This document shows positions 1 to 64,000 of a stretch of DNA of 64,000 nt, piece by piece. The notes beneath the pieces are model-generated. The model saw only the letters and a program-made list of their open reading frames with translations, searched no databases and was not told the DNA's origin. The translations under genes and the position numbers were made by a program. The DNA comes from Tetramitus jugosus (lineage: Eukaryota > Heterolobosea > Eutetramitea > Acrasida > Vahlkampfiidae). The stretch covers positions 310,001 through 374,000 of the forward strand of contig OW569373.1 in the NCBI GenBank assembly GCA_937625935.1, written 5' to 3'. Within the stretch, counting starts at the first letter, position 1. Every line of letters begins with the position of its first letter.

Positions 1-350
1 GTCGTTCCCAATCCACCATTCAATTTCAACACGACGAGCTTACTGAGCAATTGCTTGACATAGGCATCGTCTTGTGCAATCTTGGCAGCGTACTTGCTGT
101 GCACTTGACTCTCATAGTTGAGAACAGTCTGTTCAGTTGGAGATTCAACACGTTCCCACTGGATAGAGTGAGCTTCTGGGTTGTTGAGTGCTTGGAGGAA
201 CCGTTTGTGCATTCGCTCAAAATTGATCATGGTTTGCTCAAATTCCTGTCTGAGCTTTTGATCATGGTGCTGAGCAATGGTGCTTGTCAGTTGTTGGACA
301 TGTTGGGAGACGGTGCTACCTACATGATGAACATCAATTTGTTGTGTCAT
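1..350 (-). CDS. UTP-glucose-1-phosphate uridylyltransferase (UGPase), N-terminal part, cut by window edge
   Basis: The minus strand is open from an ATG at 350-348 to the window edge and encodes about 116 residues. It starts MTQQIDVHHVGS and ends in KLVVLKLNGGLGT, the nucleotide-binding start of the eukaryotic UGPase family (the conserved LNGGLGTxMG loop that binds UTP). The preceding 100 residues are the helical N-terminus usual in these enzymes. UGPase makes UDP-glucose from UTP and glucose-1-phosphate in the cytosol. The catalytic core and C-terminal beta-helix lie outside the window. The 267 bp to the next gene upstream contain only AT-rich sequence with T runs and hold its promoter. The family call rests on one short but very characteristic motif. 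Confidence 0.88.
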   Translation of the reverse strand, partial: MTQQIDVHHVGSTVSQHVQQLTSTIAQHHDQKLRQEFEQTMINFERMHKRFLQALNNPEAHSIQWERVESPTEQTVLNYESQVHSKYAAKIAQDDAYVKQLLSKLVVLKLNGGLGT

Positions 351-617
351 GGTTTTCTTTGTTGGAAATGGTCGTTTCTATGGTACACTACGAATATATT
401 TGATTTTTGCTGTTATTGTGATCTTGGGGTCAAAAAATCACAACAATTCTTTTTCAATGAATTTTCTCTTTCAGGTGGTGTTTTTTTTAGCGTTGGGGAT
501 GTGACGTGTGTCGCTAAAAATATGGTGTGTTATGTCTTGTTTTGTCAGAGACAAGGTCGATTTACGACAGATGAATTCTTGAGTGGAACGGGTTGGTGCG
601 CAGGAGGTGGATAGATA

Positions 618-2768
618 TCACTTGGATGGTCTTGATGAGTACTTGAGAGATGATTTGGTTTGAATAGAGCTATGATTCTTTGACTTGTTGGCAGAAGGAA
701 TCAGCAATTGTTGTGCTACTGAATTTCGAATCATTCTTTGCCGTCTTTCTTCTCGTTCCACTTGCTCCTGTTGTTTCACCTGTAGTACTCTGAAAGCTTG
801 GGTACTCTCAAAACTATGAGTATGCTTGAAACTTTGAGAAGCTGTTGTGTTGGTGACTAAGTTGGCTGTGTTGTAGAATGTGATACTCTTAAATGGTAAG
901 TGTCGTTTGTGTTCTTTTCTCAATAATGTCACATAGTCTCCTGATAGGTAAGAATTGGAGAATACTCCTACCTCTTCTGTATTTTGATCCTGAATACGCT
1001 TTCTTTCTTTCACTTGTTTGAACGTTTTGGACTCCAAACAACCAAGCTGACATCCAGTCCAAATATCAATTAAATCAACAAAGTTTTTGGTGACTACGAG
1101 CATTGTTGGAATTTGATCGCTGATAGAGATGGTCTCAATGCTTTGCTCGTTGTGGTAGTACTTTACCTGTTTCAATAAGGTGTGATCTTTCGCATTGTGA
1201 ATAAATATTATGTTATCCTTTGCTATCGATATGACTAACTCGTTTTTGTAGAACCTAATATGTGTTATACAAGAATTGTGTTTCGTCAGATGTCCTTTTA
1301 CTGCACCAATACTTGTATCCCACAATACTAAGCTCCCATTATCATATCCGGTACACAACATTCGATGCACACTATCAAGACCAACTTCAACAACTCGATT
1401 CAGTTGATGAATTAATTTTTCATCCCTCTCAGCGGCTAGAGTACCAATTAAGAACATTTTGGAATCATGCCACCACACAATAATATCCTTAAGTATATTT
1501 TGCTGGATCGCTTGCTCGTTGTAGATATCTCCACTCCAACTCAAACTATTCATTGTTTGTGCTTCACTTCTTAGAATGAAAGAACATCTATATATTACGT
1601 TTGCTCTTCTACTGACGTTATTCGTATGTGAGCGATCCAAATTGCCCTCAAATCCCATGGAAAATGACGGTGTGATCTTCATACTCCATGCTAGACTCCC
1701 AGTTAATTGAATATTAGAATCAATATTAATACATTGAACACTTCCATCAGAATATGCGATTGAAAGATACTTTGCATTTGTTGAGATAAATAGGTCGCTA
1801 ATAGCCTTCTCTGTTTCTCCACGACAAGCATTGTAAATAATTTTCTCTGCACAATCAACAATGTGAATCCAATAAGCGCGATCTCCCTTCAATGAAGTTG
1901 CCACAACGAAAGCTTTTTCTCCAACGAGGGTAATATTTGCGCTAGTACTGATGCAAAACTTACTGTTCGATGATTCTTCTAGATCTGTTACCAATCGGGC
2001 ATATTCTTCATTGATAAATTCTTCTTCTACCGAATGATCTACTGACTGTTTGGATTTTGCACTTTTGACTCTTTGTTTCTTTGAGCTTGTTGGTGTCTTG
2101 CTGCCACTCGAACTCGGAGGAGTTTGTTTCTTGCCATCTGATATTTTCATTGAGTTATTCACAGCTATATCCTCCTTCTTGATCGAAACACGATATACCA
2201 ATTTGGAGCATAGGTAGCACTCTCTCTTGTTTGAGAGGTAAGGATTCTCTAAAGCCACAAGCCTGCCAAACCGAGTCATCAACATTATCATATTTTCTGA
2301 GAATGAGGCAGTATCAATTATAGAATCAAGTTTCTCGAAGACATCCACAGACTGAACAACTTCAGTACTATCTACTTTCTTACTATCCTTCTTTGTGTTC
2401 AGTTTTAATTTTGGATTCGACTTCTTACTATCGGTGGCCGATTCGAGAAGCATCTTCTTGTGAGCAGGGGTATCGATTGAGTCCTCATAACTACTTGCAC
2501 TTAGTAAAGGAAGTAAATCTCTCCTCATATCAAACTCTATTTTATCTTCACACTGACTAGTGTTGTAGTTTCTCAACCGTCCATCCTTTAAGAGCTCCTC
2601 TTCTCTCTTTGCACTCATCTCGATATGGATGTTCAGTGGATTGATAATGTCATTCTGTACTATTCTATTCAAGAACCGATAAGGTTGAGGTAATCGATCG
2701 ATGATGGATTCTGAGTCCACCATATCATGGGGACGCCTCCGAGATAACAACGACGAATGAGGTTGCAT
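618..2768 (-). CDS. WD40-type beta-propeller protein, WDR93-like
   Basis: Encodes 716 aa from an ATG at 2768. The N-terminus has RLPQPYRFLNRIVQ (about residues 25-38), resembling the start of WDR93, a protein of motile cilia in animals. Degenerate WD40 blades follow: NAKYLSIAYSDGSVQCINID (about 330-350), LDSVHRMLCTGYDNGSLVLW (about 465-485), and blades near 500-580. Residues 200-245 are a Lys/Ser-rich linker, and the C-terminus is a basic helix (QEQVEREERRQRM) followed by Ser/Lys-rich sequence. No enzymatic motif is seen. A flagellar role is inferred only from the family resemblance; other WD40 scaffolds cannot be excluded. The gene is tail-adjacent to the UGPase gene and 89 bp downstream of the next minus-strand gene. 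Confidence 0.6.
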   Translation of the reverse strand: MQPHSSLLSRRRPHDMVDSESIIDRLPQPYRFLNRIVQNDIINPLNIHIEMSAKREEELLKDGRLRNYNTSQCEDKIEFDMRRDLLPLLSASSYEDSIDTPAHKKMLLESATDSKKSNPKLKLNTKKDSKKVDSTEVVQSVDVFEKLDSIIDTASFSENMIMLMTRFGRLVALENPYLSNKRECYLCSKLVYRVSIKKEDIAVNNSMKISDGKKQTPPSSSGSKTPTSSKKQRVKSAKSKQSVDHSVEEEFINEEYARLVTDLEESSNSKFCISTSANITLVGEKAFVVATSLKGDRAYWIHIVDCAEKIIYNACRGETEKAISDLFISTNAKYLSIAYSDGSVQCINIDSNIQLTGSLAWSMKITPSFSMGFEGNLDRSHTNNVSRRANVIYRCSFILRSEAQTMNSLSWSGDIYNEQAIQQNILKDIIVWWHDSKMFLIGTLAAERDEKLIHQLNRVVEVGLDSVHRMLCTGYDNGSLVLWDTSIGAVKGHLTKHNSCITHIRFYKNELVISIAKDNIIFIHNAKDHTLLKQVKYYHNEQSIETISISDQIPTMLVVTKNFVDLIDIWTGCQLGCLESKTFKQVKERKRIQDQNTEEVGVFSNSYLSGDYVTLLRKEHKRHLPFKSITFYNTANLVTNTTASQSFKHTHSFESTQAFRVLQVKQQEQVEREERRQRMIRNSVAQQLLIPSANKSKNHSSIQTKSSLKYSSRPSK

Positions 2769-2857
2769 TCTGAGCTTCTGTAGTCGATCGTTGAAATGCT
2801 GTTGTAGGAAAAATTTTGATCGAACGAGAGACAGGAATGAACAGCATCTGGCTGACG

Positions 2858-4267
2858 TTAAATAGTATTTACTTCAATAATAACGTGAGCCTTATCCTCT
2901 ATTGAGCTATGTTGCATCACAAAATCGTTCAAATCGGCGATCATCTCGTTCCTGTTCTCATCCATTTCGAGTAACTGTATTTGACTGACGTCTAGTTCTT
3001 GTGCATCATCCATATACTCTTTTATATACCCTTTAACGATGCTCATTAGTTGATCGTAAGACATATTGCTTGGGGCAGGTGATTTGAAAATACGATTCGG
3101 CTGGTCGTCACCAAATCTAAAATCCAAATAAATATCGAGTGGATGTTCACTATGAGGATCAAATATTGGAGAATTATTCCTCGTCTTTGAAGCCTTCTTG
3201 TTTCCTTTCACTTTCTCTTCATTCTTTTCTTCTCGCTTTCTTTTCTTTTCCTTCTTTGTGCTCTTTTCTGGAATTACACTGTTGTAATTATCGTCATCCG
3301 ACTCGCTATTGGCCTTCCTCTTCTTCGACACCTTATATGTCTTCTTGCTTGTAGAAGTGTGGTGATTTATCTGCTTCGATTCATCGTCATCGCTCTCACT
3401 CTCCTCTGAATCATCTATTGTTTCAATAGCCTGTTCTTCAGGAGCAACAATTGACAGCTCATCCTCCTCTGATTCTTGATTGTCCAAAGAGTCCTCAGAG
3501 TCTGAACTCGATTCACTCTCTGCTTTTTCTTCCTCTTCCTCTTCCACTTGCATTTCTTCTCCCTTGATCTCATCAGCCTGATTATTATCATCTGACTCGG
3601 AATCAGAGTCTGAATCCTCCAAAAATTTGAACGTACTCATATCTGTCTTCTCGTACTCTCGTTTCTCTGCCAACTTGCGCCCAAAATCGACTTGAATCTC
3701 TGCTACTTCCTCCTCATCCGAGTCAACAACCTCCTTGCTCACAAATCGATCGTTCTTCTCCTTCTCACGAAGTGCCGCTTTCAATGCCAATTCTCTTCTC
3801 TTCACTAACTCTTCTTCTTCTCTCTTCTCCTGCTCCTTCTTCTCTTCCCTTTCTCTCTTTAGTCGTTCCATTCGTTCAATTTGACCTTGTTCAGCCAATT
3901 GCTTGATTCGTTCAATCTCAATCAACCGATTCTGTTCTGCAATCTTGAATCTCTCCTTTTCCTCTGCCAATTTCTGCAATCTCTGTCGTTCCCTCTCTTT
4001 CTGCATTTCTCTTGCTTCCTTTTCTTTGCGCAATTGTTGCTGTAGCTCTTGTTCTTGTCGTTTCATGTTCTCTAGTCGTTGTTGCTGGGCAGTCATCATG
4101 GGTTTACTGACATTGTTGTGGATACTTGGATCGGTCACTGTCGTCGTTGTAGTTGTTGGTTCATTGTTGTTGCTATTGGTCGTTGTGGTGTTTGGAGAAG
4201 CGATAATGATGGGTCGTTTTGCACTTGGTCGTCTCACAAGTTGACTCACTAGATCCTTGTCGTTCAT
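2858..4267 (-). CDS. Acidic coiled-coil protein with SUMO-like C-terminal domain (candidate Rad60/NFATC2IP relative)
   Basis: Encodes 469 aa from the ATG at 4267. An in-frame ATG at 4369 would add 34 residues but lies 1 nt past the stop of the upstream XRCC2 gene, so I prefer 4267. The layout is a Thr/Asn-rich N-terminus, a long Glu/Lys/Arg/Gln coiled coil (roughly residues 65-180), an acidic Ser/Asp/Glu region, a basic KKRKxxSE linker, and a compact C-terminal about 95 residues starting HPLDIYLDFRF and ending IEDKAHVIIEV. That last block has the strand-strand-helix-strand pattern and acidic penultimate loop of SUMO-like domains in Rad60/Esc2/NFATC2IP. The domain call is inference from pattern; no residue-level proof. 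Its placement behind XRCC2 is consistent with a genome-stability role. Confidence 0.5.
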   Translation of the reverse strand: MNDKDLVSQLVRRPSAKRPIIIASPNTTTTNSNNNEPTTTTTTVTDPSIHNNVSKPMMTAQQQRLENMKRQEQELQQQLRKEKEAREMQKERERQRLQKLAEEKERFKIAEQNRLIEIERIKQLAEQGQIERMERLKREREEKKEQEKREEEELVKRRELALKAALREKEKNDRFVSKEVVDSDEEEVAEIQVDFGRKLAEKREYEKTDMSTFKFLEDSDSDSESDDNNQADEIKGEEMQVEEEEEEKAESESSSDSEDSLDNQESEEDELSIVAPEEQAIETIDDSEESESDDDESKQINHHTSTSKKTYKVSKKRKANSESDDDNYNSVIPEKSTKKEKKRKREEKNEEKVKGNKKASKTRNNSPIFDPHSEHPLDIYLDFRFGDDQPNRIFKSPAPSNMSYDQLMSIVKGYIKEYMDDAQELDVSQIQLLEMDENRNEMIADLNDFVMQHSSIEDKAHVIIEVNTI

Positions 4268-4370
4268 GATGCAAATTCTTCTTTTTTGTTTGTTGATGGT
4301 GGTGGGTAGAATTTGTTGTTGTGAAAATTCAAGTTTTTGTTGATGCTCAGTTTTTTGGTGGTCATACATT

Positions 4371-5633
4371 TTACGATGGATCAATTTCCTCCTGGTCAAA
4401 TGTGACACCGTGGTTGGCAATTTGGAACCGATAGAGCTTTGAAGGTCGAATGGGCTTGGTCTCAATCTTGTTGAATGCTGTTGTGTTGGATACAATGGGG
4501 CACAATGCAGCTAAGAATCCGTTGTGTGTCGCTCTTTCATCCGCATCGAGCAATAATCTATACTTGACACCTTCTCGCCACGCATTTGGCATGACCTCGC
4601 GATGTATGAGATACATCTCCTCTATTATCCGTTGATCTTCGCTGAGATATTGTCTGTTTCTTTCATTTTGTTGCAGAGCTTCTCTTCGATAGGATCGACG
4701 AGACTCTTTTGGAAATAATTCTCTCACGGTAGCAAACAGTGGAATGTCATAAAACTTGGTCAGTCGAACAAGTGCTTCACATGCCTTGTCCCAATCTCTC
4801 TTTTGATAACTGCTCTTGTGAGAAAATGTACTTGTTAATGAGTCTACTATTATACAACCATATGGTGATTTGGTGGCAGAGATGCCTATTGTCGAAGAAG
4901 CAGCAGAGATGTTGTCGCTTGAAACTGATGAAACAGTATCCTTTCCTACTGATAAAAGTGACTCAATCGTCATCCAAAATGCAAATGCATTCTGTGGTCG
5001 AATCACCTTGACTCTCGATATCGTATCGTGCACAAATTTTGAAAAATCGTCATCATCGGTAAAAATTGTTGCAAAGTGCTCATCGTACTCTTGTTGAGAG
5101 ACCACTTGATCGAATCCAATTGCATTTTCTGGGTGTAATCTCATTATTCTTGCTCTCTTTTCCTGTATTTGTGCCATGACAATCACATAGATACGCTCCT
5201 CGAGCATCTGCACCAATTGAACTTCATCAAATTTGAAATCCATGTCAAAAAACAAGACATTGTACTGTCCAGAATCACCACTCGACAATGACTCGTGTCT
5301 AAATATCAAATTATTTGCTCCCAAATTCTCTTCACCATCCAACATCAATTCTTCTTCATTTTCACTTGTTGTTCTTGATTGCGATTTCATCGTTGTCGTC
5401 ACAAGTGGCATAATACAGTTCAAACATGCAGTAAGACATAACTGAGATGCTCCACAACCTTGATTTCCATAAATTTCGACAATGTCACCTGGTTGAATGC
5501 CTGTACTTCCACTGAATGAACACTGGTCTAATGGATCGATGCCAGTGTAGAGAGGCTTTTGATGTTTTCTCGTGAGAAACGTGAGAGCAGTTTCGTTTGG
5601 TGTTAAAAGTTGTAAAAGTTGTTCGAGATCCAT
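4371..5633 (-). CDS. XRCC2-like RAD51 paralog with altered Walker A
   Basis: Encodes 420 aa from ATG 5633 (MDLEQLLQ). The RecA-type core has GDIVEIYGNQGCGASQ (about residues 45-60) where Walker A sits, then NVLFFDMDFKFDEVQLVQML (about 128-147), which matches the XRCC2 block VLFxDxDxxFDxxxLxxxL, and a Walker B-like YGCIIVDSLTSTF (about 260). LVRLTKFYDIPLFATV and a terminal HGVTFDQE also agree with XRCC2. XRCC2 works with RAD51 paralogs in homologous recombination in the nucleus. The Walker A lysine position reads Ala (GNQGCGAS), so classical ATP binding is probably lost; ATP binding is reported to be dispensable for vertebrate XRCC2. The protein is longer than human XRCC2 because of Ser/Glu-rich insertions. 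It is head-to-head with the KEN/D-box gene at 5978. Confidence 0.8.
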   Translation of the reverse strand: MDLEQLLQLLTPNETALTFLTRKHQKPLYTGIDPLDQCSFSGSTGIQPGDIVEIYGNQGCGASQLCLTACLNCIMPLVTTTMKSQSRTTSENEEELMLDGEENLGANNLIFRHESLSSGDSGQYNVLFFDMDFKFDEVQLVQMLEERIYVIVMAQIQEKRARIMRLHPENAIGFDQVVSQQEYDEHFATIFTDDDDFSKFVHDTISRVKVIRPQNAFAFWMTIESLLSVGKDTVSSVSSDNISAASSTIGISATKSPYGCIIVDSLTSTFSHKSSYQKRDWDKACEALVRLTKFYDIPLFATVRELFPKESRRSYRREALQQNERNRQYLSEDQRIIEEMYLIHREVMPNAWREGVKYRLLLDADERATHNGFLAALCPIVSNTTAFNKIETKPIRPSKLYRFQIANHGVTFDQEEIDPS

Positions 5634-5977
5634 TTGTTTTGTCTGTTGTAGGTACAATCAACAACTTTTGTTGTTTGTGTTAAGGAAAGCTTTTTCGCTG
5701 TTCTTGCGATTTTTCGATATCGAGTAATTTCTGGAAGTTCACGGAAGGGATTGAAGTTTTTTTGATCGAGCGTTACCTGTCGCGTTTTTGTGCCAAAATT
5801 TTTACCAACTTCGCGCTCAAATGCATCGTTATGCATTTCGCTGGTAAAGCTTTTGGCCTAAGTCCCCATACCATCACTTCTAAACTAAAAACAATAACAA
5901 CAATCACAACGACAACAACAAACCAAACACTAACACGATCTCTTCTTCGGACCAACAACAACCCTCATCTCTTTATC
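5634..5977. promoter_or_regulatory. Divergent intergenic region (XRCC2 / KEN-box gene)
   Basis: This 344 bp separates the ATGs of two divergent genes and must hold both promoters. It contains a TTCGCGC core (5810-5816) that resembles an E2F half-site, and toward the plus-strand gene an ACAACAACAAC tract. The frame of the plus-strand gene is open upstream of its ATG, but that stretch has no protein-like composition. Promoter function is inferred from position. Confidence 0.4.
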
Positions 5978-6829
5978 ATGCAAGTCTTCGCCACCACAGA
6001 GCCACAAACTACAATCCTAGACCAACAACAAGCAGAAGCAACATCAGCAACAACAACAACAGCTCTTACACAAAACAACAACAATGACACCAACAACAAC
6101 AACATCAACAATAGCTCTGTACCATCATTTGCCTCACCATTCAAAGGCCCAAAGATTGCTTGGAAGAAACAATTCAAGAGATCAGGAACCAACAACAACA
6201 ATAGCAACAATAACAATAGCTCTGATGCATCAGTCACAGAGTCAAACTGTCCTTCTAATACCTCACCAACGCCGCAACACACGGAACAACAACAAGCGAT
6301 CCAAGAGGTGAACAACACTGATAAGAATGAACTGAATCCAGGCTCTAATTCTCCACCTGGTGGCATTACTCAAGTTCAACAAGATAGCACGACCTCGACC
6401 ACGGCGAATATGACTCTAACCGTGAAGCAAGAATCGCAAGAAAGCACAACTACGATGAACAACATGACTACTACGATCAACTATCGAAGTGATCCTGCAA
6501 CTCCTGCAAGGAAATCAATCAAGAGGAAAGTCATCTCTCCTTGTGCTAGCATTCCAAGCTCTGTTGTGACTCAAGACTCATCATCCAATGTCGCTGCTGC
6601 CAACATCATTGTGACCAGCATTAGTGAAAACAAGGAGAATAGAGTTCCATTGGCCAGAGTGATAAACTTTTCCTCTGATTCTGGTGCCTCGCGATTCACC
6701 ATGAAACAATCACCAGGTTTTACGAGCCCAAGAGAACGGAAGTTGGCAAAGCGGGTCAGTGTCAACCGAGTGGATACAATCTCACAGAATTTGTCTACTT
6801 CAAAAGTAGCTCTCAAATTTGTCTTTTAA
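5978..6829 (+). CDS. Disordered protein with KEN box overlapping a D-box; candidate APC/C substrate
   Basis: Encodes 283 aa from ATG 5978 (MQVFATTEPQ). The first half is low-complexity Thr/Gln/Asn from CAA/AAC repeats, with one conserved-looking island FKGPKIAWKKQFKRSG (about 49-64). The second half is more ordered: DPATPARKSIKRK (TP site near basic residues), then ENKENRVPLARVIN (about 222-235), a textbook KEN degron immediately followed by a full RxxLxxxxN destruction box, then SPGFTSPRERKLAKR with two SP sites. The composition (disordered, degrons, CDK-type sites, basic patches) resembles anaphase-degraded cell-cycle regulators such as securin or sororin, but I see no family domain and do not assign it. 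It shares a promoter region with XRCC2. Confidence 0.6.
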   Translation: MQVFATTEPQTTILDQQQAEATSATTTTALTQNNNNDTNNNNINNSSVPSFASPFKGPKIAWKKQFKRSGTNNNNSNNNNSSDASVTESNCPSNTSPTPQHTEQQQAIQEVNNTDKNELNPGSNSPPGGITQVQQDSTTSTTANMTLTVKQESQESTTTMNNMTTTINYRSDPATPARKSIKRKVISPCASIPSSVVTQDSSSNVAAANIIVTSISENKENRVPLARVINFSSDSGASRFTMKQSPGFTSPRERKLAKRVSVNRVDTISQNLSTSKVALKFVF

Positions 6830-7158
6830 GACGTGGCACAGTCTTAAAACTGGCAATAATAAAAGATGTGAACACACAAGGAGCAAAGACGCACAAAGGA
6901 GTGCTCGTCTCTGCTCATTCCTTGAAAGCAAATTTGAAATTCCTTGTTATAAAAAAACCAACGGACACTTGTCATTTCAAAGATACCGCACTGGCGCCAA
7001 GAAAATTCACCCATTCTCCGCTTGCCCAAAAATTCGATTTGGTGACTGTATCACAAAAAGCAACTAGAAGCAGGTGATAATAAGCACAAACGAACAACAC
7101 GCGCCAACAAAAACTAGACACCCATCCCTCTTTCGATTGATCCATTGTGCGAGTATTT
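6830..7158. other. Intergenic region, no gene seen
   Basis: The 329 bp between two plus-strand genes hold no convincing ORF. Short open frames here lack protein-like composition. It contains a palindromic TGGCGCCA core near 6991-6998 and a CGCGCCAA at about 7099-7106, both E2F-like in composition and upstream of the apyrase gene. Confidence 0.35.
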
Positions 7159-8823
7159 ATGAATACCAACAACGAGAACAATCAACCTCATAGCACAATA
7201 CAGTCCTCAAACAACAACAACGACAACAACAACAACAATAACAATAACACATTGTCCTCTCAACAACAACCACAACCACAACAACCACAATACGTAGCTA
7301 CGTCTTCTGCGATTCTCAACAGAACACAATCACAACAACTCAAATCTAGAACATCACCCTTTGGTAGCTCCAACAACCTTCTCTTTCAACAAGAACATCA
7401 GGAACGAGAACAATTCGACGAATACGAAGATTCCACTTTTCAGAGCATTTCCATTGATAACGACAACAATCATCATCATCACCATCATCCACAATATAGC
7501 ATGTTTCGATCGACTTCTTCCCCTTCATCCAATCTCTTATCAAACCACAATAATAATAATAACATGAACAATAATAGCAATTCCATTTCATCTGTTCTCG
7601 GTCAATTCGTCAGTGACAAATGGAACAACAACAATAACAACAATTCAAGCAATGGTGATTTGTTGCCTGGTTTCGATGCAAGTATATCGGCACAAAAGAG
7701 TGCTTCACGACTCAAGAAAATTGTCATTGTTTTGTTGTGTGCATTGGCTCTCATGTTCATTTATCATGTCAATTCTCTCAATGGCTTGACTGGTACCACT
7801 GCTGCTGGCAACACAAAAATTTTTGATTTTCAAGATTTGGAAGACAGAGACAAATTCTCTGTTCGCTCCGAAGATGACTCACGGAGTGATTATCCAATTG
7901 TGCTCTGTGCTGATCGTGATTCCTATTCTTTCAATTCCAAGTCTCATGCATGGACATCTCTATTGATTGAAGGTACATTGAAGAGAGATGCTGACACTGG
8001 TATGTACACGGCTCATTTTCCAAAGGATCCAACAACAGGTCAAGTGCAAACTACTCCACTCGAAGGTAAATTGGCCGAGGGAAAACGAGGATTGGAATTG
8101 TCTGAACTCAAGAGATTCAATGGTCGATTGTACACTGTGGATGATCGTACGGGTATTGTCTATGAGATTATGGATAAGGACCCAAAGACGAACAAGAGAA
8201 AAGTTGTGGCACGATACATTTTGAATGATGGAGATGGTCATACGGACAAGGGATTCAAATCCGAGTGGGCCACTGTCAAGGACAATAAGCTCTATGTCGG
8301 TAGCATTGGTAAGGAGTGGACAACTGGAACAGGAGAGGTCATTAGTCACAATCCAATGTATGTCAAGAGTATCGATCTGAACGGATCCATCAAGAGTATC
8401 AATTGGGTGAAGCAGTACACTGCGTTGAGAGATGCAGCAGGTGTTCCATTCCCTGGCTACATGGTTCATGAATCTGCAGAGTGGAGTGATTTCTATAAGC
8501 GATGGTTCTTCCTACCAAGAAGAGTGTCAAAGCTGTCATACGATGAAGTCAAGGATGTGAACCGTGGTTCTAACATTATGATTGCTGCATCAGAAGATTT
8601 CAAGAGCATCAGTATTAAGAGAATTGGTGATCTTACACCAACAAGAGGCTTCTCTTCATTCAAGTTCATTCCTGGTAGACCTCGTGAGATTGTAGCGATT
8701 AAGTCAGAGGAAGTTGGAGAGAAGATGAGCAGCTATATCACAGTGTTTACTACAAGTGGCAAGATTTTGTTGCCAGAGACATTGATTGCCGAAGAAAAGA
8801 TTGAAGGTATCGAAATTGAATAA
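7159..8823 (+). CDS. Calcium-activated nucleotidase (CANT1-type apyrase), type II membrane protein
   Basis: Encodes 554 aa from ATG 7159 (MNTNNENNQP). Residues 1-180 are Asn/Gln/Ser/His-rich and coded by trinucleotide repeats. A single membrane anchor (KIVIVLLCALALMFIYHVN, about 186-204) precedes a lumenal/extracellular five-bladed apyrase domain. CANT1 hallmarks are clear: GLELSELKRFNGRLYTVDDR, GFKSEWATVKDNKLYVGSIG, KEWTT, GYMVHESAEWS, RWFFLPRR, GFSSFKFIPG and the terminal EGIEIE. This family hydrolyses UDP, GDP and other nucleoside diphosphates in a Ca2+-dependent way, typically in the ER/Golgi where it supports glycosylation. The acidic and Glu ligands (SEW, HES) are intact. The long low-complexity cytosolic tail is unusual and probably lineage-specific. 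Confidence 0.92.
   Translation: MNTNNENNQPHSTIQSSNNNNDNNNNNNNNTLSSQQQPQPQQPQYVATSSAILNRTQSQQLKSRTSPFGSSNNLLFQQEHQEREQFDEYEDSTFQSISIDNDNNHHHHHHPQYSMFRSTSSPSSNLLSNHNNNNNMNNNSNSISSVLGQFVSDKWNNNNNNNSSNGDLLPGFDASISAQKSASRLKKIVIVLLCALALMFIYHVNSLNGLTGTTAAGNTKIFDFQDLEDRDKFSVRSEDDSRSDYPIVLCADRDSYSFNSKSHAWTSLLIEGTLKRDADTGMYTAHFPKDPTTGQVQTTPLEGKLAEGKRGLELSELKRFNGRLYTVDDRTGIVYEIMDKDPKTNKRKVVARYILNDGDGHTDKGFKSEWATVKDNKLYVGSIGKEWTTGTGEVISHNPMYVKSIDLNGSIKSINWVKQYTALRDAAGVPFPGYMVHESAEWSDFYKRWFFLPRRVSKLSYDEVKDVNRGSNIMIAASEDFKSISIKRIGDLTPTRGFSSFKFIPGRPREIVAIKSEEVGEKMSSYITVFTTSGKILLPETLIAEEKIEGIEIE
7209..7250 (+). repeat. (AAC/CAA)n microsatellite encoding poly-Asn
   Basis: A run of AAC/AAT triplets inside the apyrase coding sequence gives about 13 residues of mostly Asn. 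Similar CAA/AAC tracts occur near the 5' ends of several other genes here (for example 6046-6115, 15226-15260, 15485-15530). Confidence 0.85.
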
Positions 8824-9041
8824 AATCAACAAATTGAACAGTTTAAGTTAATAATATCGATGTTCTTGATGCTTGCCTTGACATCAAATTATGGTATCAA
8901 GTACCATACATGTTGTTTCTAAGCTCTGTAATCCCCGTCTGAAACAACCGAGATCAAAGAATAGAGCAGCTGTGCTGACCCATGAGCGATTCTTCTTTGG
9001 CCATTGAGCCCAAGTTTTGTCCTGTGTAACAGTTCTCATTT

Positions 9042-9638
9042 TCACAATTGACTAATCAACTCGGACGAACACTGATCCAACACTTGCAATGCCTTTTTCA
9101 CCACTACATCTTCCACATTACCACTCCATTCCTGATTTTGTTTTCTGGCCTGGACAGCTCCTTGCAACTGCTTCATGTGCTCTGGTCGCATCACCACACT
9201 TGTCTCATTGTTCAACAATGATAAATTCTCTTGAGGTTCATCTTCCTTGAAAGACCTCAAATAGTGCATGGCTCTCTCATATCCCTTGATTACACCAAAC
9301 AATTTGCCTTCTTCCATTCCTTGCATCATGCCCTGTTCAAAACCAACTTGTCGATGTTCATCAACAGCTGTCTCTATTCCTTCTCTGTAACCTGCATTGT
9401 GCATCTTTCTCTCCAAATGTTCAAACTCGTGTTGTCTCATTCTTCTCTCATAGCGCAATGAACTCTTGCTCATGGATTCGCCCTCTGATCCAGAGTCTGA
9501 ACCAAAAATGTCGTCATCATCGAGAGATGACATGGAGTCTTCATTGGATGCATCGACAGGAGCATCATAAAACTCTGTATCATTGAGATTGTCGTTGATT
9601 GTGAGCTTTTGTTCCATTTGCTTCTCTACAGTGTCCAT
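9042..9638 (-). CDS. YAE1-like protein (deca-GX3 motif), Fe-S protein maturation adaptor
   Basis: Encodes 198 aa from ATG 9638. After an acidic N-terminus (SMSSLDDDDIFGSDSGSEGE) comes the Yae1 domain, about residues 72-125: GYREGIETAVDEHRQVGFEQ then G-x3-G repeats (GMMQGMEEGKLFGVIKG). This GX3 ladder defines the Yae1/Lto1 family. In yeast, Yae1 with Lto1 recruits the cytosolic iron-sulfur targeting complex to the ABC protein Rli1/ABCE1. The length and acidic N-terminus fit Yae1 better than the short Lto1. The gene is head-to-tail with the BolA-like gene, 71 bp away, so two Fe-S-related genes sit side by side. An ACCCGCCAAG motif ends 2 nt before the ATG. Confidence 0.78.
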   Translation of the reverse strand: MDTVEKQMEQKLTINDNLNDTEFYDAPVDASNEDSMSSLDDDDIFGSDSGSEGESMSKSSLRYERRMRQHEFEHLERKMHNAGYREGIETAVDEHRQVGFEQGMMQGMEEGKLFGVIKGYERAMHYLRSFKEDEPQENLSLLNNETSVVMRPEHMKQLQGAVQARKQNQEWSGNVEDVVVKKALQVLDQCSSELISQL

Positions 9639-9709
9639 TTCTTGGCGGGTAAATATTGCGTTGTTTCTGCGTTTTTGATCTTTTGGAGGAAAAATTTTGG
9701 TGAATGGCT

Positions 9710-9979
9710 TTATTCGCTGCTTTTATTTGCTTCAGCTTCAAATTGAGTTGGTGTCCAACATTTTTTGAAGCTCAAGGCATGAATACCCTTCAATTCTTCC
9801 TTGATACTCTCATTGACCAGTCTTTGTCTTTCTAGGAGCTTTAGACCTTCAAATTTTGGAGAAACAATCAAAACACGAAACATGGCACCACAACCACCTG
9901 ATTCATCCACCACTTCTACATGTGGAGCTTCTAATCTTTCCTTTAAAATATTTGTCAAGTCTTCTGCTGCAATTGGCAT
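9710..9979 (-). CDS. BolA-like protein (BOLA3/Aim1-type motif)
   Basis: Encodes 89 aa from ATG 9979, the full length of a BolA domain. It has VEVVDESGGCGAMFRVLIVS, whose SGGCGAMF block with its Cys ligand is typical of mitochondrial BOLA3, and FEGLKLLERQRLVNESIKEE plus GIHALSFKKCWTP, where His of the helix-turn-helix loop is the second cluster ligand and the helix resembles cytosolic BOLA2. BolA proteins pair with monothiol glutaredoxins to bind a [2Fe-2S] cluster. No N-terminal targeting sequence is evident, so the compartment is uncertain. It lies just upstream of the YAE1-like gene on the same strand. Confidence 0.88.
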   Translation of the reverse strand: MPIAAEDLTNILKERLEAPHVEVVDESGGCGAMFRVLIVSPKFEGLKLLERQRLVNESIKEELKGIHALSFKKCWTPTQFEAEANKSSE

Positions 9980-10181
9980 GTTTTACAATCTAGTCTAAAA
10001 GGGAACTCTTTTTCTGCAGAGAAGGAAATTTCGTGTTTGTTTTTCTTCTTCAAGAAGTTGCTTTTTGTTCCGCCGGCCGAAACATCTTTTCAGAAAAATT
10101 GCCAAGAACAGTTGCCAGACGAAGTTTTTGACATTCCTTCCTAAACACACAAACAAGACATTGTTCGTTGCCAATCATAAG

Positions 10182-11024
10182 ATGAATAATACTTTGCCTC
10201 TTCACACAACAAAGGTAGCTGGTATGCATCAGCGACCACATGGCCCCACAACTGAAAAACAAGCAAGAAAGCGCTTTTATTTTCACACGTTTCTCCTACT
10301 GTCCATCTTACTGGTTTGTCTGTTGATACTGCACTATCAGCCACGATACGGTTCAGAATCCGGACCATTGGCAACGACAAACAGCAAAAACAATGGTGTC
10401 AAGAGAAATGTTTTCTTTGATTTTGGTGCTAATGAAGGTGATTCACTTCGTTCTTTTACGAGTGATGACAGTGCCATGGGTGGTGAAGGGTTGACCGGCA
10501 TGGGAAAGCTTGGAAAATGGGACTTGTGGGGCTTTGAGGCCAACCCCGTTTTCACAAAACAATTGAAACAATTGGAGCAGCACTTGTCATCGATCAAGAC
10601 TGCTGACGGAGAGAATCAGTATCGCGTCTTTATGAGAACAGAATCTGCGATTACGACTCAGAATGGAAGAGTCACCTTTTTCTTGGACACTGTGAATGAA
10701 CGGGCAAACTATTGGGGTTCTTCGTTGTTGGCTCAACACAGAGACGTCATGGCAAGTGGAAAGAAGGGCGTTACGGTCGATGGATACGCGATTAGTGAGT
10801 TGATCTTGAGCAAGTATAGCAAAGATGATTATATTGTGGTGAAGATGGATGTCGAGGGCAGTGAATTTGATCTGTTAGTCGACATGATGAAAACAGGTGC
10901 GATGCAGTATGTGGATGTGCTGCTGTGTGAGTATCATGACGATCTTGCACCACTTCCTGGATATAAGCAAGTCTTGATGCACATGATCCAAAAAATGGGT
11001 ATCAAGCAAGTTGACTGGAGATGA
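10182..11024 (+). CDS. FkbM-family methyltransferase, membrane-anchored
   Basis: Encodes 280 aa from ATG 10182 (MNNTLPLH). The frame is open farther upstream but only with non-ATG codons. A signal anchor (FHTFLLLSILLVCLLILHY, about 34-52) is followed by a Rossmann methyltransferase: VFFDFGANEGDSLRSF (about 80-95, SAM-binding motif I), LWGFEANPVF (acidic residue of motif II), ESAITTQNGRVTFFLD, and YIVVKMDVEGSEFDLL (about 224-239, the FkbM signature). FkbM-type enzymes O-methylate sugars or small molecules; a lumenal orientation would suit glycan methylation, but the substrate is unknown. The Asp/Glu of the DVEGSE block are intact. Confidence 0.82.
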   Translation: MNNTLPLHTTKVAGMHQRPHGPTTEKQARKRFYFHTFLLLSILLVCLLILHYQPRYGSESGPLATTNSKNNGVKRNVFFDFGANEGDSLRSFTSDDSAMGGEGLTGMGKLGKWDLWGFEANPVFTKQLKQLEQHLSSIKTADGENQYRVFMRTESAITTQNGRVTFFLDTVNERANYWGSSLLAQHRDVMASGKKGVTVDGYAISELILSKYSKDDYIVVKMDVEGSEFDLLVDMMKTGAMQYVDVLLCEYHDDLAPLPGYKQVLMHMIQKMGIKQVDWR

Positions 11025-11361
11025 GTCTCGATAGCATGGCTCATTCGCTCTACTGTCGTTGTATAAAATTCACGAACAATCTCAATCAAATACAACGAAA
11101 TTTCCAAAACAAGATATCCGATTAGACGATTCGGTTGTCGTTACCATAGGTATGGAGTACAATGACCAAAAAATTCAGACTGTTGAACCGATCGTCGCGT
11201 TCAACCAGGAATAGAATGGAGGTTTCCAGTGTTACTGATCCAACTTTCCATCTTGGGAGTACTCCGGTACATTTCTCGGTACCGAAGATTCTCATCCACA
11301 GCACCACCCATGATTATAATTTGATCTGTAAGATACAATCACTTCTCTCCAACAAACTGCT
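11025..11361. other. Intergenic region, no gene seen
   Basis: 337 bp between the methyltransferase and the first solute-binding-protein gene. Short frames lack recognisable composition. Inverted GGTACC-like pairs occur around 11255-11285 (GTACTCCGGTAC, CGGTACCG), of unknown meaning. The promoter of the first paralog should be here. Confidence 0.3.
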
Positions 11362-12300
11362 ATGACATTCAAAAAAGAACCCAGTTATCAACGACTTGTG
11401 TCCCTCTCTGTATGCTGTTTGGTCATCAGTGTGCTCTTATCGTTTGTGTCGACGCAAACCAACACCGGTATAGGTTACAAGCAACTGAACAATGTGATAT
11501 CTGTGGCGATCAGAGATGGAAGAAACGCTGGTGACTTCAAAACAATTGAACTTCCTCATATCATTCTCGCTCCCACCATGACCAAATGCACAAGAGAGTT
11601 AAATGATGTGAATGTGATGGATCCTCCTTCATTTCAAGGTGCACTTGCACGAGTTTACAAAACCGGTGTGCTTAGAATAGGAGTCACAACAATCAATGAT
11701 CCATCAGTGTTTTTCATCAATAGTACAACTGGAGCTCCTCAAGGATACAATGCTGATGTGGGTTGGCTGGTGACAAATCACGTGGGTCTTATTCTGGGAA
11801 AGAAAATACGTCCTTCCTTTGTCGTCTACAACTTTACATCATACTTCAATGATACCCTTAAACTCCTCAAGAACAGTGGAACGGTTGACACAGTGATGGA
11901 TGTTTCATTCCTGTCCTCCAGAGTACATTTCACAGATTTCTCCTGTAGTTATTCTGATTCGAACTCTTATGCCGCCTTCAGAGATGCTTACACGGCATTA
12001 CCAGCTGGTGTTCCCACTCCTTCAAAGATCAATGATTTGAATAGACCTGAAATACGAGTGGCAGTTGTCCCAGGAACTGCTTACGACGCGGCAGTCGATA
12101 GATACTTGCCACTTGCCCAAAAAGTTTTGTTCAGTGACGACAATAGTGTATTTGATGCCGTAGGAACGGCAGCAGATATTACCTTCTATTTGTTGGACAA
12201 CGTGGCTCGTTACAACAAGGTTCATAACAACCGGTTGGCAATGTTTGAAGGAACTCAAGTTCACTTTGCTGGAGGTCTTGCCTTCATCACAGTAAAATAG
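11362..12300 (+). CDS. Secreted solute-binding-protein-like protein, copy 1 of 3
   Basis: Encodes 312 aa from ATG 11362. A hydrophobic signal peptide (LVSLSVCCLVISVLLSFVST, about 11-30) is followed by a family-specific N-terminal segment and then a periplasmic-binding-protein type II fold, about residues 90-310: VLRIGVTTINDPSVFFIN, TTGAPQGYNADVGWLV, GTVDTVMDVSFLSSRV, and EIRVAVVPGTAYDAAVDRYL. The order of strands matches bacterial family 3 amino-acid-binding proteins and periplasmic cyclohexadienyl dehydratase relatives. The ligand is unknown and no membrane-permease partner is nearby. Two Cys pairs (TKC, FSCSYSD) may be disulphides. Transfer from bacteria is likely by fold, but the eukaryotic-looking codon use and signal suggest it is old. 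Its last third is nearly identical to copy 2. Confidence 0.75.
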   Translation: MTFKKEPSYQRLVSLSVCCLVISVLLSFVSTQTNTGIGYKQLNNVISVAIRDGRNAGDFKTIELPHIILAPTMTKCTRELNDVNVMDPPSFQGALARVYKTGVLRIGVTTINDPSVFFINSTTGAPQGYNADVGWLVTNHVGLILGKKIRPSFVVYNFTSYFNDTLKLLKNSGTVDTVMDVSFLSSRVHFTDFSCSYSDSNSYAAFRDAYTALPAGVPTPSKINDLNRPEIRVAVVPGTAYDAAVDRYLPLAQKVLFSDDNSVFDAVGTAADITFYLLDNVARYNKVHNNRLAMFEGTQVHFAGGLAFITVK

Positions 12301-12518
12301 AACACTAGTACATAAGCAGCAAATACACACAAATACATCATTCCATTCCTTTCACATTTAGAGCAAAATGGTGGAGACTGACAGTTCTATCTCAGTGAAA
12401 CATCGGGTGTTGGTTTCTGAGTTTACTCAGAAGACTATTTAAGGCTACATGTCCGCCACATTATTTTTGATCAAACTCATCCCATTCGGGCAATACAACC
12501 ACAGCTCAACAAACCGAC

Positions 12519-13439
12519 ATGAACCGGCCACTTGCTTTGATAGCTTTTTTCTGTTGGATTATCATTGTGCTCTTATCCTTCGTATCAACGCAAACCACCA
12601 ATAGAGCCTATTGTAACAAGCAACTGAACACTGTGATATCTGTAGCGATTCGAGACGGTAGAAACTCTGACGACTTTAGAACGATTGAACCTACTCAGGT
12701 CATTCTTCCTCCCACCATGACCAAATGTATCAGACAGTTGAATGAGGTTGATGTGTCGAACCCTTCTTCATTTCGAGGAGCACTTGCACGAGTTTACAAT
12801 ACCGGAGTTCTTCGGATTGGTGTTACAACCATCAATGAGCCATCGGTGTTCTTTATCAACGAAACAACTGGGGTTGCACAAGGATACAATGTTGACGTAG
12901 GCTGGCTGGTGACAAATCACATGGGACTCATTCTGGGGAAGGAAATACGTCCTTCATTCGTTGTTTACAACTTTACGTCATTCTTCAGGGACACACTCCA
13001 GCTCCTCAAGAACAGTGGAACGGTTGATACAGTGCTCGATGTTACATTCTTGTCCTCCAGAGTACATTCCACAGATTTCTCCTGTGCTTACTCTGATTCG
13101 AACTCTTATGCTGCGTTCCGAGATGCGTACATGGCATTGCCGGCAGGAGTTCCCACTCCTTCAAAGATCAATGATTTGAATAGACCTGAAATACGGGTTG
13201 CAGTTGTTCGAGACACTTCTTACGAAGCGGCAGTCGATAGATATTTGCCACTTGCCCAAAAAGTTTTGTTCAGTGACGACAATAGTGTATTTGATGCCGT
13301 AGGAACGGCAGCAGATATTACCTTCTATTTGTTGGACAACGTGGCTCGTTACAACAAGGTTCATAACAACCGGTTGGCCATGTTTGAAGGGACTCAAGTT
13401 CACTTTGCTGGAGGTCTTTCATTCATCACAGTAAAATAG
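12519..13439 (+). CDS. Secreted solute-binding-protein-like protein, copy 2 of 3
   Basis: Encodes 306 aa from ATG 12519, beginning with signal peptide LIAFFCWIIIVLLSFVST. The body matches copies 1 and 3 through the whole length: GVLRIGVTTINEPSVFFINE, GYNVDVGWLVTNHMGLILGK, VLDVTFLSSRVHSTDFSCAY, and RVAVVRDTSYEAAVDRYL. Copy 2 has PG to RD replaced in the VVPGT loop of the second lobe, which lies near the ligand cleft in this fold, so ligand choice may differ. A 134 bp stretch (13245-13378) is identical in DNA to copy 1 (12106-12239) while neighbouring DNA differs. The 40 bp before the ATG are similar to those before copy 3. Confidence 0.75.
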   Translation: MNRPLALIAFFCWIIIVLLSFVSTQTTNRAYCNKQLNTVISVAIRDGRNSDDFRTIEPTQVILPPTMTKCIRQLNEVDVSNPSSFRGALARVYNTGVLRIGVTTINEPSVFFINETTGVAQGYNVDVGWLVTNHMGLILGKEIRPSFVVYNFTSFFRDTLQLLKNSGTVDTVLDVTFLSSRVHSTDFSCAYSDSNSYAAFRDAYMALPAGVPTPSKINDLNRPEIRVAVVRDTSYEAAVDRYLPLAQKVLFSDDNSVFDAVGTAADITFYLLDNVARYNKVHNNRLAMFEGTQVHFAGGLSFITVK

Positions 13440-13679
13440 AACACCAGTACACAAGCAACATCATTTCAATCAATAGTTCTATTCCACTTTTATCGAATAA
13501 GCCTGTTTTGATCTAAGGAGGATCAAAGGATTATTTCTTGCTACCTCATGAAACCTCCATTGGAATAATGAGAGGTTTCCCTTACAAAGATTAATTCAGG
13601 CGAAATTATCCGCTCTTGGGAATGTCCATCTCAACTTTGTCCCACTCGGGGAATACAATCACCGCTCCCACAAACCGCG

Positions 13680-14606
13680 ATGAAAGGACCACTTGTATTG
13701 ATAATTGCGTTCTGTTGGGTTATCATTGTGTGCACATCCTTTGCATCAATGCAAATCAACAACAAATTTGAGTCCCGAGGTGCCAAACAACTGAACAATG
13801 TGATATCTGTGGCGATACGAAACGGGAGAAACGCTGGTGACTTCAAAACAATTGAACCTTCCCAGATCCTTCCTCCTCCCACAATGACCCAATGTGTCAG
13901 AGAATTGAATGAGGTTGATGTGTCAAAACCGTCTTCATTTCAAGGTGCACTCGCGAGAGTTTACAACACCGGTGTGCTTAGAATAGGAGTCACAACAATC
14001 AATGATCCATCAGTGTTTTTCATCAATAGTACAACTGGAGTTGCTCAAGGATACAATGCTGATGTGGGCCGGTTGGTAACCAATCACATGGGTCTTATTC
14101 TGGACAAGGAAATACGTCCTTCCTTTGTCGTTTACAATTTTACGTCATTTTTCAGCGACACACTTCTCTTTCTCAAGAACAGTGGAGAGGTGGACACAGT
14201 GTTAGATTGTAGATTCTTGCCAGCTAGAATACCCTTTGCTGATTTCACCTGTGACTATTCGGATTCATATTCATTTGCAGCGTTCCGATATGCTTTTACA
14301 GCATTACCTGCCGGTGTGCCCCCTCCTTCAAAGTTAAATGATTTGAACAGACATGAAATACGAGTGGCAGTTGTTCCTGGCACTTCTTACGAAGCAGCAG
14401 TCAAAAAGTTTTTGCCACTTGCCCAAATCGTGTATTTCAATAAGGACAAGGATGCATTCGATGCCGTAGGAAAAGCAGCAGATATCACTTTCTATGAGTT
14501 AGACAATGTGGCCGTGTACAATCAGCAGAATGCGGACCAATTGGTACTCGTAGAAGGGACAGAACTCAAAATTCTTGGAGGTCAATCCTTCATTACAATG
14601 AAATAA
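13680..14606 (+). CDS. Secreted solute-binding-protein-like protein, copy 3 of 3
   Basis: Encodes 308 aa from ATG 13680 with signal peptide LVLIIAFCWVIIVCTSFASM. It is the most divergent copy in the second half: VLDCRFLPARIPFADFTCDY, ALPAGVPPPSKLNDLNRHEI, KKFLPLAQIVYFNKDKDAFD and YELDNVAVYNQQNADQL replace the blocks shared by copies 1 and 2. It carries an extra Cys (VLDCRF). Its first half is close to copy 1, including 73 bp of identical DNA (13968-14040 versus 11662-11734). The changes cluster in the cleft-facing loops, which suggests altered ligand specificity, though no ligand can be named. Confidence 0.73.
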   Translation: MKGPLVLIIAFCWVIIVCTSFASMQINNKFESRGAKQLNNVISVAIRNGRNAGDFKTIEPSQILPPPTMTQCVRELNEVDVSKPSSFQGALARVYNTGVLRIGVTTINDPSVFFINSTTGVAQGYNADVGRLVTNHMGLILDKEIRPSFVVYNFTSFFSDTLLFLKNSGEVDTVLDCRFLPARIPFADFTCDYSDSYSFAAFRYAFTALPAGVPPPSKLNDLNRHEIRVAVVPGTSYEAAVKKFLPLAQIVYFNKDKDAFDAVGKAADITFYELDNVAVYNQQNADQLVLVEGTELKILGGQSFITMK

Positions 14607-14778
14607 ACTACAAAAAACCAACAATATTTCAATCATTGACGACGTCCCCAGATTCTTTCATCTATTGTAGACATCATTCCTACTGTCTTGTTTTGAGATC
14701 GGACTTGTTATCGGATGACAGCATGCTAAAAAGACCGAATCACACGACACGAAATAATTGACTTCTTGCCAGGTTCGC

Positions 14779-14793
14779 ATGTTGTTTTTATGA
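14779..14793 (+). promoter_or_regulatory. Four-codon upstream ORF overlapping the ThrE-like start
   Basis: ATGTTGTTTTTATGA encodes a 4-residue peptide whose TGA stop overlaps the main ATG (14790-14792) in an ATGA arrangement. If both lie in the mRNA this could lower or couple initiation. The transcription start is unknown, so regulation is only possible. Confidence 0.3.
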
Positions 14794-17627
14794 CACGATT
14801 ACCACAGACACATTCACAAAACAACAACACCATGACCCTACCACCACCATCGAATGATCATGACAACAATATTACCAACATGAGCGATAGTAGCTTCAGT
14901 AACAGCACAAGTGTTGACGGTCTTGATGACACGAGCAGTCAAATCTCACTCTTGCCCCATCACTTGAGCAATTCTTCTTCCATGGTGTCCATTGCCGATT
15001 CTTCTCCAAGTCCTTTGCTTTTCTCACCCAATTTCGGCGACAACCAAACAAACATGACAGTCAATGTTGATCCATTGAAGCCCACCTGTGAAAAGAGCGA
15101 AAACAATGAAATGACGGGACAACAACCAACAACAACACCAGTCAACGAAGAAATGGTTCGACTCGATATCGGACAAGAATTGCTATCACCAATCACAACA
15201 TCATCTTCGACATCATCTTCTACTACCACTAACAACAACCATAACAACAACAATAATGAAGCAGTGATGATTGACATGACAATGGTCGATGCCATCAACG
15301 AAGCTTCATCCAACAACAACAATAACAATCCATCATCCTCCATCTCATCATCAACAATAGTTGGTGAATTAGATATGGACTCTGTGTTGACTCATCCAAA
15401 ATTATTACATCAACTCATGCATCAACAACAACAACAAACAAACAACACTCCGTCCATTTCACCTTTACTCACATCATCACCTCGAAACAATAACAATAAC
15501 AACAACAACAACAGTAATAACAATAGTATGGATGGATCAGGAGTAAACAATAACAATCAAACAAAACAACAACAACAACCTGAATTAACAAAGGCAGCAT
15601 CACTCAAGAATTTGTTGACCACTAAAGGTGGAGAAACGAGAAGAATGTCATCTCCATCTTCATTTTCCATGCGTAGTAGCAGTAGTAGTAGTAGTAGTAG
15701 TAACGACATTTATAATAAGAAACATCATGGCGATGGTGAGAATGATAATGATGACGGTGAAGGTGAAGGTGAAAATGAGGAAGCGCATCGAATGAAACAT
15801 TATTCAATGACACCTCCTCATCAGCCAATTGAAGGTGGTGTGATTGCAAGTGGTGGTAGTGATCAGCAGCTCGATGCCATTATCAGTGCAGCCGAAGAAA
15901 AATTGCAACGTTCTTTACCACGGACGTCTTCTCTGTTGAAAACGAGACACAATATTACGTTGCCTAGTGAGGACAATCGACGAAAACGAAGATTTCAACA
16001 ATTGTTTCATGCACAGTTTCTGAGAAAGGCAGAGAGAAGGAATTCGGAGGCAGTAGCAGCGGCATCCAATCATACGGCAATCAATGGAGACAATTATCAA
16101 GCATCTGTGAATGATTTAGAAAAACAAACGCCGACGACAGCAACGTCAACAATCATGGACGATTCGTCACCATTGGCACTGCAGAAACGAGGTGGAAAGT
16201 GTTCCTTGTTGATGCGAGATGTGGCTCAGGGAGTGAACAAGGTTGTGAAGCAGATACGATACGTGTGTGTTGGTGAACCGGCGAAAAAACTGTATGATTT
16301 GGGTGATTTTGATCTCAAGTCGGTCAAAGTGATGATTATTGATTTGGTGTATGCTTTGATATGTTTTGGAATGCCAATTTATAGAGTGGATACGCATTTG
16401 AAGGAGATTTGTATGACGTATGGAGTGAGTTGTTATCTCGATGCGACCAATTCTGGATTTCTCATCACGTTTGCTGATTCGTATGACACAGAGGACATTG
16501 ATACGAGATATATTCGCATTACGTCCGGTTGTTGGGATCTGAACAAGCTGTGTGAGTTGGATGATGTCGCGTATGAGATTGCTTCGAATCGAATCAATGT
16601 TGCTGATGCTCAAAAGAAGATTAAGAACATTATTAGTGCAACACCAATCTTTGCGAGCAATCTCTTTACTTTATTTTCATATACGGTTTGTGCTGCTTGC
16701 TTTGCTATATTCCTTTCTTGTCGATGGCAAGAGGTGCTCGTGGCTAGTATTGCCGGTTTTGCTGTCGCTGTATGTGACATTGTGATTGGAGCATACTTGC
16801 CGACATTGGCTCCCATAGGTTCGGTGGTGGATGCTCTCGTTTCTGGATTGTTGGCATTGGCATTTAAAGGCATATTTAATACCTATGGCTATCAAATGCA
16901 AGTAACAATAGTAGGCATATGTGGTGTGGTGATTCCTCTTCCTGGCCTGTCTATTACGACAGCGATACAGGAAGTTACTTCGAGGCAAGTACGGAGTGGT
17001 TGTCTTCGGTTCGTGAATGCCTTTTTCTGTTCGATTCAATTGGCAGCAGGTCTCATGATTTCAAGAATGATTGAGAAGGAGATTCCTTTCAAAGATGTGC
17101 CTGTTGTACCGTTTGTTTATCCAAACTGGGCCATGGCACTTATCATTCCGTGTGCGGCCATCGGATTTATGATATCGCTGCGTGCACCTCAGTATCTATT
17201 AGCTACATTGTTTGTGATCGCCAACTGCTTCATTGCGTACTTTCTCCCAGCAAAACTCTCCACCGTGTTGCGCCCTGAGCTTGGTGCATTTATTGGAGCA
17301 TTTTGCGTTCAAGCCGTGTCTAAAGTTTATGGTTGGATATCGAAGCATCCTCCAAGTGTTGTTACCAGTTGTTCAATTCTATTGATGGTCCCAGGATCAG
17401 TTTCAGTCAGAGGCTTAAATGCTCTTATTGACAGTGACTTGACGCAAGGTGCAACATTGATATTACTCATGTTTCAGATTGCTCTTGGGTTGGCTTTAGG
17501 TCTCATCCTAGCCAACTTTTGCTTCTCTTGGATAGGACATCGAGGCGGAGCAAGCTTCGAACTGCTGCCAAAGCGGCTCCAATATCTGAGGCGAACAAAA
17601 TCAACTGGAAATAGCAAGCAAATATAA
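14790..17627 (+). CDS. ThrE-family (threonine/serine exporter-like) membrane protein, Prm10-like
   Basis: Encodes 945 aa from ATG 14790. An in-frame TTG lies upstream but is not needed. Residues 1-470 are Asn/Gln/Ser-rich and largely disordered. The ThrE domain starts near DFDLKSVKVMIIDLVYALIC (about 512-531) with the typical cytosolic block IYRVDTHLKEICMTYGV and SGFLITFADS, then the first five-helix half (SATPIFASNLFTLFSYTV onward, with AYLPTLAPIGSVVDALVSGL) and the second half (YPNWAMALIIPCAAIGFMIS, LGAFIGAFCVQAVSKVYGWI, LLMVPGSVSVRGLN). The last block resembles the LVPGxxxxRG pore motif of the ThrE family. Bacterial members export Thr and Ser; fungal relatives include Prm10. Substrate and membrane here are unknown. 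Confidence 0.85.
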   Translation: MTRLPQTHSQNNNTMTLPPPSNDHDNNITNMSDSSFSNSTSVDGLDDTSSQISLLPHHLSNSSSMVSIADSSPSPLLFSPNFGDNQTNMTVNVDPLKPTCEKSENNEMTGQQPTTTPVNEEMVRLDIGQELLSPITTSSSTSSSTTTNNNHNNNNNEAVMIDMTMVDAINEASSNNNNNNPSSSISSSTIVGELDMDSVLTHPKLLHQLMHQQQQQTNNTPSISPLLTSSPRNNNNNNNNNSNNNSMDGSGVNNNNQTKQQQQPELTKAASLKNLLTTKGGETRRMSSPSSFSMRSSSSSSSSSNDIYNKKHHGDGENDNDDGEGEGENEEAHRMKHYSMTPPHQPIEGGVIASGGSDQQLDAIISAAEEKLQRSLPRTSSLLKTRHNITLPSEDNRRKRRFQQLFHAQFLRKAERRNSEAVAAASNHTAINGDNYQASVNDLEKQTPTTATSTIMDDSSPLALQKRGGKCSLLMRDVAQGVNKVVKQIRYVCVGEPAKKLYDLGDFDLKSVKVMIIDLVYALICFGMPIYRVDTHLKEICMTYGVSCYLDATNSGFLITFADSYDTEDIDTRYIRITSGCWDLNKLCELDDVAYEIASNRINVADAQKKIKNIISATPIFASNLFTLFSYTVCAACFAIFLSCRWQEVLVASIAGFAVAVCDIVIGAYLPTLAPIGSVVDALVSGLLALAFKGIFNTYGYQMQVTIVGICGVVIPLPGLSITTAIQEVTSRQVRSGCLRFVNAFFCSIQLAAGLMISRMIEKEIPFKDVPVVPFVYPNWAMALIIPCAAIGFMISLRAPQYLLATLFVIANCFIAYFLPAKLSTVLRPELGAFIGAFCVQAVSKVYGWISKHPPSVVTSCSILLMVPGSVSVRGLNALIDSDLTQGATLILLMFQIALGLALGLILANFCFSWIGHRGGASFELLPKRLQYLRRTKSTGNSKQI
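15674..15702 (+). repeat. (AGT)n microsatellite encoding poly-Ser
   Basis: A run of AGT/AGC triplets codes for about ten Ser in the disordered N-terminus of the ThrE-like protein. The same unit recurs at 56051-56079 in the OSCA-like gene. Confidence 0.85.
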
Positions 17628-17659
17628 ATTACGAGAGTATGAGAAGTATAATACACTTT

Positions 17660-19782
17660 TTACAACAGATATGTTATCCTATTTTGAAATCGTTGAATGT
17701 ATCCTTCGAGCATTCTCTGATCTGTCTGATTCGTAATGTGGTCACAGTGCAACCTCAAGTACTCGAAAATAAACTTTGACCTCTGGTACATGCTGACGCA
17801 AGAACGTGCTTGCTCGGGACTCGAGTCCCGGTTGGACCATTCCACATAGGCCGACTGCTTAGCTAGCTTCAAAGCATAATGATACAAAACATCTTCGGCA
17901 CATATTTGAGTGATTCTTTCTGTGCCATTGTTTGGAGTTGAGTTGATTCTATTTGTCAGAATGTCTGCTCTTTCCAAGAAGTCGTCAAATTGCGCTTGAA
18001 CCCACGTCATGCTGGCATTGAGTCGATCATCATGCGGTGGCGAGTTTTTCTGCAAATAAATGTGCAAATCCAGCAACAGATCCAAGGATCTACTGTACAG
18101 AGCGAGTGCCTCGATAGGCTTATGGAACTTTTCCTTCAAATAGGCTGCCTCGGCGATGGCCCATGCTCGTTCACATGCGGTTTGAACCTCGTTGGCCAAT
18201 ATCACATTTTCACACGAGAAGCTCGATAGATCCAAAATATCCGATGGATATTGAATATCACCAGATGGCGTAATGTGTAGAGAGGACTCCAGTTTTCGAA
18301 TAGATACACTCGTATGACTCGGCACAATGACATATTGAGCATCAACGTCCTGATCGTTATTGCTGTTGTGAGACTTTCTGATAGCCGAGGCAAACGTATT
18401 GTCCATATATTGGTTCGTTGTCTTTGGTGGCACCGCATCGTTGGTGCCGACTGGAGCCAAAGTATCAGCATCAGCCCTTGCAGCACTGTCCGTCGTCACT
18501 CCTTGATTCACTTCGCTGGATGTCTCTCCTCTGGAAGCACTGCTGCTCTGATGAGAGTTATTGCTCGTGTGACTACTGCTATTGTTGTGAGACACTGACA
18601 CTGCACCATTGTCCCTTGAGCTCATGGATGCACTGCCATCTTCAGAATTCTTGTTCACAACAATAGAGGACACGACATCGGCTCTGAGCGATTTCAGAAG
18701 AGACGATGATGGATCAGGTACAATGGTCATCTGAGATCGTTGCACAAAATCAGGTTGATTCTTCAAATCCAAGTAAGGATGATTGAAAAAGTCTTCAAAC
18801 TTCATTCGTTGCTCAGGATTGACTTGCAACAGACCTTGAAGCAAATGGAGAGCACCTTGCGACGCAACATTGACCGGATAACTCAATCTTGTTTTCAAAA
18901 TGACGCGCAACAAGTCTGGCATCGATGTAGCCATGTACGGTGCTCGACCAAACAACATTTCATAAAATATGGTACCGACGGACCACAGATCCGCACGTGC
19001 ATCATACCTCTTTTGAGCGAGTACCTCTGGGGCCATGTACAATGGTGATCCACACAGTGTCGATGCCATGTCATCCGGCTTCACTTCACGTGCAAATCCA
19101 AAATCAGCAATTTTCAATGTGCCCATCGCATTGAGCGTGCTGCGTTGATCGAGCAACAGATTAGCAGGCTTGAGATCTCTGTGAATCAAGTTGAGCGATG
19201 TGAGAATGTGCAAACCATATGCCAAATCAATGAGAAGCTTCTTGGCAACTGCTTCGGGCAATGGTCTTCTCTGTTCGGCCATAAAACTCTTCAAATCACC
19301 ACCCGTGCACTTTTCCATGATCAAATAATAATTTCTTCGACTCCTCTATTGTATTATCATCGCATCACATCATCAAATAACAGACAACAAACAGACAGAT
19401 TTCAAATCAACAAAATAAAATGTCAATCAATCACACATCACGTTAAAGAACACACAACACATCACCATACCTTTTCTTCAAACAATCGAATAATGTTATC
19501 GTGACGAATCTGTTTCATAATACAAATCTCCTGTTCCAAATTCTCCATTAGCTTATCATTCAATTTGCTTCGTTCAATGACTTTGATGGCCACGGGAGTA
19601 TTTTCCTTTTTTTTGAAACCGTCGTGAACAGCAGCGTAGGCACCTCTACCAATAATACCCTTCTTGAGTAGAATGTATTCACCAAGTGATTTGAAATGAG
19701 AGGGTGATGGTGCTCCTCCCGAACTGTTACTGGGAGACCGCGAATGATGATGTTGTTGTTGTTGTTGCATGGGAGAAGACAT
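17660..19782 (-). CDS. ATG1/ULK-type Ser/Thr kinase with C-terminal MIT-like region (two exons)
   Basis: Two exons, 19782-19471 and 19345-17660, joined over a 125-nt intron (19470-19346, GTATGG...AATAG) in phase 0, give 665 aa. The kinase domain (about 33-300) is complete only after splicing: GIIGRGAYAAV, VAIKVIERS (catalytic Lys), LIMEKCTGGDL, LIHRDLKPANLLL, KIADFGFAREV, TLCGSPLYMAPEV. The activation segment and CGSPLYMAPE are typical of ULK/ATG1. After a Ser/Asn linker, residues about 485-600 (ACERAWAIAEAAYLKEKFHK, ALALYSRSLDLLLDLHIYL) form a helical MIT-like domain as in the ATG13-binding region. ATG1 kinases start autophagosome formation. One ULK paralog with another role is possible. Confidence 0.85.
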
Positions 19783-20268
19783 TTTCTCGCACTAGTGTAT
19801 AGCTTTGTTTGCTTGTTTGCTTGTTTTTGAGTTGTTTTTGTTATCAAGAGTATTGGTTTGTTTGTTATGTGTTTGTTGTGTGCTAGTTCCAATAAGAGAG
19901 TTTTTTTTGTGGTTGTGGTTGTTGGATAATGGACCACAAGGTCGGGTGACAGTTCGTTGTTTTGTCCGAAAATAAAAATTTTGTCCGACGACAGCCAGCA
20001 AATGTAGAGTGAAGTTGAATGGGCAGTAGAAGCCTGGAAAACACTCGGCTGTGAAGGATGGTTTTGGGAGCTTATTGCTTGTTTGATACTTGTGCAAAGG
20101 CAAAAAAATGCGGGTTCAGAAGGGAAGCTATTTTTCAGTTGCGTTTATGCTTTTTGTGTTGCTCTTGTTTTTTTGGATGGTTTTGTGGGACTTTAGGAAC
20201 TCCGACGCAGAAGTTGTAAAGAATAAATTTAGATTTCTGCAGGAATGTGACAGATCAAAATCAAGGAG
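19783..20268. other. Intergenic region upstream of the ATG1/ULK gene, no gene seen
   Basis: 486 bp between two minus-strand genes. On the minus strand it is CAA/AAC-rich (for example 19790-19930), as expected for a 5' leader in this genome. A plus-strand frame at 20108-20272 would give a 54-aa peptide with one hydrophobic segment, but it has no family features and runs into the convergent gene's end; I do not call it. Confidence 0.35.
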
Positions 20269-21750
20269 TTAGTGCGTGGAGATGAAGATGGAGATGTCTG
20301 AGAAGCGTGATGAGTGAAGGAGAAGTTTGGTTTTGAAGTGATTGGCAATCTTAGTCTCTGGTGGCTCCATGGCGTAAAATATGGTGTGATGAGAACCGCA
20401 GACGACCTGTGGCTTCAAGCCCTTTTTCTTCCACTCTTCCAGTATCGGGCTTCGTATTCTCCGAGGTGAGCTCCACGTGACAGTATGCCCCAATCCTAAT
20501 TGTCCCAGGGTATTGTCACCAGCACTGTAGAATATGTTGTCTTCAGTTTGAAAAATGGTGTGTTCTGTACCACACTTGACAGACCGAATCGTTGCAGGAG
20601 GCGAAAGCTGAATCTTTGAAAACTCAAGTACCCAGGGAGTCATACTACACAACCCTAATTGACCCTTGTCGTTTGTTCCACAACAATACACTTCTTTCAA
20701 CTCGTTTGTGATCACAGTAAAATGGGCACCACAGGACGCATCGATGGCTTTACCATACTTGAAAGGTATAACCTGTGGCGTGTCTACGGACAGCTGAGAA
20801 CTATGTAGTCCCAGTTTTCCAAAGGTAGGACTCCCACAACCGAACAGGGTTCCTCTTTCCGAAAGAAAGATGGAATGCTCGATTCCACAAGCGATATGCA
20901 CAATCCTTTCATCTCGCAAAGTCAGTACCTCCTGTATTGGGTAGTACACGCGCTGGCAGTGACCTAAACCCAAGTTACCACAAGAGTTCCTACCAGACGC
21001 ATACACCTTTCTGGATTCTGTCAAGTAGAACGTATGAGAACCCATTGAGGAACAAAATATAGAGGTAACCGGTTCTTTCAACATGTTGAGATTCTTCATT
21101 GGCCGAAATTGATGAATTCTTCTGACCGAGTCTGGAAAGCCCAGCTGGCCAGCTGAATTGGATCCCGAGCACATCCATGTCATATTGGACAATAACAAAA
21201 ATGCATGCTCCTTTCCACACACAACTCTTAGCATGTTACAATCACTGTCAACTGTCACAGCAGATACAGTCATTACATTTGTTTCCTTATGTAAAAAATC
21301 TTCCATCGATATAACAGATTGATCTTCACTCACCAGTTTTCTCGAATTATCGCTATTCTCGTTCGGAATTCCCAAGTTGGAATAATCATTCTGACCACAT
21401 GCCCACAGTAAATGTGGATCTTTGGTCAAGAAGAGTGAGAATTTGGCACCACATCCTATATCCAGAACTTCTGGTTGCTTTGCTGAAAAGAATTGCTTTC
21501 GCAAAATGTCTTCCTGGTGTAACATCTGTAAAGGAAGAGGCAGAGCTTTTTGGAGGGAACTCGTGTTGAACTGAAGCGGAATAATGTGCTTTGACATGGC
21601 CGGTGCTCTCTCATACCCTACACCGAGTTCACCACATTTATTGGCTCCACATACTCCAATCCATTTATCATTCATTATTAGGGTGATATGCTTTCTACTT
21701 TTCGAGTTTGAACTTTTGATTCCCAGATCAGATTCATTCATTTTATGCAT
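20269..21750 (-). CDS. RCC1-repeat (beta-propeller) protein
   Basis: Encodes 493 aa from ATG 21750. RCC1 repeats are recognised by the W/Y-x-C/S-G-x-N-x-x-G-x-L-G signature: IGVCGANKCGELGVGY, LWACGQNDYSNLGI, MCSGSNSAGQLGF, VYASGRNSCGNLGLG, LFGCGSPTFGKLGLH, VYCCGTNDKGQLGL and FYSAGDNTLGQLGLG, so about seven blades cover residues 32-450, with CGxxHTxF spacers. There is no other domain; the protein ends with SRFSDISIFISTH, and the beginning of a BTB-like domain cannot be confirmed. Such proteins can be GEFs or scaffolds; the target is unknown. The gene diverges from the F-box gene at 21799 with only 48 bp between the start codons. Confidence 0.85.
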   Translation of the reverse strand: MHKMNESDLGIKSSNSKSRKHITLIMNDKWIGVCGANKCGELGVGYERAPAMSKHIIPLQFNTSSLQKALPLPLQMLHQEDILRKQFFSAKQPEVLDIGCGAKFSLFLTKDPHLLWACGQNDYSNLGIPNENSDNSRKLVSEDQSVISMEDFLHKETNVMTVSAVTVDSDCNMLRVVCGKEHAFLLLSNMTWMCSGSNSAGQLGFPDSVRRIHQFRPMKNLNMLKEPVTSIFCSSMGSHTFYLTESRKVYASGRNSCGNLGLGHCQRVYYPIQEVLTLRDERIVHIACGIEHSIFLSERGTLFGCGSPTFGKLGLHSSQLSVDTPQVIPFKYGKAIDASCGAHFTVITNELKEVYCCGTNDKGQLGLCSMTPWVLEFSKIQLSPPATIRSVKCGTEHTIFQTEDNIFYSAGDNTLGQLGLGHTVTWSSPRRIRSPILEEWKKKGLKPQVVCGSHHTIFYAMEPPETKIANHFKTKLLLHSSRFSDISIFISTH

Positions 21751-21798
21751 CGCTCAACGTTTCATATTCGAAGTTGAAAAGACGAGTCAACACAAAAA

Positions 21799-23211
21799 AT
21801 GTCATCAACATCACAAGAGAAGAAGGATGATGACCATGCATCGACAACTCCCCGACTCAACCAAGTACGAAACAAGAATAAAAGAAGACGAAAACCTTCA
21901 CATAATCAACCGAATAGTAGTAATGGTCAAATAAACAAGAACAATTCTGCATTTCATCGGAGGAACAAGAGATTACAAAAAGATGATCAAAAGAGAGTAG
22001 TGGACAAGAGAGAGGGAACAAAGAGACGAAAATTTGAAGTCTTTCCGATACTTGAGCTCGCCACCGATGTTCAAATTGAAATTTTAACATTCTTGTCCAT
22101 ACGTCATCGAATGGATTGCGTCCGTCAATGCAGCAAATATTTTTACGCGTTGGTGGAATCGTCGGTGCAGTGTGTGGGACATGCTGTTGGTTTTAATCAA
22201 AAAGCGACAGAAGATTATGTTTACATGCGATTGGATCAGATTAGTAATTTGCTTCGTCACGAATGGATCAAGGAACACGTTGTTTCCTTGCATTTGTCAA
22301 ACATGTTGGATCGGAGTGTTAAAAAGTTGGATTCCAAGCGAATTTTAAGTCTTGCGAGTGGTAATATACCTTTTAGTCAATTTAAGCAGTTGAAGCATTT
22401 TGTGATGACTGAAACATTCAATTTGATCGATGTTGATGTGTTGTGTGATGAGTTGCCTCGATTGGAGTACTTTCAAGTTCCAAGATTGTTCTCTGAATTG
22501 AGTCGAGATAAAATTGTTCCGAACAATAGTGTCAAGGCACTTGTCTTGACAGCTCAGTCGATAGACATCCATTTAGTCGACTATATCAGACACAAGTTTT
22601 CTAATCTTGAGTATTTAGAGTTGGAGAGTGGATCGAATCAAAACATTGAGGAAGCAAGCATCACTTTGTTTTCGACACAGTACCCTAGCCCTCCGATTCC
22701 ACGCATTACTCTCAATTCTCGTATTGTGCAATCAACGTCGTGGCTAACAAAATTTTGTCAGAACGGTGCTTCATGTCTTGTAGAGCTCAATTTGAAAAAT
22801 ATAGGTCACAGCGACATGGATGACATACGGCCATTGCTTCATATGGCTCAAACAGGACAATTGAAGTGTGTATCATTCGGTGAATGTTCCGAGCTGGATG
22901 ATTATGAGATTGAGAGATTTCTGGTGCTCGGGTGCAGTGTAAACATTCATCTCGTTTGTTTTGAGTATGGTGCTGGTGGGCAATGTCCATGTTCAGGTCG
23001 AATGATGGATGATATCTACTATGCTCTCAATCTGCGGCATGAGAGTGAGAACAAATCGTTGAGACAAGTTGCCAAACTTCGAAGCAAATATCCTGGTTTA
23101 TTTTTCGTGAGCAATGAGAAGAGTCTGGGTAATCCTGTTCACAACAAGATGAAAAACATTATGTCTCGAGTGACTGGTCATTCATGGAATCACATCCTTT
23201 GCACCCAATAA
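21799..23211 (+). CDS. F-box protein with leucine-rich C-terminal part
   Basis: Encodes 470 aa from ATG 21799. The N-terminus (about 1-78) is basic and disordered. The F-box follows: FPILELATDVQIEILTFLSI then HRMDCVRQCSKYFYALVE (about 81-120). The remainder has irregular leucine-rich segments (FKQLKHFVMTETFNLIDVD, LPRLEYFQVPRLFSEL, SCLVELNLKNIGHSDMDDI, QLKCVSFGECSELDDYEI) consistent with LRR folds in substrate receptors. F-box proteins dock to SKP1 in SCF ubiquitin ligases. A terminal Cys-Pro-Cys motif (GGQCPCSGR) is unexplained. Substrate unknown. Confidence 0.7.
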   Translation: MSSTSQEKKDDDHASTTPRLNQVRNKNKRRRKPSHNQPNSSNGQINKNNSAFHRRNKRLQKDDQKRVVDKREGTKRRKFEVFPILELATDVQIEILTFLSIRHRMDCVRQCSKYFYALVESSVQCVGHAVGFNQKATEDYVYMRLDQISNLLRHEWIKEHVVSLHLSNMLDRSVKKLDSKRILSLASGNIPFSQFKQLKHFVMTETFNLIDVDVLCDELPRLEYFQVPRLFSELSRDKIVPNNSVKALVLTAQSIDIHLVDYIRHKFSNLEYLELESGSNQNIEEASITLFSTQYPSPPIPRITLNSRIVQSTSWLTKFCQNGASCLVELNLKNIGHSDMDDIRPLLHMAQTGQLKCVSFGECSELDDYEIERFLVLGCSVNIHLVCFEYGAGGQCPCSGRMMDDIYYALNLRHESENKSLRQVAKLRSKYPGLFFVSNEKSLGNPVHNKMKNIMSRVTGHSWNHILCTQ

Positions 23212-23285
23212 ACCAAACCTGCTGAAAGGACACCGACTTCAGCTGTCACCGATCAGAAACACAAAACCACAAAAAAACGAATCAA

Positions 23286-24887
23286 ATGGAACACGAACAA
23301 CCACTCACAACAACAGAGACAGATGGTGCCACTAGCAACAACATTCCCATCGCGCCATCTGCTCCAATTGTAGATCAACAGCCAACCGAAAAGCAATCCA
23401 TCTTCAGAGGCATCCCCTACACTCTCATTCCAAAGCACCAAGCTCAGAAAACCATCTTCAATCGGGAGAATTTTATTGCCGCCACCGACTCATTTACGGA
23501 ATCGATGGATCAATTTCCTTTTGTGAGGGATCGACTCATACAAAGCTTTTCCAAACAGGCACCACCAACGACACCTTCAGTCAACCAACAAAAGGTTGCG
23601 CGCCAAAATGCTTCTACGACCAGTCGCACACTCTTTGAACATCGACGATCAATCAACCTTCAAATTGCCCTTCGAAAATTTCAAATCAAGTATAGCTTAC
23701 AAAAGTTAGTGTTGGCATTCAAGGAAATGGACACTTCTGTGTTCAGTCATCCTGATATGATCCAAATGTTTTGTGAAACAGCGTTCACAAACGAAGAATT
23801 TGAAACTGTTGCCAACTATTTGACTGGAATCAACAATCCAACATCTGATTTGAGTATTGCAGATCAGTTTTGTATCAAATTGATACAAAATGATTTGTCA
23901 TTCCATTATCAATTAAAGTGGTTGTTGTGGAGTCGTTCGTTTGAGCTGGAATCAAGAGTCGTTGGTGTCAAGAAGGACATATCAACAGTGAAATCAGCGT
24001 GTACAGAGCTGTTATCAAGTAAAGCTTGGATTCAGTTGTTGTCCATTGTGATGGGATTGCGTCAGTATATGGTTACTGATGTTAGTCTTGCGAACAAGGG
24101 TCAAAGCAGTCGGAATCGTGCAAGTGGTTCACTGCAACATGGCTTTGAGCTCAAAACATTGAATTCTCTCAAGATGATCAAGGGAAATCAACAAAAATCA
24201 AGTTTGTTGAACGAATTGGCATACATGATCCAGTTGATGCATCCAAGATTGGTGCACGATGTTTTGTTCGAGTTGAGTACTTTGTTGAGAACAGAGAAAT
24301 TTGATTATTACTTGTTTTTGCAGCAGTGTAATGAACTGTTTCGGTTATCTCAAATCTATGAAACAGTGTTGAGAGATATGGAGAAGGACGTTGTTCATCA
24401 TCCAAAATTCTATGAATGGATGTTGGACTCCCACAACATACTATCACAGTTCGGTTCTATCGTCTCAGACATCAAGCAGGAGTTTGATAGTATGAGCTCT
24501 ATGATTCAAGAGTGCGCTGTATTGTATCATATGACTGCATTGCTCAACACCAAAGAATCCTCGGGCGGTGGACATGAGAACTATACAATCATGAACGAAT
24601 TCAAGCTCATTATTTCGTTCTTGAAAGATTTACTATCCATTTGTAGTAATATCCGGAGCACTTCAAGTCCATTGATCTTTTTACCACAATTGTATAATAT
24701 CTGTCCGAACATCCAGAACAATCGAGCTCCATTCTCTGATATTGAAATTGTATGTCGAACAGAGGAACCCAAACCAAAACGAACCATATCTCGAATGCAG
24801 TACAATATGATGAAAATGAAACAAGATAGTAATCCATTAATCGCGCAGTTACTTGAAGGAATCACAGAAGATATGTTAATAGATTAG
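23286..24887 (+). CDS. FH2-domain (formin-like) protein lacking an FH1 region
   Basis: Encodes 533 aa from ATG 23286. The FH2 domain spans about residues 60-480: FNRENFIAATDSF region, RRSINLQIALRKFQIKYSLQ, FTNEEFETVANYLTG, LSIADQFCIKLIQND, SSKAWIQLLSIVMGLRQYM (the lasso/knob region, normally LxxIxxxGNxxN), ASGSLQHGFELKTLNSLKMI (GFxLxxLxxL) and SSLLNELAYMIQ. FH2 dimers nucleate and cap actin filaments. There is no Pro-rich FH1, GTPase-binding or DAD segment, so profilin-assisted elongation is not expected. The usual GN in the IxxxGNxxN motif reads LR, a departure from consensus. Function as an actin nucleator is inferred. Confidence 0.72.
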   Translation: MEHEQPLTTTETDGATSNNIPIAPSAPIVDQQPTEKQSIFRGIPYTLIPKHQAQKTIFNRENFIAATDSFTESMDQFPFVRDRLIQSFSKQAPPTTPSVNQQKVARQNASTTSRTLFEHRRSINLQIALRKFQIKYSLQKLVLAFKEMDTSVFSHPDMIQMFCETAFTNEEFETVANYLTGINNPTSDLSIADQFCIKLIQNDLSFHYQLKWLLWSRSFELESRVVGVKKDISTVKSACTELLSSKAWIQLLSIVMGLRQYMVTDVSLANKGQSSRNRASGSLQHGFELKTLNSLKMIKGNQQKSSLLNELAYMIQLMHPRLVHDVLFELSTLLRTEKFDYYLFLQQCNELFRLSQIYETVLRDMEKDVVHHPKFYEWMLDSHNILSQFGSIVSDIKQEFDSMSSMIQECAVLYHMTALLNTKESSGGGHENYTIMNEFKLIISFLKDLLSICSNIRSTSSPLIFLPQLYNICPNIQNNRAPFSDIEIVCRTEEPKPKRTISRMQYNMMKMKQDSNPLIAQLLEGITEDMLID

Positions 24888-24950
24888 TGCGATATCCATA
24901 CATAATAGAAAACGAGCAAAGAACAAGCATATATGTTAAAAAATATATGT

Positions 24951-26021
24951 TTAGTTAAACTCCTGAACATCTTTCATAATTTGCTGTACATCAATATATC
25001 GTGAGAAAACTTTGAGGAGTTTGTCAACCTTTGCTTCATCTTCCGAATTCATCTGGAGAAGTTCATGCTTCTTGGCACTCTGATTCTCAATCATGGGATC
25101 ATTCCTGCTCATTGCAATTGACATGCATGTTTGTTTCACGCACGTCACGTCTTGATGCTCTACGAGTCCGTGCTCCATTGGTATGAAACCGTACACCTTG
25201 ATATCACTTCTCACATGCTGCGCAAAGTAAATCTCAACATCCTTCTTCCTCTGTTCGTACAAGTCTTGAGGCACCTTGTTGAATATGACACCGATTACAC
25301 GTCGACGACGACGGAAACTACCATCGTGATCCGCAATTGTCATTCTCTGCTGTTCCTGCAAATCAAAATACTCCATATACAAACAGTTCAAATTGAACAA
25401 ATCGATCGCATTGCCCAGCGAACCACTCTCAAAATTAATAATTAACAAAACAGGTGCACTCAGCTCGTGAGCCACTCTCGCATTCGAACAACCAATGACA
25501 CTACCCACACTGGCATAACCAATTCCATCCACAATCACCCATTCACTCCTCAATGCCTCCACACTCTCCACCACCTTCTTTATTCTACTATTCTCCGATT
25601 CTCTGACCATATCGATCGACGGCATGAGTTCTGGGCTCTGTTCACGCTGCACTTCCGACGTATAACCATTGTAGTAAATGATGGGACCCATTCCAGTGAA
25701 TGGCAGCTTATGAGAGTAACAGTACTTCCAAACAGGTTGTGTATCGATGCATTGTGTGCAAGGTTTAATGTAACCAATGGGAGCTACTAGATTTTTCTTG
25801 TCATCGACTTCTGGTTGCACTTCTTGTTGTTCTTGTTGTTGTCTTTGCAGTAGCACTTGATCTCGGATCATGGCAATGAGGGAGAGGCAAATGGAAGATT
25901 TTCCACAGTGACTCTTGTCACCTGCAATAAACAATCGCAGTTGGTTCATGATGTTGGGATGTTGTTGATCAAAGTCTTCTTGTTTTTGTTGTTGTTCGTT
26001 GATCTCGGCTTTGAGCTTCAT
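24951..26021 (-). CDS. BioD-like P-loop protein (AAA_26 / dethiobiotin-synthetase fold)
   Basis: Encodes 356 aa from ATG 26021; the frame extends 4 codons farther only through a TTG. Walker A is LFIAGDKSHCGKSSICLSL (about 29-47). IGYIKPCTQCID (KPxxxG-like), WVIVDGIGYASVGSVIGCSN (about 175-195, where BioD has VEGxGGxxVP), ARVAHELSAPVLLIINF, and VIGVIFNKVPQDL plus KVYGFIPMEHGL match the BioD-like domain found at the N-terminus of long phosphotransacetylases and in DRTGG proteins. True dethiobiotin synthetase is unlikely because the protein has a Gln-rich N-terminus, an extended C-terminus and no biotin genes nearby. The activity is undefined. It diverges from the aminopeptidase gene with 88 bp between ATGs. 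Confidence 0.65.
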   Translation of the reverse strand: MKLKAEINEQQQKQEDFDQQHPNIMNQLRLFIAGDKSHCGKSSICLSLIAMIRDQVLLQRQQQEQQEVQPEVDDKKNLVAPIGYIKPCTQCIDTQPVWKYCYSHKLPFTGMGPIIYYNGYTSEVQREQSPELMPSIDMVRESENSRIKKVVESVEALRSEWVIVDGIGYASVGSVIGCSNARVAHELSAPVLLIINFESGSLGNAIDLFNLNCLYMEYFDLQEQQRMTIADHDGSFRRRRRVIGVIFNKVPQDLYEQRKKDVEIYFAQHVRSDIKVYGFIPMEHGLVEHQDVTCVKQTCMSIAMSRNDPMIENQSAKKHELLQMNSEDEAKVDKLLKVFSRYIDVQQIMKDVQEFN

Positions 26022-26109
26022 TTTCACCGCCAAATTCTAAAGCCAATTTTGTTCGACGTTTTTCGGAGTTTTTCGGAGAAGAAATAAACAAAACTCAAAC
26101 AGATTGAGA

Positions 26110-27135
26110 ATGCTGCAGTTGCAATTGGGTGCCAAAGTCAAGACGATATCAAAGCGTTTCTTTTCATGCACATGCATGCCTCGTGACAGTAATCAAGAAG
26201 AGAGCTTCAATCCACACAATCCAAATCCCATCTTCTCCGCTGGGACAGTTTCTCCGTTTACTCCGGTCCCCGATCATATTGTAAAGCCAAAGTATTACAC
26301 GACGGGACAAGCCAAATTTCATAACAAGATTCAATTGGTCAAGACTGAGGAAGAAGTTGTTGCTATGCGTGAGGTCTGTGCTCTCGCAAGAAAAACACTC
26401 AACTATGCAAGGAGTCTGGTGCGTGTCGGCATAACGACAGATGAAATTGATAGAGCTGTGTTTGAGTTTGTTGTGAGTCACAATGCCTTTCCATCGACTC
26501 TCAACTATAACCATTTCCCCAAGAGTGTGTGCACAAGTGTGAACAATGTTATCGTTCATGGCATACCGGATGATCGAGCCCTGATGAACGGTGATATCAT
26601 TAACATTGATGTGACAGTGTATCTCAATGGCTATCACGGTGATTGCAATGAGACGATATTTGTTGGTGAGGGTCATACGGAGCAAGTGAAACAATTCGTT
26701 GAAGTCACGCGACAGTCTCTGTACAATGCGATTCAAGTGTGTGGTCCTGGTGTCTACATCAATAAGATTGGAGAAACGATTGAGAATACGGTGAAACCTT
26801 TTGGGTATGCTATTTTGGAGGAGTTTACAGGTCATGGAGTTGGCAAGCATTTCCACAGCTATCCTACTGTGAATCATTACAAGACAAAACGGATTGAGGC
26901 AGGTCCGATTCAGATGTTTAAGCCTGGTATGACATTCACGATTGAACCAGTGATAAACATGTCAAGCAAGAGGTGGCGCATGTGGAAGGATAAGTGGACT
27001 ATTGTGACAGCGAATGGAGACATGTCCGCCACTTGGGAACACACACTGATGATTACCGAAGAGGGAGTCGAGGTTCTAACGGCGAATGAAGGAGAACAAC
27101 GATTCTACACACTTGAACACAACGTCAACAATTAA
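26110..27135 (+). CDS. Methionine aminopeptidase type I, probably organellar (MAP1D-like)
   Basis: Encodes 341 aa from ATG 26110 (MLQLQLGAKVKTISKRFFSC), an Arg/Lys/Ser-rich amphipathic leader that looks mitochondrial. The pita-bread domain has all metal ligands: IDVTVYLNGYHGDCNET (both Asp), TGHGVGKHFH (His), FTIEPVINM (Glu) and TWEHTLMIT (Glu). CTSVNNVIVHGIPDDR supplies the substrate-pocket His. There is no N-terminal zinc-finger region as in cytosolic MetAP1. It removes initiator Met from proteins made in, or sent to, the organelle. It shares an 88-bp promoter region with the BioD-like gene; that region carries CACCGCCAAA at 26025-26034. Confidence 0.92.
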   Translation: MLQLQLGAKVKTISKRFFSCTCMPRDSNQEESFNPHNPNPIFSAGTVSPFTPVPDHIVKPKYYTTGQAKFHNKIQLVKTEEEVVAMREVCALARKTLNYARSLVRVGITTDEIDRAVFEFVVSHNAFPSTLNYNHFPKSVCTSVNNVIVHGIPDDRALMNGDIINIDVTVYLNGYHGDCNETIFVGEGHTEQVKQFVEVTRQSLYNAIQVCGPGVYINKIGETIENTVKPFGYAILEEFTGHGVGKHFHSYPTVNHYKTKRIEAGPIQMFKPGMTFTIEPVINMSSKRWRMWKDKWTIVTANGDMSATWEHTLMITEEGVEVLTANEGEQRFYTLEHNVNN

Positions 27136-27229
27136 GTAAACAAGTAGAGCGCTCTAAAAAGCAAGACCATTTTCGTTCGTGGTGCAATGCCGACGTTGCC
27201 TATGATGTATTCTAACCTTTGTGACATTC

Positions 27230-28010
27230 GATAGCTATATCAGTCAAGTGACCCATTCGGGAGGCTTCATACAATTTAAGAAAATGTGCTCCCCAACAAG
27301 GGGTGGAGTCAGAGACAGAAGGAAATCGTTTCCACTAGAGCCCGTTCTGTGGTTGAAATATGGAAGCAAAACTAGGTGCAATAAGGACATGAGAGTTGAG
27401 CATTGTCCAGTGCAAGGTCAAGCAATCCAGGATACAAAATAAAAGTTCTGTTGTCAGATCCCTTCAAGACAAATATCTTAACCGCGAATAACAACTCTTT
27501 GACAAGGGGAATCTGCCGAAAGGGAGGGTGATTGCCCAGTGGTTGTAACTTTCTGCCCACCATTCCTTTTCCTGCTCAAGTCGAAAGTCGAAAATTCCTA
27601 CCACCATATCAACAACTTTTCCGCAACTTAAGTGAACCATAGTAGCATTAGATCGAGCATCCGGGTGAGAAACCGAATGAAATTTGATCCATGTTTTGGA
27701 AGTATGTCGTATCGATGCAGATCATTCGTTGGTTTACCAGGGAAACCACCAAACGTAAACAAACATGTTGTCCTCCGCAATAAGCATCATCAGTACTCAA
27801 TGGTTCGGTTGCCGCACAATACTCTAGACTCGGATAATCTCCTCCTTGTTGAGAATCTTGTGGAACGGTTGAGTCAACTCCTTTCTCAAAGGATCACACA
27901 CCCTTAGAGCCTGTTCTGGAGTGAAAAAGGAAATATCAGATCCTCCATACCAATACGCTTTTCCTCCACCAGATACGATTGTGTGATTGAATCTGAGGTT
28001 TTAAAACATA
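27230..28010 (-). pseudogene. Decayed Kelch-repeat gene
   Basis: The 1.1 kb gap between the aminopeptidase and the next gene is not empty. Read on the minus strand in shifting frames it yields Kelch-like pieces in order: SGGGKAYWYGGSD (about 27973-27934) with EQALRVCDPLRKEL, FTFGGFPGKPTNDLHRYD (about 27760-27708), TWIKFHSVSHPDARSNATMV in another frame (about 27695-27636), GNHPPFRQIPLVKELL with IFVLKGSD (about 27535-27455), and WKRFPSVS...PCWGAHF (about 27335-27280). These follow the W...P..R.....(I/L)xxFGG...N(D)LxxYD rhythm of Kelch blades. Stops and at least three frame changes break them and no ATG-started frame covers more than one blade. I conclude a dead gene; a multi-intron live gene is less likely because the breaks lack clear GT-AG sites. 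Confidence 0.55.
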
Positions 28011-28126
28011 AGAATACATCTGTATACTATCATCCATAGCTCATCTCATGACTTGCGCAACATCATTGCTCCATCACTCCTTCCACTCCATACTCTCCAC
28101 ATCCAACTCATTGACGAATTTTTGGG

Positions 28127-28138
28127 TTTGGCGCCAAA
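28127..28138. promoter_or_regulatory. Perfect palindrome TTTGGCGCCAAA, E2F-like site
   Basis: This 12-bp palindrome lies 109 bp upstream of the ATG of the F-box/Rab-like gene. TTTSGCGC(S)AAA is the classical E2F/DP consensus. Binding is inferred from sequence only. Confidence 0.45.
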
Positions 28139-28246
28139 ATGGCCTCTACTTAAAATGTTTGTAAGAAAAAAGTAATTCGAGTTGGAACGAATTCTTGAGT
28201 TCCTTCCCCTCACAAAACCAGCCAAACAAAAAAACCATAATCGAAC

Positions 28247-29275
28247 ATGACTGTCGCAGCACTGAGCTGGGATGAGCTCTCCCAGGTTCTGCTCTTTCTC
28301 CCAGCGTCCGACGTGTGTCACTATTCGCAGACCAATTCCACTGCATATGACTGTATCCTATCCAACCAAGACTTGTGGTCAGTGCTCCTGCAGAGAGACT
28401 TTGCTTCCATAATTGAACAATTGAAGCAACCACAAACAGCAGCTATGCAGAGTATCGCTGCAGCCAGCAACATGGTGGTGGATCAAGCCTGTTGTGACGA
28501 AATGAAGAATTACGTGTGCTACTACGTGCGATTTTACCAATTTCCGTTCGATCGAGTCGAAGCCAGGTCCATGTACGATGAAATGAGCAATCACACGATT
28601 TCCAAGGTTTTATTCGGTGTGGCATCCAGTCCATTGAATCTGTTGGTGATGAACACTTTGAAAAACGGACAACTCGATAAACCACAGAATGGAAACTATC
28701 CCGTGATCGGTATCGATTTCATGCTGGCGTGTATGGCTTCGAGACAGCCAAAGGTGACTCCAAACTTTACAATTCAACTTTGGCAGATTGGTCCAACACC
28801 AGAGAGATTTCGAACTATTTCAAGGGCCTACTATCGTGGTGCTCAATGCATGGTGATCACAGTAGACACTCAACATGCATGGGAAGAAGATTATTCTACC
28901 GATCATCCATACAGTTCTTACGGTCCGAATTCTTTGTCGAGAGCTCTGGCAGCACTTAAAGAGAGTCAACCAGCTTTACATCTTGTGCCACCAAGGCCTT
29001 GCAAAGGTGTGTTGATTGTTGGTGTCGGTGTTTGGTCAGAAGAAGCACCCATTTCAAAACAGAGATTCCTCAATGATTGTGCTCGAGTGTTTGATATTTT
29101 GCCTTTGGAGTACTTTGAGTTGACCGGCGATAATGCCCCAGTAATGTCAGATATTATAATGAGACGTTTTTATGCATTCCATCAACAGGCTGCTCTGGAA
29201 GATCCAGAAATGGTTTCCACTCAACCGAGAGCACAACAAGAAGCGCCTCCACAATCGAGATGCATCTTAAGCTGA
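28247..29275 (+). CDS. F-box / degenerate Rab-like GTPase fusion with C-terminal CaaX box
   Basis: Encodes 342 aa from ATG 28247. Residues about 6-46 (LSWDELSQVLLFLPASDVCH then DLWSVLLQRDF) form an F-box. Residues about 118-315 align with a small GTPase of Rab type: KVLFGVASSPLNLLVMNTL at the P-loop, YPVIGIDFML (switch I TIGVDF), IQLWQIGPTPERFRTISRAY then YRGAQCMVITVD (switch II and the RabF motifs), and FELTGDNA at the SAK loop. Nucleotide-binding residues are gone: no GKS/T, WDTAGQE reads WQIGPTPE, NKxD is absent. The protein ends SRCILS, a CaaX box suited to farnesylation. I infer a membrane-anchored SCF adaptor that uses a pseudo-GTPase to bind substrate or effectors. Confidence 0.75.
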   Translation: MTVAALSWDELSQVLLFLPASDVCHYSQTNSTAYDCILSNQDLWSVLLQRDFASIIEQLKQPQTAAMQSIAAASNMVVDQACCDEMKNYVCYYVRFYQFPFDRVEARSMYDEMSNHTISKVLFGVASSPLNLLVMNTLKNGQLDKPQNGNYPVIGIDFMLACMASRQPKVTPNFTIQLWQIGPTPERFRTISRAYYRGAQCMVITVDTQHAWEEDYSTDHPYSSYGPNSLSRALAALKESQPALHLVPPRPCKGVLIVGVGVWSEEAPISKQRFLNDCARVFDILPLEYFELTGDNAPVMSDIIMRRFYAFHQQAALEDPEMVSTQPRAQQEAPPQSRCILS

Positions 29276-29336
29276 GCAATAAGCGAATTTGTAACACAAC
29301 GTAAAATCTGGAACAAAAAGTATCTCAAAATGCGAT

Positions 29337-29409
29337 CTCCTCCAGTTGGGCTCGAACCAACGACCTGCAGGTTAACAGCCTGACGCTCTACCAACTGAGC
29401 CATGGAGGA
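29337..29409 (-). tRNA. tRNA-Asn (GTT)
   Basis: The minus strand folds as a 73-nt cloverleaf: acceptor TCCTCCA/TGGAGGA (7 bp, perfect), D stem GCTC/GAGC, anticodon loop CTGTTAA with GTT at positions 34-36, T stem GTTGG/CCAAC with TTCGAGC loop. The anticodon stem has one U-C mismatch at its top pair. Box A (TGGCTCAGTTGG) and box B (GGTTCGAGCCC) are intact. TTTT at 8-11 nt past the end (29326-29329) can terminate Pol III. There is no intron and CCA is not encoded. Confidence 0.93.
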
Positions 29410-29704
29410 ATTATGTTAATTCTCCGAATTAGCAGACGTCAGTCGAACTGCGAGAAAAGCAGGAAAAACGGGATAACATGTCTGGTGATTGGAATACGGC
29501 AACAGCCGTTATGCAGTGTGGACCACTGCACGGAAGGGCTCACCAAGTGTGAGAGAGTCCGTCATTACTGGCAATGGTGTCTCTCAGTCAGCTTTGCAGC
29601 GCTGGCCGATGAATTCAAACGGAAATAAACGGAGGTTTATTATGAGAGTTTTGAATAGAGTGGCAAGAGATTCTCAGTTGTATTCGGGTTCAGATAAATG
29701 CTGT
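29410..29704. other. Intergenic region downstream of the tRNA, no gene seen
   Basis: About 295 bp between tRNA-Asn and the 3' end of the monooxygenase. Two overlapping plus-strand frames of 71 and 102 codons have no recognisable content. It contains the 5' control region of the tRNA and the 3' end of the monooxygenase transcript. Confidence 0.3.
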
Positions 29705-31229
29705 TCATTTGATAATGTATTTTTCGATGACAGGAAGGTAGGATACCAAAGAAGACGCCATTACTGCTTGTTTGTAGGATACATGAGGATCGACTAGGAT
29801 ATCAGCGCTTCGACCATTCTTAGTTGGAGGCTTTCCTCCCATCGTCCTCAAAACGTTGGAGATTGGATTTTTCAGCCTGTCTTGAGCGAGAATAACCTTT
29901 CCTAAGAACTCACTTCCCGATGTCAGAAGAGGCCCTGCACCATATCTCGGTTGACCCGTGCCCAGGAAGTAAATGTTTCGATATTCGGGAACAAACATGC
30001 CAAATATCAATTGCGGGACATTGTCAATGGTCTCCACATACGATTTCAATAATGGTATACTATTGTAGTAACCAGTACAACAAACAATCATATCTACTTC
30101 AATAGAAGTACCATCTACAAAATTGACAGTTTTTCCACCAGGAAAGCTCTCAATGTCAGAGTGTGGTGCTATGCTGCCCAATCGAATATAATGCAACAAT
30201 TCAGAGTTGATGGTTGGATGGTGCTCAAACAATCTATGATCTGGTTTTTGTAATCCATATTTTTCATAGCGACCAAACACGACAAATGTTAGGAACTCCA
30301 AAAGAAGCTTCTGCAACCAGAGAGGTATATATGGACGAATCAACTCAACTGTTGGCACTCCCAGAATGGATCTAGGAATGAACCAATAACCTCTCCTGAG
30401 AGAAATATGAGTCTCCTGTGAGAATCGAGCACTCTCAACAGATATATCACATGTAGAGTTACCACCACCAATCACCAACACTCGCTTTCCTACCAATTGC
30501 TCAGGTTTCTTGTAATCTTTGGAATGGATCAACTCACCAGTAAATAATTCTTGTCCCGTGTACTTTGGCATTCTGCGATCCCAATGATGGCCGTTAGCAA
30601 TGACAACCCTTGTAGACAAGTGTTCTTTCCGTGCCTGTTGCCAAGTCCCTGATAGTCACCTTCCATGTCTTTCCATCATCTTGAGCCACCAAATTCGTTA
30701 CTTCACTCTGAAAAGAAATGTGTTGTCTCAAACGAAAGAAATCACAATAGTCATTCATGTACTTGACCATTTGTTTCGCACTGGGAAAGTCAGGATAGCT
30801 CTCAGGCATTGGCCAATCCTTGTACTCTGTTGTTTTCTTGCTGCTAATAATGTGTACCGTATCGTACACACCATTGTACCAATTTCCACCAATCTGAGCA
30901 TTTCGTTCGACAGCATCAAACGCAATGTGATGACGTTTCAATGAACCACAGACTGCCAAGCCAGAAAATCCAGCACCAATCACCAAAAACTTGTCCTTTG
31001 TGTCCAGAGCTTCATCTTTGGAAGCTTGATTCTTGTCGGCGGGCTCCTCTGTCCTCTCCTTTGCTTTAGCTTCTAGGTCTTCTTCTTGTTGCTTTTTCTT
31101 CACCAGATAGTGCTTGTAGCGATGATGAGACTGTATGGGATCACTCCAGTAGAACAGTACATCTGACCAATAGATAAAATAGAGAGCCAGTGCCAGAACA
31201 CCAACAGAAACAACCACCGCCAAAAACAT
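29705..31229 (-). CDS. Flavin-containing monooxygenase-like protein, reading frame broken by one base
   Basis: Two overlapping minus-strand frames encode one enzyme: 31229-30594 (211 codons, N-terminal) and the frame that continues to 29705. The N-part has a membrane anchor (VVVSVGVLALALYFIYWSDV, about 5-24), the FAD fold FLVIGAGFSGLAVCGSL (about 81-97), and GGNWYNGVYDTVHIISSK. The C-part has VVIANGHHWDRR, the second dinucleotide fold VLVIGGGNSTCDISVE for NADPH, IVCCTGYYNSIPLL and YFLGTGQPRYG. These are the FMO/Baeyer-Villiger-type blocks in correct order. The frames differ by one base at a GGG run (CCC on the plus strand, 30607-30609); one G fewer would join VYK to VVIANG directly. A pseudogene, an assembly error and +1 frameshifting are all possible. 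Confidence 0.8.
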
Positions 31230-31439
31230 GATCCAAGTTCTTTGAGTTTGTTTCTGGCGGGAGAACTCACAGACGGAGAAATAGGAGAAAATATGTCGGA
31301 CAGTCCCGATAGTTCAAATGCATTCCCGGCTTGTCAGAAATAACATCTCGACTCCAGAAAAGCTTCTCTCGTGTATGTGATTCGAAAGATAACTTTGCCA
31401 TAAATCCCATAAACTCAACACACTCGTCGTTACAGAACC

Positions 31440-32982
31440 ATGTCATCCGCATGCATTGATATTATCGCTGTCAGGCAACCTGATGGATCCATAAAGACCT
31501 CTCCGTTCTTCGTCCGATTCTCTAATGCTTCTCCACGAACGCAAGTTGTAACGATTCGTACAGTGTCTCAACCTAAAAGTCAAGATGTCAATCCAGAGAA
31601 AGAGGAGAGCTCGAACTATCCAATTGCTCCTGATGTTTCGCGAGTAGATCACCCTCAAAACACCATGGAGAGTTTTATTAACAGATATATGTCAAATCCT
31701 ATGAGCTCAGGATCTCCGGTCTCTACTAACCTGCCCTTGTCAAAGCAAGATATAGAATCAGATCACCGTTGTGACTCTCCTCAGCAGGTCTCATCCCCTC
31801 TATCCCCTGAGTCCATATTGGAGACTGTGCAATCGGAACAATGTTTTATGCTGGAGAAGGGTCACTACTTTCCATCTTTCTTTACCACCAAAGGACTTAT
31901 GAATCAGGAGAGTGTCTTGTTCACTTCACGGAGAGCAAGCCGAAAATTAAGCATGCTGAAGCAACCTCAACAATTCCAGAACGAAGGTACAGATTGCCTT
32001 ACTCCTACTCCTGACTCTTCCGACGTTGAGTCTAGTCCTAGCACATCATCTAGTCCTATGACGCCCACTAGGAGTAAGCTATCATTCTCTGATCGGTGGA
32101 TCAGATCAATCGAAAGCGAAGCTCCCTCGTACGAACAATTGTCACCAACAAGTCAATTTGTGGTATGTTACACTTTATCTGATGCTCTTTATACTTCAGG
32201 AATCTAATGAAATTATTACCAGGAATTGTTGCATTTGTCAGAAGACGTGACACACATTGAGTTTGTGGCCAATGGAGAAACAATTCAAGGCAGAATATTT
32301 CTTTGGAACTACAATGACCAAATTATTATATCAGATGTAGATGGAACCATCACAAAGTCTGATGTCATGGGTCAATTGAAGACTCGGTTGGGACTGGACC
32401 ATACACATAGTGGCATAGCTCGATTGTATTCAAGATTTCAACGACTAGGATACCGAATTATGTATCTCACAGCGAGACCGATCACTCAGTTCAAATTTAC
32501 ACGAGATTACATTGACAATATCGATCAACATAGAGAAAGAATGCCACTAGGACCAATTATCTGCACCCCAAACACACCATGGAACTCAATTGCCCGAGAA
32601 GTGATTATTCGAAGGCCGGAAACATTCAAAATCCCAATTCTAAGTGCAATCAAAGTCCTTTTCTTAGATAATCCTTTTGTAGCTGGCTGGGGCAACCGAG
32701 TGAGTATGTAACATTCTAATCATCTATTTAGTCTTGACAAATCTCCTAACACAAATCTTCCACGCTCTAGCGGACTGTTTCAGTTATCGATCTGTAGGTG
32801 TGAGCCCTTCGCTCTCATTTCAAGTGAATCCAAGGGGCGAAATCCAAGTGCACTCTACCAATTCGCACTTTAAGTCCCATTCAGCTTTCGAATCAGTTTT
32901 CGAAACTATGGGTCTGTTTCCTATCGTGCATGATATTTCCTTGACCAAAAATCCTGCCTCTAATCCAGAGTTTCATTCCTAA
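31440..32982 (+). CDS. Lipin-type phosphatidate phosphatase (three exons)
   Basis: Exons 31440-32162, 32223-32703 and 32771-32982 give 471 aa. Intron 1 (60 nt, GTATGT...ACCAG) is phase 0; intron 2 (67 nt, GTATGT...TCTAG) is phase 1 and rebuilds WGNRVTDCFSYRSVG. The N-LIP part is IDIIAVRQPDGSIKTSPFFV (about 6-25). The LNS2/HAD domain holds IIISDVDGTITKSDVMG (catalytic DxDxT), HTHSGIARLYSRF, LTARPITQ, EVIIRRPETFKI and VNPRGEIQ. Lipin dephosphorylates phosphatidate to diacylglycerol. The ATG coincides with the Leu of the family's TLSG motif, so the usual first 20-25 N-LIP residues are missing; an upstream exon was sought but not found. The Ser/Pro-rich middle is shorter than in animals. Confidence 0.88.
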
Positions 32983-33586
32983 ACAGAGCATGGAATTCTA
33001 ATTTGCCATGTATTGTCGTTGTAAAGCTTTGACATCTGTTGTATCTGTGTGACGACAGGCGTTGGTATAAATATTCAAGCTCAAGGCCTTTGAAAAGTAA
33101 AAGTCGCTTGAAAATGGTTCCACTTTTGTTATCAGATTGGAAGCATAAACTTGTTTCTCTTCATGTTTGACACAGCAAATCCGTTGTTGACGTGGTTCCA
33201 AAGCACTTGCATATTCGGACAAATCCAAGAATAGTCATTTGTGCCGCAGACTTTTCTTGATTGGGAAACTTGACGCTTCCAAACACTCCAATAGCTCCCA
33301 AATCCACTCTTCCAAACGACCCAGCGAGAAAAGTGTGCGCCCACTCTACCAACTCTAAGAATACGAAGCAACAAGAAGCACAATAACGAGAGAGAAGGCC
33401 GTATCATCAGCTGGTACAACTCACAACAACATCAACAACATCCTTCCTCTCACACACTCACCAACAACACCAACATCAATACTTGATCAAAATTTGTCCG
33501 TGTGTGCAAAGTCGTCAGAAGAAGAAAAATCAACTACACCTTGAGAGAGAGAGACAGAACCAAGATATCCATTTTTCTACCAAGTG
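32983..33586. other. Intergenic region, no confident gene
   Basis: 604 bp between two plus-strand genes. The minus strand has overlapping frames of 60-95 codons (33132-33419) with Trp/Cys-rich composition, such as WVVWKSGFGSYWSVWKR and CGTNDYSWICPN, which might be a gene remnant, but I recognise no family. The last 150 bp are CAA/AAC-rich and probably leader of the next gene; a (GA)n tract lies at 33543-33555. Confidence 0.3.
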
Positions 33587-36481
33587 ATGCTCTCACTTTT
33601 TCCTCAACTCCAATTTTATCAACATGTTGACAATCACAACACCATCAACAACAATAATAACAATAGCAATGATACTTGTTGTTGTTGTTGTTGCTGTTGT
33701 GCTTGTGATTGTCAATCATCCTTTGATGAAGAATCAACAACAACAAGAACAACAACAACGATCACAACAACAATAATCACCATCACATCAACAACAACAT
33801 CAACAATCACAGCATGTGTTCAACGGACAAAACAAGCACTGTTCACAATCATTCACACACTATCTATTCTAGTATGGTCCGTCATTGTGTACTATCGGCG
33901 GAACACTCGACAACAACAGTACAATGATAACACAACAATCATCAATCATCATCACACTCGTATTGCTAATAATAATAGGAATAGCAGTAATAGTCGGAGT
34001 AGTAGTCGTTTTTATCAATTTATTTTAATGATTTGGATGTGCATGTTACTCATGTTGATACTGATGAATCATTTCTCTGCTGGACAATGGAGTGTTCATG
34101 CACATGATGATAATTCAAACACTGCTGGTAGTGCTGCGAGAAAAATGAAAGTTCACGAACAACAAAAGTACAGTCCTCTCAATTACTATATGCACATACC
34201 GAGTATGTTGTTGTTGCGCAGTGACACCAATGTGAATCGATTGGAGGCATACAAGGGAGTCTTGTGCCCACCAGCTCTCTTTGCTTTTCATCCTGTTCAA
34301 GCGAATTCTAGACCTGTTTTAACAGAGTATCCCACAATGGATCGTCCATTTCCAGTTTTGCAGAATGACGATAGTGGTAGTAGTGATAGTGGTAATAATA
34401 ATAATGATGATAATAATGATAATGATGATAGTGAACCTCCTAGCAAGCGTAAGCCATCTGGATCCGCATCGCCGTCACCCTCTCCATCTCCATCTCCATC
34501 AACGTCTACCTCACCCTCTCCATCTCCATCACCTGAACCTGAACCTTCTATATATGCATCTCCTTCATCATCTTTGTCAGAATGTCCTGAACCATCAAAT
34601 TCCGATACGCCATCACCCTGTTCGAGTAGTAAGCTCGATGAAGATGAAGACGAAGGGGAATATGATGACGATAGTGCACTCATTCATCAACCTGTGACGA
34701 ACATGAATATGATGCTGACTGAATTTGGAGATCAGACTCAACCAGTGCAACTCTTGTCATCGCATCCATGTTTCAATCAACACTCGAAACCAACTCTCAC
34801 AGCTCTTGTCAACGATCAGACGTATCGTGTCTCTTATGTTGCTGCCAACGCAGGAACAATCGACTACTCTCTTCATGTTTTTGATTATGGAATGAAGGAG
34901 AATGGAGGGTTGGTTCAATCGAACAAGTACTATCCTGAGAGTACGACTGGAGCACCGGATCTGAGCGCTCAAGGCATTCCCTTCTCCTGTCCCAATTGTG
35001 TTGAAGTGATATCGAAACGAGCACAGGCATATGCCGTACCATCCGCTCTCATGAATCGAGATGGAACATTGTTGCGCAGAAACAACATTAGTAACTCATC
35101 GGTTCTGTTCTATTTGGCCAATGCAGTTGATGTTCCAACAAGTCGCAGATCTATTGATCTTGTGATGCGCTCTTTTGAGTACAGTGACAAGATGATTACC
35201 AAGACGGATAGAGTAGTTGTGTCCTCGGTCGATCTAGGCGTCAAAAAATCGACACATTATGCAAATGAGCTAAAATGGAGTGAGATGAACACTCCCTTTA
35301 TCTCAATCGCTTCATCAAAACACTTTGAAGGGCAAGTGGACAGTCAACTGAACGCTCTGATTTATTCCTTCTCCAAATACAAGTACATCAAGGATATCTC
35401 ATCGAATGAGCTGGATTTCCAAGGAATCTCGTATCAGTGGTACTCTCTCAAGGATCCGAGCAAGTTGTCTGCGCCAGTGCTAGTCGATCCATTGGGTATT
35501 ACGGGCAGTGTTCAATTCGTACATCAGAGTCATGTCGTGTTCGCTTATTGGAGAACATCTCAGGAAAGCAACTTTATTGACGTTGTGTACACATATTGTC
35601 ACTACTTGAATTGCTCGAGTACAATTCAGACGAATCAAGTGGTATTGGCTACGATGAGACAGAATGTGTTCCGAATGACCAATCCACCTCACATCACTGT
35701 TGTTTTAAACGACACCGATGTGACCCGTTCCAAGGTGGTTATTACCCACCTGAGAGGTGCTGTTCTATATCATGTCATATGTGATTCGATTGATTGCTCA
35801 TCGTACTATAGAAAGAGTGCAATTGTTCCCAATTTCCCAAACAATTACGACGACAATATGCGTGTGGAGATTATTGGAGCTCAATTCTATCACTACAACG
35901 TATGGAATCGAACGACCAATATTGCAATGATTGCAACTGGAGTGTCTCATCCCCTTCTAGGCGTTACTGTGTATGTGACTCCCATCTCGAACCACACTGC
36001 AATCAAGAATCAAGTCTTCTCAGAGTGTACGTACTCGGCAGGAGACATGTGTCTAGCAGCACAGAACATGTTTCATTACTCTACTGATGTGTGCCAATCC
36101 CCAGATTCAGTGAAGCGAAAAGTAGATTTAAGAATCATAGCAATTGTTGCATTAGGTGTTGTGTGTGTTGGTCTGGTGGTTGTCATTGTAATCGCAGTGT
36201 TCCTCGTGCGTAGACTGTTCCTTCGAAGGAAGAGCAAGTCTCTCGCATTTGTGCCATCATCACTCATACAAACAATGAACACAAGCAGTACCCTGGGCAC
36301 AAATAATCGTCATTTCAACTGCGTGCCCTCTCAACCAAAGTTTGCTCCTCCTTCTTTGGATGACGACTTGGCTGCTGAGCAATTGACTCTTGATATTGAA
36401 CTGGGTGCCGTGAGCAGCAGAGTCGAGAACAGAATTCGGAATGAATCGAACTCTGCTCCTGCACCTCAAGAATTTCAATAA
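33587..36481 (+). CDS. Large single-pass membrane glycoprotein of unknown family
   Basis: The frame from ATG 33587 encodes 964 aa. Its first 147 residues are microsatellite-coded (poly-Asn, eight Cys in a row, Thr runs); an in-frame ATG at 34028 gives 817 aa beginning MIWMCMLLMLILMNHFSAG, a good signal peptide, and I regard it as the more likely start of the mature precursor. Next come an acidic Ser/Asp/Asn tract, a (Ser-Pro)n stretch, and an ectodomain of about 550 residues with many NxS/T sites, CFNQHSK and FSCPNC cysteines and repeated strands that look beta-propeller-like (SVLFYLANAVDVPTSRRSID, GSVQFVHQSHVVFAYW). A transmembrane helix near the end (IIAIVALGVVCVGLVVVIVI) precedes a 90-residue cytosolic tail. 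No family recognised. Confidence 0.6.
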   Translation: MLSLFPQLQFYQHVDNHNTINNNNNNSNDTCCCCCCCCACDCQSSFDEESTTTRTTTTITTTIITITSTTTSTITACVQRTKQALFTIIHTLSILVWSVIVYYRRNTRQQQYNDNTTIINHHHTRIANNNRNSSNSRSSSRFYQFILMIWMCMLLMLILMNHFSAGQWSVHAHDDNSNTAGSAARKMKVHEQQKYSPLNYYMHIPSMLLLRSDTNVNRLEAYKGVLCPPALFAFHPVQANSRPVLTEYPTMDRPFPVLQNDDSGSSDSGNNNNDDNNDNDDSEPPSKRKPSGSASPSPSPSPSPSTSTSPSPSPSPEPEPSIYASPSSSLSECPEPSNSDTPSPCSSSKLDEDEDEGEYDDDSALIHQPVTNMNMMLTEFGDQTQPVQLLSSHPCFNQHSKPTLTALVNDQTYRVSYVAANAGTIDYSLHVFDYGMKENGGLVQSNKYYPESTTGAPDLSAQGIPFSCPNCVEVISKRAQAYAVPSALMNRDGTLLRRNNISNSSVLFYLANAVDVPTSRRSIDLVMRSFEYSDKMITKTDRVVVSSVDLGVKKSTHYANELKWSEMNTPFISIASSKHFEGQVDSQLNALIYSFSKYKYIKDISSNELDFQGISYQWYSLKDPSKLSAPVLVDPLGITGSVQFVHQSHVVFAYWRTSQESNFIDVVYTYCHYLNCSSTIQTNQVVLATMRQNVFRMTNPPHITVVLNDTDVTRSKVVITHLRGAVLYHVICDSIDCSSYYRKSAIVPNFPNNYDDNMRVEIIGAQFYHYNVWNRTTNIAMIATGVSHPLLGVTVYVTPISNHTAIKNQVFSECTYSAGDMCLAAQNMFHYSTDVCQSPDSVKRKVDLRIIAIVALGVVCVGLVVVIVIAVFLVRRLFLRRKSKSLAFVPSSLIQTMNTSSTLGTNNRHFNCVPSQPKFAPPSLDDDLAAEQLTLDIELGAVSSRVENRIRNESNSAPAPQEFQ
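34468..34544 (+). repeat. Imperfect hexanucleotide repeat (TCTCCA)n encoding Ser-Pro repeats
   Basis: Tandem TCA/TCT-CCN hexamers code for about twelve Ser-Pro dipeptides followed by Glu-Pro, in the stalk of the membrane glycoprotein. Such SP stretches are commonly extended and O-glycosylated. Confidence 0.8.
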
Positions 36482-36605
36482 AGACAAACTAACAAACACT
36501 CCTCGATTAATTTTACCAAAAGCATTTTCATTCAGTTCCATGTGATCCATAAAATTGAGATCAACAAACAAACTCAAAAAACCTAAAACATCTTGATCAC
36601 AAGCC

Positions 36606-38111
36606 ATGTCATTGAGGTTGTTGTTCGCCACAAGGAGGCTTTCATCGATGACCAAGCTCTCGTCACGATCTGTAGTTGACCTTCAACCGTGGTCTTTACG
36701 CTGTGGTCCCCTATTGACTGCATCAGCGAGTTCTTCATCTGGAATGAGGTTGTTTGCAACGGATAATAGGAATGCACCTCTCAAGATTAAGGCCATTTCA
36801 TTTCCCTCAACTCAAGAACAGGAGAGTGTTCAAACAGTGTTTCGGCAGTTTGCAGGAAAGTCCTTCTTGTCTCCTCATACGTCACTGAAGCCAGGTGAAC
36901 TCCAGAGGTATTATGTACCATTCTGGTTGTTTGAATTACATGTGAGAGTAGTGTTTGTGGGTCGATTGGGCACAAAGATTCATCGACGTGTGGGAAAGGA
37001 AGTGATTGAACAGATTCGTTGGACTCGAACACCGCCACTTACGTTTGATCACCAATTCGATAACGTCTATTGCTATGCTTCGACAGTTTTCGAGCGAAAG
37101 ATGGTCGAGAAAGCAGTAGCGTCAGGAATGAAGGTACCTGCTAGTCAATTGGAAAGAATGTGCGATCAAATACCACTCAAGAGCAGTGGTTATGAAGTGG
37201 ATGTGTATACGCTTGATTCGGATAGTGCCTGGGACTTGAGTCGCTATCGTACGATCGAGCCGCAGCTCAAGGAATTAGCAAAGAACATATTGTGGAACCA
37301 TTATCCTGGATATGACCAGTATGAAATCGAGAGCATGAACTTGCAATTCCTGGGCAAGATCACAAATGAGTTGGTATACTATCCGATCTATGTCCATACA
37401 TATCCGTTCTTGAATCTGTTCTGGCGCTCTGAGCAGTTGAGAGCTTTTGCGGATGCTCTTCATTTATCGCCTCAGAACGTCACAGGCTATAGGCACTATG
37501 GTTTCGTACGAACATTTGGAATCTCCTTGTTTGCAGGCAGTGTTTCTTACACGTTGTTTGATTTTGGAGTAGATCTGGCACATTTTTATCCAATCGTAGT
37601 GGCAATATCTGGAGTTGTTGGTATGCTTGCTCTCTATTCTCCCATTATCTTGAAGTACTTTCACCATTTTGATCGTGAGCGTGTTAATCGATTCATGGCG
37701 TCGGCTCAGATGAATCGAGATTACAAACGAACAGAAGGTGGACGGTACTATGAGTATGCGGAGCAAGAACAACAACAAAGCTACTATGACTACAACAGGA
37801 GCAGACAACAACAGCGGCAACAGAGTCAAGGCTACTCTTCCTATCAAGCGGGAGGTATTGAAACAGAAATTAAGCAGGGAAAGGACTTCTATACCATTCT
37901 GGGATTAGATCCAAAGAAGAGAGACTCTTACACTGACGCGCAGATTCAAAAAGCGTACAGAACAGCAGCTCTAAAGTATCATCCGGACATGCATCCCGAT
38001 CCAGCAAAGAAGAAGCAGATGGAAGAAAAATTCAAGGAGGTGAACCAGGCGTACATCATCCTGCAAGACACGACATCGAGAAGACAATACAACACATATG
38101 GTAAAAGGTAA
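36606..38111 (+). CDS. Membrane protein with C-terminal J-domain, probably mitochondrial
   Basis: Encodes 501 aa from ATG 36606. The N-terminus (MSLRLLFATRRLSSMTKLSS) is Arg/Ser/Leu-rich like a mitochondrial presequence. Residues about 58-280 form an uncharacterised globular part (LQRYYVPFWLFELHVRVVFV, VYCYASTVFERK, YYPIYVHTYPFLNLFWR). Two hydrophobic spans follow (ISLFAGSVSYTLFDFGVDLA, IVVAISGVVGMLALYSPIIL; about 302-345). A Gln/Tyr-rich linker leads to a complete J-domain at residues about 428-500: FYTILGLDP, IQKAYRTAALKYHPDMHPDP with the HPD motif, and FKEVNQAYIIL. A C-terminal J-domain behind membrane spans is reminiscent of TIM14-like or DNAJC proteins that recruit mtHsp70. Its 3' end is 26 bp from a convergent gene. 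Confidence 0.75.
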   Translation: MSLRLLFATRRLSSMTKLSSRSVVDLQPWSLRCGPLLTASASSSSGMRLFATDNRNAPLKIKAISFPSTQEQESVQTVFRQFAGKSFLSPHTSLKPGELQRYYVPFWLFELHVRVVFVGRLGTKIHRRVGKEVIEQIRWTRTPPLTFDHQFDNVYCYASTVFERKMVEKAVASGMKVPASQLERMCDQIPLKSSGYEVDVYTLDSDSAWDLSRYRTIEPQLKELAKNILWNHYPGYDQYEIESMNLQFLGKITNELVYYPIYVHTYPFLNLFWRSEQLRAFADALHLSPQNVTGYRHYGFVRTFGISLFAGSVSYTLFDFGVDLAHFYPIVVAISGVVGMLALYSPIILKYFHHFDRERVNRFMASAQMNRDYKRTEGGRYYEYAEQEQQQSYYDYNRSRQQQRQQSQGYSSYQAGGIETEIKQGKDFYTILGLDPKKRDSYTDAQIQKAYRTAALKYHPDMHPDPAKKKQMEEKFKEVNQAYIILQDTTSRRQYNTYGKR

Positions 38112-38137
38112 ATTATTGGTTTAATGTCTTGGATATT

Positions 38138-40087
38138 CTAAAGCCTAATGCTGTAGATCTGATCGGCCATGAGCTGTTTCACGTGATCCATAACATTCTG
38201 CTTTACTTGTGCAGAAACAAGTGGCAAACCCTCCATCCAAATTTTTTGAAGAGTGCGAGAGGATAACAAATGGTAAACACTGTCTTCAGTGAGCTGCTTG
38301 TTGCGTGACAAGAGAACTCTCTGCAAAGGACTATCGAGTAACACTCGAGCTCCTGTATCTGTGATACGATTGCCAATCAAACATACTTCCAAGAGTCGAG
38401 ATTGAGTCATTTGTTCACGATCTTGGAAATTGTCCAGTATGAATCGATCGGTAATGTTACACTCATTCAACGATAGTCTCTTCAATGCCAAGCAGGACAA
38501 TAAATGAGATGCTCCTTCATCTCCCAAGTTCGCATTATGATCCATTTCCATGCTCCACAAACGAGTAGCGCTGTCAAATTGTTTGGCCAACCAAAGCGCT
38601 CCATCGCTGCTTATACAATTTCTTTGCAGTTTGATTCGTCTCATATTGGGGCACAACCCCATATACTCCTTGCTTAATCCCTGCAAGCTAATCTTGTTGT
38701 CACACAGACTGATGGACATGAGCTCTGGACAGGCCTTCAACATACCCACCAATCCCTCGTCAGTAATACCGCATGACTTCATATAGAGCAGTTTGATAGA
38801 CTTGGACACGAGGTTGGCCACACCAATGGCACCCAAGGAACCAAGTTTACAACCACTCATATTCAGATGCTTCAATTTGGGAAGAACAAATTCGTTCTTG
38901 CTAGTTGCACTGATCAGTTTGGTCAGACGTGAGGTAATTTTTGGGTTGACTGCCAATGAAAGCTTTTCGAGTGAGGCAAATGATCCATGAGCATACGTGT
39001 TGGACTCAAAGAGACAACTTGCCAGAGCACTGGTCAATGAGCAACCAATGAGCTTCAAACTCTTCAAAAAGGGATTTGCAGCCAAATTTTGCAGAGTCTT
39101 TCGATCAGCAAACGTGCATCCACTCAAATTCAATGATACCATGGCTTCATTTTCACAAAAAGAATCCAAATCTGTTGCCTTAATCATCTGATTGGACAGA
39201 ACTAGAGTCTGAATACTTGAGTGAGAGAAAATTGATCGTAAATGACCACCAAGAACCAATCGAAGATCCACCATTTGTTCAGCAACCTTGGTGCCCAATG
39301 TATTCAGCTCTAAATAGCTCAAGTGATGCCAATGATCCTTTAGAACACCTGCTAGGTCAAACAATGGAGGAAGTGATGAGACTTGCATCACTTCATCCTC
39401 TCCATTTTCATTCTGTTGATTAGTTGCCAGTGCTTCAGCTTGACGTTGCAATTCTATACTCTGTAGCTCAGCATGCATTTCTGCATGCTCACCACTGAGA
39501 GAAAGCATACGAATAGTGATGTTTTGGAGCTGATCAAACATGGACAAGTGATCCAAGTCTTCTTCAGTGGCCACATGAGAAGAAAAGTGCTGTAGCTTTG
39601 GCTTACAATCATCCAATGATTGGATAAGCAAGGAGCTACTCTTGATTTGTTGGGACTCATTCTCTAATCTCACCAACTTCCAGTTCTCTCGTAGAGCAGA
39701 GAAAATGGCGGGACAATGATCAATGTCATCCAATCTTACGCTCAAATGAGCGGCATTCTTGAAAATACAGGAAAAAGAATCTTGAGCGCTCATGGCGCGA
39801 TTTTCATTTCCCGTCGTAGAAGCAGCGCCTCTTCGAATGGAAAAATGACAGTACAAAAAGTGAATTTCACGATTTGGATCGTCAGCAAAGTAACCATACA
39901 AAAGCTTGTATGCATTACTCTTGAGTTCGTTCACATGAGATTGGTCTATTCTCAAATAGGAGAGAATATAGAGAACCAAGTCAGCACTTAGCTCTCTCCA
40001 ATCAGCATTGTAGTTTGTGTTTGCTTCTCCGCTTGAAACAACTGTTTCAAGGGATTGCGTGTTTTCTTGTGTAGTGTGTAGCGACAT
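38138..40087 (-). CDS. F-box/leucine-rich-repeat protein (ribonuclease-inhibitor type LRR)
   Basis: Encodes 649 aa from ATG 40087. DWRELSADLVLYILSYLRID (about 31-50) is the F-box core. From about residue 240 to 640 there are regular 24-29-residue LRRs of the RI/AMN1 type: SIQTLVLSNQMIKATDLDSF, AMVSLNLSGCTFADRKTLQN, FLKSLKLIGCSLTSAL, KLKHLNMSGCKLGSLGAIGV, LMSISLCDNKISLQGL, ALKRLSLNECNITDRF and RLLEVCLIGNRITDTGARVL. About a dozen repeats would form a horseshoe for substrate recognition. SCF ubiquitin-ligase function is inferred. The upstream region has a perfect TGACGTCA at 40303-40310. Confidence 0.75.
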   Translation of the reverse strand: MSLHTTQENTQSLETVVSSGEANTNYNADWRELSADLVLYILSYLRIDQSHVNELKSNAYKLLYGYFADDPNREIHFLYCHFSIRRGAASTTGNENRAMSAQDSFSCIFKNAAHLSVRLDDIDHCPAIFSALRENWKLVRLENESQQIKSSSLLIQSLDDCKPKLQHFSSHVATEEDLDHLSMFDQLQNITIRMLSLSGEHAEMHAELQSIELQRQAEALATNQQNENGEDEVMQVSSLPPLFDLAGVLKDHWHHLSYLELNTLGTKVAEQMVDLRLVLGGHLRSIFSHSSIQTLVLSNQMIKATDLDSFCENEAMVSLNLSGCTFADRKTLQNLAANPFLKSLKLIGCSLTSALASCLFESNTYAHGSFASLEKLSLAVNPKITSRLTKLISATSKNEFVLPKLKHLNMSGCKLGSLGAIGVANLVSKSIKLLYMKSCGITDEGLVGMLKACPELMSISLCDNKISLQGLSKEYMGLCPNMRRIKLQRNCISSDGALWLAKQFDSATRLWSMEMDHNANLGDEGASHLLSCLALKRLSLNECNITDRFILDNFQDREQMTQSRLLEVCLIGNRITDTGARVLLDSPLQRVLLSRNKQLTEDSVYHLLSSRTLQKIWMEGLPLVSAQVKQNVMDHVKQLMADQIYSIRL

Positions 40088-40302
40088 TTTTGATATTGTA
40101 AAAGTGTAAAGTGAGTCATAAACAATTGTTGATTTTCATGTTTTTGATTCACTTTGCTGTAGTTGTTTTTTTCTTAATAGATCATGTTTGTTGTTTTGAT
40201 TGTTGTTGATGCTATTGCTTGTGTGAAAAAGTGGGATGACTTTATGGGTGCTGCAAAGTGCATTCCCAGGATGGAACTTCATCCTCGACCTGTACAAAGC
40301 GG

Positions 40303-40310
40303 TGACGTCA
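40303..40310. promoter_or_regulatory. TGACGTCA palindrome (CRE/ATF-like)
   Basis: A full cAMP-response-element-type octamer lies 216 bp upstream of the F-box/LRR start and just past the 3' end of the ferric reductase. bZIP binding is inferred from the motif alone. Confidence 0.35.
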
Positions 40311-40345
40311 TCTACGGGAAAAAAAGTTCGTCAAAAAAACTCTCT

Positions 40346-42235
40346 TTACATTTCAAAACTTTCTGTGTGAATGTGGAATCGTGTGCCCCATGCAACCTCA
40401 ACTTCACGACATGCACTTAAAACGTCGATCACCATGGATCCAGGTCCACAAACAACAACAGCAACATTCTTGCAGCGACCAACGCTCTTGGTTTGCCTGC
40501 GAATAATTTTCTCCCATGAGGGACGTCCAGCGATATAATCGGTTCGGGTTGGATCAGCTCCTCGTGTGACATAAGTTGTCACATGTTCTCTCATTGGCAA
40601 CAATTCAGGCAAGAGCTTTAAGTACTCTGGAGATCGAACAACCCATGTTAAATAAGTGTTTGGATTGTGGGCAGCGCAGTACTTTGTGAGTGAATTGACA
40701 GCAGTGATACCAATTCCACCAGCAAACAACAGAATGAGATCATAGTGTTCAACTGCTTTTGGTTGATTGAGAGGAATTGTGAGAGCACCGAATGGCCCAT
40801 CAAATCTTGCCATGACACTCACAGCCTTGTCCGTGTCTGATGCCAACCAATTGAGCTGTCCTGACCACGCTTCACTTGCACCTCCAGTCTCCTTAATGTC
40901 CAATCGCAACTCGATGGTAGACATGTCTGGCATGGAAACATCTGTGATTGAGAATGGATGACTCTCCCATGCAGAAATCTCCCAGACCCACAGATTGATA
41001 AACTTTCCAAGACACAGTTGCTTTGCCTTTTGTTCCAAGATGCGCAAAGGATCTTCGTTCAACAGACCACTGCCCTCATTAATCGATGCATCACTACCAG
41101 AGAGAATCAATGAACGATCACAGGTCAATATAGCAGTTGTCACACCAATATGTTCATGTGCCTTGATTTCACATTTTCGAACACTGACAAAATGATGACC
41201 AAACGACATGCTCATCACGCTCCAATTGGTAGCAAATGACAAGTATCGTATCAACACATCTGATCCATAGAGAACAATACCAGCGCCCGTGAAAGGTATC
41301 ATGAGCTTGTATGGCAAGTGCAAGTGACCAAAGATGAACACTATGATTGCGAGTACCACGTGACAGAATTGAAACGTGTTCCACAAGTGCCTTCGAATGA
41401 ATGGCAGAGACAAAATGGTCAACAAAATCATTGCCAACCACGAAATGATACCAGCCAAAATGTTCACCTTGATAAACAGATTCTTGTTCCAGACGAAAAG
41501 GCTGGTAAACTTGTCTCTCCGGTAAAACTCTGCCGCATAGAGAATGGCATGCAACGTGAGCAAAAGAATGTTGGAGAACCCTAACATGCGATGAAATCGG
41601 ATGGCTCTCTCATATGACACATTGAATATCCATGTCCAGACACTGTGTCTCGACACTGGCATCAAAATGAGAGAAAAGTTAAAAATGGTGGCATAGCCAA
41701 ACCCCTTTGCAACCTTGTTCAGCATGGTGTGAGGCTTACGCTCAAACACCAACCCATAGAAGAACCATGAGAACACACACGCGACATAAATTACCAAGAG
41801 ACACATTTCACCGACCGTAAATCCAACCAAATCGTTCACAACGGATGAGCGACTGGCGGGTAAAATATTTCTCTTAAACAGCCAATAATAGAGAGAAGAT
41901 TTGGCGCTTCGGTGTGACCTAGCAAATTGACTAATGATGAAACCTGACACAACAACAAGTCCCAACAACGAACCAGATACAATCCAATGAAATGGTGGTA
42001 TATCTGACCGTGAGAGTCTTCCACTATAAGTTCTTGTATTATTATTGTTGTTCTTGGCCTCCAAAAGTGATGTCATGTTTTCTTGATTGATATTCGACAG
42101 AGATTGCTGCGAAAAAGCTGTCGGAGTCGTAGTACTAGTGGAGAGAGATGCATGTGATATGACAATCAATAGCATGAGAGCACATAGCATAACATGCAAT
42201 GAAAATGATGCTTGGAAAAACCGCCGCAAAACCAT
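40346..42235 (-). CDS. Ferric-chelate reductase / NADPH-oxidase-like flavocytochrome
   Basis: Encodes 629 aa from ATG 42235, with a signal peptide (FSLHVMLCALMLLIVISHAS). Six or seven helices follow. RFHRMLGFSNILLLTLHAIL and FCHVVLAIIVFIFGHLHLP carry the paired His ligands for two hemes with the usual 14-residue spacing. The cytosolic part has the FAD-binding ESHPFSITDV (about 424-433), FDGPFGALT, the NADPH-binding LLFAGGIGITAVNSL and VVVCGPGSMV, and a C-terminal HTESFEM. Members of this family pass electrons from NADPH across the membrane to Fe3+ or O2. No EF hands or other NOX-specific additions are seen, so ferric reductase is favoured, either at the cell surface or in an endolysosome. Confidence 0.87.
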   Translation of the reverse strand: MVLRRFFQASFSLHVMLCALMLLIVISHASLSTSTTTPTAFSQQSLSNINQENMTSLLEAKNNNNNTRTYSGRLSRSDIPPFHWIVSGSLLGLVVVSGFIISQFARSHRSAKSSLYYWLFKRNILPASRSSVVNDLVGFTVGEMCLLVIYVACVFSWFFYGLVFERKPHTMLNKVAKGFGYATIFNFSLILMPVSRHSVWTWIFNVSYERAIRFHRMLGFSNILLLTLHAILYAAEFYRRDKFTSLFVWNKNLFIKVNILAGIISWLAMILLTILSLPFIRRHLWNTFQFCHVVLAIIVFIFGHLHLPYKLMIPFTGAGIVLYGSDVLIRYLSFATNWSVMSMSFGHHFVSVRKCEIKAHEHIGVTTAILTCDRSLILSGSDASINEGSGLLNEDPLRILEQKAKQLCLGKFINLWVWEISAWESHPFSITDVSMPDMSTIELRLDIKETGGASEAWSGQLNWLASDTDKAVSVMARFDGPFGALTIPLNQPKAVEHYDLILLFAGGIGITAVNSLTKYCAAHNPNTYLTWVVRSPEYLKLLPELLPMREHVTTYVTRGADPTRTDYIAGRPSWEKIIRRQTKSVGRCKNVAVVVCGPGSMVIDVLSACREVEVAWGTRFHIHTESFEM

Positions 42236-42538
42236 GGTTTATATCTGTATATGATGTGTGGTATAAAGATATAGCTTTTGATGTGTTTTTGTTTGTTGAG
42301 AAGGGAAGAGTGGTAGTTGTGTGGAATTAAACTTCTCAGAGATGGTGGTCACAACCTGGTGAAGAATACCCGAACTGGACGACTGTCGGCTCTTACTGAA
42401 CGTGTTTTTTTTCTTTTTGTGTGAATTTCTGAATTTCACAGGCAGGGGATCAGTTTTTGTCTCATCGGATAAATCGGGATTTCCTTTGAAAAATAGTCCA
42501 ATCAAAAACAAACAAGAAAGGACAACGGAGAAATCGAA
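42236..42538. promoter_or_regulatory. Divergent intergenic region (ferric reductase / small membrane protein)
   Basis: 303 bp between divergent ATGs. No specific element stands out apart from A-rich and T-rich runs (for example GTTTTTTTTCTTTTT near 42402-42416). A minus-strand frame here has no protein-like features. Confidence 0.35.
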
Positions 42539-43393
42539 ATGGTGATTGCATGGATTGAGGACTTGTTGTGGCAAGCATTCAAGGACATGCCTATGATTCC
42601 ATTGTGCATCAGTTGCTTTGTTGTGTTGAGTGTGTATTTACTGCGGGAAATATCGTTGCATTCTCCCTATGCAATTTCCCCGGTGGATGTCATGGAGAAA
42701 TATGTGAGACAATTGTACATGATCATTTTGTTTATTTCGGTGCCTGTGATGACCTTGCTATTGTTCATTCACTTGTTTATCATGAATGAGAGTTCCATGC
42801 TTGGACCTTCGGCGCAAAATTTTCATCATTTTGTCCTGCTATCCTCTTTGGCGCTCTTTTTGTTCGGCGTCTATCTGAAATCGCAAACTGGCGCCAACAA
42901 AAGTATTACCCCGAATACAATCTACGGTGGGCCATCTCGCATCGCGCAGCAAGAACAAACTGATGATCCATTTGTTGGCTTAGCTTATCCTCTGCTTCAA
43001 ATTGGGATACACGCCTTGATCGTTTGGGTCTTGGCAAACAAGGCGCCACAATCTTCATCGATACAACGAAGTCCAAGTTCTACCTGGAGATACACTTCCA
43101 ACATGATTCTCTTGTTTTCCATGTTTTTGTTGCTGGTTAAGCTTCGAAGTTGTGCCAGAGTATTGCAAGAAGATATCCACTCTGAGGAGGAACAAGTTGA
43201 GATACGAGAGGAGGACGAACCAGAGAGAGAACAGAGTCAAGATTTTCTTTACAATAAGATTCAAACCATATCGACAAATGATACTCGCGATGATCTTTGG
43301 GGTCACTCTGCTAACAACGAATACAAGACTGATTTCCAGGTTGTGAAGCCAACCACAGTTCGTACCAATATGATTCGTTTCAATAGTCAATAA
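42539..43393 (+). CDS. Small multi-span membrane protein, unknown
   Basis: Encodes 284 aa from ATG 42539. Five hydrophobic spans are visible: MIPLCISCFVVLSVYLL (about 18-34), YMIILFISVPVMTLLLFIHL (about 60-79), HFVLLSSLALFLFGVYL (about 97-113), LLQIGIHALIVWVLANK (about 151-167) and MILLFSMFLLLVKL (about 188-201), followed by an acidic 80-residue tail. I recognise no family and no motif. Several GGCGC/GCGCC sites occur inside the coding sequence. Its 3' end faces the UBX gene 42 bp away. Confidence 0.6.
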   Translation: MVIAWIEDLLWQAFKDMPMIPLCISCFVVLSVYLLREISLHSPYAISPVDVMEKYVRQLYMIILFISVPVMTLLLFIHLFIMNESSMLGPSAQNFHHFVLLSSLALFLFGVYLKSQTGANKSITPNTIYGGPSRIAQQEQTDDPFVGLAYPLLQIGIHALIVWVLANKAPQSSSIQRSPSSTWRYTSNMILLFSMFLLLVKLRSCARVLQEDIHSEEEQVEIREEDEPEREQSQDFLYNKIQTISTNDTRDDLWGHSANNEYKTDFQVVKPTTVRTNMIRFNSQ

Positions 43394-43435
43394 CTATTGC
43401 AAGCGAGTGAACAAAAAGCGAAAAATTTCTCTTTA

Positions 43436-45095
43436 TTACTTCATGACAACTAGTTTGGCATTGAGTAGTTTGGCTTCCTCGAGAGTTGCTGTGTCATCTG
43501 AGAGCACCACAGGTGGAAAAGCCGTTCTTAACTGGAACGACGTTCCTTGAATATAGGGTTGCAGGTATCTCTTGGCATCTCCAATGGTTTCATCGGCCCA
43601 CATGGTCATTGTATAGGTGCTACCATTATATACACTGACTTTTAGTACTGTCTTTCTGCGATCCGGACGCAACTCACTGTACCGTTCACAATCTGTTGGA
43701 ATTGTAAAGTTATCATGAGTTGGATCACTGTTACCTTCTGTTGTTACATTTGTTGGATTCTTGATCATCTGTTGAATGTCTGATCGAATGGGAATTACTT
43801 TTCCATTGCGTATCACTGATTTTGGTAATTGACTCAAGAAGGTATCTGAGTTCATTTTCTCCAGAGCTCCTTCATACTCACTCTTCGTTCTCAGATAGTC
43901 GACATCTCTAATGTTGGTATTCTTGTAATCTGATAGCTTGTGATCCATCTCAGTATTTTTCGTGTAGAGCTCTGTGCTTCTGTCTATGGGCACGAGTGTT
44001 ACTCCATCCGGATGTTTCTCCTTGAACTCATAGGGAAAGTAGCCATCTGCAACATCATTTAAGAATGCTCTCGTTATATCCCATTTATAAGGTCGAAAGG
44101 ATCCTTCATCCACTACAATGCCATTACTGTAGAATACAACATTACACTTCGGTTTCATTGCAATTTTCTTCACATTACCTTGTCCACTATAAATGATACT
44201 CCCTTCTTGGTCTGATAGTAGAGAATTCAATTCTTTAAATTTTCGCTTCACGACCTCCATATTGAGTCTAGGTGGGGAATTTTTAGGAGTTGAGGATGTT
44301 GGACTTTGTGACGGGGTATCCTCACTAGCGAAGGAACCAATATCATGAGTCTCTGTATCCTTATTCGAATGATGGATCTTTGGTAACACAACAGTTGATG
44401 GATTTTGCTCGAAGCGGATTGGTAATGGAGGAGATGATCGAATCTGTTCGTCAGTCGATGAGTGCAGAGGAGACGTTACCTTCTTTCGATCTACTCCCTT
44501 TCCCGGTTCCCTCTTTCTCCACTTGTGCGGTAGCTCCATCAAGTTCATGTATTCGATCATTTCGTTCATTGTTTGAACTAATGAAGTATGCTTCTCGTTT
44601 GACTCATCCCTCAACGACAGTATTTGATTCATTAGGTCAGCGATAAGGATGTCCTTGTCGGCCACACTTTGCCTCTGAACTAGCAACTCATTCTCTAAAG
44701 ACTTGATTCGGTTCATAAAACTCTTCATTAATTCCATATCTATTATCAATCAGTTAAATAGGACGACTTCAATATACAGTAGGAACAAAGAACCTTAACC
44801 TACCTGTTGCGATTATAGAGCTCTCAGAAGGTACTTTTTCAAGTTTCTCTGAACTACTGGAGCTAACCGAACTCTTAATATTACCCAGCACTCTCTTTCG
44901 TGTTATGTAGTCCATATCAGAGTTGTGTCCATTCACTGAGTGCCTCGAGGGAAAGACAGATGGTTTCAACCTGGCATTCAAGTTCCTTCGGTTCACTGCC
45001 ACACTGTAGTGCTGATTATTGTACAAATTCTTGTTCACCTGATCTTCAATACTATCCTTCTTGTCATTGTTTTTGTGATAATCCTCATATCCCAT
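43436..45095 (-). CDS. SEP- and UBX-domain protein with coiled coil, UBXN11-like (two exons)
   Basis: Exons 45095-44804 and 44739-43436, joined over a 64-nt intron (GTAGGT...AATAG) in phase 1, encode 531 aa; the joint reads SIIATDMELMKS. The coiled coil (IKSLENELLVQRQSVADKDI) lies at about 105-160. The SEP domain, about 294-356, has VVFYSNGIVVDEGSFRPYKW and FPYEFKEKHPDGV. The UBX domain, about 452-531, includes VLKVSVYNGSTYTMTMWADE and TAFPPVVLSDD, where the p97-binding FPR-type loop reads FPP. SEP+UBX proteins are adaptors of the AAA ATPase p97/CDC48; the coiled-coil-SEP-UBX order is that of UBXN11. The FPP loop may weaken p97 binding. Confidence 0.8.
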
Positions 45096-45240
45096 GGTTT
45101 CTCCTCCACTCTCTAATCAATCGAGCCGTAAATGTTGCGTACACTGGTTTTTTCTGGCCCAGAACACCGCCGGCTGCCAATCTCTCTCGCGACTTCACAA
45201 TTGTCGAACAATGTCGTAAAGTAACGTTGTGAAATTTTTA

Positions 45241-46569
45241 TTATTCTGCACTGGATGAAGTGGAAGTAACAGCCAAGAACAAGGAATGAGCTCCATCAAT
45301 TGTTCTATCCACGACTTGCTTCTTGAGCCAGCCCTTGAGACCTCGTTGCCAACAAAAGGCAATAACCGATGTCGTAAAGAGTGCAGGCAAATGACCCAAC
45401 GTTCTCCAGAACAAGGCAGTCGCCGTCTCATAATTCACTTGTCTCTTGAACTGAATCGACGGTTTCAACAACAAGTAATAATTGATCGGAGTGGACAGTG
45501 CGGCAAACCACCACGGTAACACACCATAATAAGGCAAAGCATAACACATGGGAAACAGTGCAGCAGAGTGCAACAGGGCTTGTGTGGCTGCGTGTTCAGG
45601 ATTGGAAATGCTCAACATTTCATAACCTGCACGACTATAGTCAAATTTGCACTTGTATCCAATGGCCATGAAATGAGAAATTTGCCACAAATACATGACA
45701 CCAAACAAGAACAATCCAGATGGATCACGAACATCATTTGTCACTGAAGCACTGCCCATGAGAGGTGCCAATGAACCATTAACCGTTCCAATCCACGTAT
45801 TCAACCAATGAACAACCTTTAGAGGCGTATACACACCTGCATAAATGACAATATTGGCCACTCCGAGTGCACAAGTCAATGGATTATTGAAACGATACAA
45901 TAGATAACTACCACCGACTCCCGTAATGATTGCCTGCAACAGTGCATGACCCTTTGAGATTCTGCCTGTTGGTAAAGGACGATTCCGTGTTCTAGTCATA
46001 ATCTTGTCCCTATCCACTTCATACAACTCGTTCAATGAGTTGGCACAGGCAGCTTGCAGAAACGTACCAGTAGTCAATGCGAGTGTACTCTTCCAATCGA
46101 GAACATTACCTCCTGATGCATAATAACCACCCAATGTAGTGAAAACGACAAGTGAACTCAATCGTGTCTTCCATAGTTCATAGTAACATCGAACGTAGTG
46201 TCTAAAAACGGATGAATTTTTTTGTGTGTCGATTATGATGATTTCTTCCCCATTGATTTTTTCTTCTTCATTGGTAGTTGTTGTTGTGGAAAGGTCAATG
46301 ATTGATTGTGAATTTTCTTCAACAATTGATGATAGCTCTGGTTCAGATGTGTGATGTGCTTGTTGTTCTTGTTGCAATAATTGTTGTTGTTGTTGTTGTT
46401 CGATAAGAAGAAGCTTTCGTTGTTTTCGTGTCAATTCAAGTGATTCTTCCCATGGACAAGGTGGTTCTTCAATCACAATTGTTGTAGTTGTTGATTCGTT
46501 ATTGTTGTTGTTGTTGGTTGTGCATTCATCTTCTGTTGATGTTGATGTTGGTGGAAGTGTGGTGGACAT
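45241..46569 (-). CDS. COX10: Heme O synthase (protoheme IX farnesyltransferase, COX10)
   Basis: Encodes 442 aa from ATG 46569. The first 120 residues are Thr/Asn/Gln-rich. The UbiA prenyltransferase core runs from about residue 128: YYELWKTRLSSLVVFTTLGG, ANSLNELYEVDRDKIMTRTR (first Asp/Asn-rich Mg-prenyl-diphosphate motif), NRPLPTGRIS, IYAGVYTPLK (YTPxKR-like), GTVNGSLAPLMG, LFLFGVMYLWQISHFMAIG and the second motif region FDYSRAGYEML. COX10 makes heme O for cytochrome c oxidase in the mitochondrial inner membrane. The frame stays open upstream without ATG for 62 codons and that stretch is Arg-rich (DSKRRHRSVFSKRTRNNFF), rather like a presequence. Confidence 0.93.
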   Translation of the reverse strand: MSTTLPPTSTSTEDECTTNNNNNNESTTTTIVIEEPPCPWEESLELTRKQRKLLLIEQQQQQQLLQQEQQAHHTSEPELSSIVEENSQSIIDLSTTTTTNEEEKINGEEIIIIDTQKNSSVFRHYVRCYYELWKTRLSSLVVFTTLGGYYASGGNVLDWKSTLALTTGTFLQAACANSLNELYEVDRDKIMTRTRNRPLPTGRISKGHALLQAIITGVGGSYLLYRFNNPLTCALGVANIVIYAGVYTPLKVVHWLNTWIGTVNGSLAPLMGSASVTNDVRDPSGLFLFGVMYLWQISHFMAIGYKCKFDYSRAGYEMLSISNPEHAATQALLHSAALFPMCYALPYYGVLPWWFAALSTPINYYLLLKPSIQFKRQVNYETATALFWRTLGHLPALFTTSVIAFCWQRGLKGWLKKQVVDRTIDGAHSLFLAVTSTSSSAE

Positions 46570-46746
46570 GGTAATGGTGATGAATGGGTGGTGCTTGAAT
46601 GTGATGTGAGAAGATGGTTGCAGAGAAAGAAAAAAACAGCGAATGTCGGTAGGGGAATTTTGTGTGAAAAAGTTGTTCCTGGTCCTCTTTGAAAAAACGC
46701 TGCGATGTCTCCGTTTGGAATCGATCACACATTGTAAGCGGAGAAT

Positions 46747-48991
46747 ATGAAACACCAGACTCCTTCCCGGGAGCGTTTAAATTGTGTTCTACAATGTGTA
46801 TCGCGATTGTTGTCCATTGCAGTAGATAATCTCTCAACGGCTTCCACTCCAACAGTTGAAAGTTCTGTTGTAAATTCCGAGGAGAAACCAGAGTTACCAA
46901 AGTTCCAACGATATCATTTCTTGTTCGACAAACGCTTTTCTAATGTTGGGGTCATGCACGAATCAATCAGGTTCGCGTGAGTAAGAAATTCATAAGAACG
47001 AACACGACTGACACCTTATTTCGGTGCTACAAGTAAAGAATCCAAAGATATTACTCAACTCAGGTATTTCTCCTTGCAGAAGCAGAAAATTAGATTCCCC
47101 CAAGTTCGCTTTTTCCAATGAGCAATCTGCCCAACAAAACTTCTATTTAGATCAAACAACAAACAACGTAGAGAACGAATCATCACAACAAGAGATGGAC
47201 CAGCAATCATATCACCAAGATGTTGTACCAAGTTGGGTGCAGACACAACACAAGACTTTTACTGCCTGGGCAAACTCAAAGCTACAGACGAACCATGACC
47301 ACGAGCACAATTCGGCTCTCAAGTCAGCTTACACTGGCCCGATGAATGACTTGATCTCTGGATTTCACACTGGTGTCAATCTTTGTCTGTTGATTCATTA
47401 TTTGACTCATGCAGACTTTGCTTTTGAGAAAACTCCAAAATCTCAATTCCAATTCCTGTCCAATGTTCAAATGGCACTTGAAACACTTCAGAAGAACAAT
47501 CCAGATGTTCACTTGATTAGTATTGATGCAAATTCGATTGCACATGGTGATTTGAAGCTTGTGTTGGGCCTTGTGTGGCAATTGATTGTCGCCTATGAAG
47601 CAAAGGATTTGAAGGATCATTATCACCAGCAGTACTCACCCCGCAGTCAAAAGGAAAATCCAAATGGTCAAATCAACAAACAACAACCATTGTCTAAGAA
47701 GGATCTTCTTTTACAATGGATTAACTCAATTTTGCGCCAAGCAAATTCTCCCGCCACCATCACCAACTTTACAACGGATTGGACAAGCGGAGACAATTTG
47801 ATTCAGTTTACACAAGCCGTGAAAACACTGTTCCAAAAGCAGGGAATAGTATTGGATCCTCACGAGACAATGAGTTGGGAGCCATTGAGACGTGCAACAA
47901 CTGCATTTGATTTGCTAAAGTCGCATTTGAACATCCCAGTGATCATGTCACCAGAGGACGTTGTCAATGCACCTGACGAGCTCTCACTCATGACCTATTT
48001 CCTCTGTGCCAGAGCTGTGATTAATGACAACTTGTTGAATACCTCCGATGGATCATCCGGTGTCATGGCAGCCAGGCAACAATCCTCACCAAGTTCTTCT
48101 TCCACTCATCAGGCTCCGAACTTTGAAGTTACAGAGTTTAGCATGAAAAATGTTGTGCCACCTTCGACATCTATTAATCCTCCTCCTGCTGCTAGTACTA
48201 CTGTCCGTCCTCCTGTTGCCGTCGATATCTCTGTTCCTATTCCAGACCATGTACCTACACTGGACATCAAAGCTCCTCCTCAATTCCCATCATCTGAAAC
48301 CACGATCCATGATACCACAAGATTATCGAAGAACGAGTATGATGATAGAGTGTCACCAAGAGCTGAAACGGTGATTGTGAACCATCACCACCATCATCAC
48401 AATCACGTATCGGACAACAGAGTCACCAACAATGCCTATAACACGTACAATGACCAAGTCGAGTATCCTGACGTGCCACAGGCTCAACAAGAGAATTTTT
48501 ATAGTGAGCAGATGAGTCAACTGAGTCTGAATGATTCAATTCCAACGGATGGATTATTGGGCTTGCCATATCCACAACAAGATGTTGCACCATATCCACA
48601 AGATAACGCACCCTATCCATCGAATGGAGTTGCTCAGGCAGACAATTTTGTTGCTCCTCAGTATGATCAGTATCAATACGATCAATATTCAATGGAGCAA
48701 CAGCAACAGCAACAGGTATACTATGGTGCGCCACCACCTGCTCAAACATCTCAGTATGGATATGACATGACGGCATACTCGAGTACCACGAGCAGCACAA
48801 CCTATTATCAACAAGGTTTTCCTCCTCAACCCTATGCTCAACCACAATACTATGGCGCAACAGGTGTGCAACCAGTTTATACTCAGGTAGCTCCACCACC
48901 ACAAATGATGGTCGGTTCTAGTGTAACAACAGTTCATGTTGTTTCAAAGAAGAAGTTCAAGAAGATGGCCAAGCATGGTAACTTTTACTAA
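46747..48991 (+). CDS. Tandem calponin-homology (actin-binding) protein (two exons)
   Basis: Exon 1 (46747-46976) and exon 2 (47080-48991) join over a 103-nt intron with GTGAGT donor and CTCCTTGCAG acceptor, phase 2, to give 713 aa (IRFA joins SRKLDSP). Two CH domains follow: about 126-253 (WVQTQHKTFTAWANSKLQ, DLISGFHTGVNLCLLIHYLT, DANSIAHGDLKLVLGLVWQL) and about 276-393 (KKDLLLQWINSILRQANS, NFTTDWTSGDNLIQFTQAVK, SPEDVVNAPDELSLMTYFLC). The DxxxLxDG-type and LxLxWxLI motifs mark an F-actin-binding pair of the alpha-actinin/filamin class. The C-terminus is Pro/Gln/Tyr-rich with a His run and ends in a basic KKKFKKMAKHGNFY. It has no spectrin or filamin repeats. Without exon 1 the protein would lack an ATG near the start. 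Confidence 0.78.
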
Positions 48992-49042
48992 AGATATTGT
49001 AAATCGATGTATATTTTTTGAAAACAATAAGTTTATTACAGT

Positions 49043-50146
49043 TTACATTCTAATTGCCAATCTTGTGCCAATTTGGCCCTCACACTTGGACAAGAAGAAT
49101 TGAGGTGAATAGAGCAGGGAAGGCTGATCAATTATCAGAGGCAACTTACTCTTGCCCATCTTCTTCATATATGGGTACATCTTCATCATTTCCTTGTGGA
49201 ATTGTTTTCTCTGTTTCGCTTCTATTGTGTTCACATCGTTCATACTTGCCACAACCATTAAACAAGACCGTATTATCATATTTCTCATTGTTTGTTTTTC
49301 ATCCGTGCGTTCTTCATTGTTGTCACTGGTATTATGACGAGTTACTTGTCTCAATTTGCTAGCAAATGTATTGCGATCACGTGTCGGCTGCCCTGTTCCG
49401 TACTGTAGAGGTAAAACATCCTTTACATAACTAAGAACAAATTCATAGAAATTGTCCTTGTTCTTCACTCCAGAGAACATCATGGAGAAACTGCAACAGA
49501 ATTCTGTTTTGATAAGATTAACATTGGTGTCGATTGCACCTGCGAATCGATGTCTATAGGTTGAATCGTGTTCGGCTTTGAAGGTGTGTTCTAACCTTCT
49601 CAGAATACTCATATCATTCATTGGCAGAAATTGAATCATTTTCAAATGATCCAAAACAAATGTGACATCTATTATAGAGGTCAACAAACGGCTGCACTGG
49701 TCAACGTTCTTCGCAGTTGACATTTGTTGTTGCTCAACCAAGGTATTGGTCTTCTGAGCAGATTCTTTGCTTTGATGCATAGTAATTACACGATGTAGCA
49801 TCCTTGGAGCAATTTCGTTTCCAATCAATTGCATAAAAGTCATCCACTCGATCATTGTGTCGTATGTCTTAGCTAACACCTTAATATTGCTTGTCCTTTC
49901 ACGTACAAGTACAGCTTCGTCAAACAAGTTTGAGTAAGGGACGAACAAGCTCGTGGAATAGTTAAGGAACCAATTTTTGTATTGGTCACTCTTCTCTTTC
50001 ACATATTGTTCAATGCAATGGAGAGTTATGGCTTGATAACTGTGGTTGACCTGGTAAAATCCTTGAAACAATGAAGGGATATCCAAGAAGGAACAAATGT
50101 GGAAGAAAACGTCTTAGCAGAGATGGATCGAACTTGAATTATTCAT
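49043..50146 (-). CDS. F-box-like protein gene interrupted by an early in-frame TAA
   Basis: A long minus-strand frame ends at 49043. It has no ATG near its 5' end; the first in-frame ATG upstream (50146) gives MNNSSSIHLC, then TAA (50116-50114), then DVFFHICSFLDIPSLFQGFY (from 50113). The last is an F-box helix-1/2 pattern in which HLC-x-DVFFHICSFL would be continuous if the TAA were a sense codon. Downstream the protein is alpha-helical (YQAITLHCIEQYVKEKSDQY, LLTSIIDVTFVLDHLKMIQF, YEFVLSYVKDVLPLQYG) without a known domain. A GT...AG segment of only 21 nt surrounds the stop and its removal keeps the frame. Function unknown; SCF receptor is inferred from the F-box. Confidence 0.5.
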
Positions 50147-50498
50147 ACTAGTATGTTGGTGTGCTTTGCTTGTTCAAAACGAAACCTATGTGAATCCAAG
50201 AGGCAACCCTACAAATGTAGGTCATTTGCCTGGTGGATAGTTCTGGCTCAGTTCTCGAGAACAAACGGAGAACTTGGAATTCTTCCAGACAGAGGGAATC
50301 GAATGTAAGTCTCCGTTCATTTTTCACCGCTCATTTTCTCCGGTGAAGCTAAGCTGTGAAGCCACGTGTCGTTATTGGCTATCCGACTGTCATTCTCGGA
50401 TTGAAGGCAACCCAGGTCGACACCTAATCTTGGTTCCTTGACACAGAAACAAAACAAAAGAAACGCCAATTGTTGAAAAGAGCCAAGATTCATTTAAC
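50147..50498. promoter_or_regulatory. Divergent intergenic region (F-box-like / acetyltransferase)
   Basis: 352 bp between divergent genes. It contains a 12-bp perfect palindrome GTTCTCGAGAAC at 50251-50262 and the short inverted repeat CCTACAAATGTAGG at about 50208-50221. No ORF of note. Promoter role is inferred. Confidence 0.35.
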
Positions 50499-51068
50499 AT
50501 GTCAGACACAAGAACAGAAAAGGAAAAGATGACTGCAGGAGAGATGTACGATCCTCGTGACCCAGAGTTGAGACGAGCCAGCCAAAATGCACGTCGTCTC
50601 ACCCGAAAGTTCAACGACGAAGAAGACGTTGCTGCCAGGGAAGAAACTCTGAAAGAACTTGTGGGTCATCATGGTGCCAATAGCTACATTGAACCACCGT
50701 TCCGTTGTGACTATGGCTTCAATATTTCCTATGGTGAGTCTTTCTATGCCAATTTTGGTTGTATCATGCTCGATATCTGTCCAATTAAAATTGGAAAGAA
50801 TGTCATGTTAGCACCCAATGTGCAGTTGTATTCGGCAACTCATCCAATCGATCCAGTGGAAAGAAATTCTGGTAAGGAGTACGGAAAGCCAATTACCATT
50901 GGAGATTCTGTCTGGATTGGAGGAGGTTCTATTATCAATCCTGGTGTAACCATTGGTGAAGGAACCACGATTGGATCTGGTTCTGTCGTCACAAAGGACA
51001 TTCCTGCATATGTGGTCGCTGCTGGCAATCCATGTAGAGTCATCAAACATCTAAAGAAGGAAGAATAA
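50499..51068 (+). CDS. Maltose/galactoside O-acetyltransferase-like protein
   Basis: Encodes 189 aa from ATG 50499, full length for the bacterial Maa/LacA family. The N-terminal mac domain reads [20 protein letters not shown]. The left-handed beta-helix has hexapeptide repeats: [59 protein letters not shown] with the catalytic His (THP), then [20 protein letters not shown] and [14 protein letters not shown]. It transfers acetyl from acetyl-CoA to a sugar hydroxyl in the cytosol. Its strong match to bacterial enzymes and the absence of introns suggest horizontal origin, though base composition is like its neighbours. Confidence 0.92.
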
Positions 51069-51143
51069 AAAACCAGTTGTTTTTGTTGGGGTTGTATTCA
51101 CCGTTTTGTAATTGAGTTTTCCCGTCCATTTTGCCGCCCAAAA

Positions 51144-51860
51144 ATGCAACAAACGATCGCCCAGAAAAGTGTGTTGCTATTGCTCTACACTTTGTTTGTA
51201 CGACAACAGGATGAACGTCAATCCATCTGGAAAATTGATCACTTGAAAACACTCTTGTTTCACAGCATGAACAATGTGTTGTTGTTGAAGTGGAATCAAC
51301 AACAACATGCCACAGAGATCGCTGATGATGACACAGTGGTGGTGCAAATGCTTGCTGAAATCAAGCCCGAACTAGCAAAGAGACTCCTTGGGATCTATCA
51401 AAGCTTTTTGAGTCACCTGGACAAGCAGACAAAGAGAGACAACCAAGTGAGTAAAGCTATGTCACGTCACCAAACACATCCATTTGACGATCGTCATTTG
51501 TTGTTCATTCAATTGTGGTACTTGCGCATGTCAGAGAAGCAAAAGAGGAGAGTGAGAGCTTTGGCAATTAATAATATCTTGTTTGTCAATCATGAAGCAA
51601 AAGAGCATGACGATGACCAAGCAACAATTGTCGAAGAGAGTTCGACATCATCGTTGCTTGTCGCTCTTATTTTGCTGTACAATGGCGACAACAGAGCTGT
51701 CATACTGAAGGAGATGATGGATCGACTCGAACAGAGCCATACAACACCCAAGGGTCTGGTTTTACAAGAGCAACGGCTACAAGAGTTCCAGCATCGGTTA
51801 CTGATTCAAGTTTTGTTGTACCGATTTACGACAAGTTCTCTCGAGGAGTTGGCAACGTGA
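51144..51860 (+). CDS. Hypothetical helical protein
   Basis: Encodes 238 aa from ATG 51144, preceded directly by GCCGCCCAAAA. It is predicted mostly helical (SVLLLLYTLFVRQQDERQSI, LAKRLLGIYQSFLSHLDKQT, RHLLFIQLWYLRMSEKQKRR, FQHRLLIQVLLYRFTTSSLE), rich in Leu, Gln and His, without signal peptide or membrane span. I recognise no family. Codon use and composition are like those of its neighbours, so it is likely expressed. Confidence 0.55.
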   Translation: MQQTIAQKSVLLLLYTLFVRQQDERQSIWKIDHLKTLLFHSMNNVLLLKWNQQQHATEIADDDTVVVQMLAEIKPELAKRLLGIYQSFLSHLDKQTKRDNQVSKAMSRHQTHPFDDRHLLFIQLWYLRMSEKQKRRVRALAINNILFVNHEAKEHDDDQATIVEESSTSSLLVALILLYNGDNRAVILKEMMDRLEQSHTTPKGLVLQEQRLQEFQHRLLIQVLLYRFTTSSLEELAT

Positions 51861-52172
51861 ACATGGGAACACCAAACCTGAACCTGTACTCGGGGTCATT
51901 TTAGGGACAAAACGATTGTTGATGATTCAATCAAAATATGACCTTGGTGGCCATTTTTTAGTCAAGAAAGACCACCGAATCCTCCCTTTACTTGTCAAAG
52001 TTCCTTAACTGTCCAAATACCAATACTCATGCATCAGCTCACCGCTGCCCGGCAGAGGACAAAATTCTTATGATTGGACTGCTTAATCTCACACACTTTC
52101 TGTTGGATGACCCAAGGGTAAGGGTTCATCCACCGTGAAGAAAAAGTTCAACATCTATACTACAACTTTGCT
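51861..52172. other. Intergenic region, nothing recognised
   Basis: 312 bp between two plus-strand genes; no ORF of note, no repeats. It should contain the promoter of the 7TM-RGS receptor gene. Confidence 0.3.
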
Positions 52173-55100
52173 ATGCAAGCTCACCAAATGATCATTCCTC
52201 TGACCCTCCTCTCGCTGTTATTATGTTTATTGCTTCTGAGCATGTCCAGTGTTGTGTCAAGCCAACATCTGGAAAAGGTGTTTGAGACAAGTATTGATCC
52301 TAATATATCAGTGAACATCAACGATAGTATTCGGATTTCAACGAAAGTCAACTCCAGTGGGAAGAACATGGAACAAGTGATGTGGAGTGTGCAGTACATG
52401 GTGAATCATCAATTACCACAATTGGAGCTCAATGTTGATCCATATGTATCGGGTGACAGAAATTTAACACTGTGGATACCACCTTCGCAACTCATTGTCA
52501 ATACTACCTACTCTGTTGTGTTTCGGTACGGTGTTCAGAAAAATAAGAAGAAGCCCTTGGTGTGGGAACAGAGAGGTCCTCTCATATTCCGAACAGGAAA
52601 TCCACCAAGAAAACCAAGTGTCATAGTAACTCCTTCAAAAGGAACGGTGGACGATGTATTTCAAATTGAAGTGCAACCTGATAGTGGCGACTGTGGAGAC
52701 AACAATGCGAATCAATGCTCTTTTGCCTTGTCATTTGAAGACAAGTTGGCTAAAATGACAGTATTTTTGTTCTCATTTGATGACCCAGGATCGCGTAGTC
52801 CCAATTTTACCTCATTGCTGCCTCAGGGTTTTTCGAAAGATGGTCGATTGACTCTGACAGCTCATGTCAGGAATTTACGAGGTGAATCTTCGTTTTCAAG
52901 TACAGTTGTGGGTGTGTTGCCAAGTGTTTCCTTAGCCCATGGCGGGGGTCTCCCACCAACCGAGAGCATTACTGCGGGCGAGGGAACTGAAGAGTTTGAA
53001 TTGAATATGATCAATATCGTTCGTAAGGTTGACTATATTATGTTGAATGATACGCTAGCCCATATATACATGGACGAAACCAAACAATTGTTGAACACGA
53101 TAGTGAAGTCCACTTTCAAAAGGTTTAAGAATGATCAAGGAGGAAAGAAAATCAATCAGAAGCTTTCCCTTTTGCGGTCGGTTGCACAGTTTTCTTCATT
53201 ATTCTCCAGTGACAGCAAAAAAGATGCTCTATCAATGATTAATACTATTCTCCAAGTGGACATGACCGAGCAGAGCCAAAATAGTACGGTTGATACCTAT
53301 CTTTCATCTATCAACGCAATAGCAGCAACTGTATCTGATATGGCCCCTAGTTCATTCGGTGAAAGGATATTATCAAATCTAACAATGACTTCTGTTCGAT
53401 CTCTAGAAAGATCTATCATTCGCTTCTCATATCCCGATGGACTCAAAACTGTCCTTTCCACCTCGTCATTTTCAATGGCTGTGCGAAAGGTGTATGACTT
53501 GAAAGAAGATTTGATGACGCAAGTTGATTCTTCTCATACTGTTCAAGTACCTACTGATATCTATTCGGTTGTCGGGTCTCCAACAGTATCGTTTGCTTTT
53601 ACGCGATATTCATCACATATCAATCCCTATGCCTGGTCGAATAGTACTAGGAATATGACCAGTTCGATCATTGATGTGAAGATTGGAGATGAGGATGGGA
53701 CCATCATTCCCGTGCGAAACCTAGCAAAGCCCATTCTTATCACATTAGAAGTTAATCACGAGGTAGATAATTACGAATGTAGGTACTGGAATGACACTGT
53801 GCAAGACTGGAAGAGTGATGGGTGTATTTTTGTTTCTCGTACAGGGTTGTCAGTTACGTGCGCTTGTACTCATACGACCAGCTTTGCGGCTTTTGTGCTC
53901 GATGAAGTCAAAATCTCTGGCACAAAAAGCAAGACATCTCATTATCTGGTTGGTATAGTATTTAATTCGATCTACAGCATATTTTGTATTGTCCTTATTG
54001 CGATTCTTATCTTGATCCGAAGGAGTCAACCTGTAAAGTCTCGATTTGTCGCTCCATTTATTGGACTCACTGCAATTCTTATTGATTGCACTTTCCAAGG
54101 CATCATAAGAAATTCATTACGGTTGTCCAATCAATCTTGGAAGGTAATTGACAGTTTTGGGTATGTGATAATGCTAACTGCAAATCCATTGATGATTACT
54201 GCTATGGCAGTGTATGTATGGCAGCATGTGAGACACATTTGTATGCAACATATATACTACCTGATGTGTGTGCCCAGAGGTGAATCTGGTCAACTAAATA
54301 TGATCAGAATTTTTAAGATTGTTTGTTCCAAGCTGGTGTTTGCCTCGATTGTTGGTTGTGTATGGTTGTGCTCCACTATGTACTTTGCCATAATAATTGG
54401 ATCGTTGAAGCAAAACTATCCAAGAGCTCTCATGCTAACTCAAGTAATTTCTTATGCGAGTATTATGTTAGCTCTAGCACTCTGTTTGATGTCAAGTATC
54501 ATGGCAGATTGGTTGCTTGCTTGGAAGAGTGGTAGACTGGGTTTGTCGAATTGGGAAGAATCTGTATCGGAGAGTGGTGCTAAGAAATCTACTAATGCTA
54601 TATCTTCTCAGTATTCCGTTTTCAATATTGTTTCTGACATTGATCCGTTGCATTTCCGCAGGGAGAGCATTATTATTTGTGCTACTATGCTTGTGTTATT
54701 GACAGCATTTTGTTTGGGTATTGGATCTACATTGAAGACTGGTCTAGAAGTTGTCGTAATAGTGTTTGATTTACTTCTAACTTTATTATCCATCTTGGCT
54801 TTTGGCGGATATGTTGTGCTTTCTGCTTTGTATCAGAAGATATATCGCTCATGTGGACCTGCAAGCAAGTATTCGCTGATGTCGTCTGACGAAGGATGGA
54901 CGACATTACTTTCGGTTTTGACGAATCCATTTGGTCATCACCTCTTCACAAAATTTAGTCAGCAAGAGTTCGCATTGGAGAATGTGCTGTTGTACGATAA
55001 GTTAGAGAGCTTGAAAACAAAGAGAGAGACAATGACAACAGATGAGCGCAAAGAAGAATTGCTCAATCTCAACAAGAGCTTTGTCGACGAAAAAGGATAT

Positions 55101-55331
55101 CAGTCAGTCAATCTAGATGGTCCAACAAAGGTTCGTGTAAGAGCTGTACTGGAGAAGTCGAATGTCTCCAGAGAAGATTTCGATGACATCTTGTCCCTTC
55201 TGATGACAGGAGTCATGATGAATTTATCGGATACATTGTATCGGTTCAGCAGCACGCAATCCTTCCAAATCTTCCAGAGATGCATCCAAAGAGAACAAGA
55301 ACTTGTTGCTGTAGTCAACAATGAACCATAG
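52173..55331 (+). CDS. Adhesion-GPCR-like receptor: REJ/GAIN-like ectodomain, GPS, seven helices, C-terminal RGS domain
   Basis: Encodes 1052 aa from ATG 52173 with signal peptide IIPLTLLSLLLCLLLLSM. The ectodomain (about 35-530) has REJ/Ig-like strands (SVIVTPSKGTVDDVFQIEVQ) and a helical GAIN-like part. A GPS motif at about 534-568 has the canonical Cys/Trp pattern, CRYWNDTVQDWKSDGC then CACTHTTSFAAF, with the cleavage tripeptide HTT where HL(S/T) is usual. Seven hydrophobic helices follow (about 590-886; first YLVGIVFNSIYSIFCIVLIA, last VVIVFDLLLTLLSILAFGGY). Residues about 906-1035 look like an RGS domain: TTLLSVLTNPFGHHLFTKFS, FALENVLLYDKLESLK, VRAVLEKSNVSREDFDDILS and LYRFSSTQSFQIF. RGS domains accelerate G-alpha GTPase. 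Ligand unknown. Confidence 0.75.
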   Translation: MQAHQMIIPLTLLSLLLCLLLLSMSSVVSSQHLEKVFETSIDPNISVNINDSIRISTKVNSSGKNMEQVMWSVQYMVNHQLPQLELNVDPYVSGDRNLTLWIPPSQLIVNTTYSVVFRYGVQKNKKKPLVWEQRGPLIFRTGNPPRKPSVIVTPSKGTVDDVFQIEVQPDSGDCGDNNANQCSFALSFEDKLAKMTVFLFSFDDPGSRSPNFTSLLPQGFSKDGRLTLTAHVRNLRGESSFSSTVVGVLPSVSLAHGGGLPPTESITAGEGTEEFELNMINIVRKVDYIMLNDTLAHIYMDETKQLLNTIVKSTFKRFKNDQGGKKINQKLSLLRSVAQFSSLFSSDSKKDALSMINTILQVDMTEQSQNSTVDTYLSSINAIAATVSDMAPSSFGERILSNLTMTSVRSLERSIIRFSYPDGLKTVLSTSSFSMAVRKVYDLKEDLMTQVDSSHTVQVPTDIYSVVGSPTVSFAFTRYSSHINPYAWSNSTRNMTSSIIDVKIGDEDGTIIPVRNLAKPILITLEVNHEVDNYECRYWNDTVQDWKSDGCIFVSRTGLSVTCACTHTTSFAAFVLDEVKISGTKSKTSHYLVGIVFNSIYSIFCIVLIAILILIRRSQPVKSRFVAPFIGLTAILIDCTFQGIIRNSLRLSNQSWKVIDSFGYVIMLTANPLMITAMAVYVWQHVRHICMQHIYYLMCVPRGESGQLNMIRIFKIVCSKLVFASIVGCVWLCSTMYFAIIIGSLKQNYPRALMLTQVISYASIMLALALCLMSSIMADWLLAWKSGRLGLSNWEESVSESGAKKSTNAISSQYSVFNIVSDIDPLHFRRESIIICATMLVLLTAFCLGIGSTLKTGLEVVVIVFDLLLTLLSILAFGGYVVLSALYQKIYRSCGPASKYSLMSSDEGWTTLLSVLTNPFGHHLFTKFSQQEFALENVLLYDKLESLKTKRETMTTDERKEELLNLNKSFVDEKGYQSVNLDGPTKVRVRAVLEKSNVSREDFDDILSLLMTGVMMNLSDTLYRFSSTQSFQIFQRCIQREQELVAVVNNEP

Positions 55332-55553
55332 TTCTGTTCCAGTGCAAGTATGAAGAAGTTTTGACTGTGAATTGTATCACGATTGGCCGCAACGTTTCGC
55401 TCCGGATAATTTTTTTGAGGCAAGTTCCAAGTCCGAGTTGGAACAACGAATACCGAACAAAAACATCATCTCCGGTGTCAAATAAAACAAAATACCGCCA
55501 AAACCAAAATCATCAAGCCAAAACAACAACAACCGCAATCAAAAACATTTCTC

Positions 55554-58500
55554 ATGAATTATTATGCACTCAACAGTATCAACAACCATCTAGACACTGA
55601 TCTCCTATTCTTCTCATCAGAAGCACCTCGACCACCACCACCACCATTCATCAACAACACTCATCAAAACAACAACAATACACATATAGCCAAAAATTTT
55701 GATGTGGCAACAGGTGGAATTGCATCTACAGTCATCATCAACATTGTTCTCTGTGCTATACTATTCATCTTATTCTCATGTTGTCTCAGACCATGTCTAC
55801 CACTGTTCAATCTCACTAAAAAGAGACGATTGATGAGAAAAGTGACCCAATATGAGAATGAAGTTGTTGGAGAAGTGACTAATATTATCAATAGTAGTCG
55901 TTGTCGTCGTCGTAGAGGAGATAGGTCAAGAGTTGAAGTCATTGTCAATGATGATGAAAATGATGATGAAAATAGGGATGAAAAAGTTGATGGTGAAAAT
56001 TTTGAAAATGATGAAACGAAAATTTCTTCTGTGATTGGTGCAGTCGATTCTAGTAGTAGTAGTAGTAGTAGTAGTAGTCAAAAGGATGTGTCATTGATGA
56101 TGAATGATGTGATTGATGTGACAACGTTGAATTCAACAGTGATGATCAATGGTGGTGCTGAAGATGATGTAGATGAGTTTGTTGAACCTCGTGTATCGTC
56201 GTCGTCGTCATCATCATCATCACAATTGTCAGTGGTGATACCTCGCATTCAAATACCTACTTCTCATTCTCTATCACCACTGTATGAAAATGGTCAGAGT
56301 GATTTAGTAGAGCAAGGTGAAAATAATGGTGTTGAAAATGAAGAAGAAGAAGATGAAATTCAGCCATTGTCTGTGGTCGATCGAAAGAGTACTGTTGTGT
56401 CAGCGGATCAGTTTAAAACCTTGTTGCATTTTTATGAAATTAATGATGAAGACAATGAGCAGAAGAAGAAGAAGCAAACGACAGTTGGTGACGATGATGT
56501 GACTATGGCAACTGAGAGCTCAATCGATGTCGCTTCACCTGTGAGTGATGACAATAACAGTGGATCATTGGTGCGCAATCTAGGACAAAAATTCAAACGA
56601 TTCTTGATCCAGAGCACACCTGAATTCCTTCATTCTTGGATTCAGAGCTGTGTCCATGTGATCATTTTCATGCGAGAGCTATTGAATTATATTTGGTTGG
56701 TTCTCGTGTCATTTTTTTCACGAAAGCACAATAATGATGACATGAGAATGTTGTGTCAGCAGTATAGTAGAGATGTTGCAGTCTATCTCCTGTTTCAGAA
56801 GCATATCATCTTGGCATTGACGATTTGTACGTTTATGGCAACTGTGGTACTGCTGCCGTTGCACTTGACTGGTCGGGAGCCCGTGTACAATTATCACTAT
56901 GAGTTTGGAAACTATAATTTAACGCAGGAGGATTATCCATTGCTGCGTACTTCAATTTCCATGGTTCTCTATTCACCACCAAAGATGTTTGTTCATGTGA
57001 TGCTCTGTGTGATGTTTGTCTTGGTGTTTGCCTTTTTTATGCACTCGTTCCGAGTGAGTGATGTTGTCACACGTGAACACTTTGTCGAAGAACAGTTGTA
57101 CCTGAATCAGAATTCATCATCTGATCCACATGGAAAAAAGTCAAAAAAGAAGACTAAATTGGTGAGTCGATACAGTGTACGATTGTACAATTTGCCTTCA
57201 GACTTTACGAGCACGGGTCAGTTTGATCGTATGGTGCGAGAGGAGTTGTGTCCCGACTTGAAAGTGTTCCGAACGATACTGATATTCACTGTGAACGAGA
57301 GAATTAAAATGCAAAACAAATACAAGCACTATGCAGAGGAGTTGGAGCGTTACGTCTATCTTCGTAGAGTGAAACACAAGAGTTCGCTGACATGCTTCTG
57401 TTCATTCAAGTATGGAGCTCGTTACCTGGATGCAGTTGAGTACTACAAGGAAAAGATGGAAGAGATGGAGCAAAAGATGAATGAATGGGATCGAAATTAT
57501 GCATTGGTTCAAAATGATGAATATGACAAGTCGGATATAGAGATTCAACCTGCAGGATATGGATTTGTTGTGTTTGAACGACCGAGAGATGCCATGGAAT
57601 GCCTCAGTCGTTACTACAAAATTGGTACCGTGACAAAACCGATTCGTAGCAACTCGTCCTCCGTGCAAACACCTGATAGTGTACTATCTCCTGATTCAGA
57701 TATACTTAGAAATATAGCATTCTCGGTGAGTACTGCTTACGAACCAGATGACATCAACTGGGACAACATGCTGACCTTTACTGGATGGTCTGACAAATTA
57801 CGTAACTGGGTGATTCGAATTGGAATTGTTTTTATCTTCTTGTTCTGTACCAGTCCTCTCGCTGGATTATCAGGATTTCAGAGTGTTTTGAATATTCCAT
57901 TCATTAGTTCTTCCATTTCACGAATCAAGGAAAAAACTGGTAATTTTGGAAATGTAGTGTTTCAATATCTGCCAACACTATTCATGCAATTGTTTGCAAT
58001 ATGTATGCCATACGGCCTATGGTTCCTCTCTGATTTCGCAAAGTATAGATCCAAGAGCAGATATAGACGAAAGCTCATGAAGCTCATGTATATGTACCTG
58101 GTGTTAACCACATTGTTGATGCCCAGTATGTTGCTCACTGGACTCGATGCCGTTATTACCTACTTCAAGACAGAATCTTCCATTAAGCGCATGTTCCAGA
58201 ATATGTTTCTACCTGCGAGTGGTGCATTCTTCATCAATTATATTTTGCAGTGCATGCTGCTCAAGAACTTTGGAGATTTAATTCGTGCAGGCAACATTAT
58301 GCGATACTTCTGGGGCATTAGAAAATATCCAAACATTACTCCAAAGATGCAACTAAAGGCCTGTGAGTTGTCCATGTTCTACTTTGAGTATGAATATCCG
58401 TACATGGTGTCTGCTGTGGCGATCATGTTGTGTTATTCAGTGTTCAGTCCTGTGATTCTACTGTTCGGTTGGGGCTATTTTGCACTGAAGCACTTGATTG

Positions 58501-59051
58501 ATCGCTATGTCATCATGTATATCTATGGTCACAAGGAACAGGGTGCTCGAGGTGTTTTGTCCTTTGATTTCAGAGCGCATCGAAAACAGACGGACATGAT
58601 CGTTCGACAAATGGTCATGAACTTGTTTATCTTTGTGTTTGCCATGACCATATTTTTTGGAACAAGAGTTCATGCATTGTCCGGTTTGTTGCCTCATGTC
58701 ATCATCTGTGCACTCCTATTGATGGTCATATTTATTGTCATGTTCTTTGAACATATCAAGAGTGTTTCGTTCCTTGAGTTCTTAAAGTATCAAGTGGCTC
58801 GTTGCTTTGGATACAAGTTTGTGAAGCCTGTCACAACAACAGTACCATTCATGACTCCATCTACTCCCGAAACAGAGACGAACATTGAGCTTGATTCACC
58901 CTCGACAGATCCATCGACTACTCTCAACATAACAACCACCATCAAACAATTACCTGAAGATCCAGAAGAGAGCATCTGTGATATCCCACACTTTATTCAC
59001 GCATATGAACCTCCATTGTTCTATCCATCAAGCGGGAGAGAGAAAATCTAA
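55554..59051 (+). CDS. OSCA/TMEM63 (CSC1-like) mechanosensitive channel-like protein
   Basis: Encodes 1165 aa from ATG 55554. The first helix (STVIINIVLCAILFILFSCC, about 60-79) is followed by a long acidic, Ser-rich insertion (about 110-345) unusual for the family. The two TM helices TICTFMATVVLLPLHL and MLCVMFVLVFAFFMHSF precede the cytosolic RRM-like domain (SRYSVRLYNLPSDF, SLTCFCSFKYGARYLDAVEY, AGYGFVVFERPRDAMECLSR). AYEPDDINWDNM is the APEPxDIxWxN signature. The DUF221 pore region runs through LRNWVIRIGIVFIFLFCTSP, YLPTLFMQLFAICMPYG and MFLPASGAFFINYILQC. Family members are osmo/mechanosensitive cation channels. The TTG-to-ATG context holds an ACCGCCAAAACC element 50 bp upstream. Confidence 0.88.
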   Translation: MNYYALNSINNHLDTDLLFFSSEAPRPPPPPFINNTHQNNNNTHIAKNFDVATGGIASTVIINIVLCAILFILFSCCLRPCLPLFNLTKKRRLMRKVTQYENEVVGEVTNIINSSRCRRRRGDRSRVEVIVNDDENDDENRDEKVDGENFENDETKISSVIGAVDSSSSSSSSSSQKDVSLMMNDVIDVTTLNSTVMINGGAEDDVDEFVEPRVSSSSSSSSSQLSVVIPRIQIPTSHSLSPLYENGQSDLVEQGENNGVENEEEEDEIQPLSVVDRKSTVVSADQFKTLLHFYEINDEDNEQKKKKQTTVGDDDVTMATESSIDVASPVSDDNNSGSLVRNLGQKFKRFLIQSTPEFLHSWIQSCVHVIIFMRELLNYIWLVLVSFFSRKHNNDDMRMLCQQYSRDVAVYLLFQKHIILALTICTFMATVVLLPLHLTGREPVYNYHYEFGNYNLTQEDYPLLRTSISMVLYSPPKMFVHVMLCVMFVLVFAFFMHSFRVSDVVTREHFVEEQLYLNQNSSSDPHGKKSKKKTKLVSRYSVRLYNLPSDFTSTGQFDRMVREELCPDLKVFRTILIFTVNERIKMQNKYKHYAEELERYVYLRRVKHKSSLTCFCSFKYGARYLDAVEYYKEKMEEMEQKMNEWDRNYALVQNDEYDKSDIEIQPAGYGFVVFERPRDAMECLSRYYKIGTVTKPIRSNSSSVQTPDSVLSPDSDILRNIAFSVSTAYEPDDINWDNMLTFTGWSDKLRNWVIRIGIVFIFLFCTSPLAGLSGFQSVLNIPFISSSISRIKEKTGNFGNVVFQYLPTLFMQLFAICMPYGLWFLSDFAKYRSKSRYRRKLMKLMYMYLVLTTLLMPSMLLTGLDAVITYFKTESSIKRMFQNMFLPASGAFFINYILQCMLLKNFGDLIRAGNIMRYFWGIRKYPNITPKMQLKACELSMFYFEYEYPYMVSAVAIMLCYSVFSPVILLFGWGYFALKHLIDRYVIMYIYGHKEQGARGVLSFDFRAHRKQTDMIVRQMVMNLFIFVFAMTIFFGTRVHALSGLLPHVIICALLLMVIFIVMFFEHIKSVSFLEFLKYQVARCFGYKFVKPVTTTVPFMTPSTPETETNIELDSPSTDPSTTLNITTTIKQLPEDPEESICDIPHFIHAYEPPLFYPSSGREKI
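56051..56079 (+). repeat. (AGT)n microsatellite encoding poly-Ser
   Basis: About ten AGT codons in the cytosolic insertion of the OSCA-like protein; another Ser run built of TCG/TCA codons follows at 56200-56222. Confidence 0.85.
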
Positions 59052-59125
59052 TTCGCACTAATAATTGAATCGATAAAATGTATTGCAAACTTTTTCTAAC
59101 ATTCAAATGACATATTTATTGAATC

Positions 59126-62100
59126 TTATGCAGCTAATTCCGCTTCACTACTTTCTACTTCGGTTTCGTCTGTCTTCCTACGCACCACTCGATAACCGAC
59201 GATTAAAGCAAATATCAGACAAAGAGCCATGAGAACAAGAACAGACAAGCATGCCAGAACAATGAGAACGATTGCCCAGACAGGAAGACCGGTTTGTTTC
59301 TTGGATTTATCACCACAACCACAAGGATTTGTGCAAGCAACTGCACCATCATCAGAAACAGCATCTCCAGAGTCTGATTGAACATAGTCGAGAGAAACTG
59401 CATGAGCAACTGGTTTGGTGCAAGAACATGTCACAACTCTCTTTCCATTCGGAAGAGTCACGCCAGAATTGGTTGAACTGGTTCCTGTGGAACAAACAGA
59501 TGTATCATTTTGCCATGTTCTCGTATTGTTGTCAAAGAATTTGCACACATAGATGAATGATGTGTTTCCTTGATTCAAATTCTCATTCACTCCCATTGAA
59601 CTTGTCACAACTGGTGTTGGGTATTGGTCGAATAGCTCTCCGTTGTCACTGAACACTCGAACTGCAACTACGGGTGATACAAGCTTTGTGTTACACAAGC
59701 TGGAGTATTGCTGTGAGGGGTTATCAAAGATTTCTCCCTGAGTAAAGACTGACGAGTCACTACCCTTCAAGTTGTTCAGTATTGGCTTTGTATCTACATT
59801 CACTACTACTTGCTCTGATTGGTCTGTGTTTGGCACAGGAACCTCCATCTCAACTCCATCATCTGTACTGTTGACCCTTACAGCAACGATCTCCACTGTT
59901 TGAACAGAAAAATCGAGAGTATCACCTTCTGATAAGTTTTCTCTCAATCTTCCAGTGGTTGAGTCAAGAAGATTGGATGCCGATACAATTTGTTCAATTG
60001 AGCTGTTAGCGTTGGTCATAACTGGGACAATATTCTTCACTGCAGTTATAGCGAGGTCAAGAGTTGACTGATCGCCAACGTGCTCATCCAACAATCCAGA
60101 CAAAATACCACTTGTAGTGATAGAAGTGTCTTCTGAGAAATATTCTGAAACCCCAGAGAGAGTCGAAATCAGTTCAACCTGTTGTTCCTTAGGAATAGAA
60201 TCACCTCTTTCCAAAATAATATCAATGACCGAGCCCACGATGCTTTTTGCTTGAGTAGGATCCATTGATGATGCTGATTCAACAACTGATGCAACAACAG
60301 CTCCTGCTTGGGAAGCTAGGAAGGTCGAATTTGCTCTAGCGAGTTCATCTAATTGGGAGAGAATGAGGTCATGCACCTCATTAGGGGCTTGATTAGTCAC
60401 GTTAACTCTTACAAAGTGGTTAGTGGTTGCGACTTCTCCTGATTCAGTCTTGGCTTGTGCAAACAGTTGAAGAGTTCCAGTGACAGGCATTACGACACTC
60501 AAGCTTGGAGCAGATGAGAATGAGTTCAACATTGTATCAACTCCATTTCTTCGATATCCAAATCGATACAACATGTACCTAGAAGTATCGACGGCTGTCC
60601 ATCCATAGGTATTAAGTGTAAACTTATCTGTCAACATGACACCACTAGTACTACTAACAGTCAAAACACCTCCAACTGGTGGAGCACTAACTGTAAATCG
60701 CATCGTTTTTGATATGGAGTTGTTTCTAGCATTGTTGGAGTTCACAGACAGTTCGTACTGCTCACCGAGTGAGAGTACATTTGGTCTCAAAGAAATGGTT
60801 TGCATTGAGGAGGTTACTCTATCACTGAGAAGCTGAGTAATATTGAGAACATGGCCACTTTGATCCTTGATGGTCCAGAACAAACTAAAGTTGGAAGCGA
60901 GCTCTACTGGTTGGAGGTAGGCTGTTGCTTGGAGAGAATTTGAACGAACAAAGAATCCCGCATCATTCAGATTGATCTGAATGTTCATCGAGAGTCTTGT
61001 CTCACAATTGGCGCCATCATATCCAGAGTTACATCGACATAAGTCTGGTGATAAACACTTTCCATGAGAACTACAAACAGAAGAGTCACTGGATGGCACA
61101 GAGAAACATTCCGGCACAGTGCAATTGGCTCCCTGATATCCTGCATAACACTTACAAGTATTCGCGCTGACACATTCACCTTGACCAGAACATACTTCTG
61201 GATTGGAACCATTCAAACCAAAGCAGAACGGAATGCTACAATCATAGCCACTATAATCTTGCTTGCACTGGCAAATATCTGGTGCTTCACAAACTCCATG
61301 ACCACTGCAGGCATCTCGTCCGGATTTACCATAACAATAAGTTTCATTTGTTCCACTAGAACAATCATCCCCGTAGTGTCCTACTTCACAAACGCAATGA
61401 TCTGGAGCTGTACAGTTTCCATAAGCAGAGCATACAGAAGAATCATCAGCTGGCCAATGATAGCAGACTGGATTTTGACATTCTTCACCTGTGAAACCTG
61501 TATTACAGAAACAGAAGTCTTTTGCAACACATTGGCCGTGTCGAGAGCAAACTTCTGAAGATGTGGAACTAATGTTGAAACATGTTGCAAGAGAACAATC
61601 AGGACCAGTCCAGCCATCATCACATTGACAATTGTTTGGAGAAGAACATGATCCTCGGCCAGAGCAGGCTGAAAGTTCATCAGCTTCTATTCCAAAACAA
61701 ATAGGATACTCACACTCAAGTCCAGAGTAGCCATCAGAGCAGGAGCACTTGTTCGCGATCGAACATTCACCATTACCGCCACATACTTCTGTACCGTTAG
61801 TTAGATTAGATTTTCCGAAACATACTGGTACTTCACAGTTTCCTCCTGTGTACCCATTTCTACATGTACAAGTATCGAGTCCTGTGCAACTACCTCGACC
61901 AGAACAAACAGAAGAGGAGTCAGTCGAGTTGATATTTCCACATGTTGTCTGTTCACAATGATCTCCAAAATATCCATCAGAGCAATCACAGGCATAGAAA
62001 TCTTGAGAGCAGTTTCCTCTGCCTGAACAGTAGGAAGTGGAAGGAGCATTTTCTATTTGGCAGTGATCATATTGGCAATTATTTCCATAAGTTCCGTTGA

Positions 62101-64000
62101 GACAGATACACTCATCAATACCAATACAGTATCCACTTCCTCCACAAACACGTTCATCATCTGGATGCAAGCCATTGCAAGTAACCTCCTCGCAATTGCT
62201 TCCGGCATAACCATAATCGCATGAACAAGTATCATGGGCGACACACTGACCATTTCCAGAACACACTGATGAGTCGTTTGATGGAGTTGAGTGGCATGTT
62301 GTAATTGAACAGTCCTTTCCTGAATAGAATGGATCGCACTCACACTTATCCACACCAACACATGAACCATGGTCACTGCAAGCTCTGATAGAGTCTGATC
62401 TCTTGCCGAAGCAGAGAGGATAAGAACAATCAGCTCCTTGATATCCTGGTGCACAACTGCAAGTGTTAGGACCGTAACATGTTCCACTTCCTGAACAAGC
62501 AGCACTATCAGTCGAATTCACTCCAAAACATTGAACAACACTGCAATCTGCTCCAGCAAATCCTGGACGACAGACACAAGTGTCCAGATTGGCACATGAA
62601 CCATGTCCGGAGCATACCAGAGGACTTCGTTCATTAATTCCATAACAAGTCTTTGATTCACAGTTGACTCCTGCGAATCCTTCCTCACATTTACATGTAT
62701 TGGGTCCAATACAGCTTCCCTTTCCACTACATGCTCCTGCAGTGTTGCTCGCAACTTGGAAGCAAGCCATTTGTTCGCAATTGGAGCCAATAAAACCAGG
62801 AGAGCAGACACAAGAATCTTTGCTGGCACACACACCGTTTCCATTACACACGCTAGGATCCGTATTGTTCTTTCCGAAACAGGTTGTGAATTGACATCGA
62901 TCACCACTATAACCTGAAGGACACTCACACTTATTGGGAGCAGTACATGAGCCATGGCCTGAACACACAGCACTAGAGGTGCTTGCAAGTCCGTAACAAA
63001 CTGGAAGTGAGCAACTTGCTCCAGTATATTCTGCAGAACATTCACATTTGTTAGGTCCTACACAAGCTCCCTGTCCACTACACACACGTGAATCTGTTGA
63101 ATTCACTCCATAACAAGTTAGTGTTTCGCATTCAGTACCCACATAACCAACGTTACATGAGCATCTATCATGTTGAAGACACGATCCGTGGGAGCTACAC
63201 ACAGACTGATTAAGGTTGTTAATTCCGAAACATGTTGTCTGCTCACATCGATCTCCAAAGTATCCATCTGCACAAGAACATTCATTTGGTGACAGACATG
63301 AACCAACACCACTACAGACAGCAGAACTAGTAGCCACAATACCATAGCATACTGGTTGACTACAATCCTGCGATCCATACCCAGGATTACAACTGCAAGT
63401 ATTTGCACCAACACATGTACCTCGACCATAGCATGCTTCTGGATCAGAAGCATTTAAGCCAAAGCAGTATGGAACACTACAATCAAAGCCATTATAATCT
63501 TGATTACACAGGCAAGAATCTGGTGCGTCACAAACACCATGACCACTGCAAGCTACACTTCCGAACTTACCATAACAAATTGCTGACTGACAATCATTTC
63601 CTGTGTAGCCAAAAGCTGGATCACAAGAGCACTTGTTTGGTGCTGTGCAGTTTCCACGGGTATTACATACCTCATTATTGTCATGAGCAATACCGTTACA
63701 AAGGATCAACTCACACTCATCACCATCGTATCCAGATCTGCAAGCACAAGTATCTGGCGCATTGCAAGTTCCTCTTGAGGAACATACCGTTGGATCTGTG
63801 TTGTTCTTTCCATAACACTCAGTTAGTTCACAATTCTTTCCAGAGTATTGAGGAAGACACTGACAGACATCTGGAGCAACACATGTTCCTCGTCCGGAGC
63901 AAACATTGGTATCTCCACTCGTCTTACCAAAACATATTGGAAGTTCACAAGTCAATCCTTTGTATCCATCGGTACAAGAACAAATATCTGTTGCAACACA
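59126..64000 (-). CDS. Giant EGF-repeat surface protein with REJ/GAIN-like region, degenerate GPS and one membrane span; N-terminus outside window
   Basis: The minus-strand frame is open from the right edge to the stop at 59126 (1624 codons visible). At least 25 EGF-like units of about 39 residues, each CxxxGxxC...CxCxxGYxGxxC, occupy 64000 to about 61000 and continue past the edge. The next 480 residues are REJ/GAIN-like (PPVGGVLTVSSTSGVMLTD, LFAQAKTESGEVATTN, LSQLDELARANSTFLASQA). A GPS-like segment follows (CKFFDNNTRTWQNDTSVC then VVTCSCTKPVAHAVSL), lacking the His-Leu-Ser/Thr cleavage tripeptide. One membrane helix (VWAIVLIVLACLSVLVLMAL) and a 25-residue acidic tail end the protein. It resembles the ectodomain of the 7TM-RGS receptor 7 kb away but without the 7TM part. 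Adhesion or particle binding is inferred. Confidence 0.82.
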   Translation of the reverse strand, partial: CVATDICSCTDGYKGLTCELPICFGKTSGDTNVCSGRGTCVAPDVCQCLPQYSGKNCELTECYGKNNTDPTVCSSRGTCNAPDTCACRSGYDGDECELILCNGIAHDNNEVCNTRGNCTAPNKCSCDPAFGYTGNDCQSAICYGKFGSVACSGHGVCDAPDSCLCNQDYNGFDCSVPYCFGLNASDPEACYGRGTCVGANTCSCNPGYGSQDCSQPVCYGIVATSSAVCSGVGSCLSPNECSCADGYFGDRCEQTTCFGINNLNQSVCSSHGSCLQHDRCSCNVGYVGTECETLTCYGVNSTDSRVCSGQGACVGPNKCECSAEYTGASCSLPVCYGLASTSSAVCSGHGSCTAPNKCECPSGYSGDRCQFTTCFGKNNTDPSVCNGNGVCASKDSCVCSPGFIGSNCEQMACFQVASNTAGACSGKGSCIGPNTCKCEEGFAGVNCESKTCYGINERSPLVCSGHGSCANLDTCVCRPGFAGADCSVVQCFGVNSTDSAACSGSGTCYGPNTCSCAPGYQGADCSYPLCFGKRSDSIRACSDHGSCVGVDKCECDPFYSGKDCSITTCHSTPSNDSSVCSGNGQCVAHDTCSCDYGYAGSNCEEVTCNGLHPDDERVCGGSGYCIGIDECICLNGTYGNNCQYDHCQIENAPSTSYCSGRGNCSQDFYACDCSDGYFGDHCEQTTCGNINSTDSSSVCSGRGSCTGLDTCTCRNGYTGGNCEVPVCFGKSNLTNGTEVCGGNGECSIANKCSCSDGYSGLECEYPICFGIEADELSACSGRGSCSSPNNCQCDDGWTGPDCSLATCFNISSTSSEVCSRHGQCVAKDFCFCNTGFTGEECQNPVCYHWPADDSSVCSAYGNCTAPDHCVCEVGHYGDDCSSGTNETYCYGKSGRDACSGHGVCEAPDICQCKQDYSGYDCSIPFCFGLNGSNPEVCSGQGECVSANTCKCYAGYQGANCTVPECFSVPSSDSSVCSSHGKCLSPDLCRCNSGYDGANCETRLSMNIQINLNDAGFFVRSNSLQATAYLQPVELASNFSLFWTIKDQSGHVLNITQLLSDRVTSSMQTISLRPNVLSLGEQYELSVNSNNARNNSISKTMRFTVSAPPVGGVLTVSSTSGVMLTDKFTLNTYGWTAVDTSRYMLYRFGYRRNGVDTMLNSFSSAPSLSVVMPVTGTLQLFAQAKTESGEVATTNHFVRVNVTNQAPNEVHDLILSQLDELARANSTFLASQAGAVVASVVESASSMDPTQAKSIVGSVIDIILERGDSIPKEQQVELISTLSGVSEYFSEDTSITTSGILSGLLDEHVGDQSTLDLAITAVKNIVPVMTNANSSIEQIVSASNLLDSTTGRLRENLSEGDTLDFSVQTVEIVAVRVNSTDDGVEMEVPVPNTDQSEQVVVNVDTKPILNNLKGSDSSVFTQGEIFDNPSQQYSSLCNTKLVSPVVAVRVFSDNGELFDQYPTPVVTSSMGVNENLNQGNTSFIYVCKFFDNNTRTWQNDTSVCSTGTSSTNSGVTLPNGKRVVTCSCTKPVAHAVSLDYVQSDSGDAVSDDGAVACTNPCGCGDKSKKQTGLPVWAIVLIVLACLSVLVLMALCLIFALIVGYRVVRRKTDETEVESSEAELAA
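61000..64000 (-). repeat. EGF-unit tandem array (about 117 bp units) with a higher-order duplication
   Basis: Twenty-five complete units and a partial one are readable. Blocks near 63370-63700 and 61110-61430 share three consecutive units in the same order (GNCTAPxxCxC..., ACSGHGVCxAPDxC..., CFGLNxSxPExC) at DNA level too, for example the AAAGCAG(A/T)A(C/T)GGAA context at 61222 and 63453. This indicates duplication of a three-unit block. Confidence 0.85.

What the first reader, a model, noticed from the sequence alone, without database searches (positions are those of the whole stretch)
28247..29275. F-box fused to a degenerate Rab-like GTPase with a CaaX tail
One uninterrupted 342-aa frame carries an F-box (about 6-46), a Rab-type fold with RabF-like blocks (YPVIGIDFML, ERFRTISRAYYRG) but no GKS/T, no DTAGQE and no NKxD, and a terminal CILS. 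Known: F-box binds SKP1; CaaX is prenylated; Rabs bind effectors. Inference: a membrane-tethered SCF receptor in which a pseudo-GTPase is the substrate or effector reader. I know of no described family with this exact order.
Basis: partly seen in the sequence, partly recalled or inferred. Interest (0 to 1): 0.88.

Follow-up and report, generated by a model that had tools for sequence, protein, structure and literature searches.

The report
Membrane-tethered ubiquitin-ligase receptors with dead Rabs
This amoeba-like genome carries a family of about two dozen genes that join a likely ubiquitin-ligase adaptor (F-box) to a Rab protein that has lost its GTP-binding motifs and to a lipid-attachment tail, which suggests a set of membrane-bound protein-disposal receptors that use a dead molecular switch as bait.

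The parts
28247..29275 (+). whole gene in one open frame (342 aa + stop): F-box, linker, pseudo-Rab, variable tail, CaaX
   Evidence: frame; copies in the genome; starts, stops and tails of the long copies
28265..28387 (+). likely F-box, residues 7-47; D9, F17, L43, W44 and, just beyond, R50, D51, F52 are invariant in 21 rows
28427..28585 (+). fast-changing linker, residues 61-113
   Evidence: 34% mean pairwise identity; 12% at 61-80
28580..29206 (+). Rab-derived pseudo-GTPase domain, residues 112-320
28592..28639 (+). beta1 and former P-loop, residues 116-131; no GK[ST]; counting from G124, the Lys place (130) is L, M or I in 21 of 21 rows that have it and N131 is invariant in 22 of 22
28697..28726 (+). 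switch I / RabF-like block YPVIGIDFML, residues 151-160
28799..28840 (+). switch II block PERFRTISRAYYRG, residues 185-198; DTAG lost before it
29015..29035 (+). former NKxD region, residues 257-263, now IVGVGVW; V258, G261 and W263 invariant in 22 of 22
29261..29272 (+). CaaX box CILS, residues 339-342

Best explanation
The gene belongs to a family (22 long copies in this genome) of prenylated SCF substrate receptors. Shown by computation: a Rab-derived domain that has lost GTP-binding motifs G1, G3 and G4 in every long copy, a conserved CaaX tail, purifying selection, and SKP1, cullin and prenyltransferase-type genes in the genome. Likely but weaker: the N-terminal F-box. Inferred: the tail is farnesylated (X is mostly Ser) and holds the protein on a membrane. 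The F-box recruits SKP1 and a CUL1-type cullin. The pseudo-Rab, fixed in one conformation because it cannot load GTP, presents its switch-like face to partners that normally read Rabs (effectors, GEFs, GAPs), which are then ubiquitylated at that membrane. The more variable switch half would give the copies different targets, and the conserved beta5-alpha4-beta6-alpha5 half would be a common docking or structural face. It would work like Rab40-CRL5, where a Rab domain brings its own effectors to a ligase, but through SKP1 and without a GTP switch.
Confidence: 0.5

Rival explanations
1. The F-box acts in cis for turnover: these are short-lived pseudo-Rab regulators or competitors at membranes, and the F-box only makes them unstable.
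For: The TbFRP authors suggested that its F-box may be coupled to rapid proteolysis of the protein itself (passages). Many F-box proteins auto-ubiquitylate (recalled). The F-box here is weak by sequence.
Against: The F-box is among the more conserved parts (dN/dS 0.36, 54% mean pairwise identity). 22 long copies with a variable switch half look more like a set of readers than one unstable regulator (inference).
Confidence: 0.2
2. Integrated decoys: the pseudo-Rabs mimic host Rabs so that effectors of intracellular bacteria or viruses that grip Rab switch regions are caught at the vacuole membrane and ubiquitylated.
For: Multicopy family with relics, a switch half that changes faster than F-box and C-terminal half, and loss of GTP motifs, which would make the bait insensitive to GEF or GAP effectors (inference). 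Several Foldseek and VIA rows are Rabs held by bacterial proteins, which only shows that Rab faces are targeted.
Against: No positive selection shown (dN/dS below 1 in every region), no infection or expression data, and copies are not clustered near contig ends (7 of 24 within 50 kb against 5.2 expected).
Confidence: 0.12
3. A decaying family without present function: an old F-box-Rab fusion duplicated and is drifting.
For: GTP motifs are lost in every long copy; two copies change frame, three loci are relics and one long copy is cut by a TAG.
Against: 22 long open frames, dN/dS 0.42 over the gene, a CaaX that stays while the tail before it does not, and near-identical relatives of single copies in other data (89-99% for 10 of 11).
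Confidence: 0.07
4. Annotation artefact: two neighbouring genes read as one frame.
For: No RNA evidence was available. One copy, C29, changes frame just at the junction (residues 112/120); the two pieces lie too close for an intron.
Against: The junction is in one frame in 22 long copies, and 9 of 11 database homologs hold both parts in one protein; the other two, P0010 and P0011, start after the F-box.
Confidence: 0.01

Closest known systems
TbFRP (FYVE-F-box-Rab18-like GTPase of Euglenozoa; PMC3593210, passages and section 16 seen)
   Same: F-box followed by a Rab-like GTPase in one protein; in Euglenozoa, which I recall as close kin of heterolobosean amoebae
   Different: TbFRP has an N-terminal FYVE domain, ends VLLD without CaaX, and is described as a GTPase; its authors found no ortholog in N. 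gruberi. Here: no FYVE match, a CaaX, lost GTP motifs, 22 long copies
Rab40 family (Rab-SOCS box, CRL5 receptor; PMC10509765 passages, PMC4359733 title and abstract start)
   Same: A Rab domain joined to a cullin-ligase adaptor module; ubiquitylates its own effectors
   Different: SOCS box at the C-terminus, Elongin B/C and Cullin5 instead of SKP1; derived from Rab18 in bilaterians, up to four members in primates; described as a GTPase family
RhoBTB family (Rho-BTB-BTB, Cul3; PMC4931677 passages)
   Same: Atypical small GTPase joined to a cullin adaptor; RhoBTB3 carries a CaaX and sits at the Golgi
   Different: Rho not Rab, BTB not F-box, GTPase first; a RhoBTB-like gene exists separately in this genome (L060)
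FBXL2 (prenylated F-box-LRR protein; PMC9141697 passages)
   Same: F-box protein with C-terminal CaaX that places it on membranes
   Different: LRR substrate domain; CVIL, geranylgeranylated by GGTase-III; no GTPase part
F-box-Rho-CaaX class in the same genome (L041-L046, L050, L051, L055-L057, L059)
   Same: Same order F-box, small GTPase, C-terminal CxxX in one frame
   Different: Rho-type GTPase with GxxxxGK[ST] in 11 of 12, DTAG in 7 of 12 and TKxD in 12 of 12; F-box profiles do not match with confidence (hhalign 3%); three have extra N-terminal domains (kelch in two, oxygenase in one)

Membership tests
F-box proteins (SCF receptors) | F-box motif recognised by the curated model | tested here: inconclusive
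   Below Pfam cut-off in the window copy (E 0.048 and 0.073); 10 and 8 of 21 copies match at E <= 0.1, best 0.0018
F-box proteins (SCF receptors) | F-box fold | tested here: inconclusive
F-box proteins (SCF receptors) | binds SKP1 and recruits CUL1 | not testable with these tools
   SKP1 and cullin genes are present
Rab GTPases | Rab fold and RabF-like blocks, closer to Rab than to Rho, Ras or Ran | tested here: met
Rab GTPases | GTP-binding motifs G1, G3, G4 | tested here: not met
   0 of 22 copies and 0 of 11 homologs: a Rab-derived pseudo-GTPase, not a Rab GTPase
Rab GTPases | C-terminal double cysteine, the usual Rab prenylation signal | tested here: not met
   Ends CILS; 19 of 22 copies end C-x-x-x. 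Some Rabs carry CaaX-type ends (passage), so this is a lesser mark
CaaX-prenylated proteins | C-terminal C-aliphatic-aliphatic-X | tested here: met
   18 of 22 strict
CaaX-prenylated proteins | prenylated in the cell | not testable with these tools
   three matches to the prenyltransferase model PF00432; which is farnesyltransferase was not tested
TbFRP-type proteins | FYVE domain before F-box and GTPase | tested here: not met
   No FYVE match in the Pfam scans; the frame starts at the F-box
Rab40 | SOCS box after the Rab domain | tested here: not met
   No SOCS match in Pfam; about 20 variable residues follow the domain

The most novel reading that the evidence does not exclude
A protist immune or trafficking-surveillance system built from integrated decoys: about two dozen membrane-anchored SCF receptors whose dead Rab domains imitate different host Rabs, catch whatever grips Rab switch regions (including effectors of intracellular bacteria), and ubiquitylate it on the vacuole. 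A parallel set that keeps more of its GTP motifs (F-box-Rho-CaaX) would do the same for Rho ligands.
Probability: 0.12. Interest if true: 0.9.

Novelty: new variant of a known kind. Interest (0 to 1): 0.62.

Why it matters
Small GTPases have been joined to cullin ligases before (Rab40 with CRL5, RhoBTB with Cul3). This genome appears to have done it with F-boxes: once on a Rab that then lost its GTP motifs and multiplied, and, by every comparison made here, separately on Rho with most motifs kept. A many-copy family of pseudo-Rabs under purifying selection makes it directly testable whether a Rab fold without nucleotide can serve as a substrate reader, and whether free-living protists use membrane-bound ubiquitin-ligase arrays to police vesicle traffic or intracellular microbes.

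Tried and rejected
Chimeric gene model: rejected, 22 long copies keep the junction in frame, against one (C29) with a frame change there. Descent from the F-box-Rho-CaaX class: not supported; GTPase profiles 0.3% and F-box profiles 3% by hhalign. Descent from the genome's F-box-Rab-like genes without CaaX: weak, 51% for six of them and 37% for L052, L065 and L064 alone, against 96% for plain Rabs. A shared older fusion is not excluded, since the family F-box HMM ranks L052 first (E 0.0013; that sequence set was picked for fusions and is biased). Gene conversion as the cause of the conserved C-terminal half: fourfold-site divergence is 0.40 at residues 246-296 against 0.41-0.53 elsewhere; two pairs (C20a/C20b, C1/C7) look converted, but none of 228 pair tests survives correction. 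Subtelomeric expansion: not supported. Viral spread: two peptide patterns gave 52 stretches in viral contigs, none encoding a relative. Species: S-adenosylhomocysteinase is closest to PDB 5v96, which I recall as N. fowleri, and clearly not identical. Window GC 40-43%, 41.5% over 97 fetched, gene-rich loci, and 26.3 Mb fit none of the four heterolobosean species printed. A Tet/JBP search gave nothing and its controls rang nowhere, so it says nothing. Literature: no paper held all of pseudoGTPase, F-box and Rab. Other listings: (20 of 23 shown); beyond titles and abstract starts only passages of named papers were seen. Passages of two Willaertia papers and of PMC13236570 do not describe such a family. 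Rows dropped: C26b (cut by TAG) from alignment A3, the tree and hhalign; P0013-P0015 (short) from tree and hhalign, kept in the structure alignment; the F-box profile used 30 of 32 rows.

Full report
The frame. Window 28247-29275 (+) reads 342 residues from ATG to TGA and ends CILS. It lies between a metallopeptidase M24 gene (26104-27135) and a tRNA-Asn on the other strand (29336-29410). Pfam gives only matches below its cut-offs for this copy: Roc E 7e-4, F-box E 0.048, F-box-like E 0.073, Ras E 0.18. Sequence search of the PDB finds Sec4 (E 1.2e-4), Rab30 and many other Rabs, mostly over residues 150-210 (best 60 of 166 shown).

A family, not a singleton. The window's own genome (26.35 Mb, 56 contigs) returned 33 matches to the protein. 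They include 22 long copies, window included, in which the F-box and the Rab-like part share one frame; one of these (C26b) is cut by a TAG near residue 299. Two more copies change frame, C29 between residues 112 and 120, which is the junction itself, and C36 between 179 and 195. Three more loci are relics. The 24 copies lie on 20 contigs and are not concentrated near contig ends (7 of 24 within 50 kb, 5.2 expected). Protein searches found 10 relatives and, with an alignment, 14. All 14 are on contigs of 0.8-2.8 kb; the only one with a name is a hypothetical protein from a compost metagenome. In the tree of 32 proteins (21 own copies, 11 homologs) most of these homologs sit beside one particular copy. 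Ten of 11 are 89-99% identical to that copy and one is 58%. The copies therefore mostly predate the split of these lineages and are kept one by one.

CaaX. A strict CaaX ends 18 of 22 copies (19 of 22 end C-x-x-x) and 9 of 11 homologs. The preceding 20 residues share 23% identity on average, while the last four share 78% among the 19 copies that end there. Given the family's composition a CaaX-like end has a chance of about 0.0009 per sequence (with a slightly wider last place; the copies are related, so this is only a guide).

Selection. Pooled over 63 copy pairs with dS below 1, dN/dS is 0.36 for the F-box, 0.43 for the linker, 0.52 for the switch half, 0.31 for the C-terminal half, 0.69 for the tail before CaaX and 0.42 overall. 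Fourfold-site divergence is similar along the gene (0.40-0.53), so the conserved half is mostly constraint; two pairs suggest local conversion but do not survive correction.

Machinery and neighbours in kind. The genome has two SKP1 matches, 13 cullin matches (8 long) and three matches to the prenyltransferase model; CUL1 and farnesyltransferase were not told apart from their paralogs. It also holds a second class with the same order: F-box, Rho-type GTPase, C-terminal CxxX. Of 19 ORFs scanned with Pfam, 6 carry F-box and Ras over the cut-offs, 11 carry Ras over the cut-off with a weaker F-box, one has no F-box match and one is RhoBTB-like. Of 12 F-box-Rho ORFs, 11 have GxxxxGK[ST], 7 have DTAG, 12 have TKxD and 12 end CxxX, so some of these too have begun to lose G3. 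Two add kelch repeats and one a 2OG-Fe(II) oxygenase domain. No comparison made here derives the window family from that class.

Mechanism. The precedent is Rab40, which ubiquitylates its effectors through CRL5 (PMC10509765, passages; Rab40C and Varp, PMC4359733, title and abstract start). FBXL2 shows that a CaaX can place an F-box protein on membranes (PMC9141697, passages). RhoBTB3 joins an atypical Rho, Cul3 and CaaX (PMC4931677, passages). SKP1 binding, prenylation and targets are inferred.

Prior knowledge. TbFRP of Euglenozoa is FYVE-F-box-Rab18-like GTPase without CaaX, and its authors found no N. gruberi ortholog (PMC3593210, passages and section 16). The N. fowleri genome paper lists an F-box review and a RhoBTB paper among the references of its small-GTPase supplement (PMC8296547, passages). 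F-box GTPases may therefore have been noted there; the supplement could not be read. Searches whose listings show no description of the present family: (titles and abstract starts only, apart from the passages named).

Organism. GC (40-43% in the window; 41.5% in 97 fetched, gene-rich loci) and size differ from N. fowleri, N. gruberi, N. lovaniensis and Willaertia as printed.

Noticed in passing
L041-L046, L050, L051, L055-L057, L059 (other contigs of the same genome): A second class of F-box-small GTPase-CxxX proteins, Rho-type, with G1 in 11 of 12, DTAG in 7 of 12 and TKxD in 12 of 12; two with N-terminal kelch repeats (L043, L044) and one with a 2OG-Fe(II) oxygenase domain (L041).
   Followed up: partly
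L060 (C29:356400-359500): A RhoBTB-like protein (Rho, BTB matches, ends CSIM) in the same genome, so BTB-type and F-box-type GTPase adaptors coexist.
   Followed up: partly
L052, L065, L064, L062, L053 (and L061, where Pfam found no F-box): Further proteins with a weak F-box match and a Rab- or Ras-like domain, without CaaX; some have altered GTP motifs (TGKDLK in place of NKxD in L052 and L065).
   Followed up: partly
L024 (C20:424100-428400) and L026 (C26:442000-446100): Tandem copies of the window family in which residues 246-296 are 89% (C20 pair) and 97% (C26 pair) identical in DNA against 61% and 77% over residues 1-212, as after partial gene conversion; in the C26 pair the stretch after 296 is not alike.
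   Followed up: partly
L035 (C29), L037 (C36), L038 (C30:52800-55200), L039 (C21), L040 (C17): Frame-broken or relic copies of the family in this assembly; left as they are.
   Followed up: no
window 24951-26033 (-): CbiA/AAA_26-type nucleotide-binding protein, like CobQ/CobB or dethiobiotin synthetase (the latter recalled).
   Followed up: no
window 29336-29410 (-): tRNA-Asn (gtt) about 60 bases past the gene's stop, on the opposite strand; the only tRNA ARAGORN listed in the window.
   Followed up: no
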